Below are positions 1-64,000 of a stretch of DNA of 64,000 nucleotides, piece after piece. The position numbers and the translations under genes are program-made. The DNA is taken from assembly GCA_900315075.1 (NCBI GenBank), contig OMXV01000010.1:33285-97284 (forward strand), given 5' to 3'. The notes under the pieces were generated by a model. It was not told the origin of the DNA. It did not search any database and saw only the letters and a list, made by a program, of their open reading frames with translations. The first letter of the stretch is position 1, and every line of letters starts with the position of its first letter. The stretch is from an uncultured Prevotellaceae bacterium. Its GTDB lineage: Bacteria; Bacteroidota; Bacteroidia; Bacteroidales; Bacteroidaceae.

Positions 1-414
1 GGCGATAGCCATCTTGATGGCGCGGCGGTAAGCCACCTTACCTTCCACCTGTCTTGCAATGTTGTTGGCAACGATAGTAGCATCGAGGTCTGGTTTCTTC
101 ACCTCGTAGATATTGATCTGAATCTCCTTGTTGTAGAGTTTCTTCAGCTCTTCTTTCAATTTGTCGACATCCTGTCCGCCAGGACCGATTACTTTGCCCG
201 GACGTGCTGTGCAGATAGTAATGGTGACGAGTTTGATGGCTCTCTCGATAACAATCTTCGAGATGCTGTCATTGGCGAGGCGCTCATTGAGGTAGTTGCG
301 AATTTTCTGGTCCTCGACGAGGTTGTCACCGAAGTTTTTGCCACCGAACCAACTTGAGTCCCATCCTCTTATAATACCCAGACGGTTGCTTATTGGATTA
401 ACTTTCTGTCCCAT
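1..414 (-). CDS. rpsC: 30S ribosomal protein S3, 3' part cut by window edge
   Basis: N-terminal 138 codons of ribosomal protein uS3, a small-subunit protein of the head at the mRNA entry channel. The product starts [20 protein letters not shown], a typical S3 N-terminus, and a KH-domain GxxG loop (GPGG) is visible around residues 75-80. The gene runs off the left edge, so its C-terminal domain is not seen. The start lies 5 bases after the rplV stop codon, so it is translated as part of the same S10/spc-type ribosomal operon. Identification is secure; only the length is incomplete. Confidence 0.96.
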
Positions 415-419
415 TCTGC

Positions 420-827
420 TTATAGTTTTTCTTCGTTATTTTTAGAGTCGACAAACAATGTCACATGATTGCTGCGCTTGCGGATTCTGTATCCGCGTCC
501 CTGAGGTGCCGGTCTCATACGTTTCCAGGTAACACCCTCATCGACAAAGACGCGCGAGACGAACAATTCGCCATCATCTGCCTTGCGATCGTTTTTAGCC
601 TCCCAGTTGGCTATGGCAGAGCGGAGAAGTTTCTCCACATCGATGGCAGCCTTTTTATTTGAGAATCTGAGCACTCCGAGGGCTCTGTTGACTTCCATAC
701 CCCTAATCATATCTACGACATAGCGCATTTTTCTGGGTGATGAAGGGCAGTCGTTGAGCTTTGCAAAGTAGAGGCTCTTGGCGGCTTCTTTTCTTTTCTC
801 AGCCGCAATACGTTTTCTTGCTCCCAT
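420..827 (-). CDS. rplV: 50S ribosomal protein L22
   Basis: Ribosomal protein uL22, 135 residues, which binds 23S rRNA and extends a beta-hairpin into the peptide exit tunnel. The family core is visible in [20 protein letters not shown] and in the C-terminal [19 protein letters not shown] loop. The C-terminus ends in an acidic/Asn-rich NNEEKL extension. It lies between rpsS (34-base gap) and rpsC (5-base gap) in the usual order. Confidence 0.97.
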
Positions 828-861
828 TATAGTATTTGTTTTGTTTCAATGGTTAGCCTGT

Positions 862-1128
862 TTATCTCTTATTACCAGCATGGCCGCCGAATCTACGTGT
901 GGGTGAGAATTCACCAAGTTTGTGTCCGACCATGTTTTCAGTGATATAAACAGGGATAAATTTATTTCCGTTATGAACAGCCACAGTGTGTCCCACAAAG
1001 TCAGGGGAGATCATTGAGGCCCTGGCCCATGTCTTCACGACAGTTTTCTTGCCGCTCTCATTCATAGCGAGAATTTTCTTCTCGAGTGCTACGTTGATAT
1101 ATGGACCTTTTTTAAGTGAACGACTCAT
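862..1128 (-). CDS. rpsS: 30S ribosomal protein S19
   Basis: Ribosomal protein uS19, 88 residues, from the head of the small subunit where it contacts S13 and the tRNA region. It begins [11 protein letters not shown] and ends with the conserved [17 protein letters not shown] tail. Length and position between rplB and rplV are standard. No separate promoter is seen; it should be read from the rplC promoter. Confidence 0.97.
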
Positions 1129-1147
1129 AATTTACTCTTGTTAACTG

Positions 1148-1975
1148 TTATTTTTTATTAGCTCTTTCGATAATATACTTGTTGGAATGCTTCTTAGGAG
1201 CTCTTGTCTTGAGACCCTTAGCATACAAGCCGTTGCGTGAGCGTGGGTGTCCACCCGACTGGCGTCCTTCACCACCACCCATTGGGTGATCATGCGGGTT
1301 CATTACCACACCACGGTTGTGAGGTCTGCGACCCAGCCAGCGTGAGCGGCCAGCCTTACCAGACTGCTCCAGAGCGTGGTCTGAGTTACCTACACTACCT
1401 ACAGTAGCTTTACAAGCAGAGAGGATCTGGCGTGTCTCGCCAGAGGGGAGCTTAATCACGCAGTAGGAACCTTCGCGTGAAGTCAACTGAGCGAAATTAC
1501 CTGCCGAACGCACCAGCTTGGCACCCTGTCCCGGGCGAAGCTCGATGTTGTGCACCACTGTACCTACGGGGATGTTGGCCAGAGGAAGACAGTTGCCTAC
1601 CTCAGGGGCGGCATCTGGTCCCGACATAAGGGTAGTGCCCACTTGTAGTCCGATAGGAGCAATAATGTAGCGTTTTTCACCATCAGCATAGAAGAGCAAT
1701 GCGATACGAGCCGAGCGGTTGGGGTCGTACTCAATTGTCTTAACGATTGCTGGAACACCATCTTTCTCTCGTTTGAAGTCGATAAGACGATACTTTCTCT
1801 TATGGCCACCGCCTCTGTATCTTACGGTCATCTTACCGGTATTGTTACGTCCACCTGTGGAACGCTTACCGAAAACGAGAGATTTCTCTGGTACGGATGC
1901 AGTAATTTCCTCGAACGTACCAATAATTTTGTGTCTTTGACCCGGAGTTACGGGTTTCAATTTACGTACTGCCAT
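1148..1975 (-). CDS. rplB: 50S ribosomal protein L2
   Basis: Ribosomal protein uL2, 275 residues, a primary 23S rRNA binder needed for subunit joining and peptidyl transferase activity. Visible signatures are the N-terminal [11 protein letters not shown], the [17 protein letters not shown]-binding part and the C-terminal [18 protein letters not shown] loop. That loop contains the conserved histidine near the peptidyl transferase centre. It is 6 bases downstream of rplW and 19 bases upstream of rpsS. Confidence 0.98.
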
Positions 1976-1981
1976 TTTTTA

Positions 1982-2275
1982 TTAGATATTGCTGTAAAAA
2001 TCAATTGTCTCGCCCTCTTTCAATGTGACGATAGCCTTTTTGAAAGCGGCCTTCTGCCCTTTGATAAGCCCAGCCTTTGTATAGCGCTGTGAGCGTTTTC
2101 CGGCATAACGAAGGGTATTCACATCGACCACTGTAACATTATACAGGCTTTCGACTTCTTCCTTGATCTGGAGTTTGTTAGCTTCAGGGCTGACGATAAA
2201 ACCATAGCGGTTGGGGCGCTTGTCTGTGATATTGGTCATCTTCTCAGTAACCAATGGTCTCAATATAAATGCCAT
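1982..2275 (-). CDS. rplW: 50S ribosomal protein L23
   Basis: Ribosomal protein uL23, 97 residues, located at the exit of the peptide tunnel where trigger factor and SRP dock. It opens with MAFILRPLVTEKMT, containing the family RPxxTEK motif, and has the YGFIVSPEANKLQIKEEVE core. It lies 15 bases after rplD and 6 bases before rplB. Confidence 0.97.
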   Translation of the reverse strand: MAFILRPLVTEKMTNITDKRPNRYGFIVSPEANKLQIKEEVESLYNVTVVDVNTLRYAGKRSQRYTKAGLIKGQKAAFKKAIVTLKEGETIDFYSNI

Positions 2276-2290
2276 GTCTATTCTCCTTGA

Positions 2291-2920
2291 TTATTTTGTT
2301 AAGATTTCGTCGATAGTCTTCAGCGAATTCTCAGTAATGACAAGAACATCAGCATTCAACACCTTATAGGCATTGAGTGACGATGCGAGCATAACTTCTG
2401 TGCGCTGTAAATTACGAGCCGACAAATATACATTTTTATTAACATCTGGCAAAAGGAAAAGCAGCTTCTTACCGTCGATTTTCAGATTTTTAACAACATT
2501 TACGAATTCTTTTGTTTTCGGTGCGTCGAAAGCGAAATCTTCAACAACGATGATAGCCTCTTCCTGAGCCTTGTATGAGAGAGCACTCTTGCGTGCGAGA
2601 ACCTTAACTTTTTTGTTGAGTTTTGTGCGATAGTCACGGGGTTTTGGACCGAATACGCGACCACCACCACGAAGAAGTGGTGAATTGATGTCACCGTGGC
2701 GTGCACCACCACCGCCTTTCTGGCGTCCGAGCTTACGTGTGGAACCAGTGTGCTCGCTTCTCTCCTTAGCCTTTGCGGTGCCCTGGCGCTGATTGCCCAG
2801 ATACTGCTTGACATCGAGATAGAGAACATGGTCGTTTGGTTCAATACCGTAGACTTCCTCATTCAGGACGACCTTGCGTCCGGTATCCTGACCTTTGATG
2901 TTTAATACGCTGACTTCCAT
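2291..2920 (-). CDS. rplD: 50S ribosomal protein L4
   Basis: Ribosomal protein uL4, 209 residues. The tunnel-lining loop is visible as [19 protein letters not shown] followed by [14 protein letters not shown]. In other bacteria L4 can autoregulate its operon, which makes the structured leader upstream of rplC relevant. Its ATG overlaps the rplC TAA by one base (TAATG), so the two genes are likely translationally coupled. Confidence 0.97.
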
Positions 2921-3534
2921 TATTTCTTAATTAAGACGGTTGAACCATTACATCCGGCAACACTACCCTTAACGAGGATAAGATTATGCTCCGGTATGAT
3001 CTTTAACACTCTGAGGTTCTGAGTTGTGACACGGTCACCACCCATGTGGCCTGCCATACGCATTCCTTTGAACACTTTTGCGGGATAGGAGCAAGCACCG
3101 ATAGAACCCGGTTTGCGGGCACGGTCGTCCTGTCCGTGAGTTCTCTGACCTACACCACCGAAACCATGACGTTTCACGACACCCTGGAATCCTTTACCTT
3201 TGGAGGTGCCCACCACGTCAACAAATTCGGTGTCGCCGAAGATTTCAACTGTGACGGTATCGCCGAGGTTTAACTCCTCGTTGAATTTGAACTCAGCCAA
3301 GTGCTTTTTCGGTGTTGTACCTGCTTTCTTGAAAGTTCCCATGAGAGCTTTGGTAGTATTCTTCTCCTTAGCCTCACCGAACCCCAGCTGGAAAGCACTA
3401 TAGCCGTCTTTCTCGACGGTTTTCACCTGGGTGACAACACAAGGACCAGCTTCGATAACAGTGCACGGTATATTTTTACCGTCGGCACTGAAAACGGATG
3501 TCATTCCGATTTTCTTTCCAATTAATCCTGGCAT
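2920..3534 (-). CDS. rplC: 50S ribosomal protein L3
   Basis: Ribosomal protein uL3, 204 residues, an early assembly protein near the peptidyl transferase centre. It starts [15 protein letters not shown] and carries the [15 protein letters not shown]...[15 protein letters not shown] loop typical of the family. It is the first gene of its transcription unit here. A strong promoter and a leader of about 185 bases with a 16-bp inverted repeat lie upstream, separating it from rpsJ. Confidence 0.97.
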
Positions 3535-3579
3535 TTCAGTTTTAAGTTAAAAAAATAATAATGTAAATGTGATATTCTT

Positions 3580-3638
3580 GTTTCTTTTAAAGTGGCATCT
3601 TACTTTTTTCTACACACACAATCCACTTTAAAAGAAAC
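3580..3638 (-). promoter_or_regulatory. perfect 16-bp inverted repeat in the rplC leader
   Basis: Arms 3580-3595 (GTTTCTTTTAAAGTGG) and 3623-3638 are exact reverse complements separated by 27 bases. The structure is transcribed from the rplC promoter and lies 46-104 bases before the rplC start. It has no poly-U tail, so it does not look like a simple terminator. A ribosomal-protein binding site or attenuation structure for L3/L4-type autoregulation is an inference. Confidence 0.6.
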
Positions 3639-3725
3639 GCTTTCTTCTTCAAAACTGAAGGCCAAGTCGCTCTTTTTCAATGTATTGATAGCATAAAAGC
3701 CAGCGCAATACGCACTTTGCGGCTG

Positions 3726-3757
3726 CAAAGGTACAACTTTTTCTACATTCCCGCAAA
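3726..3757 (-). promoter_or_regulatory. promoter of the rplC operon
   Basis: On the minus strand a TTTG (plus CAAA at 3754-3757) is followed after 20 bases by TACCTTTG (plus 3726-3733), a perfect Bacteroidetes -33/-7 pair. Transcription would start near 3719, giving a leader of about 185 bases before rplC. Confidence 0.75.
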
Positions 3758-3829
3758 TATTTTTAAGATTTTTTATACAATTATTTTATTTGAGGGTAAA
3801 ATTCAGTCATTCCAATGGCATAAGACATC

Positions 3830-3861
3830 AAAACGGCACGACCTGTTGGCCGTGCCGTTTT
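3830..3861 (-). terminator. terminator after rpsJ
   Basis: A hairpin with arm AAAACGGCACG, a few further pairs and its reverse complement ends in TTTT in both directions. It lies 26 bases past the rpsJ stop and just upstream of the rplC promoter. It should end the rpsL-rpsG-fusA-rpsJ transcript before the S10-type ribosomal genes continue. Confidence 0.8.
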
Positions 3862-3887
3862 GATTGATATTGGGATTGTCCTTGATA

Positions 3888-4193
3888 CTATACTTTGATT
3901 TCCACTTCCACACCACTGGGGAGTTCAAGTTTCATCAGTGCATCGACAGTCTTTGCTGTTGAGCTATAAATATCGATAAGGCGCTTGAAGTCGGAGAGCT
4001 GGAATTGCTCACGTGCCTTCTTGTTGACGAATGTACTGCGGTTGACAGTGAAGATACGCTTGTGTGTGGGCAGAGGAATTGGACCGCTCACCACGGCTCC
4101 GGTAGCTTTTACAGCCTTCACGATTTTCTCTGCTGACTTGTCCACGAGTTTGTGGTCGTAGGACTTCAGTTTGATTCTAATTTTCTGACTCAT
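3888..4193 (-). CDS. rpsJ: 30S ribosomal protein S10
   Basis: Ribosomal protein uS10 (NusE), 101 residues, which also acts in transcription antitermination with NusB/NusG. The sequence [18 protein letters not shown] and the [20 protein letters not shown] loop are diagnostic. It is the last gene of the str-type transcript here, 86 bases after fusA. A terminator follows it, unlike the common arrangement where rplC follows directly. Confidence 0.97.
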
Positions 4194-4279
4194 GATTGTT
4201 TTGATTTAATTGATTATTACTTGTGGGAGGGCACCGCTTAAGAGTCATTCGCTAAACGATGCTCACTACCCTATTTTCT

Positions 4280-6394
4280 TTATACCAAGTCGGCACGTCC
4301 TTTTACCTCTTCGAGCACAGCCTTTGCAAGTGATGACGAGAGAGGAGCGTGATGGTCGTATTCCATCGAACTTGTAGCACGTCCAGAAGTGATAGTACGC
4401 AATGCTGTGACATAGCCGAAGGTTTCAGCCAACGGCACGAGTGCCTTGACAATGCGTCCGCCAGAACGAGCCTCGTCCATACCTTGTACCTGGCCACGGC
4501 GTTTGTTCAAATCGCCAATCACGTCACCCATATTTTCTTCCGGTGTCACCACCTCAAGTTTCATAATGGGCTCCATGAGCACTGGTCCAGCTTTGACGCA
4601 AGCGTTTTTGTATGCCTGGATTGCAGCAATCTCGAATGAAAGCTGGTCTGAATCCACTGGATGGAACGAGCCATCGACGAGCGTCACCTTGAGTGAATCC
4701 ATGGGGTAGCTACCGAGCACACCATTCTTCATGGCAGTCTCAAAACCTTTCTGGACAGATGGGATAAACTCTTTAGGAATATTACCACCCTTCACCTCAT
4801 TGACAAACTGCAGTCCGCCTTCTTTGAAGTCTTCATCCACAGGACCAACGTTGACGATGATGTCGGCAAACTTACCACGTCCACCACTTTGTTTCTTGTA
4901 AACCTCACGCAGGTTGACAGTCTTGGTAATAGCCTCTTTATAGTTCACCTGTGGCTTACCCTGGTTGCATTCCACCTTGAACTCACGCTTCAGACGGTCG
5001 ATAATGATGTCGAGATGGAGCTCGCCCATACCCGAGATAATCGTCTGTCCGCTCTGCTCATCAGTACGCACAGTGAAAGTGGGGTCTTCCTCTGCAAGCT
5101 TAGCCAGTCCGATACCCAATTTATCGACATCGGCCTGTGATTTGGGCTCCACAGCGATACCAATCACTGGATCTGGGAATGTCATCGACTCAAGCACGAT
5201 AGGATGAGCCTCATCGCAGAGGGTGTCGCCAGTATGGATGTCCTTGAATCCCACTCCAGCACCGATGTCGCCGGCATCGATAGACTCCATAGGAATTTCC
5301 TTGTTGGAGTTCATCTGGAACAAGCGGCTGATACGCTCTTTCTTTCCTGAGCGGGGATTATAGACGTATGAACCAGCCTGCACTTTGCCAGAATAGACAC
5401 GGAAGAATACCAATCGTCCCATATAGGGGTCAGTGGCAATCTTGAATGCGAGAGCAGCAGTAGGTGCGTCCTCGGAGGGCACGCGGTCTTCTTCTGTCTC
5501 ATTCTCGGGGTTGATGCCTTTGATAGCCTCTGTGTCGAGAGGTGAGGGAAGGAAGGCGCATACGCAGTCGAGCAGTGGCTGCACACCTTTGTTCTTATAG
5601 GATGAGCCACACACCATAGGTGTCAGTTCCATGCTCACAGTACCTTTGCGGATAGCGGCGACAATCTGCTCTTCTGAGATTTCCTGACCTTCGAGATATT
5701 TCTCCATGAGGTCATCGTCGTAGTTAGCTGCACACTCGAGCATTTTGTCACGCCACTCCTGAGCCTCGTCCACGAGGTTGGCTGGTATTTCCTCAATGTC
5801 GTATTCGGCTCCCATCGACTCATCGTTCCAGAGGATAGCCTTCATCTTAATGAGGTCAACCACGCCTTTAAAATTCTCCTCTGCTCCGATAGGAATCTGA
5901 ACAGGGCATGGGTTGGCGCCAAGGATTTCCTTCATCTGCTGTACAGTGCCATAGAAATCGGCACCTGAGCGGTCCATCTTGTTGACATATCCAATTCGGG
6001 GCACATTATACTTGTCTGCTTGACGCCATACAGTTTCCGACTGAGGCTGAACACCATCTGCTGCGGAATATGTGGCTACAGCTCCATCAAGTACTCTGAG
6101 TGAACGCTCCACCTCGGCGGTGAAATCTACGTGTCCCGGAGTGTCTATCAAGTTGATTTTGAATTTCTTACCGCCCCATTCCCACTCGCATGTGGTGGCG
6201 GCTGACGTAATGGTAATACCTCTTTCCTGCTCTTGTGCCATCCAGTCCATTGTGGCAGCACCATCATGAACCTCACCTATCTTATGGGTTTTTCCCGTAT
6301 AGAAAAGGATACGCTCTGATGTAGTTGTCTTGCCAGCATCAATATGGGCCATGATGCCAATGTTGCGGGTAAGGTGTAAGTTTTGCTTTGCCAT
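4280..6394 (-). CDS. fusA: Elongation factor G
   Basis: Translational GTPase EF-G, 704 residues, which drives ribosomal translocation and, with RRF, ribosome recycling. G-domain motifs are all present near the N-terminus: [10 protein letters not shown] (G1), DTPGHVDF (G3) and NKMD (G4). Domains II-V follow with the usual length, including GGRGKFADI and the C-terminal [16 protein letters not shown]. It lies between rpsG and rpsJ as in other Bacteroidetes str operons. Confidence 0.98.
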
Positions 6395-6442
6395 TCTTTT
6401 TACCTAATATATACTAATTACCTTATTGAAGTGTTTGTTGTG

Positions 6443-6919
6443 TTAGAACCTGAAATGTGCAAAAGCGCGGTTAGCCTCAGCCATGCGGTGCATATCCTCC
6501 TTACGTTTGAAGGCACCACCCTGGTTGTTGTAGGCATCCATGATTTCAGCAGCGAGCTTTTCAGCCATGCTCTTACCACTACGCTTGCGGGCAAAGTTAA
6601 TCATATTCTTCATTGAGACGCTCTCTTTGCGGTCAGGGCGAATTTCTGTAGGCACCTGGAATGTGGCACCACCAATACGGCGGCTCTTCACCTCCACTTG
6701 TGGTGTGATGTTATCAAGAGCGGTCTTCCATATCTCAAGGGGAGATTTCTCCTCTTTCGACATTTTCTCTTTCACTTTTTCAAGTGCATTGTAGAAGATT
6801 TCGTAAGAAATGGATTTTTTACCATCATACATCAGATGGTTCACAAATTTAGAGACCTTCTGGTCGTTGTACACTGGGTCGGGAAGGACCTGGCGTTTCT
6901 TTGGTTTTGCTTTTCTCAT
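6443..6919 (-). CDS. rpsG: 30S ribosomal protein S7
   Basis: Ribosomal protein uS7, 158 residues, a primary 16S rRNA head binder near the E site. The start is placed at [15 protein letters not shown], which matches the family N-terminus. An in-frame start 25 codons upstream would add a segment with no S7 similarity, so it was rejected. Core motifs are [13 protein letters not shown] and the [18 protein letters not shown] segment. It lies 147 bases after rpsL and 48 before fusA. Confidence 0.96.
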
Positions 6920-7066
6920 TTTGTTTTGAAAATAAATTCTGCTTGGGGCTGTCCTTACTTGTTCTTCAACACTCACACGAGAGCATTTACTCAACCTGTC
7001 TATAACAATTCTCCAGCAAAACGGTTAAATCATTTGTTGTCGTCCTGTACTAACCATCTCCGGTTA

Positions 7067-7447
7067 TTACTTCTTCTGCTTAGGACGTTTTGCTCCATAC
7101 TTAGAGCGGCGCTGGGTACGATTAGCTACACCAGCAGTGTCGAGAGTACCACGAACGATGTGATAACGTACACCTGGAAGGTCTTTTACACGACCACCAC
7201 GAACAAGTACGATACTGTGCTCCTGCAAGTTGTGTCCCTCACCGGGAATGTAGGAGTTCACTTCCTTCTGGTTTGTCAATCTTACACGGGCGACTTTACG
7301 CATCGCCGAATTAGGCTTCTTAGGGGTCGTTGTATAGACGCGAACGCATACGCCACGACGCTGAGGACATGAGTCCAGAGCAGGCGATTTGCTCTTGTCA
7401 ACGAGCACCTTTCTGCCTTTTCTAACTAATTGTGAAATAGTAGGCAT
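7067..7447 (-). CDS. rpsL: 30S ribosomal protein S12
   Basis: Ribosomal protein uS12, 126 residues, part of the decoding centre. The [11 protein letters not shown] start and the [18 protein letters not shown] and [12 protein letters not shown] segments are conserved. The two lysines whose substitution gives streptomycin resistance in other bacteria (in PKKPNSA and GRVKDLPG) are unchanged. It is the first gene of the str-type transcript, with its own promoter upstream. Confidence 0.97.
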
Positions 7448-7528
7448 TTTGTTAACTTTTTAATTATATATTATGTTTATTTTGTGTTCAAAAGGATACA
7501 ATATGCCGTAGCATACCAATTTGGGCTG

Positions 7529-7560
7529 CAAAGGTAGCAACTTTTAATGGAATAACCTAA
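7529..7560 (-). promoter_or_regulatory. promoter of rpsL-rpsG-fusA-rpsJ
   Basis: A perfect -7 element TACCTTTG (plus 7529-7536) lies about 82 bases before rpsL, with a weaker -33 element TTAG (plus CTAA 7557-7560) at the standard 20-base spacing. Confidence 0.65.
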
Positions 7561-7642
7561 TTTTATAAAAAGCAAAGAAGTGTCAATTATATATATTTAA
7601 CTAATGATAAGTATAGTTAACAATATTTTACTATTAACAAAT

Positions 7643-7671
7643 CGAGGCCGGCGTATTATCCGTCGGCCTCG
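7643..7671 (-). terminator. terminator of the rpo operon
   Basis: Arms CGAGGCCG (7643-7650) and CGGCCTCG (7664-7671) form a GC-rich hairpin 42 bases past the DUF3467 stop codon. It is followed on the minus strand by an AT-rich but not pure-U tail. It separates the rpoBC unit from the rpsL promoter. Confidence 0.65.
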
Positions 7672-7713
7672 ACTAATTATTCTACGATTCTTCAGATGCT
7701 ATAATCACTGTGA

Positions 7714-8037
7714 TTATGCTTCACCACCACCCTTGATATTGAAGGGAGAGACTGTGCGCGGCTGCTGGTTAGGCAATTGGATTTTTCCAAACTGCCTCTC
7801 GTAGCGTGCGATGTTCTCCTGCAAAGCCATGGCAAGCCGCTTGGCATGCTCAGGGGCAAGGATAACACGACTGCGCACTGTGGCTTTAGGTACACCGGGC
7901 ATCATAGCGGCCAGGTCAACCACAAATTCAGAACTGGTATGCGAGATGATGGCAAAATTGGCATATATGCCGTGTGCCACATCTGGGGTAACTTCAATTT
8001 GAAGCTGCTGCCCCTGGGGATTATTGTTATTCTCCAT
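7714..8037 (-). CDS. DUF3467 family protein
   Basis: A 107-residue soluble protein of the DUF3467 family, function unknown. It starts MENNNNPQGQQLQIEV and has the family core YANFAIISHTSSEFVVDLA and SRVILAPEHAKRLAMALQEN, followed by a flexible Pro/Gly-rich tail. It follows rpoC by 25 bases and precedes the operon terminator, so it is co-expressed with the RNA polymerase beta subunits. That placement suggests a link to transcription, but nothing in the sequence shows an activity. Confidence 0.85.
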   Translation of the reverse strand: MENNNNPQGQQLQIEVTPDVAHGIYANFAIISHTSSEFVVDLAAMMPGVPKATVRSRVILAPEHAKRLAMALQENIARYERQFGKIQLPNQQPRTVSPFNIKGGGEA

Positions 8038-8062
8038 TATGTAAGGGTTTAACAGTTATACA

Positions 8063-12406
<4,344 letters not shown>

Positions 12407-12418
12407 TTTCTATTGAGT

Positions 12419-15400
12419 TTAGTCGAGTTTGATACTTAATCCAAGTCCGCGAAGTTCGTGCAGGAGCACGTTGAGAGATTCGGGAATACCCGGCATTGGC
12501 ATAGGCTCACCCTTGACGATGGCTTCGTATGCCTTGCTTCTGCCCACCACGTCGTCGGACTTGATGGTGAGTATCTCTTGCAGCACATGACTGGCACCGA
12601 ATGCCTCAAGTGCCCAGACTTCCATTTCACCGAAGCGCTGTCCACCAAACTGTGCCTTACCACCGAGAGGTTGCTGTGTAATGAGCGAGTATGGGCCAAT
12701 GCTACGTGCGTGCATCTTATCCTCCACCATGTGACCAAGTTTAAGGAAGTAGGTGATACCCACTGTAGCTGGCTGGTCGAACTGCTCACCAGTCTCACCG
12801 TCATAGAGGTGTGTGGAGCAGAGACGTGGCAAGCCTGCTTTGTCGGTCCATTCAGAGAGGTCATCGAGCTTGGCTCCATCGAAGATTGGTGTAGCGAATT
12901 TCACACCAAGTTTCTTACCGGCAGCTCCGAGGATAGCCTCGAAAATCTGTCCAAGGTTCATACGTGATGGCACACCAAGTGGGTTGAGCACGAGGTCCAC
13001 GGGGCGTCCGTCCTCGAGGAATGGCATATCCTCCATTCTCACCACCTTTGAGACGATACCTTTGTTACCATGTCGTCCGGCAAGTTTGTCACCCACGCCA
13101 ATCTTACGTTTCTTAGCCACATAGACTTTAGCCATCTGCAGGATTCCGGAGGGCAGTTCATCACCGATGGTGATGGCAAACTTACGCCGTTTCATCTCAG
13201 CATCAAGCAGTTTAGCCTTGCGGATATAGTTCATGATAAGCTGCGAGATGAGCTTATTGGTATGCTCATCATTTGTCCATCCACTCGACTGAATACCTTC
13301 GTACTCCAGTCCTTTAAGTGCTGCGATGGAGAACTTTGAGCCCTTGGTGATGATCTCTGTACCGGCATAGTCTTTCACGCCTTCAGAGCTCTTATCCTCA
13401 ATGAGCACAAGAAGCTTATCGACGAGGATATCCTTCAGGTCGTTATTCTTTGCCTCATATTCCTCATCAATCTTTGCCAGTAAAGCCTTATCGAGACGTC
13501 TCGACTCACGAGTCTTGACTGCACGTGAGAAGAGTTTCTTATCAATAATGACACCACTAAGTGAAGGATTGGCTTTGAGTGAAGAGTCTTTCACATCGCC
13601 GGCCTTGTCGCCAAAGATAGCTCTGAGCAGTTTTTCCTCTGGCGAGGGGTCGCTCTCTCCCTTAGGTGAAATCTTACCAATGAGGATGTCGCCTGGTTCT
13701 ACACGTGCACCCACGCGGATGATACCATTCTCGTCGAGGTCCTTGGTAGCTTCCTCGCTGACATTGGGGATGTCGGAGGTGAACTCCTCCATACCACGCT
13801 TTGTCTCACGTACATCGAGCTGATATTCATCGACATGAACACTGGTGAGCACATCCTCGCGCACAAGACGCTCCGAGAGTACGATAGCATCCTCATAGTT
13901 GTAACCCTTCCATGGCATGTAAGCCACGAGGAGGTTACGGCCGAGTGCCAACTCACCATTCTCAGTGGCATAACCCTCGGTGAGAATCTGACCTTTATGC
14001 ACACGGTCACCCTTGTTGCAGATAGGTCTCAGGTCGATGGTCATATTCTGGTTGGTACGACGGAATTTCGACACACGGTATTCCTTGAGAGCCGGTTCGA
14101 AACTTACAAACTCCTCGTCCTCTGTGCGGTCGTAGAGAATGCGGATGGTCGTGGCATCAACATACTCGATGACACCTTCGCCTTCTGCCACTACCATGGT
14201 ACGAGAGTCTTCGCAAACTTGTTTCTCAAGTCCTGTACCCACGATAGGCGCATCATTGTGCAATAGTGGCACAGCCTGACGCATCATGTTACATCCCATG
14301 AGTGCGCGGTGTCCATCATCGTGCTCGAGGAATGGAATGAGTGCTGCTGAGACAGAAGCAATCTGCTGCGGTGAAACGTCCATGAACGACACTTTGGATG
14401 GCTCTACCACGGGGAAGTCGGCGTCGAGACGACATTTCACCACGTCGCGGATGAAAGTACCGTCAGGATTCAGCGGGGCGTTGCCCTGGCCGATATAATG
14501 GTCTTGCTCTTCCTCGGCAGTCATATAGACCACATTGTCGTTGTTGAGATCTACCACCGAATTCTCCACCTTGCGGTAAGGAGTCTCGATGAAACCAAGC
14601 TGGTTGATGGTAGCATAGACGCAAAGCGACGAGATCAGACCGATGTTTGGTCCTTCAGGACTTTCGATAGGACATAGACGTCCATAGTGAGTATAGTGTA
14701 CGTCACGAACCTCGAAACCAGCTCTCTCACGCGACAGACCACCAGGTCCGAGTGCTGAGAGACGGCGCTTGTGTGTCACCTCTGCCAGTGGGTTGGTCTG
14801 GTCCATGAACTGGCTCAGCGGGTTGGTGCCAAAGAACGAGTTGATAACACTTGAAATGGTCTTGGCGTTAATCAGGTCGGTGGGAGTGAACACCTCGTTG
14901 TCGCGCACATTCATACGCTCGCGGATGGTACGGCTCATACGTGCCAAACCGATAGAGAATTGGTTGGCCAGTTGCTCACCCACGGTGCGCACGCGGCGGT
15001 TGGACAGGTGGTCGATATCATCGACAGTGGCATTGCTGTTGACCAGCTGGATGAGATATTTGATAATCTCTATGATGTCTCTGTTGGTGAGCACACGCAC
15101 CTCCATATCGGTGTCGAGACCCAGTTTCTTGTTGATACGGTAGCGACCCACCTCGCCTAAGTCGTAACGTTTCTCAGAGAAGAAAAGGTTCTGGATGACC
15201 TCCCTTGCACTGGCGTCATCAGCGGGGTCGGCATTGCGCAACTGGCGGTAGATGTACTGCACAGCCTCTTTCTCAGAGTTACTGGAGTCCTTGGCCAATG
15301 TATTGAAGATGATGGCATAGCGACTTGCGGCATCATCATCCTTATGTAGGAGGATGGTCTGTGCGCCACTATCGAGAATCTCCTCTGCAATATCCTCGGT

Positions 15401-16231
15401 GATGACCTCGTCGCGCTCGATGATAGTATCATTACGCTCGATGGAAACCACCTCACCAGTTTCCTCATCTGAGAAGTCTTCGGTCCAAGTCTTGAGCACT
15501 TTACCAGCAAGTTTGCGCCCAATGACTTCCTTCATGGCCTTCTTGGTCACTTTAACTTCTTCTGCCAAGTCGAAAATGCGGAGAATATCCTTATCCGACT
15601 CATATCCGATGGCACGAAGCAATGTGGTGACAGGTAATTTCTTCTTACGGTCGATGTAAGCATACATGACATTATTAATATCAGTAGCGAACTCTATCCA
15701 TGAGCCTTTAAAAGGTATGATGCGCGCTGAATAGAGTACGGTGCCGTTGGCATGCACACCTTGTCCGAAGAATACGCCTGGTGAACGGTGCAACTGCGAC
15801 ACTACCACACGTTCTGCACCATTAATAATGAAGGTGCCGTTTTGTGTCATGTAGGGGATAGTGCCGAGGAACACGTCGGAAGTCACCATGCCAAAATCCT
15901 CATGGTCGGGGTCAGTACAATAGAGTTTCATCTTAGCCTTGAGGGGTACACTATAGGTAAGTCCTCTCTCCAGGCACTCATCGATGGAGTAACGTGGCGG
16001 GTCGATGAAATAATCGAGGAATTCAAGCACGAAATTGTTGCGTGTGTCGGTAATAGGGAAATTCTCCGAGAACACCTTGTACAATCCGTCGTTCTTTCTC
16101 AGCTCTGGTGGTGTGTCGAGCTGTAGGAAGTCTTGGAAAGACTTCAGTTGCACATCGAGGAAATCCGGTGTAGGCATCGGATTCTTCACGCTGGCAAAGT
16201 TGATTCTTTGGGTTTGTTTTTTGTTAGCCAT
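12419..16231 (-). CDS. rpoB: DNA-directed RNA polymerase subunit beta
   Basis: RNA polymerase beta subunit, 1270 residues from the chosen start [18 protein letters not shown], which matches the expected N-terminal length of Bacteroidetes RpoB. An alternative ATG lies 12 bases upstream (16243). The rifampicin-binding region ([20 protein letters not shown] and nearby) has no obvious resistance substitution. The C-terminal [20 protein letters not shown] block is conserved. An intergenic stretch of 154 bases with three hairpins separates it from rplL. Confidence 0.98.
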
Positions 16232-16248
16232 CAATCTTGACATTATAA

Positions 16249-16363
16249 ACCGGTTGGCCTAACCGGTATGATTTCACGAAAAGAGACACAAAAAGGTTAA
16301 GAATCCCCGACTGGGAGACTCTTAACCAATATTTCCAGAAGCCCCGTGTGGTGTTGCCACCAC
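16249..16363 (-). promoter_or_regulatory. hairpins between rplL and rpoB
   Basis: Three inverted repeats lie in this gap: 16348-16353/16358-16363 (GTGGTG), 16295-16302/16320-16327 (GGTTAAGA, extended inward by CCCC/GGGG-type pairs) and 16249-16255/16261-16267 (ACCGGTT). No poly-U run follows the middle one, so complete termination is unlikely. In E. coli the same gap carries a partial terminator and an RNase III site; a comparable role here is inference. Confidence 0.5.
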
Positions 16364-16385
16364 TGACGGAGTTTAATAGTCTGAA

Positions 16386-16763
16386 TTATTTCAGCTCAAC
16401 CTTGGCACCCTCAGCCTCGATAGTCTTCTTCAGACCCTCAGCCTCAGCCTTAGCCACACCTTCCTTCAGTTTTGAAGGAGCACCGTCAACGAGATCCTTA
16501 GCCTCTTTCAGTCCGAGACCGCAAGCCTCTTTCACAGCCTTCACAACCTTCAGCTTGTTGGGACCTACCTCTGCGAGCACCACGTCGAACTCAGTCTTCT
16601 CCTCCTCAGCGGGAGCAGCAGCTGCGGCGGGACCAGCAGCTACAGCCACAGCAGCGGCTGCGGGCTCGATTCCATACTCTTCCTTCAGGACGTTAGCCAA
16701 CTCATTAACTTCCTTTACTGTCAAATTTACCAATTGCTCAGCAATAGCTTTGATATCTGCCAT
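16386..16763 (-). CDS. rplL: 50S ribosomal protein L7/L12
   Basis: Stalk protein bL12, 125 residues, multiple copies of which recruit translational GTPases. It has an N-terminal dimerisation part ([20 protein letters not shown]), an alanine-rich hinge around residues 33-52, and the C-terminal factor-binding domain with [20 protein letters not shown]. It lies 46 bases after rplJ. Confidence 0.98.
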
Positions 16764-16809
16764 TTTTATATAAAATTTTAATTGTTTTTATTAATTCTTT
16801 GTGACTTAA

Positions 16810-17328
16810 TTATTCAGGACGCTCGCCTAAAGTCTTGAGCACACCGTGGATGGTGCTTGCGCCTGATTGAAGAGCGGAAACAACATTCTTGACCGGAGAC
16901 TGCAGCAAAGCCACAACATCGGCAATGAGTTCGTTCTTGCTCTTGATAGATGCCAGTTCGTCAAGTTTGTCAGCACCTACGAAGATACCCTCCTCAGCGT
17001 AAGCAGCCTTGAGTGCGGGAATACCTTCCTTGGTATATTCCTTGAGCAATTTGGCAGGTACATTTGCAGTGTTGCAGAAGAAAACAGCAGTATTGCCTTT
17101 GAGGGCAGGATAAATTTCAGAGAAATCCACCTCAGCTGCTTCCAATGCCTTGTGAAGAAGCTTGTTCTTCACCACAATCATCTTTATTTCGTTCTTGAAG
17201 CATTTGCGACGAAGCTTTGAAGTATTCTCAGCATTCAGTCCGGTGACATCCACCAGATAGAAATGAGGATATTCTTTCAGTTTCTCGCCCAGCTCAACTA
17301 TGATGGTATCTTTAAGTTCCTTTTTCAT
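16810..17328 (-). CDS. rplJ: 50S ribosomal protein L10
   Basis: Ribosomal protein uL10, 172 residues, base of the L7/L12 stalk. The N-terminal rRNA-binding part includes FYLVDVTGLNAENTSKLRRK and VVKNKLLHKALE; the C-terminal helix that binds L12 dimers follows. It lies 19 bases after rplA, leaving no room for a separate L10 leader of the usual size. Confidence 0.96.
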   Translation of the reverse strand: MKKELKDTIIVELGEKLKEYPHFYLVDVTGLNAENTSKLRRKCFKNEIKMIVVKNKLLHKALEAAEVDFSEIYPALKGNTAVFFCNTANVPAKLLKEYTKEGIPALKAAYAEEGIFVGADKLDELASIKSKNELIADVVALLQSPVKNVVSALQSGASTIHGVLKTLGERPE

Positions 17329-17347
17329 CTTGATGTTTCATTAATAA

Positions 17348-18040
17348 TTATTCCACAGACTTGGGATCTACCTTGATACCCTTGCTCATAGTGCTTGAAA
17401 TAAAGATACTCTTCACGTAAGTACCCTTAGCGGCTGCCGGCTTCAGTTTGATGACTGTAGCAATAAACTCCTTAGCATTTTGGTAAATCTGGTCAGGAGT
17501 GAAAGTCACCTTGCCGATAGACGCATGTATAATACCGGTTTTGTCAACCTTGAAGTCAATCTTACCCTGCTTCACTTCCTTGACAGCCTTTGCCACGTCC
17601 ATAGTGACAGTACCACTCTTGGGATTAGGCATTAATCCACGTGGTCCAAGGATACGTCCGAGAGGACCCACCTTACCCATGCACGAAGGCATAGTAATGA
17701 TGACATCAACGTCGGTCCAACCACCCTTGATTTTGTCGATATATTCCTCGAGTCCCACATAGTCGGCACCAGCCTCTTTTGCGGCAGCTTCAGCATCAGG
17801 AGTACATAGGCAGAGCACACGCACGACCTTACCAGTACCGCATGGCAATGAAACCACGCCACGAACCATCTGGTTGGCCTTACGAGGATCTACGCCCAGT
17901 CGCATGTCGATATCCACAGATGCCTCAAACTTGGTGGTGGTAATTTCCTTCACCAATTCAGAGGCCTCACGGAGTGAGTAAAACTTCCCTGCTTCAATTT
18001 TCTCAGCGACTAATTTCTGATTTCTTGTCAGTTTTTTCAT
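17348..18040 (-). CDS. rplA: 50S ribosomal protein L1
   Basis: Ribosomal protein uL1, 230 residues, of the mobile L1 stalk near the E site. The family stretches [32 protein letters not shown] and [11 protein letters not shown] are present. It lies 23 bases after rplK and is translated in series with rplJ and rplL. In other bacteria L1 represses its own operon. Confidence 0.97.
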
Positions 18041-18063
18041 CTTTCTTTGAACTTGAAGTTAAA

Positions 18064-18504
18064 TTATTTACCAGGGAATTCCCCTTTTACTGTGATACCC
18101 ATGCTTCGAGCAGTGCCGGCGACAAGTTTCATAGCAGACTCCACTGTGAAACAGTTTAAGTCGCTCATCTTATCCTCAGCGATGGCACGTACCTGATCCC
18201 ATGTCACAGAAGCAACCTTCTTACGGTTGGGCTCAGCAGAACCACTCTTAATCTTGGCAGCCTCAAGCAGCTGGATAGCTGCGGGAGGTGTCTTGATTAC
18301 GAAGCTGAAAGACTTGTCGTTGTAGTAAGTGATAACGACAGGGAGGATTTTCCCAGCCTTATCCTGGGTACGTGCATTAAACTCCTTGCAGAATCCCATG
18401 ATGTTGATACCCTTGGAACCAAGAGCAGGACCTACTGGGGGAGAAGGATTTGCTGCACCACCCTTAATCTGTAATTTGATTAATCCAGCAACTTCTTTAG
18501 CCAT
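18064..18504 (-). CDS. rplK: 50S ribosomal protein L11
   Basis: Ribosomal protein uL11, 146 residues, which with L10 and 23S rRNA forms the GTPase-associated centre. Visible are [20 protein letters not shown] in the N-terminal domain and the C-terminal RNA-binding part ending in [10 protein letters not shown]. It lies 58 bases after nusG. Confidence 0.97.
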
Positions 18505-18562
18505 TGTAATTGATAATTAAAGTTTGATAATATAAAAGAACTCACAGATCCGTAACAATCTG

Positions 18563-19108
18563 CTATTCTTTTACGACTTGCATAAAACTAAGCTCCAGGG
18601 GAGTTTTGCGTCCAAAAATCTTAACCATGACTTTCAGTTTACGTTTCTCAGTATTGACCTCTTCGATCACTCCAGAGAAACCACTGAATGGACCATCCGT
18701 TACCTTTACTGTCTCGTTGACCTCAAATGGTACGACAACTTCATCGACAATTTCGGTCTCCTCGGCATTACCGAGCATACGGTTGACTTCCGACTGCTTG
18801 ACAGGTGAAGGATTATCAAGCCCACCTAAAAATCCCAGCACATTAGGCATGAAACGCAATGTATGTGCAACATCGCCCTTCATTTCAGCCTCAACGAAAA
18901 TATAGCCAGGGAGTGAAACTTTCTCCTTGACCACACGTTTCCCATCGCTACGCTGAGTAGCGTGCTTTTCCATTGGAACCACAATCTGGGAAACATACTG
19001 AGACAACTGTGGGTTGTGCTTAAGTTCAGCCTCAATGTATTCTTTCACCTTGGCCTCTTTACCACTAACGGTCTTGAGCACATACCAATTTCTTCCTGTC
19101 TGAGCCAT
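18563..19108 (-). CDS. nusG: Transcription termination/antitermination protein NusG
   Basis: NusG, 181 residues, which binds RNA polymerase and couples it to Rho or to the ribosome via S10. The NGN domain begins with NWYVLKTVSGKEAKVKEYIE and includes LPGYIFVEAEM. The C-terminal KOW domain contains VTDGPFSGFSGVIEEVN. It is 7 bases after secE and upstream of rplK. Confidence 0.97.
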   Translation of the reverse strand: MAQTGRNWYVLKTVSGKEAKVKEYIEAELKHNPQLSQYVSQIVVPMEKHATQRSDGKRVVKEKVSLPGYIFVEAEMKGDVAHTLRFMPNVLGFLGGLDNPSPVKQSEVNRMLGNAEETEIVDEVVVPFEVNETVKVTDGPFSGFSGVIEEVNTEKRKLKVMVKIFGRKTPLELSFMQVVKE

Positions 19109-19115
19109 CTTTTAG

Positions 19116-19313
19116 TTAAGTAAACAATCCGTAAATAAATTGCATACAATTCTTAAACACCACATCCATGAGGAACACCACAATAGCAATGACAAGGGAA
19201 GCAGATAAAACAACCATTGCTGTGTGGGAAAGTTCCTTCCGGCTGGGCCATGTAGTCTTATGCGCAAGTTCGTCGTAACAATCCTTGCAATAATTAATAA
19301 ATTTCTTAAACAT
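19116..19313 (-). CDS. secE: Preprotein translocase subunit SecE
   Basis: Short SecE, 65 residues, which clamps SecY in the Sec translocon. It has an amphipathic N-terminal part with the conserved TTWPSRKELSHTA and a single membrane helix at about residues 33-55 (VVLSASLVIAIVVFLMDVVF). It lies between tRNA-Trp and nusG, the usual secE-nusG pairing. Confidence 0.95.
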   Translation of the reverse strand: MFKKFINYCKDCYDELAHKTTWPSRKELSHTAMVVLSASLVIAIVVFLMDVVFKNCMQFIYGLFT

Positions 19314-19330
19314 ATCTTTTTATCTTTTTG

Positions 19331-19403
19331 CACGGGAAGGAGGACTCGAACCCACGACCCTCGGTTTTGGAGACCGATGCTCTACCAACTGAGCTATTCC
19401 CGT
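19331..19403 (-). tRNA. tRNA-Trp (CCA anticodon)
   Basis: A 73-base cloverleaf: acceptor ACGGGAA/TTCCCGT with G discriminator, D-arm AGCTCAGTTGGTAGAGC, anticodon loop TCTCCAAAA with anticodon CCA, and T-loop GGTTCGAGTCC. CCA is not encoded. It lies between tuf and secE. Confidence 0.96.
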
Positions 19404-19457
19404 AAAAAAGTTCCCACGCCCACTGACGCGGGAACCCTATTTTCAGTGCGTAAAGGA

Positions 19458-20651
19458 TTAATCCTCGTAAACCTCTGTGATCTGGCCTGAGCCCACTGTA
19501 CGACCACCCTCACGGATAGCGAAGCGGAGACCCTTGTTGAGTGCCACAGCGTAGATAAGCTCGACATTGATCTCAACGTTATCACCAGGCATAACCATTT
19601 CAACACCCTCTGGGAGAGTAATCTCACCGGTGCAGTCCATAGTGCGGAGATAGAACTGAGGACGATACTTGTTGCCGAATGGAGTGTGACGGCCACCCTC
19701 TTCCTTCTTCAGCACGTAGATGGAAGCCTTGAATTTCTTGAAGGGCTTAATCTGACCCGGATGGCAGAGCACCATACCGCGCTTGATTTCCTTCTTGTCG
19801 ATACCACGGAGCAGCAGACCAACGTTGTCACCAGCCTGACCCTCGTCGAGGATCTTGCGGAACATCTCAACACCAGTCACCACAGACTTGGCATCCTCAC
19901 CGAGACCGAGCAGCTCAACTGCATCACCAACGTGGATCACACCAGTCTCGATACGACCGGTAGCCACTGTACCACGACCTGTGATAGAGAACACGTCCTC
20001 AACAGGCATCAGGAATGGCTTGTCGGTAGCACGTGGAGGCTCCTGAATCCACTCGTCGCAGACGTTCATCAGTTCAACCACTTTCTCTTCCCACTTAGCA
20101 ACACCATTGAGTGCGCCAAGAGCAGAACCACGGATGATTGGGGTGTCATCCTCAAACTCATACTGAGCAAGGATTTCCTGTACTTCCATCTCTACGAGCT
20201 CCAGCATTTCCTCGTCATCGACCATGTCGCACTTGTTGAGGAATACCACGAGACGTGGAACGTTCACCTGACGAGCGAGCAGCACGTGCTCACGTGTCTG
20301 AGGCATAGGACCGTCGGTAGCGGCCACAACGAGTATAGCACCGTCCATCTGAGCAGCACCAGTAACCATGTTCTTCACATAGTCGGCGTGTCCCGGGCAG
20401 TCCACGTGTGCATAGTGACGTTTCTCAGTCTCATACTCCACGTGTGCGGTGTTGATAGTGATACCACGCTCTTTCTCTTCGGGAGCGTTGTCAATCTGGT
20501 CGAAAGACTTAACTTTGTCCTTGTTAGCCTCAATCCTCTCAGCGAGTACCTTGGTGATAGCGGCGGTAAGGGTGGTCTTGCCATGGTCAACGTGACCAAT
20601 GGTGCCAATGTTCACGTGCGGTTTGGTACGCACAAAATTCTCTTTAGCCAT
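19458..20651 (-). CDS. tuf: Elongation factor Tu
   Basis: EF-Tu, 397 residues, which delivers aminoacyl-tRNA to the ribosome as a GTP complex. G1 [10 protein letters not shown]3 [12 protein letters not shown] and G4 NKCD are present, followed by beta-barrel domains II and III ending [15 protein letters not shown]. Only one tuf copy is in the window. It is preceded by four tRNA genes in the same orientation and followed by tRNA-Trp, secE and nusG. Confidence 0.99.
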
Positions 20652-20710
20652 TGCTTAACTTTTTATTTATTAAAATGAATAATCGTAATTTCTGCTTCTA
20701 AAAACCAAAG

Positions 20711-20782
<72 letters not shown>

Positions 20783-20787
20783 ATTTG

Positions 20788-20860
20788 AGCGGAAAACGGG
20801 ACTCAAACCCGCGACCCCCAGCTTGGAAGGCTAGTGCTCTATCAACTGAGCTATTTCCGC
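20788..20860 (-). tRNA. tRNA-Gly (TCC anticodon)
   Basis: A 73-base cloverleaf with acceptor GCGGAAA, D-arm AGCTCAGTTGATAGAGC, anticodon TCC in CTTCCAAG, and T-loop GTTTGAGTC. It lies 5 bases before tRNA-Thr(GGT), so the two must be cut from one precursor. Confidence 0.95.
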
Positions 20861-20874
20861 AAGAACTCTTTGTG

Positions 20875-20957
20875 TGGGTGCTGATGGATTCGAACCACCG
20901 AAGTCGAAAGACAGCAGATTTACAGTCTGCCCCATTTGGCCACTCTGGAAAACACCC
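20875..20957 (-). tRNA. tRNA-Tyr (GTA anticodon)
   Basis: An 83-base tRNA with a long variable arm (class II), acceptor GGGTGTT/AGCACCC, anticodon GTA in CTGTAAATC and T-loop GTTCGAATC. The long arm and GTA anticodon identify Tyr. Confidence 0.95.
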
Positions 20958-20987
20958 TTGTATTGTCATCTTCCCTGCCCTTTTCTG

Positions 20988-21061
20988 AGCCTCTTGTCGG
21001 ATTCGAACCAACGACCCCGAGATTACAAATCACGTGCTCTGGCCAACTGAGCTAAAGAGGC
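20988..21061 (-). tRNA. tRNA-Thr (TGT anticodon)
   Basis: A 74-base cloverleaf with acceptor GCCTCTT/AAGAGGC, anticodon TGT in TTTGTAAT and T-loop GTTCGAATC. It is the first gene of the tRNA-tuf transcript. Confidence 0.95.
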
Positions 21062-21112
21062 AAAATCCTTGCAGCCGTCACGACAGCTTTTGGACAAGTC
21101 GGAAAACGGCTG

Positions 21113-21143
21113 CAAAGATAGGCATTATTTTTCAACTGACAAA
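21113..21143 (-). promoter_or_regulatory. promoter of the tRNA-tuf transcript
   Basis: TTTG (plus CAAA 21140-21143) and TATCTTTG (plus 21113-21120) are spaced by 19 bases, about 50 bases before tRNA-Thr(TGT) and just after hpf. Confidence 0.7.
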
Positions 21144-21160
21144 ATTATTTCGATGTTTTT

Positions 21161-21460
21161 TTATCTATTGCGCAGTTTTTCCTTAAATTTGGTGAGTTGC
21201 ACCTTCATAGAATCGACACATTGGTCAACTCCCTCCTCAAAAGAGTCGCATGTTTTCTCCACGAAGAGTTTCTGTCCTGGCACATGTACGGTGATGCTTG
21301 TCTCCTTGTTGAGTGCTGTTGCTGGTTTCACTACTTTGAGTTGCACCTCCACCAACTGTATGTCCTCGAAGGATTTCTGCAACTTCTCAGCTTTCTTCTG
21401 AATGAAAGCTTCCAACTTTTCTGTAGCGTCGAAATGGATCGACTGAATCTTGATTTCCAT
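21161..21460 (-). CDS. hpf: Ribosome hibernation-promoting factor, short form
   Basis: HPF/YfiA-type protein, 99 residues, which binds the decoding region of idle 30S subunits. It has the S30AE-type beta-alpha-beta-alpha pattern: MEIKIQSIHFDATEKLEAFIQKK, then VEVQLKVVK and the second helix from EEGVDQCVDSMKVQLTKFKEK. The length fits the short form without the dimerising C-terminal domain. It lies 24 bases after xerC, probably on the rpsU-xerC-hpf transcript. Confidence 0.9.
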   Translation of the reverse strand: MEIKIQSIHFDATEKLEAFIQKKAEKLQKSFEDIQLVEVQLKVVKPATALNKETSITVHVPGQKLFVEKTCDSFEEGVDQCVDSMKVQLTKFKEKLRNR

Positions 21461-21484
21461 AGTTACCTCCTGTTTTTTTAAAGG

Positions 21485-22366
21485 TTAAGCCCTTGGATGG
21501 GCGTTTTTATATACTTTTCTCAACTGCTCGAAAGTGGTATGTGTATAAATCTCTGTCGTTGACAGGCTTTCATGCCCGAGCAGTTTTTTCACGCTTTCTA
21601 TTTCAGCCTCATGGTTGAGCATCGCTGTGGCGAAAGTATGGCGGAGCACATGTGGTGTGCGCTTTTTAATGGTCGAAACCCTTGCCACGTTTTTACTCAC
21701 CTCATAGCGCACTTGGTTGCGATTCATCCTCTCGCCACGCTTGGTGACAAACAGGGCGTTGTCACGACGTGTCACCTCCTCGTCTCTTCGCTCTATATAT
21801 TCGCGGAGCGTATCATAAAGCTCTTGTCCGAAGGGGATAACACGTTGTTTGCGGCGTTTTCCTGTAACGCGTATTTCCCGCCGTTCAAAATCGACCGCAT
21901 CATCATCGAGACTGATCAATTCGGCCAGTCGTATGCCAGTGGTGTAGAAAACTAATAATATAGTACGCGCGCGCACGTGTTCATATATATTATTCCAGAG
22001 AGCAGGTTCGAGAAGTTCGTCCATCTCTCGTTCCTTAAGGAACTGTGGCAGTGGTTTTCTCTTCTTGGGACCTTTCACGGCATGTGCCGGGTTGTGGTCC
22101 ACAAGACCATTGGCAAGGGCGAAACGATAAAAGGAACGCAAAGCGCTCAACCTTCTATTGACGGTTGTGGCAGTGTGTCCTTTATCCATCATACTCTCCA
22201 TCCATGCCCGGACGATGTCGGAGTCGATATTCTCCCACGAGAGCTGACTGTCCAATTGTTTGTAGAACGCCTCGAATTCCTCGAGGTCATTGCCGTAGCT
22301 TTGCACCGTGAGCTCGGAGTAGTTACGCTCATTCTGCAAATAGCTCAGAAAATTCTTCACTGTCAT
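21485..22366 (-). CDS. xerC: Tyrosine recombinase XerC-like
   Basis: Tyrosine recombinase, 293 residues, of the Xer type that resolves chromosome dimers. An N-terminal SAM-like DNA-binding domain (about 1-90) precedes the catalytic domain. Catalytic residues are visible: Arg in TTGIRLAELI, Lys in TGKRRKQRVI, His-x-x-Arg in HVLRHTFAT, His in LLGHESLSTTEIY and the nucleophilic Tyr in that same motif. Position next to rpsU and hpf is a conserved housekeeping context, not that of a mobile-element integrase. Confidence 0.9.
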   Translation of the reverse strand: MTVKNFLSYLQNERNYSELTVQSYGNDLEEFEAFYKQLDSQLSWENIDSDIVRAWMESMMDKGHTATTVNRRLSALRSFYRFALANGLVDHNPAHAVKGPKKRKPLPQFLKEREMDELLEPALWNNIYEHVRARTILLVFYTTGIRLAELISLDDDAVDFERREIRVTGKRRKQRVIPFGQELYDTLREYIERRDEEVTRRDNALFVTKRGERMNRNQVRYEVSKNVARVSTIKKRTPHVLRHTFATAMLNHEAEIESVKKLLGHESLSTTEIYTHTTFEQLRKVYKNAHPRA

Positions 22367-22435
22367 CCGCTATGTTAGTTTTCGGAAGCGAATATAGTGA
22401 AAAAAAATCAATCCACCAAATTTTTGGGTGATTTT

Positions 22436-22627
22436 TTATTCTTCAGCGTTTCTAAGCTTCTGCACATAGATAGCCTTCTCCATCTTGAGACGCTTCAAAA
22501 CAGATGGCTTGTTGTACTGCTGGCGGGCGCGAAGCTCTTTAATGACACCTGTTTTCTCGAATTTTCTCTTGAATTTCTTCAATGCTCTCTCGATGTTCTC
22601 GCCATCTTTTACTGGTACAATAATCAT
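22436..22627 (-). CDS. rpsU: 30S ribosomal protein S21
   Basis: Ribosomal protein bS21, 63 residues, near the anti-Shine-Dalgarno end of 16S rRNA. It starts MIIVPVKDGENIERALKKFK and contains RARQQYNKPSVLKR. It has its own promoter and is the first gene of the minus-strand information-processing block. Confidence 0.96.
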   Translation of the reverse strand: MIIVPVKDGENIERALKKFKRKFEKTGVIKELRARQQYNKPSVLKRLKMEKAIYVQKLRNAEE

Positions 22628-22692
22628 GCTTTTTGTCTTTAATTTTTATAGTTAAACTTCTAATATTTACACCGTTTTTCAAAATGTGGGTG

Positions 22693-22724
22693 CAAAATTA
22701 CCATTTATTTTTTTATGTTCCAAA
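22693..22724 (-). promoter_or_regulatory. promoter of rpsU-xerC-hpf
   Basis: TTTG (plus CAAA 22721-22724) and TAATTTTG (plus CAAAATTA 22693-22700) are exactly 20 bases apart, 66 bases before the rpsU start. Confidence 0.75.
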
Positions 22725-22851
22725 TATTTACGGGATTTTTCGCTTAAAAAGATGATTTTTGACTAATCTTTGTGTATTCAGAACTTTGCCCGCAATGAAA
22801 CTCTATTTCATTTATTCAACCCACTTTAAAAAGTCGGTATCGACAATCAAT

Positions 22852-22940
22852 GTAGGGACATACCCTGTGTATGTCCGCTTTTTTAGATTGTTTGCGAGCA
22901 CAAGTAATATTTTCGGACATACACGGGGTATGTTCCTACG
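22852..22940. repeat. REP-like palindromic element, copy A
   Basis: Two inverted halves, 22852-22877 (GTAGGGACATACC...TGTCCG) and 22914-22940 (CGGACATAC...CCTACG), flank a 36-base spacer. The second half starts 5 bases past the stop codon of the 22946-24676 gene. The same half-element occurs at 30449-30515 and 33704-33731. It fills most of the 318-base gap between this gene and rpsU. Confidence 0.8.
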
Positions 22941-22945
22941 ACTAA

Positions 22946-24676
22946 TCACTTTTTCAAGTTGTCATTCAGACTGCTGGCCGACTTTGAGCCAAACAGTTTG
23001 TAGTTCACCGCCGACTTTATGTTGGTGATACTCTGCGGCGACTTATCAAACAACAATGCTATTTCACCATTATAGAAATTGAGCCTGCACAGCATACAAA
23101 GACGCTTCTCCTCATAAGTGAGAAGGTCATCCTGCAATATGGAAGCATAGAACTCTGGTAGCTGCTCATGGATAGCCTCTGCCAGTTGCATCCATTCGTC
23201 ATCAGTAGGCAAATTTTCCTTGGGATTTCCCATGCCCTTTTTATGCAGTTTCTTGACAATAGGACTATTTTCTAACAATAGCTCCCGTTTATAAATGGAA
23301 TCGCATTCATACTTTTGCTTGTAATGATCCACTTCCTCTTGCAATTGCACGATTTCATCATGCATTTCTTCTGCCAGTCTATTCTTATCCTCTTCCAAAA
23401 GTGCGAGGTTTCTTTTTGCCTGCTCCAAATGCTCCTTTTTTTCGAAAAACTCTTTGCTTATTTCTTCCAGTTCCCTCTCTTTCTTTTTTTTGTATCTCCT
23501 ATATCTCTGGATGACAAATAATAAGGCAACAAGTCCCATCACAACAGCAAGAATGATACGCCACCTCATTCTCACAGCCTCTATCTCCTTTTGCTCCACC
23601 ATCCGCTCCATCCGGTTGTAATTATACATGGAGTGGGCGATAGCCACAGCCTCCGACTGGTCATCTTTCTGAATGCTGTCAAGTGCCTGCTCACTCAGGG
23701 CAGCATACTTCATGACGGAATCAATATCGCGCCGTGCGCGATAAACGGCATGTAGTCCGTCATAAACATCATAATTCCTATTCACATTGAATTTCAATAG
23801 TTTTCTGAAATAATATTCCGCAGAGTCCACCTGATGCACACCAAGATGGTACAATCCTCTACTATTATAATAATGTTCCCTCCCCGGTGCTATATTACCA
23901 TCAGCGTCAAATAGCCCCGACTCGCCCTCAAAAATCTGCATCATGGCATAGGCGCGTTGGTACTGACCGTCTTGCAGCAGAAGGAGAATTGCGGGAGGAT
24001 ACACTGCCGCAGCACTCTCCTTCCATCCATTCTCCAAATACAGTTGTCTGGCCTTCTCCATGGTTCTCATCATATTGAGGGTGTCATCCAAACAGTAATA
24101 AGGGTTCTCTTGAAACTCTATTCCCCGGATGTAGTAATATGTGTCGCTATCCTTCAATGCAAAGTGACTGAATTTCTTCAATGCCTCAATCTCTTCACGA
24201 TAGAGGTTTTGCCGATCAAAAGTGAGTGCAATTTGTCCATATACTACAAAGAGTGTATGGAAGTCGCAGTCAACAGCTGTTGTGTCGGCTGACTCCGCAG
24301 CCTTTTGAAACCATTTCAGTGCCAGTGGTGCCTCCCCCATGTCGCTATATGCACGGCCTAACAAATAATTGGCATGCATCCGCTCATTGGGCGTGCCATG
24401 GCGGTCGAAATAGGCCACGAGTTCCCGCTGTAGGCTGTCACTTCGGAATATTGTGTCGCATTTGTTTTGCGCTGAAAGTTGCAGCAGTTGCCAGCGCATC
24501 CGTGTGTCATTGGGAAACTCGTTCCAATACGTTTTCAAGGAGTCGAGCTTCTCTAATGCCATCGACGGATTATCATTTAGCACCGCACGCACACCTTCCA
24601 ACGCTGTGTCATACTGGCTACCGTCCGTGCAGGCCAACATCAGCAACAACCATCCAAAACAAATCCATTTCTTCAT
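22946..24676 (-). CDS. Membrane-spanning TPR regulator with C-terminal HTH
   Basis: A 576-residue protein with three recognisable parts. An N-terminal signal/lipobox (LLLMLAC, Cys16) leads into a region of TPR-like helical repeats to about residue 350 (for example NYLLGRAYSDMGEAPLALKWFQKAAE). One membrane helix follows at about 370-389, then a charged coiled coil at 390-460. The C-terminus (about 500-576, RLCMLCRLNFYNGEIALLFDK then SPQSITNIKSAVNYKL) resembles a LuxR/FixJ-type HTH. This suggests extracytoplasmic TPRs controlling a tethered DNA-binding domain. Similar architectures occur in Bacteroidetes; the target is unknown. Both a lipobox and an internal helix are odd, and the N-terminus may be cleaved. 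Confidence 0.7.
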   Translation of the reverse strand: MKKWICFGWLLLMLACTDGSQYDTALEGVRAVLNDNPSMALEKLDSLKTYWNEFPNDTRMRWQLLQLSAQNKCDTIFRSDSLQRELVAYFDRHGTPNERMHANYLLGRAYSDMGEAPLALKWFQKAAESADTTAVDCDFHTLFVVYGQIALTFDRQNLYREEIEALKKFSHFALKDSDTYYYIRGIEFQENPYYCLDDTLNMMRTMEKARQLYLENGWKESAAAVYPPAILLLLQDGQYQRAYAMMQIFEGESGLFDADGNIAPGREHYYNSRGLYHLGVHQVDSAEYYFRKLLKFNVNRNYDVYDGLHAVYRARRDIDSVMKYAALSEQALDSIQKDDQSEAVAIAHSMYNYNRMERMVEQKEIEAVRMRWRIILAVVMGLVALLFVIQRYRRYKKKKERELEEISKEFFEKKEHLEQAKRNLALLEEDKNRLAEEMHDEIVQLQEEVDHYKQKYECDSIYKRELLLENSPIVKKLHKKGMGNPKENLPTDDEWMQLAEAIHEQLPEFYASILQDDLLTYEEKRLCMLCRLNFYNGEIALLFDKSPQSITNIKSAVNYKLFGSKSASSLNDNLKK

Positions 24677-24714
24677 GTAAAAAAGTAGTTAAAGGGACAA
24701 ATGCTTTCACCGTG

Positions 24715-24722
24715 CAAAACTA
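24715..24722 (-). promoter_or_regulatory. possible -7 element of the TPR/HTH regulator gene
   Basis: TAGTTTTG (plus CAAAACTA) lies 39 bases before the start codon of the regulator gene. No clear TTTG sits at the expected distance, so this is a weak call. The rest of the gap up to 25010 is AT-rich and holds nothing else I can name. Confidence 0.35.
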
Positions 24723-24971
24723 ACAAAAAAAACACATATTTCACTCATTCAGAACACAAAACCCCAAAAAATGCATAAACATGCAACTCTGAATATTTAT
24801 GCGCCTACACTTCATTTTATGATACATTTAACAAAATACAACCGTATTTTTATGAACAAACATCTACGAGATGTTACATATAATGAAATAAACCTGCTCA
24901 GGAATTGGCCAAAATGTAAAATTGTGTAAAATTATAGCCTAAAAAACATGGCAAAAATACCTATTAGACTT

Positions 24972-24979
24972 TATCTTTG
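24972..24979 (+). promoter_or_regulatory. -7 element ahead of the 25011 mini-gene
   Basis: TATCTTTG fits the Bacteroidetes -7 consensus and is 31 bases before the ATG at 25011. The -33 element is not obvious. Confidence 0.5.
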
Positions 24980-25010
24980 CGGCATCATTAACTTTTAAAA
25001 CAAATATTTT

Positions 25011-25133
25011 ATGAAGAACAAGTTATTTTTAGTCCTTTTCTTGCTGATGACTACTTTCAGCATGTCATCTGCTAAAAGCTTTAATGCGCCAGTGGGTGCA
25101 ATTGTCGATGTAGTGCATGGCCAAATTATATGA
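25011..25133 (+). CDS. Short secreted peptide, 40 aa, possibly a decayed gene
   Basis: A 40-residue frame starting MKNKLFLVLFLLMTTFSMSS that looks like a complete signal peptide with an Ala-Lys boundary, followed by only about 18 further residues (FNAPVGAIVDVVHGQII) and a TGA. The start has an A-rich leader and a -7 promoter element at a normal distance, which argues for expression. It may be a real small exported peptide or the 5' stump of a larger secreted protein gene lost by deletion. Nothing similar is seen downstream in other frames. Confidence 0.45.
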   Translation: MKNKLFLVLFLLMTTFSMSSAKSFNAPVGAIVDVVHGQII

Positions 25134-25172
25134 TTATTTGAAAAGAATGATGTGTATTTCCTTAAATAGTAT

Positions 25173-25180
25173 TATTTTTG
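25173..25180 (+). promoter_or_regulatory. -7 element ahead of the 25213 gene
   Basis: TATTTTTG fits TAnnTTTG, 32 bases before the ATG at 25213. The -33 region is not clear. Confidence 0.4.
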
Positions 25181-25212
25181 CATATAGTTTGACCTAAAGT
25201 TATATTATAATT

Positions 25213-26103
25213 ATGAAGACAACATTATTTTTATTGTTTTTGATGGCCTTTTCTTCTATTCCTGGACAGGCACAAACCTCCCAGATAGAATACCGGCCAT
25301 TTGCGCAAGATGGTAAAATCTGGTGGTATCAAGTAGGTGCTATCAAGGAAAATTTCTATAGCAATCGTATTGATGGCGACACGTTGATAGGTGGTAATAG
25401 CTGGAAGAAAGTCTATAATAATGACGGCAAATATTTTATGAATCCTACTGGGGATGCCGGATTAAGTTATTATTACTACGCCGCCGTACGTGATGTGGAC
25501 AAGAAAGTCTATGCCATTGCCAAGGGTAGCAACAGGCCGCGTCTGCTCTATGACTTCAGCCTTAAAAAGGGTGACATCGTTAAGTGTGGGATGGAAGGAA
25601 ACAGTTTTAGCTGCCTTCTTGAAAAAGACGAGCAGCCTGACTCATTATTAGGATTTGAATTTTTAGCATATCTAAAGGTGGAAAGAATCGACACCATCAC
25701 AGATGGTAATCAGGAGTATAGGGCATTCATCCTCACACTTCTCGATGCATACCGTCAGCCTATGTGGGACAGCGAAAGGGAAAAATTTGTAATCGGCAAC
25801 GTCATTTGGATAGAGGGTGTCGGCTCTTATATAGGGCCTTTTTCTCCCTGGATGCAACTTTCATCACATAATAACGTCTCACGAAGCTGTAGGTTTGATA
25901 AAACTTCCATCTTCATTTATCCTGAATTTAATGAATATTACGAAGATTGGGAAGATTGGGCGACAGATTCTGACAACTGCAACAACGACATTATTAATAT
26001 TAATCAGAACGGTTCGTTCCACAATCTTCAAGGCTTTCGGATGACAAGACCGTCAGATAGGGGCATCTACATCCAGAACGGGAAGAAATTCGTAGCCAAA
26101 TAA
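25213..26103 (+). CDS. Secreted protein with GIYxxNGKK-type tail, function unknown
   Basis: A 296-residue exported protein. A signal peptide (MKTTLFLLFLMAFSSIPGQAQ) is followed by an aromatic-rich region (WWYQVG, GLSYYYYAA, NVIWIEGVGS) that resembles uncharacterised Prevotella secreted proteins. It ends LQGFRMTRPSDRGIYIQNGK plus KFVAK, the same short tail as the proteins ending at 30262 and 63543. That tail looks like a shortened T9SS sorting signal, so export by the secretion system encoded at 53-60 kb is possible but unproven. No function is assigned. Confidence 0.7.
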   Translation: MKTTLFLLFLMAFSSIPGQAQTSQIEYRPFAQDGKIWWYQVGAIKENFYSNRIDGDTLIGGNSWKKVYNNDGKYFMNPTGDAGLSYYYYAAVRDVDKKVYAIAKGSNRPRLLYDFSLKKGDIVKCGMEGNSFSCLLEKDEQPDSLLGFEFLAYLKVERIDTITDGNQEYRAFILTLLDAYRQPMWDSEREKFVIGNVIWIEGVGSYIGPFSPWMQLSSHNNVSRSCRFDKTSIFIYPEFNEYYEDWEDWATDSDNCNNDIININQNGSFHNLQGFRMTRPSDRGIYIQNGKKFVAK

Positions 26104-26138
26104 GACTCATAGGATGAAATAATTAATTGGTGAAACAG

Positions 26139-26165
26139 CGTCAGCGGTCGTCGTGAGACGACCGC
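26139..26165. repeat. GC-rich hairpin after the 25213 gene
   Basis: A short inverted repeat (GCGGTCGTC/GACGACCGC around a GTGA loop) lies about 35 bases past the stop codon of the 25213 gene. It may terminate that transcript, although no U-run follows. Confidence 0.45.
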
Positions 26166-26178
26166 CGATGCAACTAAA

Positions 26179-26535
26179 TGGGAGTTTAGGAGTGTAGGAG
26201 TTTGGGAGTGTGGACAATACCATTGCCGCTATCGTAAATACTAAAAATGCATGTTCCTAAGCCTAACAACTATTTGATTCTACGGACTTAAAGGACTCAA
26301 AGGACCAAGACACTTAGTCTGGTTTTGAGGTTATGAGGTCGATCCGCTTGCAGGTTTTGAGGTGAGATATGCATGGCGAACAGTCGATGCCATAGGCATC
26401 TGATAGGGGTAGCCAGCCGTTGAAACGGCTGGCTACCCCTATTAAACCCCTACGGGGTTCCACCGCACACCGCCATTGACATCCACAACCATTGAAATAT
26501 ATTGCTGGTTACCCCTATCAAACTCCTAACGGGGT
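26179..26535. repeat. cluster of dispersed intergenic repeats
   Basis: Non-coding stretch built of repeats. At 26179-26215 there are tandem GGAGTKTA-like units. At 26405-26440 lies a perfect palindrome with 17-base arms (AGGGGTAGCCAGCCGTT) around GA. Directly after it is a smaller hairpin (AACCCC-TAC-GGGGTT), and a diverged second copy of the CTGGnTACCCCTAT...CGGGGTT unit lies near 26502-26537. The GAGTGTGGACAATACCATTG block near 26202 recurs in diverged form at 36158. No gene is supported. Confidence 0.65.
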
Positions 26536-26759
26536 TCCGCTGCTCCACAAAGATCAACAAATACTTAACTGATGGCTATTTGATATTTATACACTTGTGA
26601 AACTCAATTCTCTAATTCCATCAATTCTTGACAATAATATCTTCGTGATGAGTCGTGACGCTGGCAAGTCACCCGCATTTCTTGAGGGTGATATGCAAAA
26701 TGGACAAAAAAGGACAGGAAAAGATGGGGATGAATTGACAGGAAAACACTAATTTTGCA

Positions 26760-26820
26760 CAAAATATGCTTCGTCTCAGCAAAACAAGCAAGCTTGATTG
26801 CGCTCGATTTGCTGTATTTT
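26760..26820 (+). repeat. diverged copy of the GH51-flanking repeat
   Basis: The stretch ATGCTTCGTCTCAGCAAAAC and the following bases up to CTCGATTTGC match, with substitutions, the repeat found at 36220-36285 and inverted at 38548-38620. This makes a third, degenerate family member. Confidence 0.5.
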
Positions 26821-26885
26821 TGCACTTTGAACAAGCAAAACTAAAAAAACCAGTCCACAACGTGCGGTCTTTGAAAAATATTTCT

Positions 26886-27175
26886 TACCTTTGTCACGTA
26901 GTATGCTACTACACATACGACAAGTCATCGGAGTCATTCCGATGACAGACATAGAGGAGAGCTATTAGACTTCACCAGTCAGAGAATCAGCAAAATTCTA
27001 CATAACAAGGTGAAAGGCTGAAGGCTGCTTCTCCCATGGAGTATGTCCGCGTGCCGTTCCCACTGAAGTGGGAAAGGTAATGTATATCTATCTATGGGTG
27101 TGGGCTGGTTTCATTCTTTTGTTATGGGTATTGCTGAACCTTCTGACTGAGAAAGAAAGAAGGCTCACACCTGCT
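26886..27175 (+). ncRNA. candidate structured RNA or leader
   Basis: A perfect -7 element TACCTTTG (26886-26893) is followed by about 280 non-coding bases with nested helices. These are 26924-26932/26938-26946 (9 bp), 26956-26962/27027-27034 enclosing 26971-26976/27009-27014 and 26983-26987/26995-26999, then 27057-27064/27067-27074 (8 bp), and a long-range 27097-27102/27166-27171 pairing. It ends near a T-run at 27181. It could be a free RNA or the 5' leader of the membrane-protein gene at 27214. I could not match it to tmRNA, RNase P RNA, SRP RNA or a cobalamin riboswitch. Confidence 0.5.
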
Positions 27176-27213
27176 TTGTGTATTTTTTCATGCAATATCT
27201 AAATAACAAAAAA

Positions 27214-27906
27214 ATGGAAGTTCCACAAGAACAGAAGGAAATGAAAACTAAAATTATGTCTCAATTACATGAGCAATATGCCATCAACAATAATGCGAAT
27301 TTGAGCAGTATAATAGCCTTGGTGGTTGCTTTGATTGTAGCCATAGGGTATTATGGGTATGTGTTTATAAAAAGTAGGTCATCTTTTGCTGATGATTTAG
27401 GGTCATTCTATAATCACGATTCAGATTTATTTACATTAGATGCTCTTCTTTTCACTTATCTATCATCCTGTGTCGTATTGGCAATTCTATGCCGCCTGTG
27501 TATATATCAGGGTGTGGCTCAAAGAAAAGAACAGTTTATCATTGATGCCATAAGAAGCCAGTACAATGCATGGGATACAGATATTTTTCCTGAAGACTAT
27601 CATCCATACGATAAAAAGGGATTAAAGATAGTACAGGGATTGTATGGGGAACTGATTCAAATATATAGGGGAATTTTTGTGCTTATTACAGTATTCACAC
27701 TTTACAAATTGTTGATTAATGTAATAACCCATAGCCATTGTGTATGTTCGTGCTTTGCATTAGTGGAGTTTTTTACAGTCATATTGTTAATCATCATAAT
27801 ATTATGTTGTACCTATAGATATTATGATAAACAAATTGAATCATACGACAAACGACAAAATGAATTTAAGAATAAAGAATATTATAAGAAGCGATTTGGG
27901 AAATAA
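27214..27906 (+). CDS. Four-helix membrane protein, unknown function
   Basis: About 230 residues from the start MEVPQEQKEMK, which has an A-rich leader (AACAAAAAAATG); in-frame upstream starts at 27190 and 27178 are possible but fall next to the candidate structured RNA. Hydrophobic helices are at roughly 30-55 (SSIIALVVALIVAIGYYGYV), 85-110, 155-175 and 190-212 (FFTVILLIIIILCCTYRY), with a charged C-terminal tail rich in Lys and Tyr. No known domain is recognised. It precedes the BspA-like gene by 52 bases without a visible promoter, so co-transcription is plausible. Confidence 0.6.
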   Translation: MEVPQEQKEMKTKIMSQLHEQYAINNNANLSSIIALVVALIVAIGYYGYVFIKSRSSFADDLGSFYNHDSDLFTLDALLFTYLSSCVVLAILCRLCIYQGVAQRKEQFIIDAIRSQYNAWDTDIFPEDYHPYDKKGLKIVQGLYGELIQIYRGIFVLITVFTLYKLLINVITHSHCVCSCFALVEFFTVILLIIIILCCTYRYYDKQIESYDKRQNEFKNKEYYKKRFGK

Positions 27907-27958
27907 ATAGAATTATTCACTGAATCCATAGAATCAAATAACTAAAAAAAATACAATT

Positions 27959-30262
27959 ATGAAAAAACTATTATCATTATTATTCATGGCTTTTATCCCG
28001 ATAGTCATGATGGCGTATGATGTAGAGGTGAATGGGATTTACTATAATCTCAACACAAGTGCCAATACGGCAAGTGTGACATCTGAGAACAGTTCTGATT
28101 ACAACTCCTATTCAGGAGATGTTGTGATTCCTGAGACAATCGCATATAATGGGGTGACGTATCAAGTAACAAGTATCGAAGATTATGCTTTCTATCTCTG
28201 CTCCGACTTGACGTCCATTTCCATCCCAAATAACGTTGTAAGCATAGGAGAATGTGCTTTCGACGGTTGCACCAGTCTGCCTGTGGAAGACAATATTATG
28301 TATGCAGGTCCGTATCTTGTGGGGCCTGTTGACAGGGAGCAGACCACCTATACCATCAAAGCAGGTACAAAATATATTGGAACCGGAGCTTTCAGTGGTT
28401 GTACTAACATGACTTCCATTAACATCCCCGAAACTGTAATAAGCATCGGAAAATTCGCTTTTCAAGGATGTTACAATCTGCCTGTGGAAAACAACATTAT
28501 ATATGCTGGTCCGTATCTTGTGGAGGCTGTTGACAAGTCTCAGACCACCTATACTATAAAGGAAGGAACTAAATATATCGGACAACAATCTTTTACGGGT
28601 TGCGACAATTTGGCCTCTATAATTATCCCCAGTAGTGTGACAAGAATCGAAGATTACGCCTTTGAAAATTGCCACAGTTTGTCATCTGTAACCATTTCTG
28701 AGGGCGTGAAAGAAATCGATTATGGTGCCTTTTATTGTTGTTGCAGTCTAACCTCCATCAACATCCCCAGTAGTGTTACACGCATAGAGTACGCCGCTTT
28801 TATGAAGTTGGGCTTGACCTCTATAACAGTGGCTTCTGAAAACACTATTTATGACTCACGGAATAATTGTAATGCAATCATAGAAACTTCATCCAACACA
28901 TTGATAGCAGGATGTGGGAATACCGTCATCCCTGAAAGCGTGACAAGCATTGGGGTTTCTGCTTTTCAGGACTGTACCAACCTTACTTCCATAACTATTC
29001 CCAAAAACGTGACGAAAATCGGATATTTAGCAATTTCTATTGATCCCTGGATTGTTCCTTCCTGCTTTACCACTGTAGTTTGTGAGGCTACCATTCCGCC
29101 AATGTGTGAAGAGAACTCTCCTTTCTCAGACGTCAGTAATGTGACACTGTATGTTCCCGCAGCATCCATCGATGCTTATAAAGCTGCTGATTTTTGGAAG
29201 GACTTTGGAACCATCACAACTCTTTCCACTATTGTGACCGCCAACAGTTACACTCGTGAATACGGTGATGAGAATCCTTCGTTTGAATGGACGGAGGTTG
29301 GCCTACCACTGGACGGCACTCCCACCATCTCCTGCTCAGCCACGAAGACCTCCGCTCCTGACAACTATGACATCGTCATTACAAGAGGCACGGAGACCAA
29401 CACCGATGTGACTTACGTCAATGGCACACTGACCGTTACAAAGGCACCGTTGACCATCACCGCCAACAACTACACCATCAAGGAGGGTGACGCCCTGCCG
29501 GCATTCGACGCTGTCTTTACGGGTCTGAAAAATGGTGAGTCGGAGAGTGTGGTGAACCCAGCCATCACCTGTACCGCCACCGATAGCAATACGCCGGGCA
29601 CATATGACATCAACGTGACCGCCACCTCCGACAACTATGACATCACCATCGTGAAGGGCACACTCACCATCCTGCCCACAGATGTCACCATCACCATCAC
29701 CTCTGCTGGCATGGCCACCTATTGCTCTCCGTATGACCTTGACTTCTCCAATGTGACAGGTCTGAAAGCATACACCATCACAGGCTACGACAGAGCGAGC
29801 CAGAAAGTCTATGCCATGCGTGTCTATGACGTGCCTGCTGGAACAGGTCTTTATTTGGTGGGCAATCAGGGTGACTACACAGTGAATGTCGGCAGTAGCA
29901 GTTCCTACTACATCAACATGCTGGTAGGCACGCTCGCCGAGACATGGATTGAGCCGACCGACGGCGAATACACCAACTTCAGGTTGACGGGCACCAGTCC
30001 TACCAATGCCAGTTTCAAGGCACTGACACAGGGCAGGAACTTCAGTGCGAACAGGGCTTACTTGCAGATTCCCACTGCCGTATATAATGGCACAGCCAAT
30101 GCCGTGGGCATCATCTTCGACGATGAGGCCGATGGCATCGAGAATATCAGCATGGAGGATGCCGGTACCGACTGGTTCACCCTCGACGGACGCAAACTGA
30201 ACGGTAAACCCACCACCAAGGGCATCTATGTGGTCAATGGGCGTAAGGTGGTTATCAAATAA
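27959..30262 (+). CDS. BspA-like leucine-rich-repeat surface protein with MBG domains
   Basis: A 767-residue secreted protein. A signal peptide (about 1-19) is followed by BspA-type LRR_5 repeats from about 55 to 420 (units like TSIxIPxxVxxIGxxAFxxC). Two MBG-like domains follow at about 424-496 and 497-572 (TANSYTREYGDENPSF; TANNYTIKEGDALPAF). A C-terminal region then ends FTLDGRKLNGKPTTKGIYVV plus NGRKVVIK. BspA-family repeats mediate adhesion to host or partner bacteria in other species. The YDSRNNCNAIIET motif is shared with the ectodomain of the kinase at 31234. The tail suggests export by T9SS. A tiny gene begins 10 bases after the stop. Confidence 0.85.
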   Translation: MKKLLSLLFMAFIPIVMMAYDVEVNGIYYNLNTSANTASVTSENSSDYNSYSGDVVIPETIAYNGVTYQVTSIEDYAFYLCSDLTSISIPNNVVSIGECAFDGCTSLPVEDNIMYAGPYLVGPVDREQTTYTIKAGTKYIGTGAFSGCTNMTSINIPETVISIGKFAFQGCYNLPVENNIIYAGPYLVEAVDKSQTTYTIKEGTKYIGQQSFTGCDNLASIIIPSSVTRIEDYAFENCHSLSSVTISEGVKEIDYGAFYCCCSLTSINIPSSVTRIEYAAFMKLGLTSITVASENTIYDSRNNCNAIIETSSNTLIAGCGNTVIPESVTSIGVSAFQDCTNLTSITIPKNVTKIGYLAISIDPWIVPSCFTTVVCEATIPPMCEENSPFSDVSNVTLYVPAASIDAYKAADFWKDFGTITTLSTIVTANSYTREYGDENPSFEWTEVGLPLDGTPTISCSATKTSAPDNYDIVITRGTETNTDVTYVNGTLTVTKAPLTITANNYTIKEGDALPAFDAVFTGLKNGESESVVNPAITCTATDSNTPGTYDINVTATSDNYDITIVKGTLTILPTDVTITITSAGMATYCSPYDLDFSNVTGLKAYTITGYDRASQKVYAMRVYDVPAGTGLYLVGNQGDYTVNVGSSSSYYINMLVGTLAETWIEPTDGEYTNFRLTGTSPTNASFKALTQGRNFSANRAYLQIPTAVYNGTANAVGIIFDDEADGIENISMEDAGTDWFTLDGRKLNGKPTTKGIYVVNGRKVVIK

Positions 30263-30272
30263 AAAATATAAG

Positions 30273-30452
30273 ATGAAGAAATATCAAAAACCAGAGACAG
30301 AGATTGTATGGCTCACAACAGCAGAGACCGTGATGCAGGTGATTGTCACCAGCGGTGGCTCGGGAAATGTGGGCGGTGAAGACAATCCCGATGACCCCGA
30401 CCTCGCCAACCACAATTCAATATGGGATGCATGGGAAGAGGAGGAACCGTAG
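30273..30452 (+). CDS. Small acidic MKK protein following a tail-bearing surface protein
   Basis: A 59-residue protein starting MKKYQKPETEIVWLTTAETV, with a Gly/Ser turn (TSGGSG) and an acidic tail (DNPDDPDL...WEEEEP). It starts 10 bases after the BspA-like gene, so it is probably translated from the same mRNA. A counterpart with the same layout (MKK-x-x-x-P, hydrophobic/acidic stretch, SGxG, acidic Trp-containing tail) is at 63320-63526, and a damaged paralogue follows at 30515-30682. Short proteins of this look are common in Prevotella and Bacteroides and have no known function. Its stop codon TAG lies inside the REP-like element copy B. Confidence 0.65.
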   Translation: MKKYQKPETEIVWLTTAETVMQVIVTSGGSGNVGGEDNPDDPDLANHNSIWDAWEEEEP

Positions 30453-30515
30453 GGACATACCCCGTGTATGTCCGTCACGCAACTATTTCGGACATACATA
30501 AGGAATGCCCCTACG
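30449..30515. repeat. REP-like palindromic element, copy B
   Basis: Inverted halves 30449-30474 (GTAGGGACATACC...TGTCCG) and 30489-30515 (CGGACATAC...CCTACG) with a 14-base spacer. It starts one base before the TAG of the 30273 gene, so the element supplies that stop codon. It ends exactly where the recognisable part of the paralogue at 30515 begins. Confidence 0.8.
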
Positions 30516-30682
30516 CCCCACCGCAAATCCGCCTCGTGAGTGTTGATGTCGGTGATGACCTGTTACAAGGCGTCATCGAGACCAGCGGTGAGCCTGGTCC
30601 CCATGTGGACCCTGACCACCCTGCCGACCCCGATGACCCCGACCTCGTGGGCCGCGGCAACGTCTGGGAAATTGAAGGGTAG
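30515..30682 (+). pseudogene. 5'-damaged paralogue of the small acidic MKK protein
   Basis: The frame reads PQIRLVSVDVGDDLLQGVIE then TSGEPGPHVD, ...PDDPDLVGRGNVWEIEG and TAG. It aligns with the neighbour at 30273 at Pro-x-x-x-x-Val, VIxTSG, DDPDL and the C-terminal Trp/Glu. The MKK start has been replaced by REP-like copy B; only a GTG at 30536 or an ATG far upstream could start it. It is called a pseudogene because the N-terminus that both intact relatives share is missing. Translation from GTG would give 48 residues. Confidence 0.55.
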
Positions 30683-30763
30683 TTAAAGAGGAGTTAGATT
30701 AATTGAAGATTGAAGATTACGCTGCCCTCAACTTCTAACTCCTAATTTCTAACTTGTAATAAA

Positions 30764-30820
30764 TTTGTTTCTTAGATATCTATTTATTCTGAAATGGGGT
30801 GCGCCAGTGCTGGCGCACCC
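30764..30820 (+). terminator. conserved 3' block plus GC hairpin
   Basis: A 28-base block at 30764-30791 is identical to the reverse complement of 63278-63305. It is followed in both places by a GC-rich hairpin; here arms GGGTGCGCCAG (30797-30807) and its complement (30810-30820) then TTT. It most likely ends the BspA-small-protein transcript. Identity of the AT-rich block upstream of the hairpin is more than a terminator needs. Confidence 0.65.
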
Positions 30821-30910
30821 TTTGATGTTAATTTTATTTCTCTAAAACTGTAAAAAACATGAAGGTTTAAAGAATACAGATATTTTATTTCTCTAAATCG
30901 AATGCTTTTA

Positions 30911-31037
30911 TACCTTTGCAGTGTCCTTTTCGGGTCACCGAAAACAAAGGCGTGATATAACTATCTAATCATGCCTAAATGAATGGAAAAATGAGATGTT
31001 AATTGTCTGTTTTTCACACGAATTACCTCTACGTTTG
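30911..31037 (+). promoter_or_regulatory. two -7-like elements in a gene-free stretch
   Basis: TACCTTTG at 30911-30918 and TACGTTTG at 31030-31037 fit the Bacteroidetes -7 consensus but lead to no supported gene on the plus strand. A hairpin with arms TGCGTGGC lies at 31047-31065. From 30683 to 31233 the only other structure is a tandem ACTTGTCAACT-like stretch near 31195-31230. Confidence 0.35.
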
Positions 31038-31233
31038 CAGCGAGATTGCGTGGCGCAGCCACGCATAAGCATGAATTGAACATGGATTACTGCTTGTGGG
31101 AATTAATGATAAATTATATGATAATTATATGTGAAAGGCAACCGAAACAGGATTTGTTATATAGCAGAAAATACAGTAGCAAATACCTTGTCTACTCGTT
31201 TACTTGTCAACTTGTTTACTTGTCAACTCAACA

Positions 31234-33531
31234 TCAATTCTCCCTAATACTATCGGCAAAGTAACTCCAACCGTTTGCTTGGCGATAGGTGTCGAGTGAC
31301 CCCTTGGGAACGCAAATGACAGGCCACATAGCGAATAAGGTGGTAGTTCCATGCCACTCCGCAGGCACAGGTGACTCACAATAGACAGTGTCGATATTAC
31401 ATGAGAAAGCCCATTGTCCGATGTGCTTTACCTGACGGGGGATGATGAGTGAGCGCAGATAAAAACCCGTGAACGGCTCATCCGACATTTTATCGACACT
31501 ACGTGGAAAGAATGCCTTGTTGCTGCCACTTACCATTGTGTTGGTGGCCGTCTCGATGATGGCATTGCACTGCTCGCGACTGTCATAGACAGGGTTGTCG
31601 TCGCTTACCACTACCTTTTGCAACCGAGAGTTGTAATTGAACGCACTGGCAGCGATAAAAGTGACACTTGCGGGAATGTATATCTCCTCCAGGTCACAAC
31701 GCTGAAAGGCATAACTCTCAATTCGTTCCAACTGTTCAGGAAGGGTAATGGACTGTAAAGAAAAACAATCATTAAAGGCATAACAGTCAATCTTCTTCAA
31801 TGACGAAGGCAGCGACACCGATTTCAGATTGACACATTCGTCGAAAGTGCTGCGCCCGAGTTCCGTGACACCCGTGAAAAACCTCAACTCATCGAAAGAC
31901 GCAATCATAGGATTCCCAGTGAAAGCGGTGCCAAGTGTCTGAACCACCTCCACCTCGTCGATAGACAGTTGACGGTCGCCGTCACGGTCCCATCGCTTGA
32001 CACAGATGTCATGTACCACGGGGTCGGCAAACTGGATATGGTCGGTCATCAGCGGAAACGCCGCACACCACTCCAACCATAGATGATAGTTGTAACTGGT
32101 GGTTTTCTTGTCAGCAGCGAATCTATTGGCTGTATCCAAGTCCATTCCACTATCTTTCAGTTTTTTCCCTCTCTGTAATTGGTCTATGCTGTATTTCGGC
32201 ACGAAAATGGTGGTGAGCCTCGGACAGTTGACAAAGGGTGTGCTCTCCTCGGTCATATTGTTTTGTGGCAGTCGCGATTCAAAGATTACCGTTTCGAGAC
32301 GGGGGCAGTCCTCCAAGAAGTGGTCGCCCAAGCCCGCCACCGTGCCGGGGAAAGTGAACCGCTCGATGGCCGTATGACGGAAGGCGTTGCTGCGGATGAA
32401 TCGCACAGTGCTCGGCAAGCGTACCGACTGCAAGGCGACGCAGTCGCGGAAGGCTCCGGCATCGATGGCCTCCAGCCCCGTGAAATATTCCAGTTCGTCG
32501 AACGTGCGGATGTCGGTGTCGCCAGTGAAGACATTCCCCAGGCTACCCACTGCCGCCGCCTCGACATAACTCAGTTCACCGTCGTGGTCGGTGTCCCACG
32601 CTGCCACACATTTCCGTTTGACGGCGGGGTCGGCGAAGCCGATAATCTCGTGGTTGAGGATGCGCAGTTGCAGTTGCTGCTCGGCGGCATCGCGCTGAAG
32701 GTGTGACACCTGCCAGACCAAAAAACCGATGATGCCTGCCACAAGGAGGGCTGAGGCGCCCCACAGCAGGTATTGACGGCGACGGCTGCTGAGATCCCCC
32801 AACAGTTCGTCCATCTGCTGGTAACGCTGGTCGAAGGGCTGCAGACAGCGCGCGATGATGCGGCGGTAGTTGCGACCTTTCAGTCCCATCTTCTGCATGA
32901 TGACACCCAAGGAGTAGATGTCGTTGCGCACGTCGGCCACTGCTGTCTGCATCTGCTCTGGAGCCATATACTGCATGGTGCCCGCCGGCTGTTTGAGGAT
33001 GGCATGGCTATTGGTGTCGGCGAGTCCGAAGTCGATGATTTTCACATAGTCGCCGTTGTGGGTAACCATGATGTTCGAGGGCTTCAGGTCGCGGTGTACC
33101 ACCTGCTGTGAGTGGATGTAGGCGATGCCCTCGGCAAGTTCGCGAAGAATGCGTCGCCGCTCCTGCTGTGAGGGGTTCTCGGCGAGATAGGCCTTCAGTG
33201 TGCGTCCGTCGATCCACTCTGCCACGATGCAGAGTGCTGGATCTCTGTCGGGAAGTTTCACCGTCTCAAGTCCCATCACTTGCATGACGGTCTGATGCTG
33301 CAACGACACGGCAATCTCAAATTCCTTACGAAACATCTGCTGATAGACGGGAAACGTGGCTTTTTGCTCCGTCAGGCACTTGAGCAGATACCATCGCCCG
33401 TAACGCTGGGCCTTGTAGAGGTCGCAAATTCCTTCACGTGAGGGTAACTGCTCCACATCGATGAAGTCGGAACTGATACCCTCGTAGTCGTCCACGAGAA
33501 ATTTGGAGGAACTGTTGTCAGAGTCGTTCAT
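31234..33531 (-). CDS. Hanks-type Ser/Thr kinase fused to an EF-hand/LRR ectodomain
   Basis: A 765-residue membrane kinase. Cytoplasmic kinase domain at about 25-245: Lys51 in YLLKCL, HRDLKPSN at 146-153, DFG at 167-169 and MAPEQ at 189-193 are intact, while the glycine-rich loop is poor (SREGICDLYK). One membrane helix lies at about 254-275. The outside part has two tandem modules, each with FADPxV, a canonical EF-hand loop (DTDHDGELSYVE at 313-324; DRDGDRQLSIDE at 515-526), FTGxxxxxxFDELxxFTG and BspA-type LRRs. The ectodomain shares YDSRxxCNAIIETxxNT with the BspA-like protein at 27959. It is probably a receptor that senses calcium or a surface ligand and phosphorylates cytoplasmic targets. 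Its N-terminus has no signal peptide, so the kinase half stays inside. Confidence 0.85.
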   Translation of the reverse strand: MNDSDNSSSKFLVDDYEGISSDFIDVEQLPSREGICDLYKAQRYGRWYLLKCLTEQKATFPVYQQMFRKEFEIAVSLQHQTVMQVMGLETVKLPDRDPALCIVAEWIDGRTLKAYLAENPSQQERRRILRELAEGIAYIHSQQVVHRDLKPSNIMVTHNGDYVKIIDFGLADTNSHAILKQPAGTMQYMAPEQMQTAVADVRNDIYSLGVIMQKMGLKGRNYRRIIARCLQPFDQRYQQMDELLGDLSSRRRQYLLWGASALLVAGIIGFLVWQVSHLQRDAAEQQLQLRILNHEIIGFADPAVKRKCVAAWDTDHDGELSYVEAAAVGSLGNVFTGDTDIRTFDELEYFTGLEAIDAGAFRDCVALQSVRLPSTVRFIRSNAFRHTAIERFTFPGTVAGLGDHFLEDCPRLETVIFESRLPQNNMTEESTPFVNCPRLTTIFVPKYSIDQLQRGKKLKDSGMDLDTANRFAADKKTTSYNYHLWLEWCAAFPLMTDHIQFADPVVHDICVKRWDRDGDRQLSIDEVEVVQTLGTAFTGNPMIASFDELRFFTGVTELGRSTFDECVNLKSVSLPSSLKKIDCYAFNDCFSLQSITLPEQLERIESYAFQRCDLEEIYIPASVTFIAASAFNYNSRLQKVVVSDDNPVYDSREQCNAIIETATNTMVSGSNKAFFPRSVDKMSDEPFTGFYLRSLIIPRQVKHIGQWAFSCNIDTVYCESPVPAEWHGTTTLFAMWPVICVPKGSLDTYRQANGWSYFADSIREN

Positions 33532-33703
33532 GAATTTGAGATTTTTACTTTGTTTTCTTTATCGTCACGAATTGATAGAATTTTAGAATTATTGCTTAAT
33601 CAACTAATGCGCTAATTCTTGATGAATTTGAGATTTTTTTGTCATACACGAATGCATGAATTGTTGGATGATGCTTCGCATCTAATTATCATGAACATGA
33701 AGT

Positions 33704-33731
33704 CGGACATACACGGGGTATGTCCCTACGG
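33704..33731 (-). repeat. REP-like element, copy C (single half)
   Basis: One half-element reading GTAGGGACATACC...TGTCCG on the minus strand. The TAG stop of the 33726-34331 gene is its second to fourth bases. No second inverted half is present. The rest of the gap to the kinase gene (33532-33703) has only a partial ATGCTTCGCAT repeat and AT-rich sequence. Confidence 0.75.
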
Positions 33732-34331
33732 ATGACTCTTCTCATAGCGGATGCCTCCCTTCATGCCACAGACATAATTGAATGGGGGACGACCAGCCTG
33801 ACAGAGATTCTTCAGATAGAGCGGTTCACCATTGATGAAGACATTGCAACTGAAAGTATCACCAGGCTGCAGACGAGTCATCTCCGATGCGGTCACCACA
33901 AACTGAAAGTTGCCGAGATAGCGGACATGACAGACCCTGCCAGGAGCCCAGTAGAGTGTGATTTCGTCATCGATGTTGATGTCCTTGTCCACGTCAAGAT
34001 GCTCGCTGAGGACAGGGTTGCTGGGAGGAGTGTCGCCCTTTGGCTGATGCTGGCAGAAACCACCGAAATCGGAGTAGCCCAGGAACAGTGCTAAGGTGTT
34101 GAGGGTACGGGCGCTGGGAGCATAGTCGGACTGCACTTTGCCCCACAGGCGCTTGAGTGTGGTGGCACTGAGCAATTCATGCGTGCGGGTGTAAATCACA
34201 TCGACCAAAAAGTCGAAGTCTGCCTGTGTTATCATCTTACGATGAATCGACTGTTCCACTGCCATGCACAAAGTCTCATACCATTGTGTCTCCTCGCCGG
34301 GATTTGTTGCTTCTTTGTCTTGTTTAGTCAT
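33726..34331 (-). CDS. Small HTH-like protein with beta-rich C-terminus
   Basis: A 201-residue soluble protein. The N-terminal half contains LLSATTLKRLWGKVQSDYAP then SARTLNTLALFLGYSDFGGF, a helical segment found at the start of many uncharacterised Bacteroidetes proteins and resembling an XRE-type HTH. The C-terminal half is beta-rich (ITLYWAPGRVCHVRYLGNFQF) with no recognised domain. It lies upstream of the kinase gene in the same orientation, 194 bases apart, so it may regulate or partner with it. Its stop codon comes from REP-like copy C. Confidence 0.6.
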   Translation of the reverse strand: MTKQDKEATNPGEETQWYETLCMAVEQSIHRKMITQADFDFLVDVIYTRTHELLSATTLKRLWGKVQSDYAPSARTLNTLALFLGYSDFGGFCQHQPKGDTPPSNPVLSEHLDVDKDINIDDEITLYWAPGRVCHVRYLGNFQFVVTASEMTRLQPGDTFSCNVFINGEPLYLKNLCQAGRPPFNYVCGMKGGIRYEKSHP

Positions 34332-34379
34332 GAGGGTAGGGATTGGTAGGAATAGTATCTATAGTGACTATAATAGTAT

Positions 34380-36152
34380 TTATATTTCTAATGGTTGGCA
34401 GGCGTTGCGGAGCCATTCTGTTTCCTCGGCAGTCAGGTAGGGGGAGAGGCGTTGGAAGACAGTTTGGTGGTAGTCGTTGAGCCACTGGATTTCCTCGTCG
34501 GTCATCAAGGATTTGATGATGGGTTTTTGGTCGATGGGGCAAAGGGTGAGCGTCTCAAATTGTAGGAATTCCCCCATTTCAGTCTTCATATAGGGGGTGA
34601 TGAGCAAGGTGTTCTCTATTCTCACGCCAAATTCATTCTCGATGTAGATGCCCGGTTCGTCGGTGACAGTCATGCCAGCTATCAGCGGAGCGGGCCACCA
34701 TTCCTGGCGTATCTGATGCGGACCTTCATGCACATTGAGATACGCCCCCACCCCATGCCCTGTCCCATGCATGAAGTTCAGTCCCGCTTTCCAAAGGTCG
34801 CGACGCGCCACAGCATCAAGCTGAGACCCACAAGCTCCGGAGGGGAATTTCAGCAGTTGCAACTGGATATGACCTTTCAGCACCAAGGTATAAACCTCCC
34901 GCTCACGGTCGGTGAGTTCTCCCAATGCGATGGTACGGGTGATGTCGGTGGTACCATCAAGATATTGCCCTCCAGAGTCGAGCAACAGGAAACTTTTCGC
35001 TTGCAATGGGATGTCTGTCTCTGGAGTAGCCTCATAGTGTACGATGGCCCCATGCGCTCCGTATGCAGCAATCGTATCAAAAGAATTTCCTCGGAACAGG
35101 GGGCTTTCTGCTCGGAGAGCCGTCAGTCGTTCATCGATAGAGATTTCCGTCTCGATGCCCTCATCTACTCTCTGCTGTAGTTGACAAAGGAATTTCACCA
35201 TTGCCACACCATCACGGGTCATTGCCCGTCGGTATCCTTCTATCTCCGCCCCATTTTTTACGGCTTTCATTGCGGGGATGGGAGATTTCGCAGCCAACTG
35301 TTTCCCTTTAACAATATTATATAAGGTATAGTTTACCTTTTCTGGGTCCATTAAAATGGGCTTTACGTCAAGTAAAGAGAGGCTTTGTGCCACACTGTCG
35401 TATGGTTCGACTGCCACTTTCTCTCTTTGCAAATATTCGGCCACCTCGGGAGTAATCTTATTGTCGTCGGCGAAAAGAATGACACGATCCATCGTTATTA
35501 ACAGATAGGAGACAAAGACCGGGTTGCAATGCACATCACTACCTCTAAGGTTCAGCGTCCATGCAATGTCATCGAGAGCTGCCACGAACAAAGCCTGCGC
35601 ATGAGCATCGGTCATCGCCTTGCGAATACGAGCAAGTTTCGAGGTTGTCGTCTCACCCGCATATTCCAGCGGCTGCAATACGATAGGATGATTGGGGACA
35701 ACAGGACGGTCGGTCCAAAGAGTCTCTAAAGGATTGGCATCGGTCACTAAAACAAACATACCAAGCTGCTGTAGCTCATCTCGCAGGTTTTCCACAAATG
35801 AGGAAGAATTGACCATCCCGTCGAGACCAACTCTTCCCATACCAAGGGTTGTGGCAAGCCACTCAGCAATGGATGGTGTCTCGGGCATCCGCTCACGCAT
35901 CAAGGTAAACCCCGTCCCCTCCAATTGTTTGGCGGCAGCAATGAAATAACGTGAGTCTGTCCAAAGGGCCGCATCATGGGTGGTCACCACCGCAGTGCCA
36001 GCCGAGCCATCAAAACCAGAAATCCATTCACGTCCCTTCCAATGGTCGGGGACATATTCACCATTATGTGGGTCGGTACTTGGGAAGATGAATGCATCTA
36101 TTCCCTGCTGTTGCATCCATGTGCGTAAAGCGTTTAATCGTTGAGGAATCAT
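34380..36152 (-). CDS. pepP: Xaa-Pro aminopeptidase (M24B)
   Basis: A 590-residue cytoplasmic metallopeptidase that removes N-terminal residues before proline. It is the long three-domain form: two creatinase-like N-terminal domains (about 1-300) and a pita-bread catalytic domain (about 310-530). Metal ligands are visible in LLLDSGGQYLDGTTDITRT (two Asp), MHGTGHGVG (His) and TDEPGIYIE (Glu). A further Glu follows in RIENTLL, and a C-terminal extension is present as in eukaryotic APP1-like enzymes. It lies 48 bases upstream of the HTH-like gene on the same strand. Confidence 0.92.
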   Translation of the reverse strand: MIPQRLNALRTWMQQQGIDAFIFPSTDPHNGEYVPDHWKGREWISGFDGSAGTAVVTTHDAALWTDSRYFIAAAKQLEGTGFTLMRERMPETPSIAEWLATTLGMGRVGLDGMVNSSSFVENLRDELQQLGMFVLVTDANPLETLWTDRPVVPNHPIVLQPLEYAGETTTSKLARIRKAMTDAHAQALFVAALDDIAWTLNLRGSDVHCNPVFVSYLLITMDRVILFADDNKITPEVAEYLQREKVAVEPYDSVAQSLSLLDVKPILMDPEKVNYTLYNIVKGKQLAAKSPIPAMKAVKNGAEIEGYRRAMTRDGVAMVKFLCQLQQRVDEGIETEISIDERLTALRAESPLFRGNSFDTIAAYGAHGAIVHYEATPETDIPLQAKSFLLLDSGGQYLDGTTDITRTIALGELTDREREVYTLVLKGHIQLQLLKFPSGACGSQLDAVARRDLWKAGLNFMHGTGHGVGAYLNVHEGPHQIRQEWWPAPLIAGMTVTDEPGIYIENEFGVRIENTLLITPYMKTEMGEFLQFETLTLCPIDQKPIIKSLMTDEEIQWLNDYHQTVFQRLSPYLTAEETEWLRNACQPLEI

Positions 36153-36157
36153 ATTTG

Positions 36158-36340
36158 AGGAGTTTAGACAATATCATTGAAGATTGAAGATTGAAAATTG
36201 AAAATTGAAAATTATGCTTCGCATGAATTATCGGCTGCATCTCAGCAATTGAAGCGAGCTTCATTGCATTCGATTTGCACGATATTTGAAGATTGAAATG
36301 GGACTAAAGTATAAGGTCTAAAGCCTAAAGCCTAAAGTCT
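36158..36340 (+). repeat. left inverted repeat flanking the GH51 gene
   Basis: The segment contains heptamer runs (ATTGAAG/ATTGAAA, 36176-36212), the ATGCTTCGCATGAATTATCG block and two exact 22-base matches to the right copy in inverted orientation (36251-36272 versus 38561-38582; 36289-36310 versus 38523-38544). It occupies nearly all of the gap between pepP and the GH51 promoter. Confidence 0.75.
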
Positions 36341-36375
36341 GATGTTGCAAAGATACTAAAAAAATTCATGTTTCC

Positions 36376-36406
36376 TTTGCTATATGGGAAAAACTTGTTA
36401 TTTTTG
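36376..36406 (+). promoter_or_regulatory. promoter of the GH51 gene
   Basis: TTTG (36376-36379) and TATTTTTG (36399-36406) with 19-base spacing. The start of transcription would be near 36413, downstream of the in-frame ATG at 36368, which supports the ATG at 36455 as the real start. Confidence 0.7.
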
Positions 36407-36454
36407 CGGAAACAACAAAAAAGCATAGAAAATCAACCTAACAACCACAATAAC

Positions 36455-38473
36455 ATGCAAAAAATCAAAAAACTGCTATTCTGCGCCACATTCTTGCTGG
36501 CTGCGCTGCCATCATTGGCACAGGAAAACGTAATCACTGTCAACACCAAGAAAGTTGGTGCCCCCATTCAACCCACCATGTATGGTATCTTCTTTGAAGA
36601 CATCAACTTCGCTGCCGATGGTGGACTCTATGGAGAGCTGCTCAAAAACCGTTCCTTCGAATTCACTCCCGACCACTTGATGGGATGGCATGCCTTTGGA
36701 CGTGTAGAAGTCAGAAATGACGGGCCTTTCGACAAAAACCCCCATTATGTACGTCTGAGTTCCGCCGGCCACCGTGACCTGTGGACAGGACTTCAGAACG
36801 AAGGCTATTTCGGTATTGGTTTGGAGAAAGATGCGGAATACAGGTTTTCCGTCTGGGCACGTGTTCCCGATGGCAAACCGTCAAAACTGTGGATACAGTT
36901 TGTTGACCAGAATACCATGGCCGAGCACCAGGAGTTCACCAACACAGATTTGACCATCGACTCACGTGAATGGAAGAAATACACCGTCAACATCAAGAGT
37001 CCACGTACAATCGCAAAAGCCGAACTGCGACTCTACCTTGTCGATGACAACCGTCGTTCTGGCCGTGGCACCGTGGATTTGGAGCATATCTCACTTTTCC
37101 CTGTTGACACATGGCAAGGACATGAGAATGGTCTCCGCTGCGATGTGGCACAGGCACTCTACGACCTGCATCCTGGTGTCTTCCGCTTTCCTGGCGGCTG
37201 TATCGTCGAAGGTACCACCCTCGACCTGCGCTACCAATGGAAAAACACTGTAGGTCCTGTGGAGAACCGCCCGATTAACAAAAACCGTTGGGAGAACACT
37301 TTTACCTACCGCTACTATGCCGACTATTTCCAGAGCTATGGACTGGGATTCTTTGAATACTTCCAGTTGGCTGAGGAAATCGGTGCCGAGCCACTGCCCG
37401 TGCTCAACGTAGGTATGGCCTGTCAGTTCCAAAATGATGACGATAGTGCCCACGCACCCGCCACACAAGAAGGTTTACAGCAGTTCATCGACGACTGTAT
37501 CGACCTCATCGACTTTGCCAATGGCGACCCCGCCAACAACAAATGGGCTAAGCTACGTGCCGATATGGGGCATCCAGCACCCTTCAACATGAAATTCCTC
37601 GCCATCGGCAACGAGCAATGGGAGCAACCCTACTTCGACCGTCTGGCCATCATCGCCCCCGCTGTGCGCAAGGTGCATCCAGAAATCAAACTCGTAGGAA
37701 CCAGCGGCCCTAATGCCGAGGACGACAAGTTTGAGCACGGATGGGCAGCCATGCGACAATTGAAGGCCGACCTGGTGGATGAGCATTACTATCGCAATGT
37801 GCAATGGTATAAAGACTGGATGAACCGCTACAACAACTACGACCGCAAGGGTCCAAAGGTGTTCGCCGGCGAATGGGCATGCCACGACAGCGGCAAGAAA
37901 TGGAACCATGCTGGAGCAAGTATCTATGAGGCTGCCTTCATGACCAACCTAGAGCGCAATGCCGACGTGGTACATATCTCTGCATACGCCCCTCTCTTCG
38001 CTCATGTGGATGGCTGGCAATGGCGTCCCGACCTCATTTGGTACGACAATCTCAACACCGCCCGCACAGCATCCTATTATGTCCAACAGATGTATATGCA
38101 GAACAAAGGCACCAACGTACTGCCCACCACCATCAGTCTCAACGGTGGAAAGGCTGTTTCCAACCCTGTCCCAAAGGGTGAGGATGGTGTGTTCGCATCA
38201 TCAGTTATCGACAAACAGAAGAATGAAATCATCGTCAAAGTCATCAACACCACAGGAAGTGCCAAATCGGTACTCATCGACCTGAAAGGCTCTGCCAAAC
38301 TCAGCGGTACCGCAGAGGTTATCACCCTCGATTGTTCCGACTACGACGCTGACAATATGCCTGGTCAGCCTGAAAAAGTTAGACCTGTCAATAGCACTGT
38401 CGCAGTAGAGAATGGCAAAATCTCCACCACTGTGCCCGGTAAAAACTTCAAGCTGTTTAAGGTGAAATATTGA
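36455..38473 (+). CDS. GH51 alpha-L-arabinofuranosidase, secreted
   Basis: A 672-residue exported glycosidase that releases arabinofuranose from arabinan or arabinoxylan. The signal peptide is MQKIKKLLFCATFLLAALPS-LAQ. An N-terminal carbohydrate-binding-like beta domain (about 60-210) precedes the GH51 barrel, with the acid/base Glu in FLAIGNEQWEQPYFD and the nucleophile Glu in VFAGEWACHD. A beta-sandwich C-terminal domain ends FKLFKVKY. It stands alone between inverted repeats rather than in a SusC/SusD locus. A GH43 enzyme that could act on similar substrates is at 60996. Confidence 0.88.
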   Translation: MQKIKKLLFCATFLLAALPSLAQENVITVNTKKVGAPIQPTMYGIFFEDINFAADGGLYGELLKNRSFEFTPDHLMGWHAFGRVEVRNDGPFDKNPHYVRLSSAGHRDLWTGLQNEGYFGIGLEKDAEYRFSVWARVPDGKPSKLWIQFVDQNTMAEHQEFTNTDLTIDSREWKKYTVNIKSPRTIAKAELRLYLVDDNRRSGRGTVDLEHISLFPVDTWQGHENGLRCDVAQALYDLHPGVFRFPGGCIVEGTTLDLRYQWKNTVGPVENRPINKNRWENTFTYRYYADYFQSYGLGFFEYFQLAEEIGAEPLPVLNVGMACQFQNDDDSAHAPATQEGLQQFIDDCIDLIDFANGDPANNKWAKLRADMGHPAPFNMKFLAIGNEQWEQPYFDRLAIIAPAVRKVHPEIKLVGTSGPNAEDDKFEHGWAAMRQLKADLVDEHYYRNVQWYKDWMNRYNNYDRKGPKVFAGEWACHDSGKKWNHAGASIYEAAFMTNLERNADVVHISAYAPLFAHVDGWQWRPDLIWYDNLNTARTASYYVQQMYMQNKGTNVLPTTISLNGGKAVSNPVPKGEDGVFASSVIDKQKNEIIVKVINTTGSAKSVLIDLKGSAKLSGTAEVITLDCSDYDADNMPGQPEKVRPVNSTVAVENGKISTTVPGKNFKLFKVKY

Positions 38474-38504
38474 TTTGAGTTTATAAGTTTTTTGTTTTTA
38501 GTTT

Positions 38505-38673
38505 TTAGACTTTAGACACTGGACTTTAGTCCCATTTCAATCTTTAAATATCGTGCCAGCCGAATGCAATGAAGCTCGCTTCTATTGCTGAGGTGTAGCC
38601 GATATTCATGCGATGCATAATTTTCAATCATCAATCTTCAATTTTCAATCATCAATCTTCAATTTTCAATATA
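38505..38673 (-). repeat. right inverted repeat flanking the GH51 gene
   Basis: Reverse-orientation counterpart of 36158-36340, starting 32 bases after the GH51 stop codon. It includes the exact 22-base matches at 38523-38544 and 38561-38582 and ends in TTCAATC/TTCAATTT heptamer runs. Confidence 0.75.
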
Positions 38674-38679
38674 ATTTCG

Positions 38680-38687
38680 TATATTTG
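38680..38687 (+). promoter_or_regulatory. -7 element ahead of the 38761 gene
   Basis: TATATTTG, 74 bases before the ATG at 38761 and directly after the right inverted repeat. The -33 element is unclear. Confidence 0.4.
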
Positions 38688-38760
38688 CAGCGAATTTCTG
38701 AGGATTAGACATAATACCATTGTCAGAATCAAAGCAATATATTAAATTCACCTTAAGAAA

Positions 38761-39573
38761 ATGAAAACGACACGTATTATCATCTCATTTTTCCTGATGC
38801 TTTTCACTTTGGGTGTTAGTGCTCAGGACAGTTACAGAGAAACATTCAAAGGCTACATGAAAGTAAATCCCAACCTGCAAGGTTTCTCATCCGACAAGAT
38901 GAGAACTGCCCTTCAGGGGATTAATTCATTACTGCTCCAGGACATGGAGGAGGATGAAGCCAACAAACTTACCAATCGTTACCTTGATGAGCAATTCATG
39001 GATGACATGATTGATTTGTTATTACCTACAATGAAAGAACATCTCACAGAGTCAGACCTCAAAGAGATGATTACCATTCTTTCTACGCCCGAAGCACTGT
39101 CATATACCAGTCACAACTTGGAATGGACTGACGCTTTCACAGAGAGTGTGTCAGAACCAATCCTTGAGGCTTCTAAAGCAGTTTCCTCAGGTAAGACTCC
39201 AGCCCCCATCAACATTGCCAGCAATATCAATAAGCAGTATGCTGAAAAATTTACCTTATTTGCAAATGAATCTGATTTGAAGAGTCAATTCAAAAAAGGT
39301 CTTGAAGTGGGTGCAGGACAATTGCCAGAGGAACTAACGACGTGGATAAACAATAATCTCACAAACATGATGATTAACAGTAGTTATGGCATTTTCACAG
39401 AAAAAGACATTGACTTCGGTATCAATCTTTTTAAAACACCTCTGTTTAAGAAAACTTTAAACGCCACAAACGCATTATTAGATGATCCTATGGCAATAGG
39501 CCTTTCTTTTATTACCAACTATCAGAAATGGCTTAAAAAGCAAGGTGTGGAAGTAGGTGACTTACCTTTCTAA
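38761..39573 (+). CDS. Exported helical protein, DUF2059-like
   Basis: A 270-residue protein with a signal peptide (MKTTRIIISFFLMLFTLGVS-AQ) and an all-helical body. The LLLPTMKEHLTESDLKEMIT segment followed by FYSTPEA-like ILSTPEALSY resembles the DUF2059 pattern, here with a second similar half (TTWINNNLTNMMIN...FTEKDIDFGINLFKTPLFKK). No catalytic motif is visible. It is 59 bases upstream of mdh on the same strand. Function unknown; periplasmic or surface location is inferred. Confidence 0.6.
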   Translation: MKTTRIIISFFLMLFTLGVSAQDSYRETFKGYMKVNPNLQGFSSDKMRTALQGINSLLLQDMEEDEANKLTNRYLDEQFMDDMIDLLLPTMKEHLTESDLKEMITILSTPEALSYTSHNLEWTDAFTESVSEPILEASKAVSSGKTPAPINIASNINKQYAEKFTLFANESDLKSQFKKGLEVGAGQLPEELTTWINNNLTNMMINSSYGIFTEKDIDFGINLFKTPLFKKTLNATNALLDDPMAIGLSFITNYQKWLKKQGVEVGDLPF

Positions 39574-39632
39574 CTTAAATTAGAATATAGACTTTTTTCA
39601 CTATCAACAACAAACAATAAACAAAAGCAATT

Positions 39633-40625
39633 ATGGCATTTTTGACAAACGACAAATTGACCATCGTCGGCGCAGCCGGCATGATTGGTTCCAACATGGT
39701 ACAGACAGCCCTGATGATGGGTCTGACTGATGACATCTGCCTTTACGACGTGTTCTCACCCGAGGGTGTAGCTGAGGAAATGCGCCAGAGTGGTTTTGGT
39801 AACGTGAAAATCACTGCCACCACCGATGCCGCCGAGGCTTTCACCGGCGCCAAGTACATCATCTCGAGTGGTGGTGCACCCCGTAAAGCTGGTATGACCC
39901 GCGAGGACTTGCTCGCTGGCAACTGCAAGATAGCCGAGGAACTGGGTCAAAACATCCAGAAATACTGCCCCGACGTACGTCACGTAGTCATTATCTTCAA
40001 CCCCGCCGACCTTACCGGTCTTGTGACACTGCTCTATTCTGGTTTGAAACCAGGTCAGGTGACCACTCTCGCCGGTCTTGACACTACCCGCCTGCAAAGC
40101 GCATTGGCCAAGAAATTCAATGTGATGCAGGATGATATCACCGGATGTGCCACATATGGTGGACATGGTGAGCAAATGGCAGTATTTGGCAGCCATGTGG
40201 AAATCAAAGGTCGCAAACTGATGGACATCATCGGCACCGACGAGTTCCCCGTAGAGGAATGGGAGCAGATGAAGACCGACGTGACCAAAGGCGGTGCCAA
40301 GATTATCGAGCTCAGAGGCCGTTCTTCTTTCCAGAGCCCATCGTATCTCTCTGTAGAGATGATTCGTGCCGCTATGGGTGGTGAGCCATTCCGTTTCCCC
40401 GTAGGTACCTATGTGAAGACCGACAAGTACGACCACATTATGATGGCTATGAAGACTACTTTGACTCCAGAGGGTGCCATCTTCGAGGTTCCACAAGGCA
40501 CACCAGAGGAGAACGCTAAACTCGATGCCAGCTATGAGCACCTTTGCAAGATGCGCGACGAGTTGGTAACACTCAACATTGTTCCTCCTATTACTGAGTG
40601 GAGCAAAATCAACCCCAACCTTTAA
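39633..40625 (+). CDS. mdh: Malate dehydrogenase
   Basis: NAD-dependent malate dehydrogenase, 330 residues, interconverting malate and oxaloacetate. It has a Rossmann fold with VGAAGMIGSNMVQ, the substrate-loop Arg in GGAPRKAGMTREDLL, NPADLTGLVT and the catalytic His in TYGGHGEQMAVF. It belongs to the longer Bacteroidetes MDH type. A perfect palindrome follows the stop codon. Confidence 0.92.
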   Translation: MAFLTNDKLTIVGAAGMIGSNMVQTALMMGLTDDICLYDVFSPEGVAEEMRQSGFGNVKITATTDAAEAFTGAKYIISSGGAPRKAGMTREDLLAGNCKIAEELGQNIQKYCPDVRHVVIIFNPADLTGLVTLLYSGLKPGQVTTLAGLDTTRLQSALAKKFNVMQDDITGCATYGGHGEQMAVFGSHVEIKGRKLMDIIGTDEFPVEEWEQMKTDVTKGGAKIIELRGRSSFQSPSYLSVEMIRAAMGGEPFRFPVGTYVKTDKYDHIMMAMKTTLTPEGAIFEVPQGTPEENAKLDASYEHLCKMRDELVTLNIVPPITEWSKINPNL

Positions 40626-40644
40626 GGCTGGAAATCACATTCCC

Positions 40645-40672
40645 CATGAGCCTGCACATGTGCAGGCTCATG
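40645..40672 (+). terminator. palindrome after mdh
   Basis: Perfect 28-base palindrome (arm CATGAGCCTGCACA) 20 bases past the mdh stop, followed by TTGTT. It is a likely terminator, possibly for both strands. The remaining gap up to 40783 has only AGGTAAGAGG/CTTACCTCTC-type low-complexity repeats. Confidence 0.65.
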
Positions 40673-40783
40673 TTGTTAAAAAACATCAGAGATAAGGAGG
40701 TAGAGGTAAGAGGTAGGAGAATCCTATTTCACTTGCAAATCATTTCGCTTACCTCTCACCTCTCACTTCTAAATATAAAATAC

Positions 40784-41629
40784 ATGAATTTAATCAAAGA
40801 CCAATCCTTCGGCGGTGAGCGCCCGCTGTTCGAGTCACACAACCTACGTATGGAGAACATTATTATCACCGACGGCGAGTCGGGCGTAAAGGAATGTAGT
40901 GACATCGAAGCCCATAACTGCCGTTTCGAAGGCAAATACCCATTCTGGCATGTTGACCGAAGCCTCATCACCAACTGTTATTTTGCACCAGGTTCCCGCT
41001 CTGCCATCTGGTATTCCAACGATATGGAAATGCGTATGTGCGTCATCGATGGTCCGAAATTTTTCCGTGAGATGAAAAATCTCACGCTTCGTGACGTGCT
41101 CATCAACGATGCCGACGAGACGTTCTGGAATATCGATGGGCTAACCATAGAGGATGTTACTCTCCATGAAGGCACCTACCCTTTCATGGGTAGCAGTAAC
41201 ATCAAGGTCAACCGCTTGAAAAGCGATAGCAAATATGTCTTCCAATATGTGAAAAACGTGGAGATACACAATGCTGAAATTGTCACCAAAGATGCATTCT
41301 GGGAAGTGGAAAATGTGACTATCTACGACTCACTCCTCGATGGCGAATATTTAGGGTGGCACTCCAAGAATCTTCGTCTGGTACGCTGCCACATTGGTGG
41401 CGAGCAGCCCCTCTGCTATGCCCACGACTTGATACTTGAGGACTGCACCTTCGACGCAGCCAGCGACCGCGCCTTTGAATATTCCACCGTGCAGGCCGAC
41501 ATCCGTGGATTCATCAAGAGTGTGAAAAATCCCGCCAGTGGAACTATCGTCGCCGACAGCATCGGCTCCATCATCCTTGACGATAACATCAAAGGTCCCG
41601 CCAACTGTAAGATTGTGGCCAGAAAATGA
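40784..41629 (+). CDS. DUF3737 family protein (right-handed beta-helix-like)
   Basis: A 281-residue protein starting MNLIKDQSFGGERPLFESHN, which is the DUF3737 signature. The body consists of repeated short strands (for example VKNVEIHNAEIVTKDAFWEVEN) that suggest a parallel beta-helix like pectin lyases. No signal peptide is seen, so it is probably cytoplasmic. An in-frame start further upstream lies inside the mdh 3' end and was rejected. Function unknown. Confidence 0.8.
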   Translation: MNLIKDQSFGGERPLFESHNLRMENIIITDGESGVKECSDIEAHNCRFEGKYPFWHVDRSLITNCYFAPGSRSAIWYSNDMEMRMCVIDGPKFFREMKNLTLRDVLINDADETFWNIDGLTIEDVTLHEGTYPFMGSSNIKVNRLKSDSKYVFQYVKNVEIHNAEIVTKDAFWEVENVTIYDSLLDGEYLGWHSKNLRLVRCHIGGEQPLCYAHDLILEDCTFDAASDRAFEYSTVQADIRGFIKSVKNPASGTIVADSIGSIILDDNIKGPANCKIVARK

Positions 41630-41756
41630 TATGTAGTCAAAGGGACGTTACTAATGGTTATCTATAAACTATAATTATGGTCTAAAGCCTTTCGTTATCC
41701 CGATATTACGAGATTTCGGTATTCTGACACTAACAACTAAAAACTAACAATAAACA

Positions 41757-42938
41757 ATGACCTATAATTTTGATGAAGCCCCTGTAAGACGGGGTTCAGG
41801 TTGTGTGAAATGGGATACCCCTGAGGCTGCTGGCGCACTGCCCATGTGGGTGGCAGATATGGACTTCCGTGTGGCAGACCCCATCACCAATGCACTGATG
41901 CGGCGGGTGGAACATGGTGTATTTGGATATACCGAAGTTCCCGATGCCTACTACACAGCCATCATCAACTGGTTTGAGCACCGCCATAATTGGAAGATAC
42001 AACGCGACTGGATTCTCTATACATCAGGAGTGGTGCCGGCACTGTCGGTAGTGGTGAAAGCAATGACTCAGCCCGGTGAGAAAGTACTCATACAGACGCC
42101 TGTCTATAACTGTTTCTTCTCCTCTATCCGTAACAATGGTTGTGAGTGCGTGGAAAACCCGCTAATATACGAGAACGGTACTTATCATATCGATTTCGAT
42201 GACATGGAACAAAAGGCCGCCGACCCCGACACACGGCTGTTTATTCTCTGCAACCCACATAATCCTGCCGGCCGCGTATGGACCCCCAGTGAAATGGAGC
42301 GGATGAATGACATCTGCCTACGTCACGGAGTCATGGTAGTAGCAGATGAGATTCACTGCGAACTTATCATGCCAGGAAACCACTTCACACCATTTGCCTC
42401 TGTTTCCGATGCTTGCCAACGTAATTCCATCACCTGCAATTCTCCCTCTAAATCCTTCAACACAGCTGGGTTGCAGATAGCCAATATCATCAGCAGCGAT
42501 TCCGACATACGGGCACGTATCAACCGTGCCATCAACATCAACGAAGTATGCGATGTCAATCCCTTTGGGGTGGAGGCACTCATGGCCGCCTATAATGAAA
42601 GTGAAGAATGGATAGACCAACTTTGCAATTATCTCTCTGCTAACTATCAAGCATTGCGAACTTTCTTTGCTGAGAATTTACCACAGTTGGGGGTCACGAC
42701 CTTAGAAGGCACCTATTTAGTATGGGTGGATATTCGTCCCTTAGGCATCGATTCCGATACCTTTACACATTTGTTACTTGAGCATGGCAAAGTATTGGTC
42801 AACAGTGGCACCATGTATGGTAAGGAAACAGGCGAGGGTTTCATCCGCATCAATATCGCTTGTCCACGTAGCCAGCTCATAGAAGCATTAGAACGCATCC
42901 ATCAAGTGATTAAAAACCTTCATAACCTCAAAAGTTGA
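41757..42938 (+). CDS. MalY/PatB-type PLP-dependent C-S lyase
   Basis: Fold-type I PLP enzyme, 393 residues, of the MalY/PatB group that cleaves cystathionine and other cysteine conjugates by beta-elimination. Visible are the N-terminal LPMWVADMDFRV motif, the cofactor Asp in VVADEIHCEL, the Schiff-base Lys in SPSKSFNTAG, and NPHNPAGRVW. The product in vivo could be homocysteine, or sulfide from cysteine. It lies 127 bases after the DUF3737 gene. Confidence 0.88.
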   Translation: MTYNFDEAPVRRGSGCVKWDTPEAAGALPMWVADMDFRVADPITNALMRRVEHGVFGYTEVPDAYYTAIINWFEHRHNWKIQRDWILYTSGVVPALSVVVKAMTQPGEKVLIQTPVYNCFFSSIRNNGCECVENPLIYENGTYHIDFDDMEQKAADPDTRLFILCNPHNPAGRVWTPSEMERMNDICLRHGVMVVADEIHCELIMPGNHFTPFASVSDACQRNSITCNSPSKSFNTAGLQIANIISSDSDIRARINRAININEVCDVNPFGVEALMAAYNESEEWIDQLCNYLSANYQALRTFFAENLPQLGVTTLEGTYLVWVDIRPLGIDSDTFTHLLLEHGKVLVNSGTMYGKETGEGFIRINIACPRSQLIEALERIHQVIKNLHNLKS

Positions 42939-42980
42939 GGGTTTCCGAAGCATCAACCAATAATCTAAATCATTATCATT

Positions 42981-43307
42981 ATGTCACTAATCGACAAACA
43001 TTACACATTTGATTATCCAGAGAATATTCAATCTGTTTATTACAAGATTCTCTCAGTAACTAACCAAATGAAAGGTCTGAAATTAGTCGGAAACAATGAC
43101 AATTCTTGTACTATATTCATGGAAGGCTCTGTCTCTTTTTGGTCATGGGGTGAAAATGTCACTATTTCCTGCCAGTATCTTGACGACTATCATACTCGAA
43201 TACATATAGAAAGTAAGCCAAAGCTTTCTACAACCTTGGTTGACTGGGGAAAAGGAAAAAGGAATATCAGAAATGTGCTGGACGCTATGAAAATGGTACT
43301 TCCATAA
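42981..43307 (+). CDS. Small conserved-looking protein, unknown function
   Basis: A 108-residue soluble protein without signal peptide or membrane helix. It has an alternating beta pattern (NSCTIFMEGSVSFWSWGENV then TISCQYLDDYHTRIHIESKP) and ends TTLVDWGKGKRNIRNVLDAM. The SWGENVTI and DWGKGKRNI stretches look conserved, but I do not recognise the family. It starts 42 bases after the C-S lyase gene in the same direction. Confidence 0.6.
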   Translation: MSLIDKHYTFDYPENIQSVYYKILSVTNQMKGLKLVGNNDNSCTIFMEGSVSFWSWGENVTISCQYLDDYHTRIHIESKPKLSTTLVDWGKGKRNIRNVLDAMKMVLP

Positions 43308-43327
43308 TGGCAGTTCAAAGACAGTTT

Positions 43328-43837
43328 TTACTCTTCTTCTAAATACCATTTAGAATACCCAACATAATGAGCGGCAAAGCTCTCAGCCTGATCGGGACTT
43401 GTTTTCTTGATGAATTTGGCTGGGACACCTCCCCATATCTCATGCTCACCAATCTTGGTGCCCTGCAACACCAGTGCCCCGGCTGCCACAATGGCTCCTG
43501 CTCCCACCTCGGCATTGTCGAGCACCGTTGCGCCCATGCCTATCAGCGCTCCACGACGTATCGTACAGGCGTGAACAGTGGCATTGTGCCCTATCGACAC
43601 ATCGTCCTCAATAATGGTGGGTCCCACCTTGTTGGTTACATGCACACAGGCACCATCCTGTACATTCACACGATTGCCTATATGTACATAAGCCACATCG
43701 CCGCGCACCACAGCATTAAACCATATTGAGCATTCATCGCCCATTTCCACTTCGCCCACAATGGTGGCATTCTCACTAAAATAACAGTCCTTTCCCCATT
43801 TCGGAGTTAGTCCCTTGACAGATTTTATTAAAGCCAT
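43328..43837 (-). CDS. Gamma-carbonic-anhydrase-like hexapeptide-repeat protein
   Basis: A 169-residue left-handed beta-helix protein of the gamma-CA/YrdA group. Hexapeptide repeats run through GDECSIWFNAVVRGDVAYVH, then IGNRVNVQDGACVHV, IGHNATVHACTI and VGAGAIVAAGALV. The histidines in VHI, IGHNATVHA and the arginine in VVRGD match the metal-site layout of the family. Whether it is an active anhydrase is uncertain, because many relatives are inactive or act as acyltransferases. Confidence 0.85.
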   Translation of the reverse strand: MALIKSVKGLTPKWGKDCYFSENATIVGEVEMGDECSIWFNAVVRGDVAYVHIGNRVNVQDGACVHVTNKVGPTIIEDDVSIGHNATVHACTIRRGALIGMGATVLDNAEVGAGAIVAAGALVLQGTKIGEHEIWGGVPAKFIKKTSPDQAESFAAHYVGYSKWYLEEE

Positions 43838-43937
43838 TGCAATATATTGAATATTGAGGATTGAAAATTAAATATGATTTTCCTATCCAGACATTTCGTT
43901 ATATCGTTATTATGTATATCATGAGGTCCAAATACAA

Positions 43938-45158
43938 TCACTCATCATTTGTAAGCCTCAAAATAGTGTCTGTAGCTCCCGAATGTGACGCTACGAACTT
44001 GCCCGCTTTTTCACTCGATTCCTTCAAAAACTCATCGTCTGTAATCAGTCGTGTCATAATCTGCTGAAAACCCTCACCATCATAGATTTCAAAACCGCCC
44101 TTTACAGCTAACAAGCCCTGCGCTTCCTGAAAGCGCTTGTTGTTGGGACCAAATATGACCGGAATTTCCCAGACAGCAGCCTCCAACACGTTGTGGATTC
44201 CCACACCGAAGCCACCACCCACGTATGCAATCTCGCCATAGCGATAAATACTCGACAAAAGCCCGAAGCAATTGATAATCAGACATTCTGCATCACGTGC
44301 TTCCTCGGGGGTTGTCTCCGTATAAAGCACTGTTTTATGTTTCAACATCGATTGTATCTGTTCCAGATGGTCATTGCCTATCACATGTGGGGCGATGATA
44401 AGTTTCCAGTCGCGATACTTGTTGAAAAATTCGATAAAAATCTCCTCATCAGGAGGCCAGCTCGAACCAGCGACAAATATTTTATGTCCTGACTTAAAGG
44501 CATCTACAATTGGCAGTTGTTTTGCCTGTGCCTTGATTTCCAACACACGGTCAAATCGAGTATCTCCCGACACCGTCACGCATCTGATGCCTATAGTTGC
44601 CAACAAATCGCGGCTCTCTTCATTCTGCACGAAGAAATGTGTGAAGCATTTCAGCACCCTCGAATACTCACGTCCATACCACCGGAAGAATACCTGCTGT
44701 GGTCGGAAGATACTCGACACACTATACACAGGCACATTGCGATGTTTCAGTATATGGAGGTAGTTATACCAAAACTCGTATTTAATAAAGTAAGCCTTTA
44801 TAGGACGTATCAGCCTCAGGAAACGAATAGCATTGATAGGTGTATCAAGAGGTAAATAGCAAATGATATCTGCCCCTTCATAGTTTTTACGCACCTCATA
44901 GCCCGAAGGTGAAAAAAAAGTCAGTAAAATTTTATACTCAGGATGCTTTTTTCGCAACCGTTCGATCAATGGTCTGCCCTGTTCAAACTCACCTAATGAA
45001 GCGGCATGAAACCACACATATTCAGCCGACGGGTCCACCTTTTCCTTCAATACACCAAATGCGGCACGTTCTCCGCGCCACATCTTGCGTACTTTCTTGT
45101 TGAAAAGGCTGTAAACAGCCACGCCAACCAAATATAAATAGATGAGTAGGTTGTACAC
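43938..45158 (-). CDS. waaA: 3-deoxy-D-manno-octulosonic acid transferase
   Basis: Kdo transferase, 406 residues, adding Kdo from CMP-Kdo to lipid A precursor at the inner membrane. An N-terminal membrane anchor (LLIYLYLVGVAVYSLF) is followed by the GT-B fold with VWFHAASLGEFEQGRPLIER, KYEFWYNYL and the C-terminal AYVGGGFGVGIHNVLEAAVW. These identify the family securely. It lies downstream of gltX on the same strand, separated by an AT-rich hairpin. Confidence 0.93.
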   Translation of the reverse strand: MYNLLIYLYLVGVAVYSLFNKKVRKMWRGERAAFGVLKEKVDPSAEYVWFHAASLGEFEQGRPLIERLRKKHPEYKILLTFFSPSGYEVRKNYEGADIICYLPLDTPINAIRFLRLIRPIKAYFIKYEFWYNYLHILKHRNVPVYSVSSIFRPQQVFFRWYGREYSRVLKCFTHFFVQNEESRDLLATIGIRCVTVSGDTRFDRVLEIKAQAKQLPIVDAFKSGHKIFVAGSSWPPDEEIFIEFFNKYRDWKLIIAPHVIGNDHLEQIQSMLKHKTVLYTETTPEEARDAECLIINCFGLLSSIYRYGEIAYVGGGFGVGIHNVLEAAVWEIPVIFGPNNKRFQEAQGLLAVKGGFEIYDGEGFQQIMTRLITDDEFLKESSEKAGKFVASHSGATDTILRLTNDE

Positions 45159-45199
45159 CGCCCTATCTGATTTTTCTGATTACTCGGAATGTTCTAAAT

Positions 45200-45247
45200 A
45201 ATCTGAATACTCTGAATAATCTAAAAAGTATTCAGAGTATTCAGATT
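45200..45247 (-). terminator. 19-bp perfect AT-rich hairpin after gltX
   Basis: Arms 45200-45218 (AATCTGAATACTCTGAATA) and 45229-45247 are exact reverse complements with a 10-base loop. It starts 6 bases past the gltX stop. The unit TCTGAATA repeats within each arm, so it may have arisen by duplication and inversion. No long U-run follows. Confidence 0.55.
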
Positions 45248-45252
45248 GTTAT

Positions 45253-46770
45253 TTACTTAAGCACCTCTATAGCTCTTTGCAGACGACTGAGCGTCTCCTC
45301 CTTACCAAGGAATGCTGAGATATCAAACATTCCAGGGCCTTTGCCAATACCCACAAGTGCAAGTCGGAAAGCATTCATCACGTCGCCGAGTTTATAGCCA
45401 CGACGCTCTATCCATGCCTTCACCTCACGTTCCTGATTCTCAATTGAGAAGTCGTCTAAACCTTCCAGCAGCGCAGAAAGCTCTCTCATTACAATAGCAG
45501 AGTCAGACTTCCAACGTTTGCGTACGGTCTTTTCGTCATAAGTTGTTGGTGGTATAAAGAAGAATGAGCATAAAGGCCACAACTCCTTGACGAAATTCAC
45601 ACGGTCTTTCATCATTGCCACTACTTGCTCGATACGCTCCATGCTTTCGTCGATACCATTGCCGGCAACAATCGGCGCAAAGAGCTGGGCAATCTCATGA
45701 CTACTCTTATTGAGAATATACTCATGGTTGAACCAGATACCTTTCTGATAGTCAAACTTGGCACCAGCCTTGGAACACCTGCTCAGGTCGAAAGCCTCTA
45801 CCAATTCCTTAAGTGAGAACACCTCTTGCTCTGTACCAGGATTCCAGCCTAATAATGCTAAGAAATTGAGCACTGCCTCAGGGAAATAGCCACTCTCACG
45901 GAATCCCGACGACACATCACCTGTCTTGGGATCGTGCCATTCCAAAGGAAACACTGGGAATCCCAAGCGGTCGCCATCACGTTTCGATAATTTTCCTTTA
46001 CCCTCAGGTTTGAGCAGTAGCGGCAGATGTGCAAATCGAGGCATTGTATCGCTCCATCCAAAAGCATCATAGAGCATCACATGAAGTGGCGAACTGGGCA
46101 GCCACTCCTCACCACGAATCACATGAGTGATTTCCATAAGATGGTCATCCACTATATTTGCCAAATGATAGGTGGGCAGTTCGTCAACACTCTTGTATAA
46201 CACCTTATCATCGACGATGTCGCTCATGATTTTCACATCACCACGGATCAAGTCATCGACATGAACAGCAATGCCAGGCTCCACTTTGAAGCGCACCACA
46301 TACTGTACACCATCATCAATCATCCCCTGAACATCCTCAGGTGGCAATGTGAGTGAATTGCGCATCTGCATACGCGTGCGAGCATCATACTGGAAATTTG
46401 GGATGGCTGTACGCTTTGCCTCCAACTCCTCCGGCGTGTCAAAGGCGATATATGCTTTACCTGCCTCAATCAGCTGATCTACATAGCGCTTGTAGATTTT
46501 GCGTCGCTCACTTTGCCGGTAAGGTCCATAATTACCACCAAAGGAAACACCCTCATCAAACTCGATGCCCAACCACCTGAAAGACTCCAAAATATAGTCC
46601 TCTGCTCCAGGTACAAAACGTGTGGAATCGGTATCTTCAATCCTGAGCACCATACTGCCACCATGCTTACGTGCAAACAAATAATTGAAAAGGGCTGTTC
46701 TGACACCGCCTATATGCAAAGGTCCTGTGGGACTTGGTGCAAAACGCACCCTTACTTTTTTCTCATCCAT
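45253..46770 (-). CDS. gltX: Glutamyl-tRNA synthetase
   Basis: Class I aminoacyl-tRNA synthetase, 505 residues. The start [20 protein letters not shown] fits the family; an upstream in-frame start adds ten unconserved residues. The HIGH motif is HIGG in [10 protein letters not shown] and the KMSKS equivalent is KLSKRDG. The C-terminal anticodon-binding domain is complete. It is the first gene of the gltX-waaA pair and is divergent from the 47043 gene. Confidence 0.94.
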
Positions 46771-47042
46771 GATTTTATGAGTTTTTGAATAATTTAACAA
46801 CTTACTTCCTTGTCAACTTATCAACTCGTCAACTGAATACATTATTTCTGTTTGCAAAATTAGTGTTTTTTTTCTGAATAAGGGAAAATAACACATGATT
46901 TCGACATTTAAGAACATATAAAACGACAAAAGTAATAAAAACAGACAAGGAAAAGACAATTCAGACACGTTTTTATCAAAATAAACAATAATATGGGAAA
47001 AATTTTGTAATTTCGCCTTTTGAAACCAATATCATTCACACG

Positions 47043-49172
47043 ATGGGATATTTTTTTGACAGCGAGGATAGTCCTATACGCAATGCACTGACAAAAATTG
47101 CCTTGGTGATCATCTCTACGGTCATCTTGGTGTGGGTACTTCCCAAAAAACAAAACACCACCATAGAATTCGACTACAAAGAAGGCACTCCATGGAAAGG
47201 CGGTACCGTCATAGCAAAATTCAATTTTCACATCTATAAAAGTGATTCTCTCTACAATATTGAAAAGCAACAAGTTCTGAAATATTTCCAGCCTTATTAT
47301 CAAGTCGATAAGACAGTAGCACAAAAGGCTTTGGAAGAATTCGACCTTGCTTTCACCGAAGAAGCATACGGTGATTTATACCGCTATAAGAACAAAATTG
47401 CCAACTTGCTGACGCAAGCTTACGAGAAACTAATCATCAACGACGAAGAGCGGTCGAAACTCACTGTAGATACCATCCAAATCATCGACAACGAAGAAGC
47501 CAAGACCTCCTCTCCAACAAACATCACCAATATATTTACCACACTTCAAGCCTATGAATTTATCATAGAAAACGAAGAATTAGCAAGTCAGCACGACTTG
47601 TTGTCATCATCTAATCTAAATAAATACATCCGTCCCAACTTATTCTATGACAACGTATGGTCGGAAGCCCGCAAAGAGGATATTGTAAAACAAAGTGTGG
47701 CTGTCTCTATCGGTGAGGTCAAAGAAGGTGAGAAAATCGTCGATACAGGTGAAGTGGTGACAAGTGAAATTGCCGATAAACTCCGCTCCATGGTCATCGA
47801 AATGGAAAGAAATGGCCTAAACAGGCAAGAAACTCAAAACCTACAAATAGGGCAGGCATTAGTCGTACTAATTCTAATCATACTCTTTACCTGTTATCTG
47901 ATACTCTTTAGGAATAATTACTTCTCCAAACCACGTCATATTCTGATGCTCTATGCCATGATTTTGGTTTATCCCATTATCGTATCTATATTGGTAAGAC
48001 ATCAGCATACCCTCAATTCTGTATATCTCCTGCCTTTTGCTATAGTGCCCTTGCTCACTCGGGTGTTCCTCGACACTCGTACAGCATTCATCACTCATGT
48101 TATCATGATTCTCATCTGCTCATTAGCGGTGAGCTATCGCTTCGAGTTCATCATCGTAGAGATTACGGGAGGATTGGCAGCAATTTATGCGCTGAGCGAC
48201 CTGTCAAAACGGGCACACCTATTCAGCGCAGCATTCATCGTGGCTATCTGTACAGCTGCCATGTACTACGCTGTGCAATTGATTCAAAACGATGAGATGA
48301 TACCAATAGATTCCACCATCTACCTCATTTTCCTCATCAATGGAATCTTGTTATTGCTTACCTATCCAATGATGTTTGTCATCGAAAAATTCTTTGGTTT
48401 TACTTCCGTCGTCACACTCTTCGAATTGTCTGACTCCAGCCGTGGACTGCTACTCAAACTTAGTGAGGTGGCTCCAGGCACCTTTACACACTCTACTACC
48501 GTGGGCAACTTAGCCTACGAAATCGCCAATAAAATTGGTGCCAACGGACTGCTTGTGCGTACAGGTGCACTTTATCATGACATTGGCAAAATGAGCAATC
48601 CTGTTTTCTTCACCGAAAACCAAGCCGGCATCAACCCCCACGACAAACTCACAGAGATAGAGAGTGCTCAAATCATCATTGACCATGTGAAAGAAGGTCA
48701 ACGACTGGCAGAAAAATACAATCTGCCATCAAATATAAAAGACTTCATCCTAACACATCATGGGCAGGGAGTTGCTAAATATTTTTTCCTTAAATATCAA
48801 AAAGACCATTCCAATGAAGAGATTGACAAGTCACTCTTTTCCTATCCTGGCCCCAACCCCTTCACACGCGAACAAGCCATTTTGATGATGACCGACTCAG
48901 TGGAGGCTGCCTCACACTCTCTAAAAGAATATAGTGATGAGGCTATTCGCACTCTTGTCAACCGTATCATAGACACTCAGGTGAATGAAGGCTATTTCAC
49001 TGAATGTCCCATTACCTTCCTTGATATTGCCACCGCCAAGCAAGTGCTCATCGACCGTCTGAAAAGCATCTACCACACCCGTATCCAATACCCAGGCCAA
49101 GAACAGCCTAAGGAGAATGAAGGCAAAGAGAGCAGACTCAAACGAAAAAAGAAAAGGAGAGGAAGGTTTTAG
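47043..49172 (+). CDS. 7TM-HD phosphodiesterase, PgpH-like
   Basis: A 709-residue membrane enzyme. One N-terminal helix (about 15-35) leads to an extracytoplasmic 7TMR-HDED-like domain (about 45-270), then seven membrane helices (about 275-465) and a cytoplasmic HD domain. HD motifs are THSTTVGNLAYEIA and ALYHDIGK. The PgpH family hydrolyses cyclic di-AMP to pApA, so this is likely its role here, with the outer domain sensing an unknown signal. The C-terminus is rich in Lys/Arg (RLKRKKKRRGRF). Confidence 0.9.
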   Translation: MGYFFDSEDSPIRNALTKIALVIISTVILVWVLPKKQNTTIEFDYKEGTPWKGGTVIAKFNFHIYKSDSLYNIEKQQVLKYFQPYYQVDKTVAQKALEEFDLAFTEEAYGDLYRYKNKIANLLTQAYEKLIINDEERSKLTVDTIQIIDNEEAKTSSPTNITNIFTTLQAYEFIIENEELASQHDLLSSSNLNKYIRPNLFYDNVWSEARKEDIVKQSVAVSIGEVKEGEKIVDTGEVVTSEIADKLRSMVIEMERNGLNRQETQNLQIGQALVVLILIILFTCYLILFRNNYFSKPRHILMLYAMILVYPIIVSILVRHQHTLNSVYLLPFAIVPLLTRVFLDTRTAFITHVIMILICSLAVSYRFEFIIVEITGGLAAIYALSDLSKRAHLFSAAFIVAICTAAMYYAVQLIQNDEMIPIDSTIYLIFLINGILLLLTYPMMFVIEKFFGFTSVVTLFELSDSSRGLLLKLSEVAPGTFTHSTTVGNLAYEIANKIGANGLLVRTGALYHDIGKMSNPVFFTENQAGINPHDKLTEIESAQIIIDHVKEGQRLAEKYNLPSNIKDFILTHHGQGVAKYFFLKYQKDHSNEEIDKSLFSYPGPNPFTREQAILMMTDSVEAASHSLKEYSDEAIRTLVNRIIDTQVNEGYFTECPITFLDIATAKQVLIDRLKSIYHTRIQYPGQEQPKENEGKESRLKRKKKRRGRF

Positions 49173-49345
49173 ATTCGAGAGTTGAAACCGCGATGATATC
49201 GAAGCATGGAGGACACAAGTGGGGGGACACTATAAATGGATGCAACAAAGGGACACAAAAGATAATGAGGGAATCTTCAATCTCAAGTCTCAAATCAAAA
49301 ATTCAAAACTCCAAATCTCTTAATAATTATTAATTATAAACTTAT

Positions 49346-49379
49346 TTTGTTCGTATTTCGAACAATTTTTATACCTTTG
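49346..49379 (+). promoter_or_regulatory. promoter of the FadL-like gene
   Basis: TTTG (49346-49349) and TACCTTTG (49372-49379) with 22-base spacing, 31 bases before the ATG at 49410. A TTCGTATTTCGAA palindrome lies inside the spacer and could be an operator. The gap from 49173 shows nothing else. Confidence 0.65.
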
Positions 49380-49409
49380 CAGCCAATTTTTAAACAAAAG
49401 ACTATTAAA

Positions 49410-51062
49410 ATGTGTAAAAAAAGATGGTTTGGTATGGCTTTAGCCATGCTTATTTCAACAAACGTGGCAACATTTGCCGGAGGCATTCTCACAAACACCA
49501 ATCAGAGCGTACTGTTTCTGCGTAACCCCGCCCGTGATGGTGCTATAGGGCTTGATGGTGTCTATTCCAACCCTGCTGGTGTTCTTTTTCTTGGCGAAGG
49601 ATTCCATTTGGGATTCAACTGGCAATATGCTCGACAGACACGCACCATTACCTCTCAGAATCCACTTTATACTCTTGGATACAAAAACGACAACCTTGCC
49701 GACAAGATTTTTAAAGGTGTAGCCAACGCACCCTTCATACCCTCCCTACAAGCAGCCTACAACATAGGCGACTGGAGTTTCCAGTTCAATTTCTCTGTGC
49801 CTGGTGGTGGTGGTAAATGCGAATTCGACCATGGTGTGGGAACCTTTGAAAAAGCCGTAGGTGCCATCGCACAAAGATTAATCGGTGTTTCTTCCACTCT
49901 TAATGAGCAACTCAAGCCATTGGGTGCCAGTGTTCCTTCAGTGACGGGCTACGATATGGATGCCTATATGAAGGGGCAGCAATTCTATTTCGGTTTTCAG
50001 ATTGGTGCTGCACGCAAAATCAACGATAATCTGTCTGTCTATGGTGGTCTGCGACTGCTCTATGGTACTGCAGCCTACGAAGCTCGCATGAACAACATCC
50101 GTGTGATGGACGGACAAAACGGCATTTCGCTGCCACAATATTTTGAGGGTGTCATCAATGGTATCGTCAATGCTCGCACCAACATCAGTGGCAACCAGCA
50201 GAAAGTGCAGGCTGGAATCCAACAATATGTAAATGCCTATATGGCTGCAGGCATGACACAGGAGCAAGCTATGCAGATGCCAGAAGTTCAACAACTGACA
50301 GCAACAAGCCAACAACTGCAGGACGCCGATACAAAGCTGAAGGCTGCGGGCGACGAAATTACCTCCAGTGCAGAGGCTTTGGCTCCATACGCCAATGGTA
50401 TGAACCTGAAGTCTGACCAAAGTGGTTGGGGTATCGCTCCCGTCATTGGCATCGACTACAAAATCGGGAATCTGAACTTAGCTGCTAAATACGAGTTTAA
50501 GACCCGTATGCGAATGAAGAACAACTCTACTTTGGAAGAAGCTTCCGTTGTGGCAGCCACCAACAAATACATCGATGGCACCAGTGTGCCAGAAGATGCC
50601 CCTGCCCTTCTCGCTCTTGGAGCCCAGTGGTCGGTGACCGACGCTGTGCGTTTGAACCTTGGCTATCATCATTTCTTCGATAAGAGTGCACACTGGTATC
50701 AGCATAGCGAGAAAGACCTCGACAGCGAAACCAATGAATACTTAGCTGGTGCAGAATGGGATATCACCAAGCGTCTGCAAGTGAGTGGCGGTGCCCAGCT
50801 CACCCGTTACGGACTGTCTGACAAATTCATGAACGACATGTCGTTTGTAGTCAACTCATGGACATTCGGCTTGGGCATAGGATATCAAGTCACCGATAAT
50901 GTCAAGATAAATGCAGCCTATTTCCAGACCAACTACGACAACTACGATATGGACACCCCAGCACAGTCAATCGCTGGAATGGGTCTTGAAATTCCCGCTG
51001 GTCACGACTCTTTCACCCGTACCAATAAAGTTATCGGTCTGGGAGTGGAAATCACACTATAA
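49410..51062 (+). CDS. FadL/OmpP1-type outer-membrane protein
   Basis: A 550-residue outer-membrane transporter of the FadL/TodX group for hydrophobic compounds. The start at MCKKRWFGMALAMLISTNVA follows the promoter; a signal peptide ends near THFAG-like TFAG. The hatch motif near the N-terminus appears as FLRNPARDGAIGLDGVYSNP-AG, and beta strands run to the C-terminal KVIGLGVEITL. A helical insertion at about 270-340 (QQVNAYMAAGMTQEQAMQMP-like) is larger than in E. coli FadL. The substrate is unknown. Confidence 0.83.
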   Translation: MCKKRWFGMALAMLISTNVATFAGGILTNTNQSVLFLRNPARDGAIGLDGVYSNPAGVLFLGEGFHLGFNWQYARQTRTITSQNPLYTLGYKNDNLADKIFKGVANAPFIPSLQAAYNIGDWSFQFNFSVPGGGGKCEFDHGVGTFEKAVGAIAQRLIGVSSTLNEQLKPLGASVPSVTGYDMDAYMKGQQFYFGFQIGAARKINDNLSVYGGLRLLYGTAAYEARMNNIRVMDGQNGISLPQYFEGVINGIVNARTNISGNQQKVQAGIQQYVNAYMAAGMTQEQAMQMPEVQQLTATSQQLQDADTKLKAAGDEITSSAEALAPYANGMNLKSDQSGWGIAPVIGIDYKIGNLNLAAKYEFKTRMRMKNNSTLEEASVVAATNKYIDGTSVPEDAPALLALGAQWSVTDAVRLNLGYHHFFDKSAHWYQHSEKDLDSETNEYLAGAEWDITKRLQVSGGAQLTRYGLSDKFMNDMSFVVNSWTFGLGIGYQVTDNVKINAAYFQTNYDNYDMDTPAQSIAGMGLEIPAGHDSFTRTNKVIGLGVEITL

Positions 51063-51091
51063 TTGAGTTAATGAGTTTGTAAGTTTCGTTC

Positions 51092-53359
51092 TTACAACGG
51101 ATCGACATCGAAATACAACTGCAGGGCAGCATAACGCTTGTCCTGCATTATTTTTTCATGGGCAAGTTTTAGGTACTGACGCACGCGTGCAAGGTCGATG
51201 CCATTTTCGAGTTTTACCACGATTTTGCGGATGCAAAGAGTTTTCACTCTCGCCACGGCCGGTTTGTCAGGTCCAAGAATGCGGCTGCCAAACCACTGCC
51301 GAAGCAGTGCCCCCATCATTATTGCAGCAGAATCGACTACAGACTCCTCACGGTGCCGCAAGAATACATACACAACACGGTAGAAAGGAGGATAGTGAAA
51401 AGCTTTTCTTTCTTCTAAGATACTATTGTATAGCGCCTTGTAGTTATGCTCCACCACTTGAATTATCACTGGCAAGTCTGGACTTTTGGTCTGCAGTATC
51501 ACCAATCCTCGTTTTCCTTTACGTCCTGCCCTACCACTTACCTGCGCCATCATCATAAATGCATGTTCATATGCACGGAAATCAGGATAGTTGAGCATTG
51601 TATCGGCATTGAGTATTCCTACGATGCTCACTTTGTCGAAGTCCAATCCTTTGCTAATCATCTGTGTGCCGATGAGCAGATTGGTACGTCCAGCCGAGAA
51701 GTCATCAATCAAGCGTGCGTAAGCCGACCGGCTACGGGTTGTGTCGAGATCCATACGAGCAACACGCGCCTCAGGGAAGATGTCACGGATTTGATCCTCC
51801 ACCTTCTCCGTACCAAACCCTCTACCACGCAATTCCTGACTCTCACAACACGGACACTGTTTAGGCACAGTATAAGTATAGCCGCAATAGTGGCAAGTGA
51901 GCATGTTCATCGTTTTGTGCAAGGTAAGCGACACATCACAGTTCTTACACTTGGGCACCCATCCACAGACCTTACATTCCACCATGGGAGCAAAGCCCCT
52001 ACGATTTTGAAAGATGATGGCTTGTTCACCATTGGCGAGAGCCTTTCTCACGGCGATGAGCAGTGTCGGTGAGAAGAGTCCGTTCATCATCTTTCGTCGC
52101 TGCAAGTCCTTGATATCTACTACCTGTATTTCAGGCAATTGTATATCCTGATGACGATGCTCCAATTTGACAAGGCCGTATTTGCCGTTCTCTGCATTAT
52201 AATAACTTTCCATCGAGGGTGTCGCCGTACCGAGAAGTGTCTTTGCACCAACCATGGCAGCCATCATAATGGCCACCGAACGTGCATGGTATCGTGGTGC
52301 CGGGTCCTGCTGCTTAAAGGATGTCTCATGCTCTTCATCCACAATCACCAGTCCCAAGTTACGGAAAGGCAGAAAGACAGCACTCCGTGCCCCTAAGATA
52401 ATATCGTAGGGACATTCCGAAAGTTGTTTTTTCCATATCTCCACCCTTTCGGCATCACTATAACGAGAATGATAGATGCCCATTCTGTTGCCAAACACCC
52501 GCTGCAGGCGCTGTGTCATCTGTACGGTAAGGGCAATTTCTGGCAGCAGATACAACACTTGTCGGTGTTCCTGGAGTGTTTTTTGGATAAGATGAATATA
52601 GATTTCTGTTTTACCGCTTGAGGTGACCCCATGCAGCAACACCACTTTTTTCTGTAAGAATTGGAAGAGAATCTGATTGTACGCCTCTTGCTGGTAAGTA
52701 TTTAGTTTACAGATATTCTCAGGATGCGGTTCCCCACCATGATTGAGTCTTCCCACCTCCTTCTGATAAATGATGAAAATTTGTCGGTCGATGAGATTTT
52801 TCAGGGTAGCACTGGTGCAATGCGACTGGTTCATCAATTCATCACGTGATACCTCCACAATAGGTTCTGCACACGTATCACCTTCGATGGTATCATAGTG
52901 TGATAAGGACAGGAAATCTACAAGCACCTTTTGTTGTGCCGTAGCTCTGCGGAGCATATCCAAGGCGATATGGATAGCTTGTTCATTACGATATTTGGGA
53001 GCGAGGGTGATATACGCCTCAGTGCGTGGACGATAGTCGTCTTCTTTCAGTCCTGCTGGCATAGCAGCATTATAGACCTCTCCTATAGGCGACATATAAT
53101 AGTCGGCAATCCATTTCCACATCTTCAGTTGTCCGTCAAGAAGCATCGGCTGATTGTCGGGCAGCCCTGTAATGGGTTTACAATCGAAATCTGGCTTTCG
53201 GTCGTGAATTCCTGCCACGACAGCGAGATAAGTCTTGCTTTTCCCTAATGGCACTACTACACGCATACCCACTTGCACTCTGCCCACATATTCCTTGGGT
53301 ATGGCGTATGTGAAGAAACCCTCCAAAGGCAAGGGCAGAATGACATCTACGAAGTGCAT
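51092..53359 (-). CDS. priA: Primosomal protein N' (PriA helicase)
   Basis: Replication-restart helicase, 755 residues. The N-terminal DNA-binding domain starts MHFVDVILPLPLEGFFTYAI. Walker A is LLHGVTSSGKTEIYIH, the DEEH box is VIVDEEHETSFKQQ, and zinc-binding cysteines fill CKVCGWVPKCKNCD and CHYCG...CPCCES. Helicase motif V/VI region GTQMISKGLDFDKV is intact. Heptamer repeats lie just upstream at 53369-53408. Confidence 0.95.
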   Translation of the reverse strand: MHFVDVILPLPLEGFFTYAIPKEYVGRVQVGMRVVVPLGKSKTYLAVVAGIHDRKPDFDCKPITGLPDNQPMLLDGQLKMWKWIADYYMSPIGEVYNAAMPAGLKEDDYRPRTEAYITLAPKYRNEQAIHIALDMLRRATAQQKVLVDFLSLSHYDTIEGDTCAEPIVEVSRDELMNQSHCTSATLKNLIDRQIFIIYQKEVGRLNHGGEPHPENICKLNTYQQEAYNQILFQFLQKKVVLLHGVTSSGKTEIYIHLIQKTLQEHRQVLYLLPEIALTVQMTQRLQRVFGNRMGIYHSRYSDAERVEIWKKQLSECPYDIILGARSAVFLPFRNLGLVIVDEEHETSFKQQDPAPRYHARSVAIMMAAMVGAKTLLGTATPSMESYYNAENGKYGLVKLEHRHQDIQLPEIQVVDIKDLQRRKMMNGLFSPTLLIAVRKALANGEQAIIFQNRRGFAPMVECKVCGWVPKCKNCDVSLTLHKTMNMLTCHYCGYTYTVPKQCPCCESQELRGRGFGTEKVEDQIRDIFPEARVARMDLDTTRSRSAYARLIDDFSAGRTNLLIGTQMISKGLDFDKVSIVGILNADTMLNYPDFRAYEHAFMMMAQVSGRAGRKGKRGLVILQTKSPDLPVIIQVVEHNYKALYNSILEERKAFHYPPFYRVVYVFLRHREESVVDSAAIMMGALLRQWFGSRILGPDKPAVARVKTLCIRKIVVKLENGIDLARVRQYLKLAHEKIMQDKRYAALQLYFDVDPL

Positions 53360-53368
53360 TAGAGATAT

Positions 53369-53408
53369 TTAAGATTGAAGATTGAAGATTGAAGATTGAA
53401 GATTGAAA
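53369..53408. repeat. tandem ATTGAAG heptamers
   Basis: About five heptamers of ATTGAAG ending in ATTGAAA in the gap between the T9SS-linked beta-barrel gene and priA. The same unit occurs at 30703, 36176-36212 and, inverted, near 38616-38670. A CTTACCTCTCACC block follows at 53460. Confidence 0.7.
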
Positions 53409-53496
53409 ATGGAAGGGAAGTTAAAGGAACAAGACCTCCGATGACAACAGAAGTAATCTCTCACCTCTTACCTCTCACCTCCTATTTTTCCATAGC

Positions 53497-54117
53497 CTAA
53501 AAATATATAGCAGCAGAGAGTTGCCATGCGTTGGTGCGAGCTTTGTGCTTCTCGATGTCATCTATCACAGCATCGCGAGCGGAAAGCCATGTCACGTCAG
53601 CAGTACGCCCACAGACCACATTGTAGTTTGCCGACACCTGAAAAGTATTAAAAAGGAGGATGCCACCACCGAGATTGACACTGAAGTTGGAGTCCTTATA
53701 TTTCCAAGTCCGTGCTTGGTCGATTACTTTCTCATCATCGTTGAGACTGAATCCCACCTGTGGTCCAGCATAAACAAACAATCCCAATGAAGTACGGCTA
53801 CCAAAGGTTAGCCTCAGGTTAAGGGGAACGGTCACATTTTTCTGTTTGATTTTCATCGTTTCATTCCCCTGAACCTCTATTTCCCGTTCGTCATAGAGCG
53901 CGGAAAGATCCATCCCGAGTCCGAATGCTGATATTTCCCACTTAAGTGTTGGTCCGACAAAGAATCCGTTGCGATTTTCGGCATTCAGGACTTTTTCCGA
54001 CATGGTGAAGTCCACAATATTATAGCCCCCCTTCACACCCAACTTTACCTGTGCATGAGCAGCTGATGCCGTCAATAAAAACAAAATGACGGTGATTATA
54101 AATGGATTTCTTTTCAT
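53497..54117 (-). CDS. Outer-membrane beta-barrel protein
   Basis: A 206-residue protein with a signal peptide (MKRNPFIITVILFLLTASAA-HAQ) followed by alternating strands (VKLGVKGGYNIVDF, SLGLFVYAGPQVGFSL) and a terminal aromatic residue (AAIYF). This is the OMP_b-brl_2 type small porin fold common in Bacteroidetes. It starts 29 bases after gldN, so it is probably transcribed with the T9SS core and may be an accessory protein of that system. Confidence 0.75.
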   Translation of the reverse strand: MKRNPFIITVILFLLTASAAHAQVKLGVKGGYNIVDFTMSEKVLNAENRNGFFVGPTLKWEISAFGLGMDLSALYDEREIEVQGNETMKIKQKNVTVPLNLRLTFGSRTSLGLFVYAGPQVGFSLNDDEKVIDQARTWKYKDSNFSVNLGGGILLFNTFQVSANYNVVCGRTADVTWLSARDAVIDDIEKHKARTNAWQLSAAIYF

Positions 54118-54146
54118 AGGCCATGGAATATAGGGTTGGGGCTTCG

Positions 54147-55187
54147 TTAGTGCCTTTCTCGTCTTACAGAGACACGGGCAGGGCTGGAAGAGGACGAGGG
54201 AGAGTCGGAGCGACGTCTTGAAGTTTTCTCTGCCTTTTCTTCCTTGGAACGTCTATTGGTTTTGGCCTTTTTCTCCTTTTTACCTTTCACGTCTTGTTGT
54301 GCTGCTGCGATGCTATCGAGTGAATCTTTTTTAGCAGGATCGCCAAAAAGATTTTTTTCAAAATCTATCAATTCCTGCTCGATACGCTGTTGTTCCTGAG
54401 TCATCTGCTCTGGTGTTTCGCAATACTGTGCCAATGTGCGTCCGAGCATGTTTGTCGTCTTATAGATTTTTCCTTCATAGCGATTCATCGTGAAATAGTC
54501 ATCAAGACTCATAGTGGCGGCATTGTTCTTGTCGCTGGTCATGATGGTCTGCTTGCTCAGGAAAGGTGCAATATCATCGTACTTCACCCAGAAGAGCGGA
54601 TATTTTGTGGCACCATCGCCGAAGTCATCCTCCCGGCTCATGATGGGGCAAAGAGCAATTACTTTCCGATGGAAGGTGGATGTACCTTGGTCGTAGTAAG
54701 CGCTTTCCTTTAGATAGTATCCTTTCACCTCCCTCGATGGGATATCGCTGTTATCCAATTTGATACGTCCATCCTGCCGCTCGTAGAAGATGTGGTAGTC
54801 GTCGAGGAAAGCCAATGGCTTGATACGTGCTGAGTCGGTAAACACCTCGTTACCGTCCAGACGATACTCGTATGCCTTGATATTACCCTTCATCATCAGT
54901 TTGAAGAGATAGGTAAAGAGGTTCATCTGGTTGCCCACGGGTTCCACGGGATAGTATAATCCAGCATTTGCTTCATCCTCCAAGTTCATCTCACGGTAAA
55001 TGTCGCGTCTCCAAACAACATCCTCCGACATCGATGCCGATGTAGGGAAAGAAATTTGTGCGCGCGTGGTGATGTTGTTGGCATTCGACTTTGCCTTTTG
55101 CTCTTGCGCATTGCGGCGTGACTGTGGCTGTGCCCCGGCTACTTGTGCCACAAGAGCTATCAACGTAATCAACAAAAATTGTCTCAT
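54147..55187 (-). CDS. gldN: T9SS protein GldN/PorN
   Basis: A 346-residue periplasmic component of the type IX secretion system, forming a ring with GldK under the outer membrane. The signal peptide is MRQFLLITLIALVAQVAGAQ. Family features are DVVWRRDIYREMNLEDEANA and LYYPVEPVGNQMNLFTYLFK. The C-terminal 60 residues are charged low-complexity sequence (KGKKEKKAKTNRRSKEEKAE) not part of the conserved core. It lies 30 bases after gldM. Confidence 0.93.
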   Translation of the reverse strand: MRQFLLITLIALVAQVAGAQPQSRRNAQEQKAKSNANNITTRAQISFPTSASMSEDVVWRRDIYREMNLEDEANAGLYYPVEPVGNQMNLFTYLFKLMMKGNIKAYEYRLDGNEVFTDSARIKPLAFLDDYHIFYERQDGRIKLDNSDIPSREVKGYYLKESAYYDQGTSTFHRKVIALCPIMSREDDFGDGATKYPLFWVKYDDIAPFLSKQTIMTSDKNNAATMSLDDYFTMNRYEGKIYKTTNMLGRTLAQYCETPEQMTQEQQRIEQELIDFEKNLFGDPAKKDSLDSIAAAQQDVKGKKEKKAKTNRRSKEEKAEKTSRRRSDSPSSSSSPARVSVRRERH

Positions 55188-55217
55188 ATTCTCGGTTTCG
55201 TTATTTCATTCAAAATA

Positions 55218-56774
55218 TCAATTCACAATCACCTCAAGTGCCTGAGGCAGTTTGCGTGTGATACCATCGGGTCCCACCGCCTGCACATTAGTGATATAGA
55301 AGCGTTTACCACGTGAGAGGCTGCGGAAGGCACTCTTCTGCGCCTCGGTGAAGGACGCTCCTGCCGATGCCATAGGTTTGGCATTACCCATTTGGTCGAA
55401 GAACACTGTCTCGAAGCTGATGACACGGAACTCAATGTCGAGCAATCCGTCGTCGATGGCAGCCTTGATACCACCCACGCCCATGAGCGATGCCTTTGCC
55501 AGACGTCCACCTTTGAAACGGTCGGTACCCACAGCGATGTATGCCGTTGGGTCGGGCAATTTCCTCACATGGAATGTTGCCGTACCCATGGCAAGGCTCT
55601 TTCCTTTGTCGGTACCTGTGACTGTGAAGGTGACATCCTGTCCTACAGCTGCCGGCACGGCGATATAGTGTCCATTGCCTTGTGAGGTGAGCGAACCACC
55701 GGTCATAGAGAGCGAGACGGCACTTTGTGGCAATCCAGAGCAAGTGACGCTGATGGGGTTTTGGAATCCCGCATATAGCACGTTCATCAAATCTGCAGCC
55801 ACAGTGGCTCCCGTGGGAGGTGAAATGACGGTATATTTCTGTTTGAACTCACGGCGTAGCACTTCGCCTTCAGCATTTTTCATGAGGATGTAACCAGCGA
55901 AAGAATGTTCGCCCGGCCCTCCTGCCGTTAGTGAGTAAGTGCCATTGGCCGATGAGATTCTGGCGCCATTTACATAGATTTCAGGTGTTTGTGTGGTGTC
56001 GATAGCGGCCATGACGATATTGGCTGTTAGTCGTTCACCAGGATAAAGGGTTGTCTTGTCGGGCACGACGAAGGCATCAAGCTTGTTTACACGGATGTCT
56101 TTCATACCCACGTTAGCCACGAGTGAGTGAAGCACCTCGCCCTCAGCGTAGCGGATATCGCTCTGCAACTTGGAGAGAAGAGTGACAGCAGCAGCCACTG
56201 GCATGTCCTCAAACATATATTCCTGCCAGTTTTTGCCTAATGTATTTTCGTTTTGTGGCACAGGGGTAGAAAGGTTGCCAGCGATGATTTCCTTCTGCCG
56301 TGGGTCACTCACCATGGTGAGAATTCTCTCGCGGTAGGAGTTGATGGCATCGTAGAGTTTTTGCCCTTTTCCAGAACCTGGTGCGAGCATCACCTGTGTG
56401 GCTGCCTCTAAGTCATCTTTATTCTTAATATTTAGCATGTCGAAATCGGCACCATCCGATTTTCTGACAATATCTTCCTTCAGTTGCTGTGCAAAATTAT
56501 AGAGCGAGTCGCTCATATTCTTGACGTATGTGGCTTTTTCAAACCATTCCCTCACCTTCTCCGGATTTTCCTTCATCTGCTCATCAAGGTCAGCTAACAT
56601 AGCGACATTCTCTTTCGACGAGTTGGCAGTGGTACGGTTCAGGCTCTCCTCCACAATAGTGAATCCGTCGAGCACCTCGGTGGAGATGTTCAGCGCAAGC
56701 ATAGCCATCAAGACGACATACATCAAGTTGATCATCTTTTGGCGTGGGGAGACGGGTCTTTTCTTTATTGCCAT
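55218..56774 (-). CDS. gldM: T9SS protein GldM/PorM
   Basis: A 518-residue inner-membrane protein that with GldL forms the proton-driven T9SS motor. It has one N-terminal membrane helix (MINLMYVVLMAMLALNISTE) and a large periplasmic part of four domains reaching the outer-membrane ring. The N-terminus MAIKKRPVSPRQK is the family signature. It lies 96 bases after gldL. Confidence 0.94.
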   Translation of the reverse strand: MAIKKRPVSPRQKMINLMYVVLMAMLALNISTEVLDGFTIVEESLNRTTANSSKENVAMLADLDEQMKENPEKVREWFEKATYVKNMSDSLYNFAQQLKEDIVRKSDGADFDMLNIKNKDDLEAATQVMLAPGSGKGQKLYDAINSYRERILTMVSDPRQKEIIAGNLSTPVPQNENTLGKNWQEYMFEDMPVAAAVTLLSKLQSDIRYAEGEVLHSLVANVGMKDIRVNKLDAFVVPDKTTLYPGERLTANIVMAAIDTTQTPEIYVNGARISSANGTYSLTAGGPGEHSFAGYILMKNAEGEVLRREFKQKYTVISPPTGATVAADLMNVLYAGFQNPISVTCSGLPQSAVSLSMTGGSLTSQGNGHYIAVPAAVGQDVTFTVTGTDKGKSLAMGTATFHVRKLPDPTAYIAVGTDRFKGGRLAKASLMGVGGIKAAIDDGLLDIEFRVISFETVFFDQMGNAKPMASAGASFTEAQKSAFRSLSRGKRFYITNVQAVGPDGITRKLPQALEVIVN

Positions 56775-56870
56775 TAGTTTATATTTACGGAGTTCAAAAG
56801 TTCAGTAGTTACAGGAATCAGACAATAGTTTGTAGTTTTCAATTTAACCACCCTTTACTACCTTAATATA

Positions 56871-57905
56871 TTATAATAGACCCTCGTTTTGCGGTTGTGT
56901 GGGTGCAGCCTGTCGCATATTGACGGTCATAGCCTCAATCATGCGGGCATAGATCTTATTGAGCTGCTCTATCTGTTGTGCCATCTTCTTCGACTGCTCG
57001 TTGATTTGGTCGATGGTTCCAATCTGCTGACTGGCGCTCTTGAGCTGCATCTCATAAACCTTGGTAATACCTGTGAGCGTACGGTTCAGATTCTCCATCT
57101 CCTCGGAATCGCGTGTGAGACGCACACTCTGCTCATTGACCTTCTTGAGCATCTCTGTGAGTTCCTTCAACTCATCTACATAGCTCTCTGTTGCCTCTGC
57201 CATTTCAGGCGAAATTTGCTGCTGCTGGGTCACCCATGCCATCGAGGCACCACCCTGTGGCACCACACCACCCTGGGCTACGCCACCACCCTGGGCCACA
57301 GCACCTTCTTGCGCAGCATCACCCTCCTGAGGCACTACACTGCCACCAACGGGAACGGCTCCACCTACAGGAATAGCTCCGCCAACGGGAATGACACCAC
57401 CCATAGGTACTGGACCACCCACAGCGGCCACCATACCACCTTGACCTTCCTGGCCTTCGATGGGAGCACCTGCTCCACTACCGCCACCACCTATGATAAT
57501 GGTACCGCCACCGAAGCCTGGACCTGCAGGTTGTCCTTGTACACCCTCCTGTTCTTCATCATCGGGTGTAAAGTCATCCGACTCACTATCGTCTTGCATA
57601 CCTTCATGCACACCTGCCTCAACTTTTTCTCCTTCAGGAGTGTAATGTGTCTGGAGGTCCATGCCATCAGTAGTTTTGTCAAAAGGTCGGTCGAAGGCTG
57701 AGAGGAAAAACACCAGCACCTCGGTTCCCATACCGATAAACAGCATGAGGTTGGCACCTGGCAAGTGGGTGAGTTTGAACAGTGTACCGGCAATCACAAT
57801 TGATGCGCCCCAACTATAGGCATAGTTCAGAAACGTCTGTCCTGGCACGCTGTCCATCCATTTCTGCAACCGGTAAATGATATTGAATTTACTATATTTT
57901 GTCAT
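56871..57905 (-). CDS. gldL: T9SS protein GldL/PorL with low-complexity insert
   Basis: A 344-residue partner of GldM in the T9SS motor. Two membrane helices at about 28-43 (YSWGASIVIAGTLFKL) and 53-72 (MLFIGMGTEVLVFFLSAFDR) include a Glu in the second helix expected to take part in proton flow. The C-terminal cytoplasmic helix region (about 235-344) is conserved. Between them is a Gly/Val/Pro/Gln-rich repeat tract at about 115-220 (VGGAVPVGGSV, AQGGGVAQGG), making the protein longer than typical GldL. Confidence 0.9.
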   Translation of the reverse strand: MTKYSKFNIIYRLQKWMDSVPGQTFLNYAYSWGASIVIAGTLFKLTHLPGANLMLFIGMGTEVLVFFLSAFDRPFDKTTDGMDLQTHYTPEGEKVEAGVHEGMQDDSESDDFTPDDEEQEGVQGQPAGPGFGGGTIIIGGGGSGAGAPIEGQEGQGGMVAAVGGPVPMGGVIPVGGAIPVGGAVPVGGSVVPQEGDAAQEGAVAQGGGVAQGGVVPQGGASMAWVTQQQQISPEMAEATESYVDELKELTEMLKKVNEQSVRLTRDSEEMENLNRTLTGITKVYEMQLKSASQQIGTIDQINEQSKKMAQQIEQLNKIYARMIEAMTVNMRQAAPTQPQNEGLL

Positions 57906-58083
57906 CTTATTTGGAATTTTTAGGGGTAAGGGGATTGAGGTTAGAAGTGAGAGATAGATTTATTGTTTTCGTAAGGAAGATGATTGCAACGGCGCAGCCG
58001 TCGCCTACGGAGAAGCGAATAGAAGATAATGGTGTTTTGCTAAATGGGGTAATCTCTTACCCCTTACCTCTCACCACTAACTC

Positions 58084-59532
58084 CTATTTTTTCCCTTTCT
58101 GTTTGATACTGGATGAAGTGGCAATGCTTCTCACGCAGCGAAAACCGATGTAGGACCGGGGCTGGTTTTGATATTCCCAGGAGCGCCATGCCGAACGGAT
58201 ATACGATTCAGGGTCTTTCCATGAGCCACCACGCACACTTTTCTTCTTTAGGCGATAGGGGTCTTCCTTGGCTGCCTTATATTCAAGCTGCGGGTTGAGG
58301 TCGTTCATGGCATCCACACCTGCCTCTGTATAGATAGTGCTTGTCCATTCCGCCACATTGCCAGCCATGTCGAAAAGACCGTTGGTATTTGAGGAGTAAA
58401 TACCCACTTTGCTGGTAATCAGGTTGCCATCCTTAGTATAGTTGCCTTTGTCGGGCTTGAAGTTCGCATAGAAGCAGCCGTCTCCATTTTTCACGCTTTC
58501 GTTTTCCCATGGAAACTCCGTTCCGTCCTTACCACGTGCGGCATACTCCCACTCTGCCTCTGTGGGCAGACGGTAGCGCTGCACATACCTTGCCTCTGGT
58601 CCGAGTCCCTTGAGCAAGTATTCTGTGCGCCAGTTACAAAAAGCGTTGGCTTGTTCCCAAGTCACTCCCACCACAGGATAATCGTTGTAGGCAGGGTTGC
58701 TGAAATAGTTACGCAAGTACATCTCATTGTCGGAGTTGCGGAAGTCGTTTACCCAACAGGTGGTGTCTGGATAGACATTTACAATGTAAGTGTTGAGGAA
58801 GTCCCAAGGTCCCGACAGAGGTCGGTTGATGGTTTCACGAACGATACGCCCTTCGTCGTCGATATAGGCGGTGTCTTTCGATATCATCACCACTTCGTTG
58901 GGATCCACCACCACGTCGGTGTTGAGGTTACGCTCCTCAGGCACGAGGCGGTTGCGGCGCAGTGCAGCCGTGGTATAATCATAGATTTCATAGCGATAAT
59001 TGAGCTGACTGGCATCGAGCATTTTTTCTCCAGTCACGGGATTTGTGACATAGAGGCTTTCAAATGCCCGCTGTTCATCCTCGTTAGGTTTGCGGGGAAG
59101 AGACTTTTTCCAGTCGAGGTGTGGCGTCACGGGGTCGCCGTTCTTATCCTCGGTGATTTTATACGACTCATCGCCACCATAGGCAGGGTCGGCAAGACGC
59201 TCACGGAGGATGGAGTCACGCACCCAGAATACAAACTGTTTGTACTTGGAGTTGGTGACTTCTGTCTCATCCATCCAGAAGCCATCGACGGAAATTTCCT
59301 TCACGGGTGTCTCCTTGCCCCAGAGACTATCTTTCTGGTCGATACCCATCTTGAGGAAACCTCGCTTTACCATTGTCATCCCGAAAGGAGCCGGCTCTTT
59401 AAAACTTCTGCCACTCACGCCAACGACTTCCCCCCCTCGTCCGGAGGAGGTAGCCGACTTACCACCGAGACACCCTGTAAGTGTCACGGTGAAGATTGCG
59501 CAGAGTGCTATAATACTATTTCTTGTCTTCAT
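58084..59532 (-). CDS. gldK: T9SS lipoprotein GldK/PorK
   Basis: A 482-residue outer-membrane lipoprotein (lipobox TVTLTGC, Cys21) with the formylglycine-generating-enzyme-like fold of GldK. Family motifs are MDETEVTNSKYKQFVFWVRD, YRLPTEAEWEYAARG and SYIGFRCV. It is not expected to have the enzyme activity of the fold; it forms the T9SS ring with GldN. A 178-base gap with CTTACCTCTCACC-type repeats separates it from gldL. Confidence 0.94.
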   Translation of the reverse strand: MKTRNSIIALCAIFTVTLTGCLGGKSATSSGRGGEVVGVSGRSFKEPAPFGMTMVKRGFLKMGIDQKDSLWGKETPVKEISVDGFWMDETEVTNSKYKQFVFWVRDSILRERLADPAYGGDESYKITEDKNGDPVTPHLDWKKSLPRKPNEDEQRAFESLYVTNPVTGEKMLDASQLNYRYEIYDYTTAALRRNRLVPEERNLNTDVVVDPNEVVMISKDTAYIDDEGRIVRETINRPLSGPWDFLNTYIVNVYPDTTCWVNDFRNSDNEMYLRNYFSNPAYNDYPVVGVTWEQANAFCNWRTEYLLKGLGPEARYVQRYRLPTEAEWEYAARGKDGTEFPWENESVKNGDGCFYANFKPDKGNYTKDGNLITSKVGIYSSNTNGLFDMAGNVAEWTSTIYTEAGVDAMNDLNPQLEYKAAKEDPYRLKKKSVRGGSWKDPESYIRSAWRSWEYQNQPRSYIGFRCVRSIATSSSIKQKGKK

Positions 59533-59537
59533 AAATA

Positions 59538-60476
59538 CTACAATATTCTCACGCTTTTGTGCTTGTTCTTTCCTTTTTTCACCAGGTTGATGTCTGTTTG
59601 ATAACTCACAAAGAGTTCATGGCTTCCATTGCCAATGCTGATACCGTTGGTATAAAACTCATAGCTATATCCCACGTTGATGTCGTGGAAGCGCCCGCCA
59701 ATGTATGCCGTCACCGAGTTGGTAGGACTGTATCCCACACCAAAGTACATGTGCTTGTTGTCATGGGTGTATTCCAGTCGTGCCGTTATGTCACCACGGT
59801 ATGTTACGAAGTCGGAGCGCACCAGGAATGTAGGGTGTATAGTAAGAAACGGATTTCTCAGCTTTATATTGTATCCACCAGTCAAATAATACGTTCTATC
59901 TACTTGTATCTCATTGGTCTCACCCATTTCCACTAAAGGTGCTGTGACATGCTGTACGGAAGCTCCCACATACCATTGACCTCGCTTAAAGTATAAGCCT
60001 GCCGACAAATCGAGTGTCTGGCCTTTCTGTTCCGAAGTAGCAAACACGGGGTCGCCCGTGTCCTCAAGTTCCACTTTCGAACCGTCGAAATTTTCCATGA
60101 GCAGTCCTGCCTGCACACCGATGCTCAAAGTACCACCAAACATTTTCCGTTTCCATGCATACATGGCCGAAAGACGCTGATGGGTGAAAAGGCCTATTTG
60201 GTCGTTGAGCAACGAGAGTCCCACACCATGGTATGAGTTGAGCGCATAGAAAGGCATATCTCCACCTATATACATAGAGCGAGGATTATGCTCGAAGCCT
60301 ACAAAATTGAGGGCGTATGCGGCTGATACATTGAGTACAGCATCCTTGCCAGCTGCAGCCGGATTGAAATACGTCTCCATGTCCCAATAGTGACTAAAGG
60401 GTACATCATACTGGGCTTTTACCCCTATTATGGCAAAAACCGACAGTGCGACAGTCAGAATTATTCGTCTATACAC
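59538..60476 (-). CDS. porP: T9SS outer-membrane protein PorP/SprF family
   Basis: About 312 residues. The start is placed at the GTG at 60476 because it begins a clean signal peptide (MYRRIILTVALSVFAIIGVK-AQ); the frame stays open to a TTG at 60524. PorP/SprF family features are the QYDVPFSHYWDMETYFNPAA start of the mature protein and beta strands ending GNGSHELFVSYQTDINLV. It precedes gldK by 5 bases, the standard porP-K-L-M-N order. Confidence 0.88.
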   Translation of the reverse strand: MYRRIILTVALSVFAIIGVKAQYDVPFSHYWDMETYFNPAAAGKDAVLNVSAAYALNFVGFEHNPRSMYIGGDMPFYALNSYHGVGLSLLNDQIGLFTHQRLSAMYAWKRKMFGGTLSIGVQAGLLMENFDGSKVELEDTGDPVFATSEQKGQTLDLSAGLYFKRGQWYVGASVQHVTAPLVEMGETNEIQVDRTYYLTGGYNIKLRNPFLTIHPTFLVRSDFVTYRGDITARLEYTHDNKHMYFGVGYSPTNSVTAYIGGRFHDINVGYSYEFYTNGISIGNGSHELFVSYQTDINLVKKGKNKHKSVRIL

Positions 60477-60568
60477 GTAAGGATAACGCAGGAATTGACA
60501 TTTTATTGTGAATCCAATTCTCAATAAAGCACTTCATACATTAAATTGGGCATTTCATACACTATAGA

Positions 60569-60576
60569 CAAAAGTA
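60569..60576 (-). promoter_or_regulatory. -7 element of the T9SS operon
   Basis: TACTTTTG on the minus strand (plus CAAAAGTA), about 93 bases before the porP GTG. It directly abuts the -33 element of the divergent lipoprotein gene. Its own -33 element is weak. Confidence 0.5.
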
Positions 60577-60609
60577 TTTGGTGCGAGCCGAAAAACCATC
60601 GTATATTTG
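60577..60609 (+). promoter_or_regulatory. promoter of the small lipoprotein gene
   Basis: TTTG (60577-60580) and TATATTTG (60602-60609) with 21-base spacing, 63 bases before the ATG at 60672. Confidence 0.65.
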
Positions 60610-60671
60610 CATCGTCAAACAGACACAAAGAGAATTCAAATGTTTTACTAACTAAAAAAGGAGAAAAGATT

Positions 60672-60917
60672 ATGAAAAAGATTATGATGATTTTGGTAGC
60701 TGTTGCAGCAATTGGTTTCACCGCTTGCGATAAGACTAACACCGATGAGCAGAAAGCCCAGACAGAGCAGACTGCCGAAGAGCAGAAGGTAGATGAGAAT
60801 GCTGCTGAGGCTAACGAGGCAACAGAGCAGGATGGCGAAAAGGCTGAGGCTGCCACCACCGAGGAAAACACTGAGGCAAAAGCTGAAGAGAAGACCGACG
60901 AGAAGAAAGAAAACTAA
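60672..60917 (+). CDS. Small acidic repeat lipoprotein
   Basis: An 81-residue lipoprotein: signal MKKIMMILVAVAAIGFTAC with a lipobox Cys19, then a disordered tail made almost only of Glu, Ala, Lys, Thr, Asp and Gln (TEQTAEEQKVDENAAEANEA). The tail has no domain. It has its own promoter, divergent from the T9SS operon, and a strong terminator 18 bases past its stop, so it is a one-gene unit. Function unknown. Confidence 0.75.
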   Translation: MKKIMMILVAVAAIGFTACDKTNTDEQKAQTEQTAEEQKVDENAAEANEATEQDGEKAEAATTEENTEAKAEEKTDEKKEN

Positions 60918-60934
60918 CCCAATAGTTTGCCTTC

Positions 60935-60976
60935 GCAAAAAATCCCACTTCCAACCCAAGGAAGTGGGATTTTTGC
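60935..60976. terminator. bidirectional terminator
   Basis: Stem with arm AAAAATCCCACTTCC and its complement around an AACCCAA loop, flanked by A and T runs on both sides. It ends the lipoprotein gene from the left and the GH43 gene from the right. Confidence 0.85.
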
Positions 60977-60995
60977 ATATTTCATCTCAAAATTA

Positions 60996-62555
60996 TCAAT
61001 ATTCATGGTATTTAGCCCATGGCACTTTGACAATCCCTCCATCACCTTTTATATTATAATGATAGATGCCAAAGCGCACACCCTTCCAATAACCTGCATC
61101 GACATAGAATGGGTCGCCGATGGGGATGAATTGTTTGTTGTCTGAACTATAGGCAAACTGATATTGCTTGGCTTTCATGTCGAAAGAAATACGCAGAAAG
61201 ACCGTCCGCCGTGGATTTTCGGTCTGGATTTGTAGCACTTGCTGATCGTCACCACGATAGAGGCACAGTTTCCCCCCTTTTCGCATTACACCAAGCTGTT
61301 GGTTGGTACGTCCCATGCACACCAGTCCTGCCCTGCCACCCTCGGCAAGCTCAGAGCAGTCAAGGGCAATGGTAGCCATACTCTTATATCCCATCACTTT
61401 CTGTGTGAGTGTGTTGCGTGCCTTTCTGAAATTCTCTGCGTACAATCCATGGAGAGTCAGTTGCCCACGGTTTTCTGTCAGCGACCAAGCCTCATTCACA
61501 GGATTGTGATTCCATTGCCATTGCGGCGACAGCATAACACTTTCAAAATCATCATTAGTTTGGGGAAGCGATGGCTTTCCCGATTTCACTGGCATGGTCC
61601 ATACCCTGACAGGCTCACCGATACCATTGCGGTCAATGTCCACACCAATCACAGGCCAGTCGTCCTGCCAGTGCATGGGCTGTAGATGCACCACACGCCC
61701 AAGCGCACCATGACTTTGGAAATGGAAGAACCACCACTCACCTGTCGGGGTATCCACGATGGCTCCCTGATGAGGACCGTTCACATCGGAACTTCCTTGT
61801 TCAAGCACGACTTTCTTCTCGTAAGGTCCATAAATATTTTTTGAGCGCAGCACCGTTTGCCAACCGCCCTCCACACCGCCTTCTGGGATGGAAAGATAAT
61901 ACCATCCGTTGCGCTTGAGAAACTTTGTCCCTTCCGCTACTGGACCCGTATAGACGGTTACACCATCGTCGAGCAATTGTCTGCCGTCGGCACTCATTTT
62001 ATGAATGATGATAGGACCGGCACCATGGCGACTACGCCCGAGATAAGCCTGTCCGTTGTCATCCCAGAACGGGCAAGGGTCTTCCCATTTCGCCACTGCC
62101 TTTACACAGTGCAGTGCGCTCCATGGACCCTCGGGTTTCTCAGCCTGTGTCATAAAGAGTCCTTCGTCGGGAGTGCAGAAGAAAATCCAGAATTTTCCGT
62201 CGTGATAGCGTAATGCAGGTGCCCACGACCCTCCGGCATAGTGGTCGTTGGTGTCCCATCCAGGCAGGTCGAATCTGTCATACACCTGTGTTACGATACG
62301 CCAGTTCACCATATCATCCGATTCCAACAGCTGCATACCGATGAAATGGAAGTCGGAGGCTACCATATAATACTTCTCTCCCACCCTAATGACATCGGGG
62401 TCGGAATAGTCGGCGCAGAGAATGGGGTTGATATAGGTGCCATTGTCCTGGTCACCCCACTGTAGTCTTTGTTCTTGCCCAAAAGCCGACGATATTACTA
62501 CCATGAACAGCAGCATCGCTATCAGTCGCACCAATAGAAAATCATCCTTTTTCAT
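60996..62555 (-). CDS. GH43 family glycosidase, secreted
   Basis: A 519-residue exported enzyme of GH43 (arabinofuranosidase/xylosidase type). The start at MKKDDFLLVRLIAMLLFMVV gives a normal signal peptide; nine extra in-frame residues exist upstream. The five-bladed propeller carries the catalytic Asp in CADYSDPDVI, the second Asp in WEDPCPFWDD and the acid Glu in GPVAEGTKFL. A C-terminal concanavalin-like beta-sandwich (about 330-519, NPVNEAWSLTENRGQLTLHG) is typical of xylosidase-like members. The exact substrate cannot be read from the sequence. Confidence 0.88.
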   Translation of the reverse strand: MKKDDFLLVRLIAMLLFMVVISSAFGQEQRLQWGDQDNGTYINPILCADYSDPDVIRVGEKYYMVASDFHFIGMQLLESDDMVNWRIVTQVYDRFDLPGWDTNDHYAGGSWAPALRYHDGKFWIFFCTPDEGLFMTQAEKPEGPWSALHCVKAVAKWEDPCPFWDDNGQAYLGRSRHGAGPIIIHKMSADGRQLLDDGVTVYTGPVAEGTKFLKRNGWYYLSIPEGGVEGGWQTVLRSKNIYGPYEKKVVLEQGSSDVNGPHQGAIVDTPTGEWWFFHFQSHGALGRVVHLQPMHWQDDWPVIGVDIDRNGIGEPVRVWTMPVKSGKPSLPQTNDDFESVMLSPQWQWNHNPVNEAWSLTENRGQLTLHGLYAENFRKARNTLTQKVMGYKSMATIALDCSELAEGGRAGLVCMGRTNQQLGVMRKGGKLCLYRGDDQQVLQIQTENPRRTVFLRISFDMKAKQYQFAYSSDNKQFIPIGDPFYVDAGYWKGVRFGIYHYNIKGDGGIVKVPWAKYHEY

Positions 62556-62935
62556 ATTCTTCATTAGTTTCGCATGTTTCACATTCTCAACTTTCAGTGC
62601 ACATTTACAGATATTCTGGCATTTCTCTCACCACTTACCACTCACCTTTTTCCTCTTAAAACGAAGCAAGCAGAGCTTACGAAAGTTGAATTCATCATAA
62701 AAAACGTAGCAAAATTAATCATTTTTACTGAAATCAAAGCATCTATAAATGATTTTATATCGCTCATGCAACATTCTATCGGCCTCAACAATATATTCAC
62801 TCCTTCCTGTTTGTCCTGCACTCCTAATCCCGATACACATCGTGCCGAACTGGCAGGTACACAATTCAACTTTGGATGACTTGGCAAGCACCTCTAATAG
62901 GTTGGCTTCGGTTTATATCAATCAACAAGAGTTAA

Positions 62936-63148
62936 CCAAATACTATCGACCACGCCATCTCATCGATAACCGACGATGCTAATCTATACGACACCAAGGG
63001 CGAAATCCTGCTCATGATAAATGACGAGCAGGGTGCACTGGAGATGTGGCGGAAAATTTTAGAAATAGAGCCCGACTTTGTTCAGAAATTGGGTCAGTAT
63101 TCCAAACTATATAAGCAGCTGAAAGAGAAAAAACTAATTGAGGAATAA
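62936..63148 (+). pseudogene. C-terminal remnant of a TPR-containing gene
   Basis: An open stretch without a start codon reads AISSITDDANLYDTKGEILL then MINDEQGALEMWRKILEIEP, QKLGQYSKLYKQLKEKKLIE-E and TAA. This is a clear TPR C-terminus. The frame is closed upstream by TAA at 62933, and no matching 5' part is found between here and the GH43 start (62583-62935). It is a relic of a deleted or frameshifted gene. Confidence 0.6.
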
Positions 63149-63244
63149 GGATTTAGAGGTACGAATATGTTTCTATGTTCTTGCGGCAAAAATTAAGGCG
63201 GACTTCATCTCACCAGGTGGCAACATACGGTTTAATCCCATAAA

Positions 63245-63305
63245 GCGAGGATGCGCACATCACTGTCGCACCCTCGCCAGAATAAATAGATATCTAAGAA
63301 ACAAA
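63245..63305 (-). terminator. conserved 3' block plus GC hairpin, second copy
   Basis: On the minus strand, the 28-base block 63305-63278 is identical to 30764-30791 and is followed by a hairpin with arms GCGAGG-A-TGCG (63245-63255) and CGCA-C-CCTCGC (63267-63277). It lies just after the small MKK gene at 63320. Confidence 0.65.
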
Positions 63306-63319
63306 ATTATTAATAAAGC

Positions 63320-63526
63320 CTACAGTTTATCCCATTTTTCATCATCCCAACAGCCAAAACCGTTTGATGATGGGTCGAGGTCTCCGTCCTCATTCACACC
63401 CCCATAGCCAATCTCCAAGTCATCGTTCATGATGCCTGTCACGCCATCTCCACTGGTTTTTTGCAACAAAGTGAGTCCTGTTATTACCTCAGTCTCCATC
63501 ATTGGGGGAATATATGTCTTTTTCAT
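63320..63526 (-). CDS. Small acidic MKK protein, second locus
   Basis: A 68-residue protein starting MKKTYIPPMMETEVITGLTL, then LLQKTSGDGVTG and an Asp/Gly-rich tail with Trp (GFGCWDDEKWDKL). The layout matches the 30273 protein: MKK, Pro near residue 7, a hydrophobic stretch, a SGxG turn and an acidic Trp-containing C-terminus. It starts 16 bases after the stop of the tail-bearing protein at 63543 and is followed by the conserved 3' block. Function unknown. Confidence 0.65.
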   Translation of the reverse strand: MKKTYIPPMMETEVITGLTLLQKTSGDGVTGIMNDDLEIGYGGVNEDGDLDPSSNGFGCWDDEKWDKL

Positions 63527-63542
63527 TTCTCTGTCCTCCACA

Positions 63543-64000
63543 TTATTTGATAACCATTTTCTTTCCATCAACGATATAGATGCCTCTCTTTAATGCCCCG
63601 GTTACCTTGCGTCCCTGTAGGTCGTAGGTACCTTCTGTTGGAAGATCTCCAACCTTAACGCTCAAGATACCATCAGCATCGTTGAAAGTCAGCGAGACAT
63701 TGCTATTAGCGCCATTCTTGTAAGCATCGCCAAGGACGTTGTAGGAGTAGAAATAACCTCGGAACGCTTTCATCTTCGTTGCCCCAGTGCTGTACCAGAA
63801 ATTATTTCCGTTGAGGAACAAGCAATCCTCTGGCACCACTGTCTGTGCCTCGTACGTGCCGATAAATGAATTGTAATCGTAGTACCACTTACCGCCTTGT
63901 TTCCATTTTATTTCATCCAGATCAATACTCAACTCATCCGAAGGTGTGAGGGTCACGCCATCAACTTCGAACGACTCTACCTTCTTGTCAACCTTGATGA
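63543..64000 (-). CDS. Secreted protein with GIYxxNGKK-type tail, N-terminus beyond window
   Basis: The reading frame is open to the window edge, so only the C-terminal 152 residues are seen. The end reads GTYDLQGRKVTGALKRGIYI plus VDGKKMVIK, the same tail as the 27959 BspA-like protein. The preceding part (FWYSTGATKMKAFRGYFYSY, DADGILSVKV) follows the pattern before the tail in that protein. Domain type of the missing N-terminal part is unknown. Confidence 0.75.
   Translation of the reverse strand, partial: IKVDKKVESFEVDGVTLTPSDELSIDLDEIKWKQGGKWYYDYNSFIGTYEAQTVVPEDCLFLNGNNFWYSTGATKMKAFRGYFYSYNVLGDAYKNGANSNVSLTFNDADGILSVKVGDLPTEGTYDLQGRKVTGALKRGIYIVDGKKMVIK

Follow-up and report, generated by a model that had tools for sequence, protein, structure and literature searches.

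The small open reading frames (ORFs) that stand behind many predicted cargo genes of type IX secretion (T9SS) in an uncultured Prevotellaceae bacterium are one selected protein family, and each small ORF matches the subtype of its neighbor's C-terminal region. Such a matched gene for a tiny acidic protein adjoins many surface-protein genes in Prevotella-type bacteria, several of which are from the rumen, and suggests that a helper or peptide family not yet described takes part in surface building. Two of these pairs lie in the window, the whole stretch of 64,000 nucleotides analyzed here (GCA_900315075.1, contig OMXV01000010.1). A search of the open-licence literature, covering titles and abstract starts, found no description of small ORFs beside genes with a C-terminal sorting domain (CTD), and the available part of PMC13376575 mentions Prevotella 0 times.

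Two gene pairs in the window

Both units have the layout that a sequence-only reading had described (Table 1). A tail-bearing cargo gene, ending in GRKLNGKPTTKGIYVVNGRKVVIK in unit 1 and in GRKVTGALKRGIYIVDGKKMVIK in unit 2, is followed after 10 and 16 bases, respectively, by a small ORF, and both units close with an exact copy of the 28-base block TTTGTTTCTTAGATATCTATTTATTCTG and a GC hairpin. The likeness of the two small proteins, also claimed there, is not a matter of chance, as a profile built from other genomes only finds both (E=9.6e-10 and 5.8e-8). The cargo of unit 1 matches LRR_5 (E=2.3e-57) and MBG_2 (1.2e-25) and is not one of the two small-ORF-bearing genes without the AYL domain at E<1. 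Between its small ORF and the 28-base block lies a degenerate second family member, absent from the earlier reading, which an inverted-repeat element separates from any family-type start.

Table 1. Features of the two units, in positions of the window
Feature	Position	Strand	Description
Unit 1 cargo gene	27959..30262	+	Signal-peptide-like start (by eye), BspA-type LRR_5, MBG_2, unnamed C-terminal domain, predicted short T9SS CTD
AYL domain of unit 1 cargo, before CTD	29660..30094	+	Residues 568-712, approximate limits; profile from other genomes
Predicted short T9SS CTD, unit 1	30134..30259	+	GIENIS...KGIYVVNGRKVVIK, 42 aa; tail profile E=1.4e-16; compared with short CTDs in available part of PMC11969387
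Small acidic partner protein 1	30273..30452	+	59 aa; family profile
Inverted-repeat element between both small ORFs of unit 1	30450..30512		End approximate; end sequence matches four times in window
Degenerate second small-protein copy, unit 1	30512..30682 (approximate)	+	YAPPQIRLVSV...GNVWEIEG; family profile E=0.022; family-type start lost
28-base block, unit 1	30764..30791	+	Exact copy
GC hairpin, unit 1	30796..30821	+	Terminator-like, -22.5 kcal/mol
Unit 2 cargo gene	63543..64000	-	5' part beyond window; FWYSTG/RGYF-type domain and predicted short CTD
Predicted short T9SS CTD, unit 2	63546..63671	-	Tail search/alignment
Small acidic partner protein 2	63320..63526	-	68 aa, IGYGGV subtype; family profile
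28-base block, unit 2	63278..63305	-	Exact copy
GC hairpin, unit 2	63244..63278	-	Terminator-like, -24.6 kcal/mol

The cargos of the two units differ, and a 30-base version of the block with up to three mismatches is expected 0.00 times in the window by chance. One further copy of the 28-base block within three mismatches (it has two) occurs in the window's genome, also after a tail gene and a small ORF. Of the 281 loci fetched, 11 contain its 22-base core; these 11 all correspond to the same three places in this genome, and the other 270 lack it. The block is common to both units, as first noted, but over the window's genome and the fetched loci it was seen only in that genome and is unsupported as a general signal. 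An Rfam scan of the window returned nothing but tRNAs.

The cargo tail fits a short T9SS sorting domain

The tail fits the known short CTD of T9SS cargo, to judge from its sequence. Motifs B, D and E stand at the C terminus, with Gly-Ile about 42 residues before the end, and 32 hand-picked tails cut at Gly-Ile share three invariant columns (G, G, K) and a nearly invariant G, Y and G. TIGR04183 matches five of these 32 tails (best E 0.0018), and the type B CTD model is not among the families listed for them. Among PDB entries, 4kca (4.3e-12) and 7jvi (1.2e-6) were matched, while gingipain and HBP35 entries reached only E 0.1-0.26. SprA_N, a marker of the T9SS machinery, was found in G000 and in 48 of the 49 genomes searched.

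The tail profile has 141 matches in the window's genome. The tail search of this genome gave at least 100, and 29 among the 100 matches listed, a few of which are not clean CTDs, carry a small ORF.

Adjacency and gene layout

A survey of small ORFs against tail genes bears out the association. Of the 34 family members in the window's genome, 29 stand directly behind a CTD gene and five have no CTD gene directly upstream. In three sets of loci from other genomes, a CTD gene lies within 300 nt in 22/29, 29/40 and 21/22 cases, together 72/91 versus 5/177 control ORFs (68/87 without four repeated loci), and 19 of the 91 loci have no CTD gene directly upstream. Adjacency was scored with a CTD profile trained only on CTD genes of the window's genome that lack a small ORF; in the first set it was applied to 25 of the 29 loci, the other four (L184, L185, L199 and L200, which have no upstream CTD gene) being scored as misses. 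The pair, previously called fixed, is real, selected and far beyond chance, but most of the 100 listed tail genes lack the small ORF.

The family also occurs in a second setting. Thirty loci were examined in two related genomes, drawn from 66 matches and including two that are also in the adjacency sets, and in 24 of them the small ORF lies directly before a lipoprotein-like gene. The small-protein profile was built mostly from CTD neighbors and may therefore under-represent members in other settings.

Cargo and small ORF are likely to share one transcript, because the gaps between them are short (median 24 nt over 79 loci), 4-base overlaps occur (L196, L237, L276 and L284) and a terminator-like hairpin follows 23/87 small ORFs, compared to 0/79 coding controls. 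Such an arrangement would also suit a cytosolic operon regulator that tunes the transcription, mRNA life or translation of its neighbor, for example by matching the synthesis of a surface protein to export capacity. The small protein is acidic, soluble-looking and probably co-transcribed, with its gene either behind a cargo gene or in front of a lipoprotein-like one. However, it has no Pfam domain whatever and a mean net charge of about -6, and regulation would not predict matching to the subtype of the cargo protein, making this role unlikely.

A selected family of small acidic proteins

Family members have a median length of 61 aa and a median pI of 4.3, with a YxxP near the start and an acidic, Trp-bearing end. 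YxxP is present in 100/100 genus members, a count that is not independent because the motif also served as alignment anchor. Hydropathy averaged over 15 residues rises above 1.6 in 2/121 members, and none of the 121 shows a visible signal peptide or an extended hydrophobic segment, which makes the role of anchor, one of those first suggested, less likely. The small reading frames are under purifying selection, with dN/dS of 0.50 or below in 38 of the 45 pairs printed, which have loci in common and hence are not independent. Searches of Pfam/NCBIfam (26 members) and PHROGs (31 members) gave no family, none of those listed being matched by more than one member (best E 0.0088), and a PDB sequence search with the small proteins found none.

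Of the 149 genomes of the genus, 136 carry the family; the top genome has 39 members in the multi-genome search and 49 in a separate one. The multi-genome search was the shallower, giving 20 matches in the window's genome versus 34 in the search of that genome by itself. The 13 genus genomes that have no small match all possess SprA, which speaks against a place for the family in the core T9SS machinery. Two CTD-rich genomes, G316 (95 CTD matches) and G418 (53), have one small match.

Counted without gaps from YxxP in 121 members (L151 and L163 left out), L is at position 17 in 52, G at 19 in 34 and S at 20 in 51. These preferences recall a peptide precursor. In such a precursor, a RiPP-recognition-element-like protein would read the Y-x-x-P block as a leader, cleavage would fall at the L-L-x-G-S-like stretch, and the acidic remainder would be set free or end up on the surface together with the cargo; the enzymes would be encoded elsewhere and serve many precursors. 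According to the available part of PMC13381572, RiPP precursors of Bacillota combine variable C termini with a conserved YxxP...S region at the N terminus, and RREs bind a [Y/W]xxPx[L/V/I/F/A] motif. In the distant family f50 (11 members), leader identity is 0.75 against 0.32 for the rest (0.25 when the rest is shuffled), and the many copies per genome would also suit precursors. On the other hand, the leader is no better conserved than the rest in 100 genus members (0.28 vs 0.30), and the commonest residue at P+2 is Thr (44/121) rather than a hydrophobic one. No modification enzyme was noticed among the ORFs of 14 neighborhoods read by eye, no C39 exporter scores over the cut-off in 15/22 small-rich genomes, and a precursor leaves cognate matching to cargo unexplained. 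A peptide precursor is possible but rather unlikely. Quite unlikely is a dispersed peptide system, in which tens of YxxP-leader precursor genes per genome would each be tied to one exported surface protein; one enzyme would serve them all, and the processed product, acidic and Trp-bearing, would be brought onto its cognate surface protein or delivered along with it.

With a cut assumed after position 20, the 121 members have E at -8 (51 members), L at -4 (52), G at -2 (34) and S at -1 (51), a pattern recalling a double-glycine-type leader peptide cut and exported by a C39 ABC transporter. A C39 exporter scores over the cut-off in 7/22 small-rich genomes, yet 10 of the 20 chosen genus genomes that carry one small gene or none also have a C39 match; that of the window's genome is weak and lies in a 237-aa frame. 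In addition, TIGR04149 has 0 matches among 26 members at E up to 1. As a general route C39 export is largely refuted, with a local role possible in the seven small-rich genomes with a match, and as the function of the family it is extremely unlikely.

Matching between small protein and cargo

The sequence-only reading had defined the pair by the tail, but an unnamed domain before it, here called AYL after its motifs (N-x-L-x-G ... [KR]-A-Y-L), predicts the small ORF better than the CTD alone, both in the window's genome and across genomes. At E<0.1 it is found in 26/29 CTD genes with a small ORF versus 10/65 without (p=5e-12), and other cut-offs give 22/29 versus 10/65 (p=2e-8) and 27/29 versus 15/65 (p=9e-11); the 65 are drawn from 71 other genes, six frames of up to 110 aa having been dropped. 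Ten CTD genes of the window's genome carry the domain without a small gene, and no small-gene remnant was found within 700 nt behind them. Across 42 chosen genus genomes (of 49 searched, leaving out G280 and six outside the genus), the number of small genes follows the AYL domain (rho 0.77, partial 0.60) more than the number of CTDs (rho 0.62, partial -0.11), values that are inflated because the genomes were picked for few or many small genes and relatedness is ignored. Pfam gave no recurrent family for the domain (eight families, one member each), and a PDB sequence search gave one chance-level match.

The subtypes of small protein and cargo C-terminal region are in lock-step (24/24 vs 1/75), and the distances between small proteins follow those between cargos (Mantel r 0.64, 0/2000 permutations), in a set that merges identical loci and omits 12 loci without CTD cargo and a truncated copy in the window's genome (C46). 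In 24 of 28 comparisons of similar small proteins, selected by that similarity, the small protein is better conserved than the last 200 residues of the cargo. That small ORFs are in several comparisons more alike than the cargo before them, and that the 28-base block is common to units with different cargo, would be expected if the small gene were a co-inherited passenger, with no role tied to its neighbor, in a 3' module (domain, CTD, small ORF, terminator) spreading by recombination between surface-protein genes. However, the low dN/dS in most printed pairs, the occurrence of the same family before lipoprotein-like genes, and a presence that tracks the AYL domain over the chosen genomes make this very unlikely.

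A proposed cytosolic companion of the cargo

Of the explanations weighed, the likeliest is that the small protein stays in the cytosol as a companion dedicated to its exported neighbor, a role that we infer from sequence and propose tentatively. The companion would be made together with its cargo; its N-terminal block, from Y-x-x-P to the L-L-x-G-S-like stretch, would engage a shared factor of the cell, and the variable part, which is acidic and aromatic, would engage the C-terminal beta-type domain of the cognate cargo, holding it export-ready until Sec export. The cargo would then reach the surface via T9SS (or as a lipoprotein), and the companion would be dispensable for T9SS itself. Adjacency to CTD genes in the window's genome and elsewhere, the link to the AYL domain, the lock-step subtypes, purifying selection and the likely common transcript are all consistent with this role, and the low pI and hydropathy suggest a cytosolic location. 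Binding or chaperone activity is itself a suggestion from sequence, and Sec substrates commonly rely on general chaperones. Furthermore, the ten AYL-bearing genes without a small gene, the members without a CTD gene directly upstream, and the better conservation of the small protein than of its cargo count against a companion; f50 has a conserved leader and variable rest, as peptide precursors do, and plain co-inheritance of neighbors would also give lock-step matching.

T9SS cargo, in the available part of PMC12618676, carry a Sec signal and a CTD and meet a shuttle protein after translocation. With tiny cognate partners, there would be a further step, specific to each cargo, ahead of export or alongside it. 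The family gives a handle on many unannotated surface proteins, and also points to an undescribed domain, AYL, that predicts the partner.

Comparison with known systems

Dedicated chaperones of type III secretion are small acidic proteins encoded beside their substrate. The small proteins are likewise small and acidic with genes adjoining the putative substrate, but they differ in their T9SS or lipoprotein-like substrates, a length of only about 60 aa, and no family match. The TIGR04149 GG-Bacteroidales precursors are small Bacteroidales proteins with a G-S/G-G-like site. The present family shares these features but has no match to that profile, and C39 exporters are absent from most small-rich genomes searched.

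YxxP-leader RiPP precursors (lasso, LPP), as described in the available part of PMC13381572, share the YxxP near the N terminus and, in f50, the variable C-terminal part. They differ in that no enzymes were noticed beside the present genes (14 neighborhoods) and in that the fixed partner here is a surface protein.

On the cargo side, the available part of PMC11969387 (Ye et al., 2025) describes short-CTD T9SS cargo of Prevotella intermedia, which the tails resemble in the Gly-Ile about 42 residues from the end, the Tyr/Gly/basic motif B, the G-x-Y-I motif D and the basic motif E at the very C terminus. That study covers cargo, and its main text uses 'small protein' and 'downstream' 0 times. 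Cargo with a type B CTD, according to the available part of PMC12618676, is encoded with PorP/SprF shuttle genes, from which the present system differs in its short, type-A-like CTD and in a partner that is not a cell-surface shuttle protein but an acidic protein of about 60 aa with no visible signal peptide. Both systems nevertheless encode a cognate partner immediately downstream of the T9SS cargo, in specific pairs and with some orphan cargos.

Probable sorting signal and layout of the two units

The tail was characterised in the genome carrying the window (GCA_900315075.1, here G000), where a 28-residue query gave at least 100 matches and a tail profile gave 141. The tail ends run for about 42 residues from Gly-Ile, through a Tyr/Gly/basic motif and G-x-Y-I, to a basic C-terminal motif, and short T9SS C-terminal sorting domains (CTDs) of P. 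intermedia are reported to have the same features (PMC11969387). Of 32 tails picked for a family search, 5 matched TIGR04183 (best E 0.0018), and a PDB search with the tail profile strongly matched C-terminal stretches of 4kca and 7jvi, with gingipain and HBP35 entries reached only at E 0.1-0.26. SprA, the T9SS part searched for, was found in the same genome. Judged from sequence likeness, the tail is taken to be a known short T9SS sorting signal.

The sequence-only reading had described two units in the window, each with a tail-bearing protein, a small ORF and, at the end, a common 28-base block and hairpin, and both units match this description. In unit 1 a family scan found LRR_5 and MBG_2 in the cargo, a BspA-type protein that also carries the tail, 10 bases past which lies a 59-aa ORF; in unit 2, where the window edge cuts the cargo, the same kind of tail is followed 16 bases on by a 68-aa ORF. 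The block is exact in both units (chance expectation in the window 0.00, for a 30-base version) and precedes a stable hairpin in each. In unit 1 it comes after a degenerate second copy of the small ORF rather than after the intact one, and an inverted-repeat element sits between these copies. Elsewhere in G000 the block recurs once more (2 mismatches), and there too a tail gene and a small ORF stand in front of it. The end of the inverted-repeat element, TAGGGACATACCCCGTGTATGTCC, has 4 matches in the window.

Features of the window
Feature	Position	Strand	Remark
Unit 1 cargo	27959-30262	+	
Unit 1 small ORF	30273-30452	+	
Unit 1 28-base block	30764-30791	+	
Unit 2 cargo	63543-64000	-	
Unit 2 small ORF	63526-63320	-	
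Unit 2 28-base block	63305-63278	-	
Inverted-repeat element	22853-22938, 30450-30512, 33705-33728		
Further short-CTD gene	25213-26103	+	no small ORF behind

Membership and spread of the small family

Among the matches listed, 29 of 100 tail genes in G000 are followed by a small ORF. A profile built from other genomes regained 29/29 of these and gave no further small ORF within 700 nt of the remaining 71 listed genes. A profile from 26 of these small ORFs found 34 members in G000, 29 of them behind tail genes. The settings of the other five were judged by eye: a dockerin-like gene lies 209 nt upstream of the first, the second precedes a MerR-like gene, the third follows an unrelated gene, and two are short copies standing alone. 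At L250 (G000:C30:31100) the member precedes the MerR-like regulator gene (by eye), not an exported-protein gene. At G000:C44:277325, L177 and L213, in three genomes, a member lies about 210 nt downstream of a gene that ends in dockerin-like repeats (by eye), and at L145 (G000:C46:6043) the small ORF is without its 5' part, the CTD stop abutting its middle.

Within the genus, the family was matched in 136 of 149 genomes (E no higher than 0.1), with up to 39 matches per genome (49 for that top genome in another search). A less deep search of an order sample gave matches in 8 of 295 genomes, G000 counted; many matches outside G000 span just the N-terminal 35-50 positions. By title, 22 named-record loci belong to Prevotella (11), Prevotellaceae (9), Bacteroides (1) and Bacteroidaceae (1), and 7/22 titles mention rumen, omasum or abomasum. 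In G214, from another family of the order (L156, L160, L164, L168, L172), a different, KxLxxGxxYIxRxGxxYxxxGQxVK-like tail is followed after 13-220 nt by small members; at L151 (G214:C10) the small-protein frame continues without a stop into lipoprotein-like sequence.

Association with exported neighbours

With a CTD profile trained solely on G000 CTD genes lacking a small ORF, a CTD gene was found at most 300 nt upstream of the small ORF in 22/29, 29/40 and 21/22 loci of three sets, a total of 72/91 (68/87 distinct loci, 4 of the 22 named-record loci repeating earlier ones). L201 and L212 are CTD-like by eye, under the profile cut-off. Among control ORFs of at least 150 aa, drawn from the window and 36 of the small-ORF and related loci, 5/177 matched, one being unit 1's own cargo. 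The proposed excess of small ORFs beside tail genes was borne out by this difference. In G000 the neighbour-blind DNA pattern MKKxYxxP gave 8 matches, 7 behind tail genes and one outside the family.

The unnamed 'AYL' domain, profiled in other genomes from residues preceding the CTD, is a better predictor of a small ORF than the CTD is. Among the matches listed in G000, it occurs at E<0.1 in 26/29 CTD genes with a small ORF vs 10/65 without (p=5e-12), at E<0.001 in 22/29 vs 10/65 (p=2e-8) and at E<1 in 27/29 vs 15/65 (p=9e-11). Across 42 chosen genus genomes, small-gene count follows the domain (rho 0.77, partial 0.60) and, more weakly, CTD number (rho 0.62, partial -0.11). Genome G316 has 95 CTD, 5 domain and 1 small match. 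Exceptions to the link are G425, G295 and G312, with many small genes and few domain matches.

In G425 and G312, where 30 loci of 66 matches were examined and neighbours judged by eye, 24/30 small genes directly precede a gene whose product has a lipoprotein-like N terminus, 5/30 follow a CTD gene and 1/30 precedes another secreted-looking gene. Pfam at E 0.01 gave no name for 9 lipoprotein-like neighbours, and matches of 10 others were all under curated cut-offs. In the distant family f50, 5 members at 4 loci also lie upstream of lipoprotein-like genes.

Pairing and selection

Among 99 distinct pairs, an F-[WYA]-Y-[SA]-type cargo motif accompanies 24/24 YGGV small proteins vs 1/75 others (p=4e-22), 22/24 YGGV loci having been located via that small-protein motif rather than via the cargo. 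Similarities among the small proteins track those among their cargos (Mantel r 0.64, 0/2000 permutations as high; 0.51 among dissimilar pairs). These lock-step subtypes show stable pairing rather than binding, because adjacent genes are co-inherited. In 24/28 pairs chosen by small-protein similarity, likeness was higher between the small proteins than between the last 200 residues of the cargos, a result compatible with either a conserved common partner or local recombination. The possibility that the small frames are free of selection is contradicted by dN/dS of at most 0.50 in 38 of the 45 pairs listed out of 53 computed; for the two paralogues of the window the ratio was 0.29, while another pair, at a dS of 0.06, reached 1.99.

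Protein features and possible roles

The 121 members have a median of 61 aa and pI of 4.3, with a basic start and an acidic end; top 15-residue mean hydropathy reaches 1.76 and exceeds 1.6 in 2/121. Counting ungapped from Y-x-x-P, positions 7, 8, 10, 16 and 17 are mostly hydrophobic, E at 13 and S at 20 each occur in 51 members and G at 19 in 34, and W falls in the last 12 residues of 107. Among 100 genus members, 68 have a hydrophobic pair at 16-17 and 98 have W in the last 14. Pfam, NCBIfam and PHROG named no family for the small protein, nor did Pfam for the domain; a PDB sequence search had no match to the small proteins and one chance-level hit to the domain. Titles and abstract starts of the open-licence papers listed gave no description of small ORFs beside CTD genes.

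The gap from cargo to small gene has a median of 24 nt, and a hairpin-plus-T follows 23/87 small ORFs (coding control 0/79); the two genes are probably co-transcribed. Because the pairing is fixed, matched, probably co-transcribed and seen with exported proteins of two kinds, and because no signal peptide is visible in the small protein, the simplest reading, held tentatively, is a dedicated cytosolic companion that would bind its exported neighbour and influence export. That the small protein is instead a regulator seems unlikely. A peptide precursor with a YxxP leader is a less probable reading, given that exporters with the C39 peptidase domain fall below cut-off in 15/22 genomes rich in small genes and that no modification enzyme was noticed among the ORFs of 14 neighbourhoods; in its favour are the contrast between leader and rest in f50 and the leader-like N terminus of the family, which resembles the YxxP leaders of described precursors (PMC13381572).
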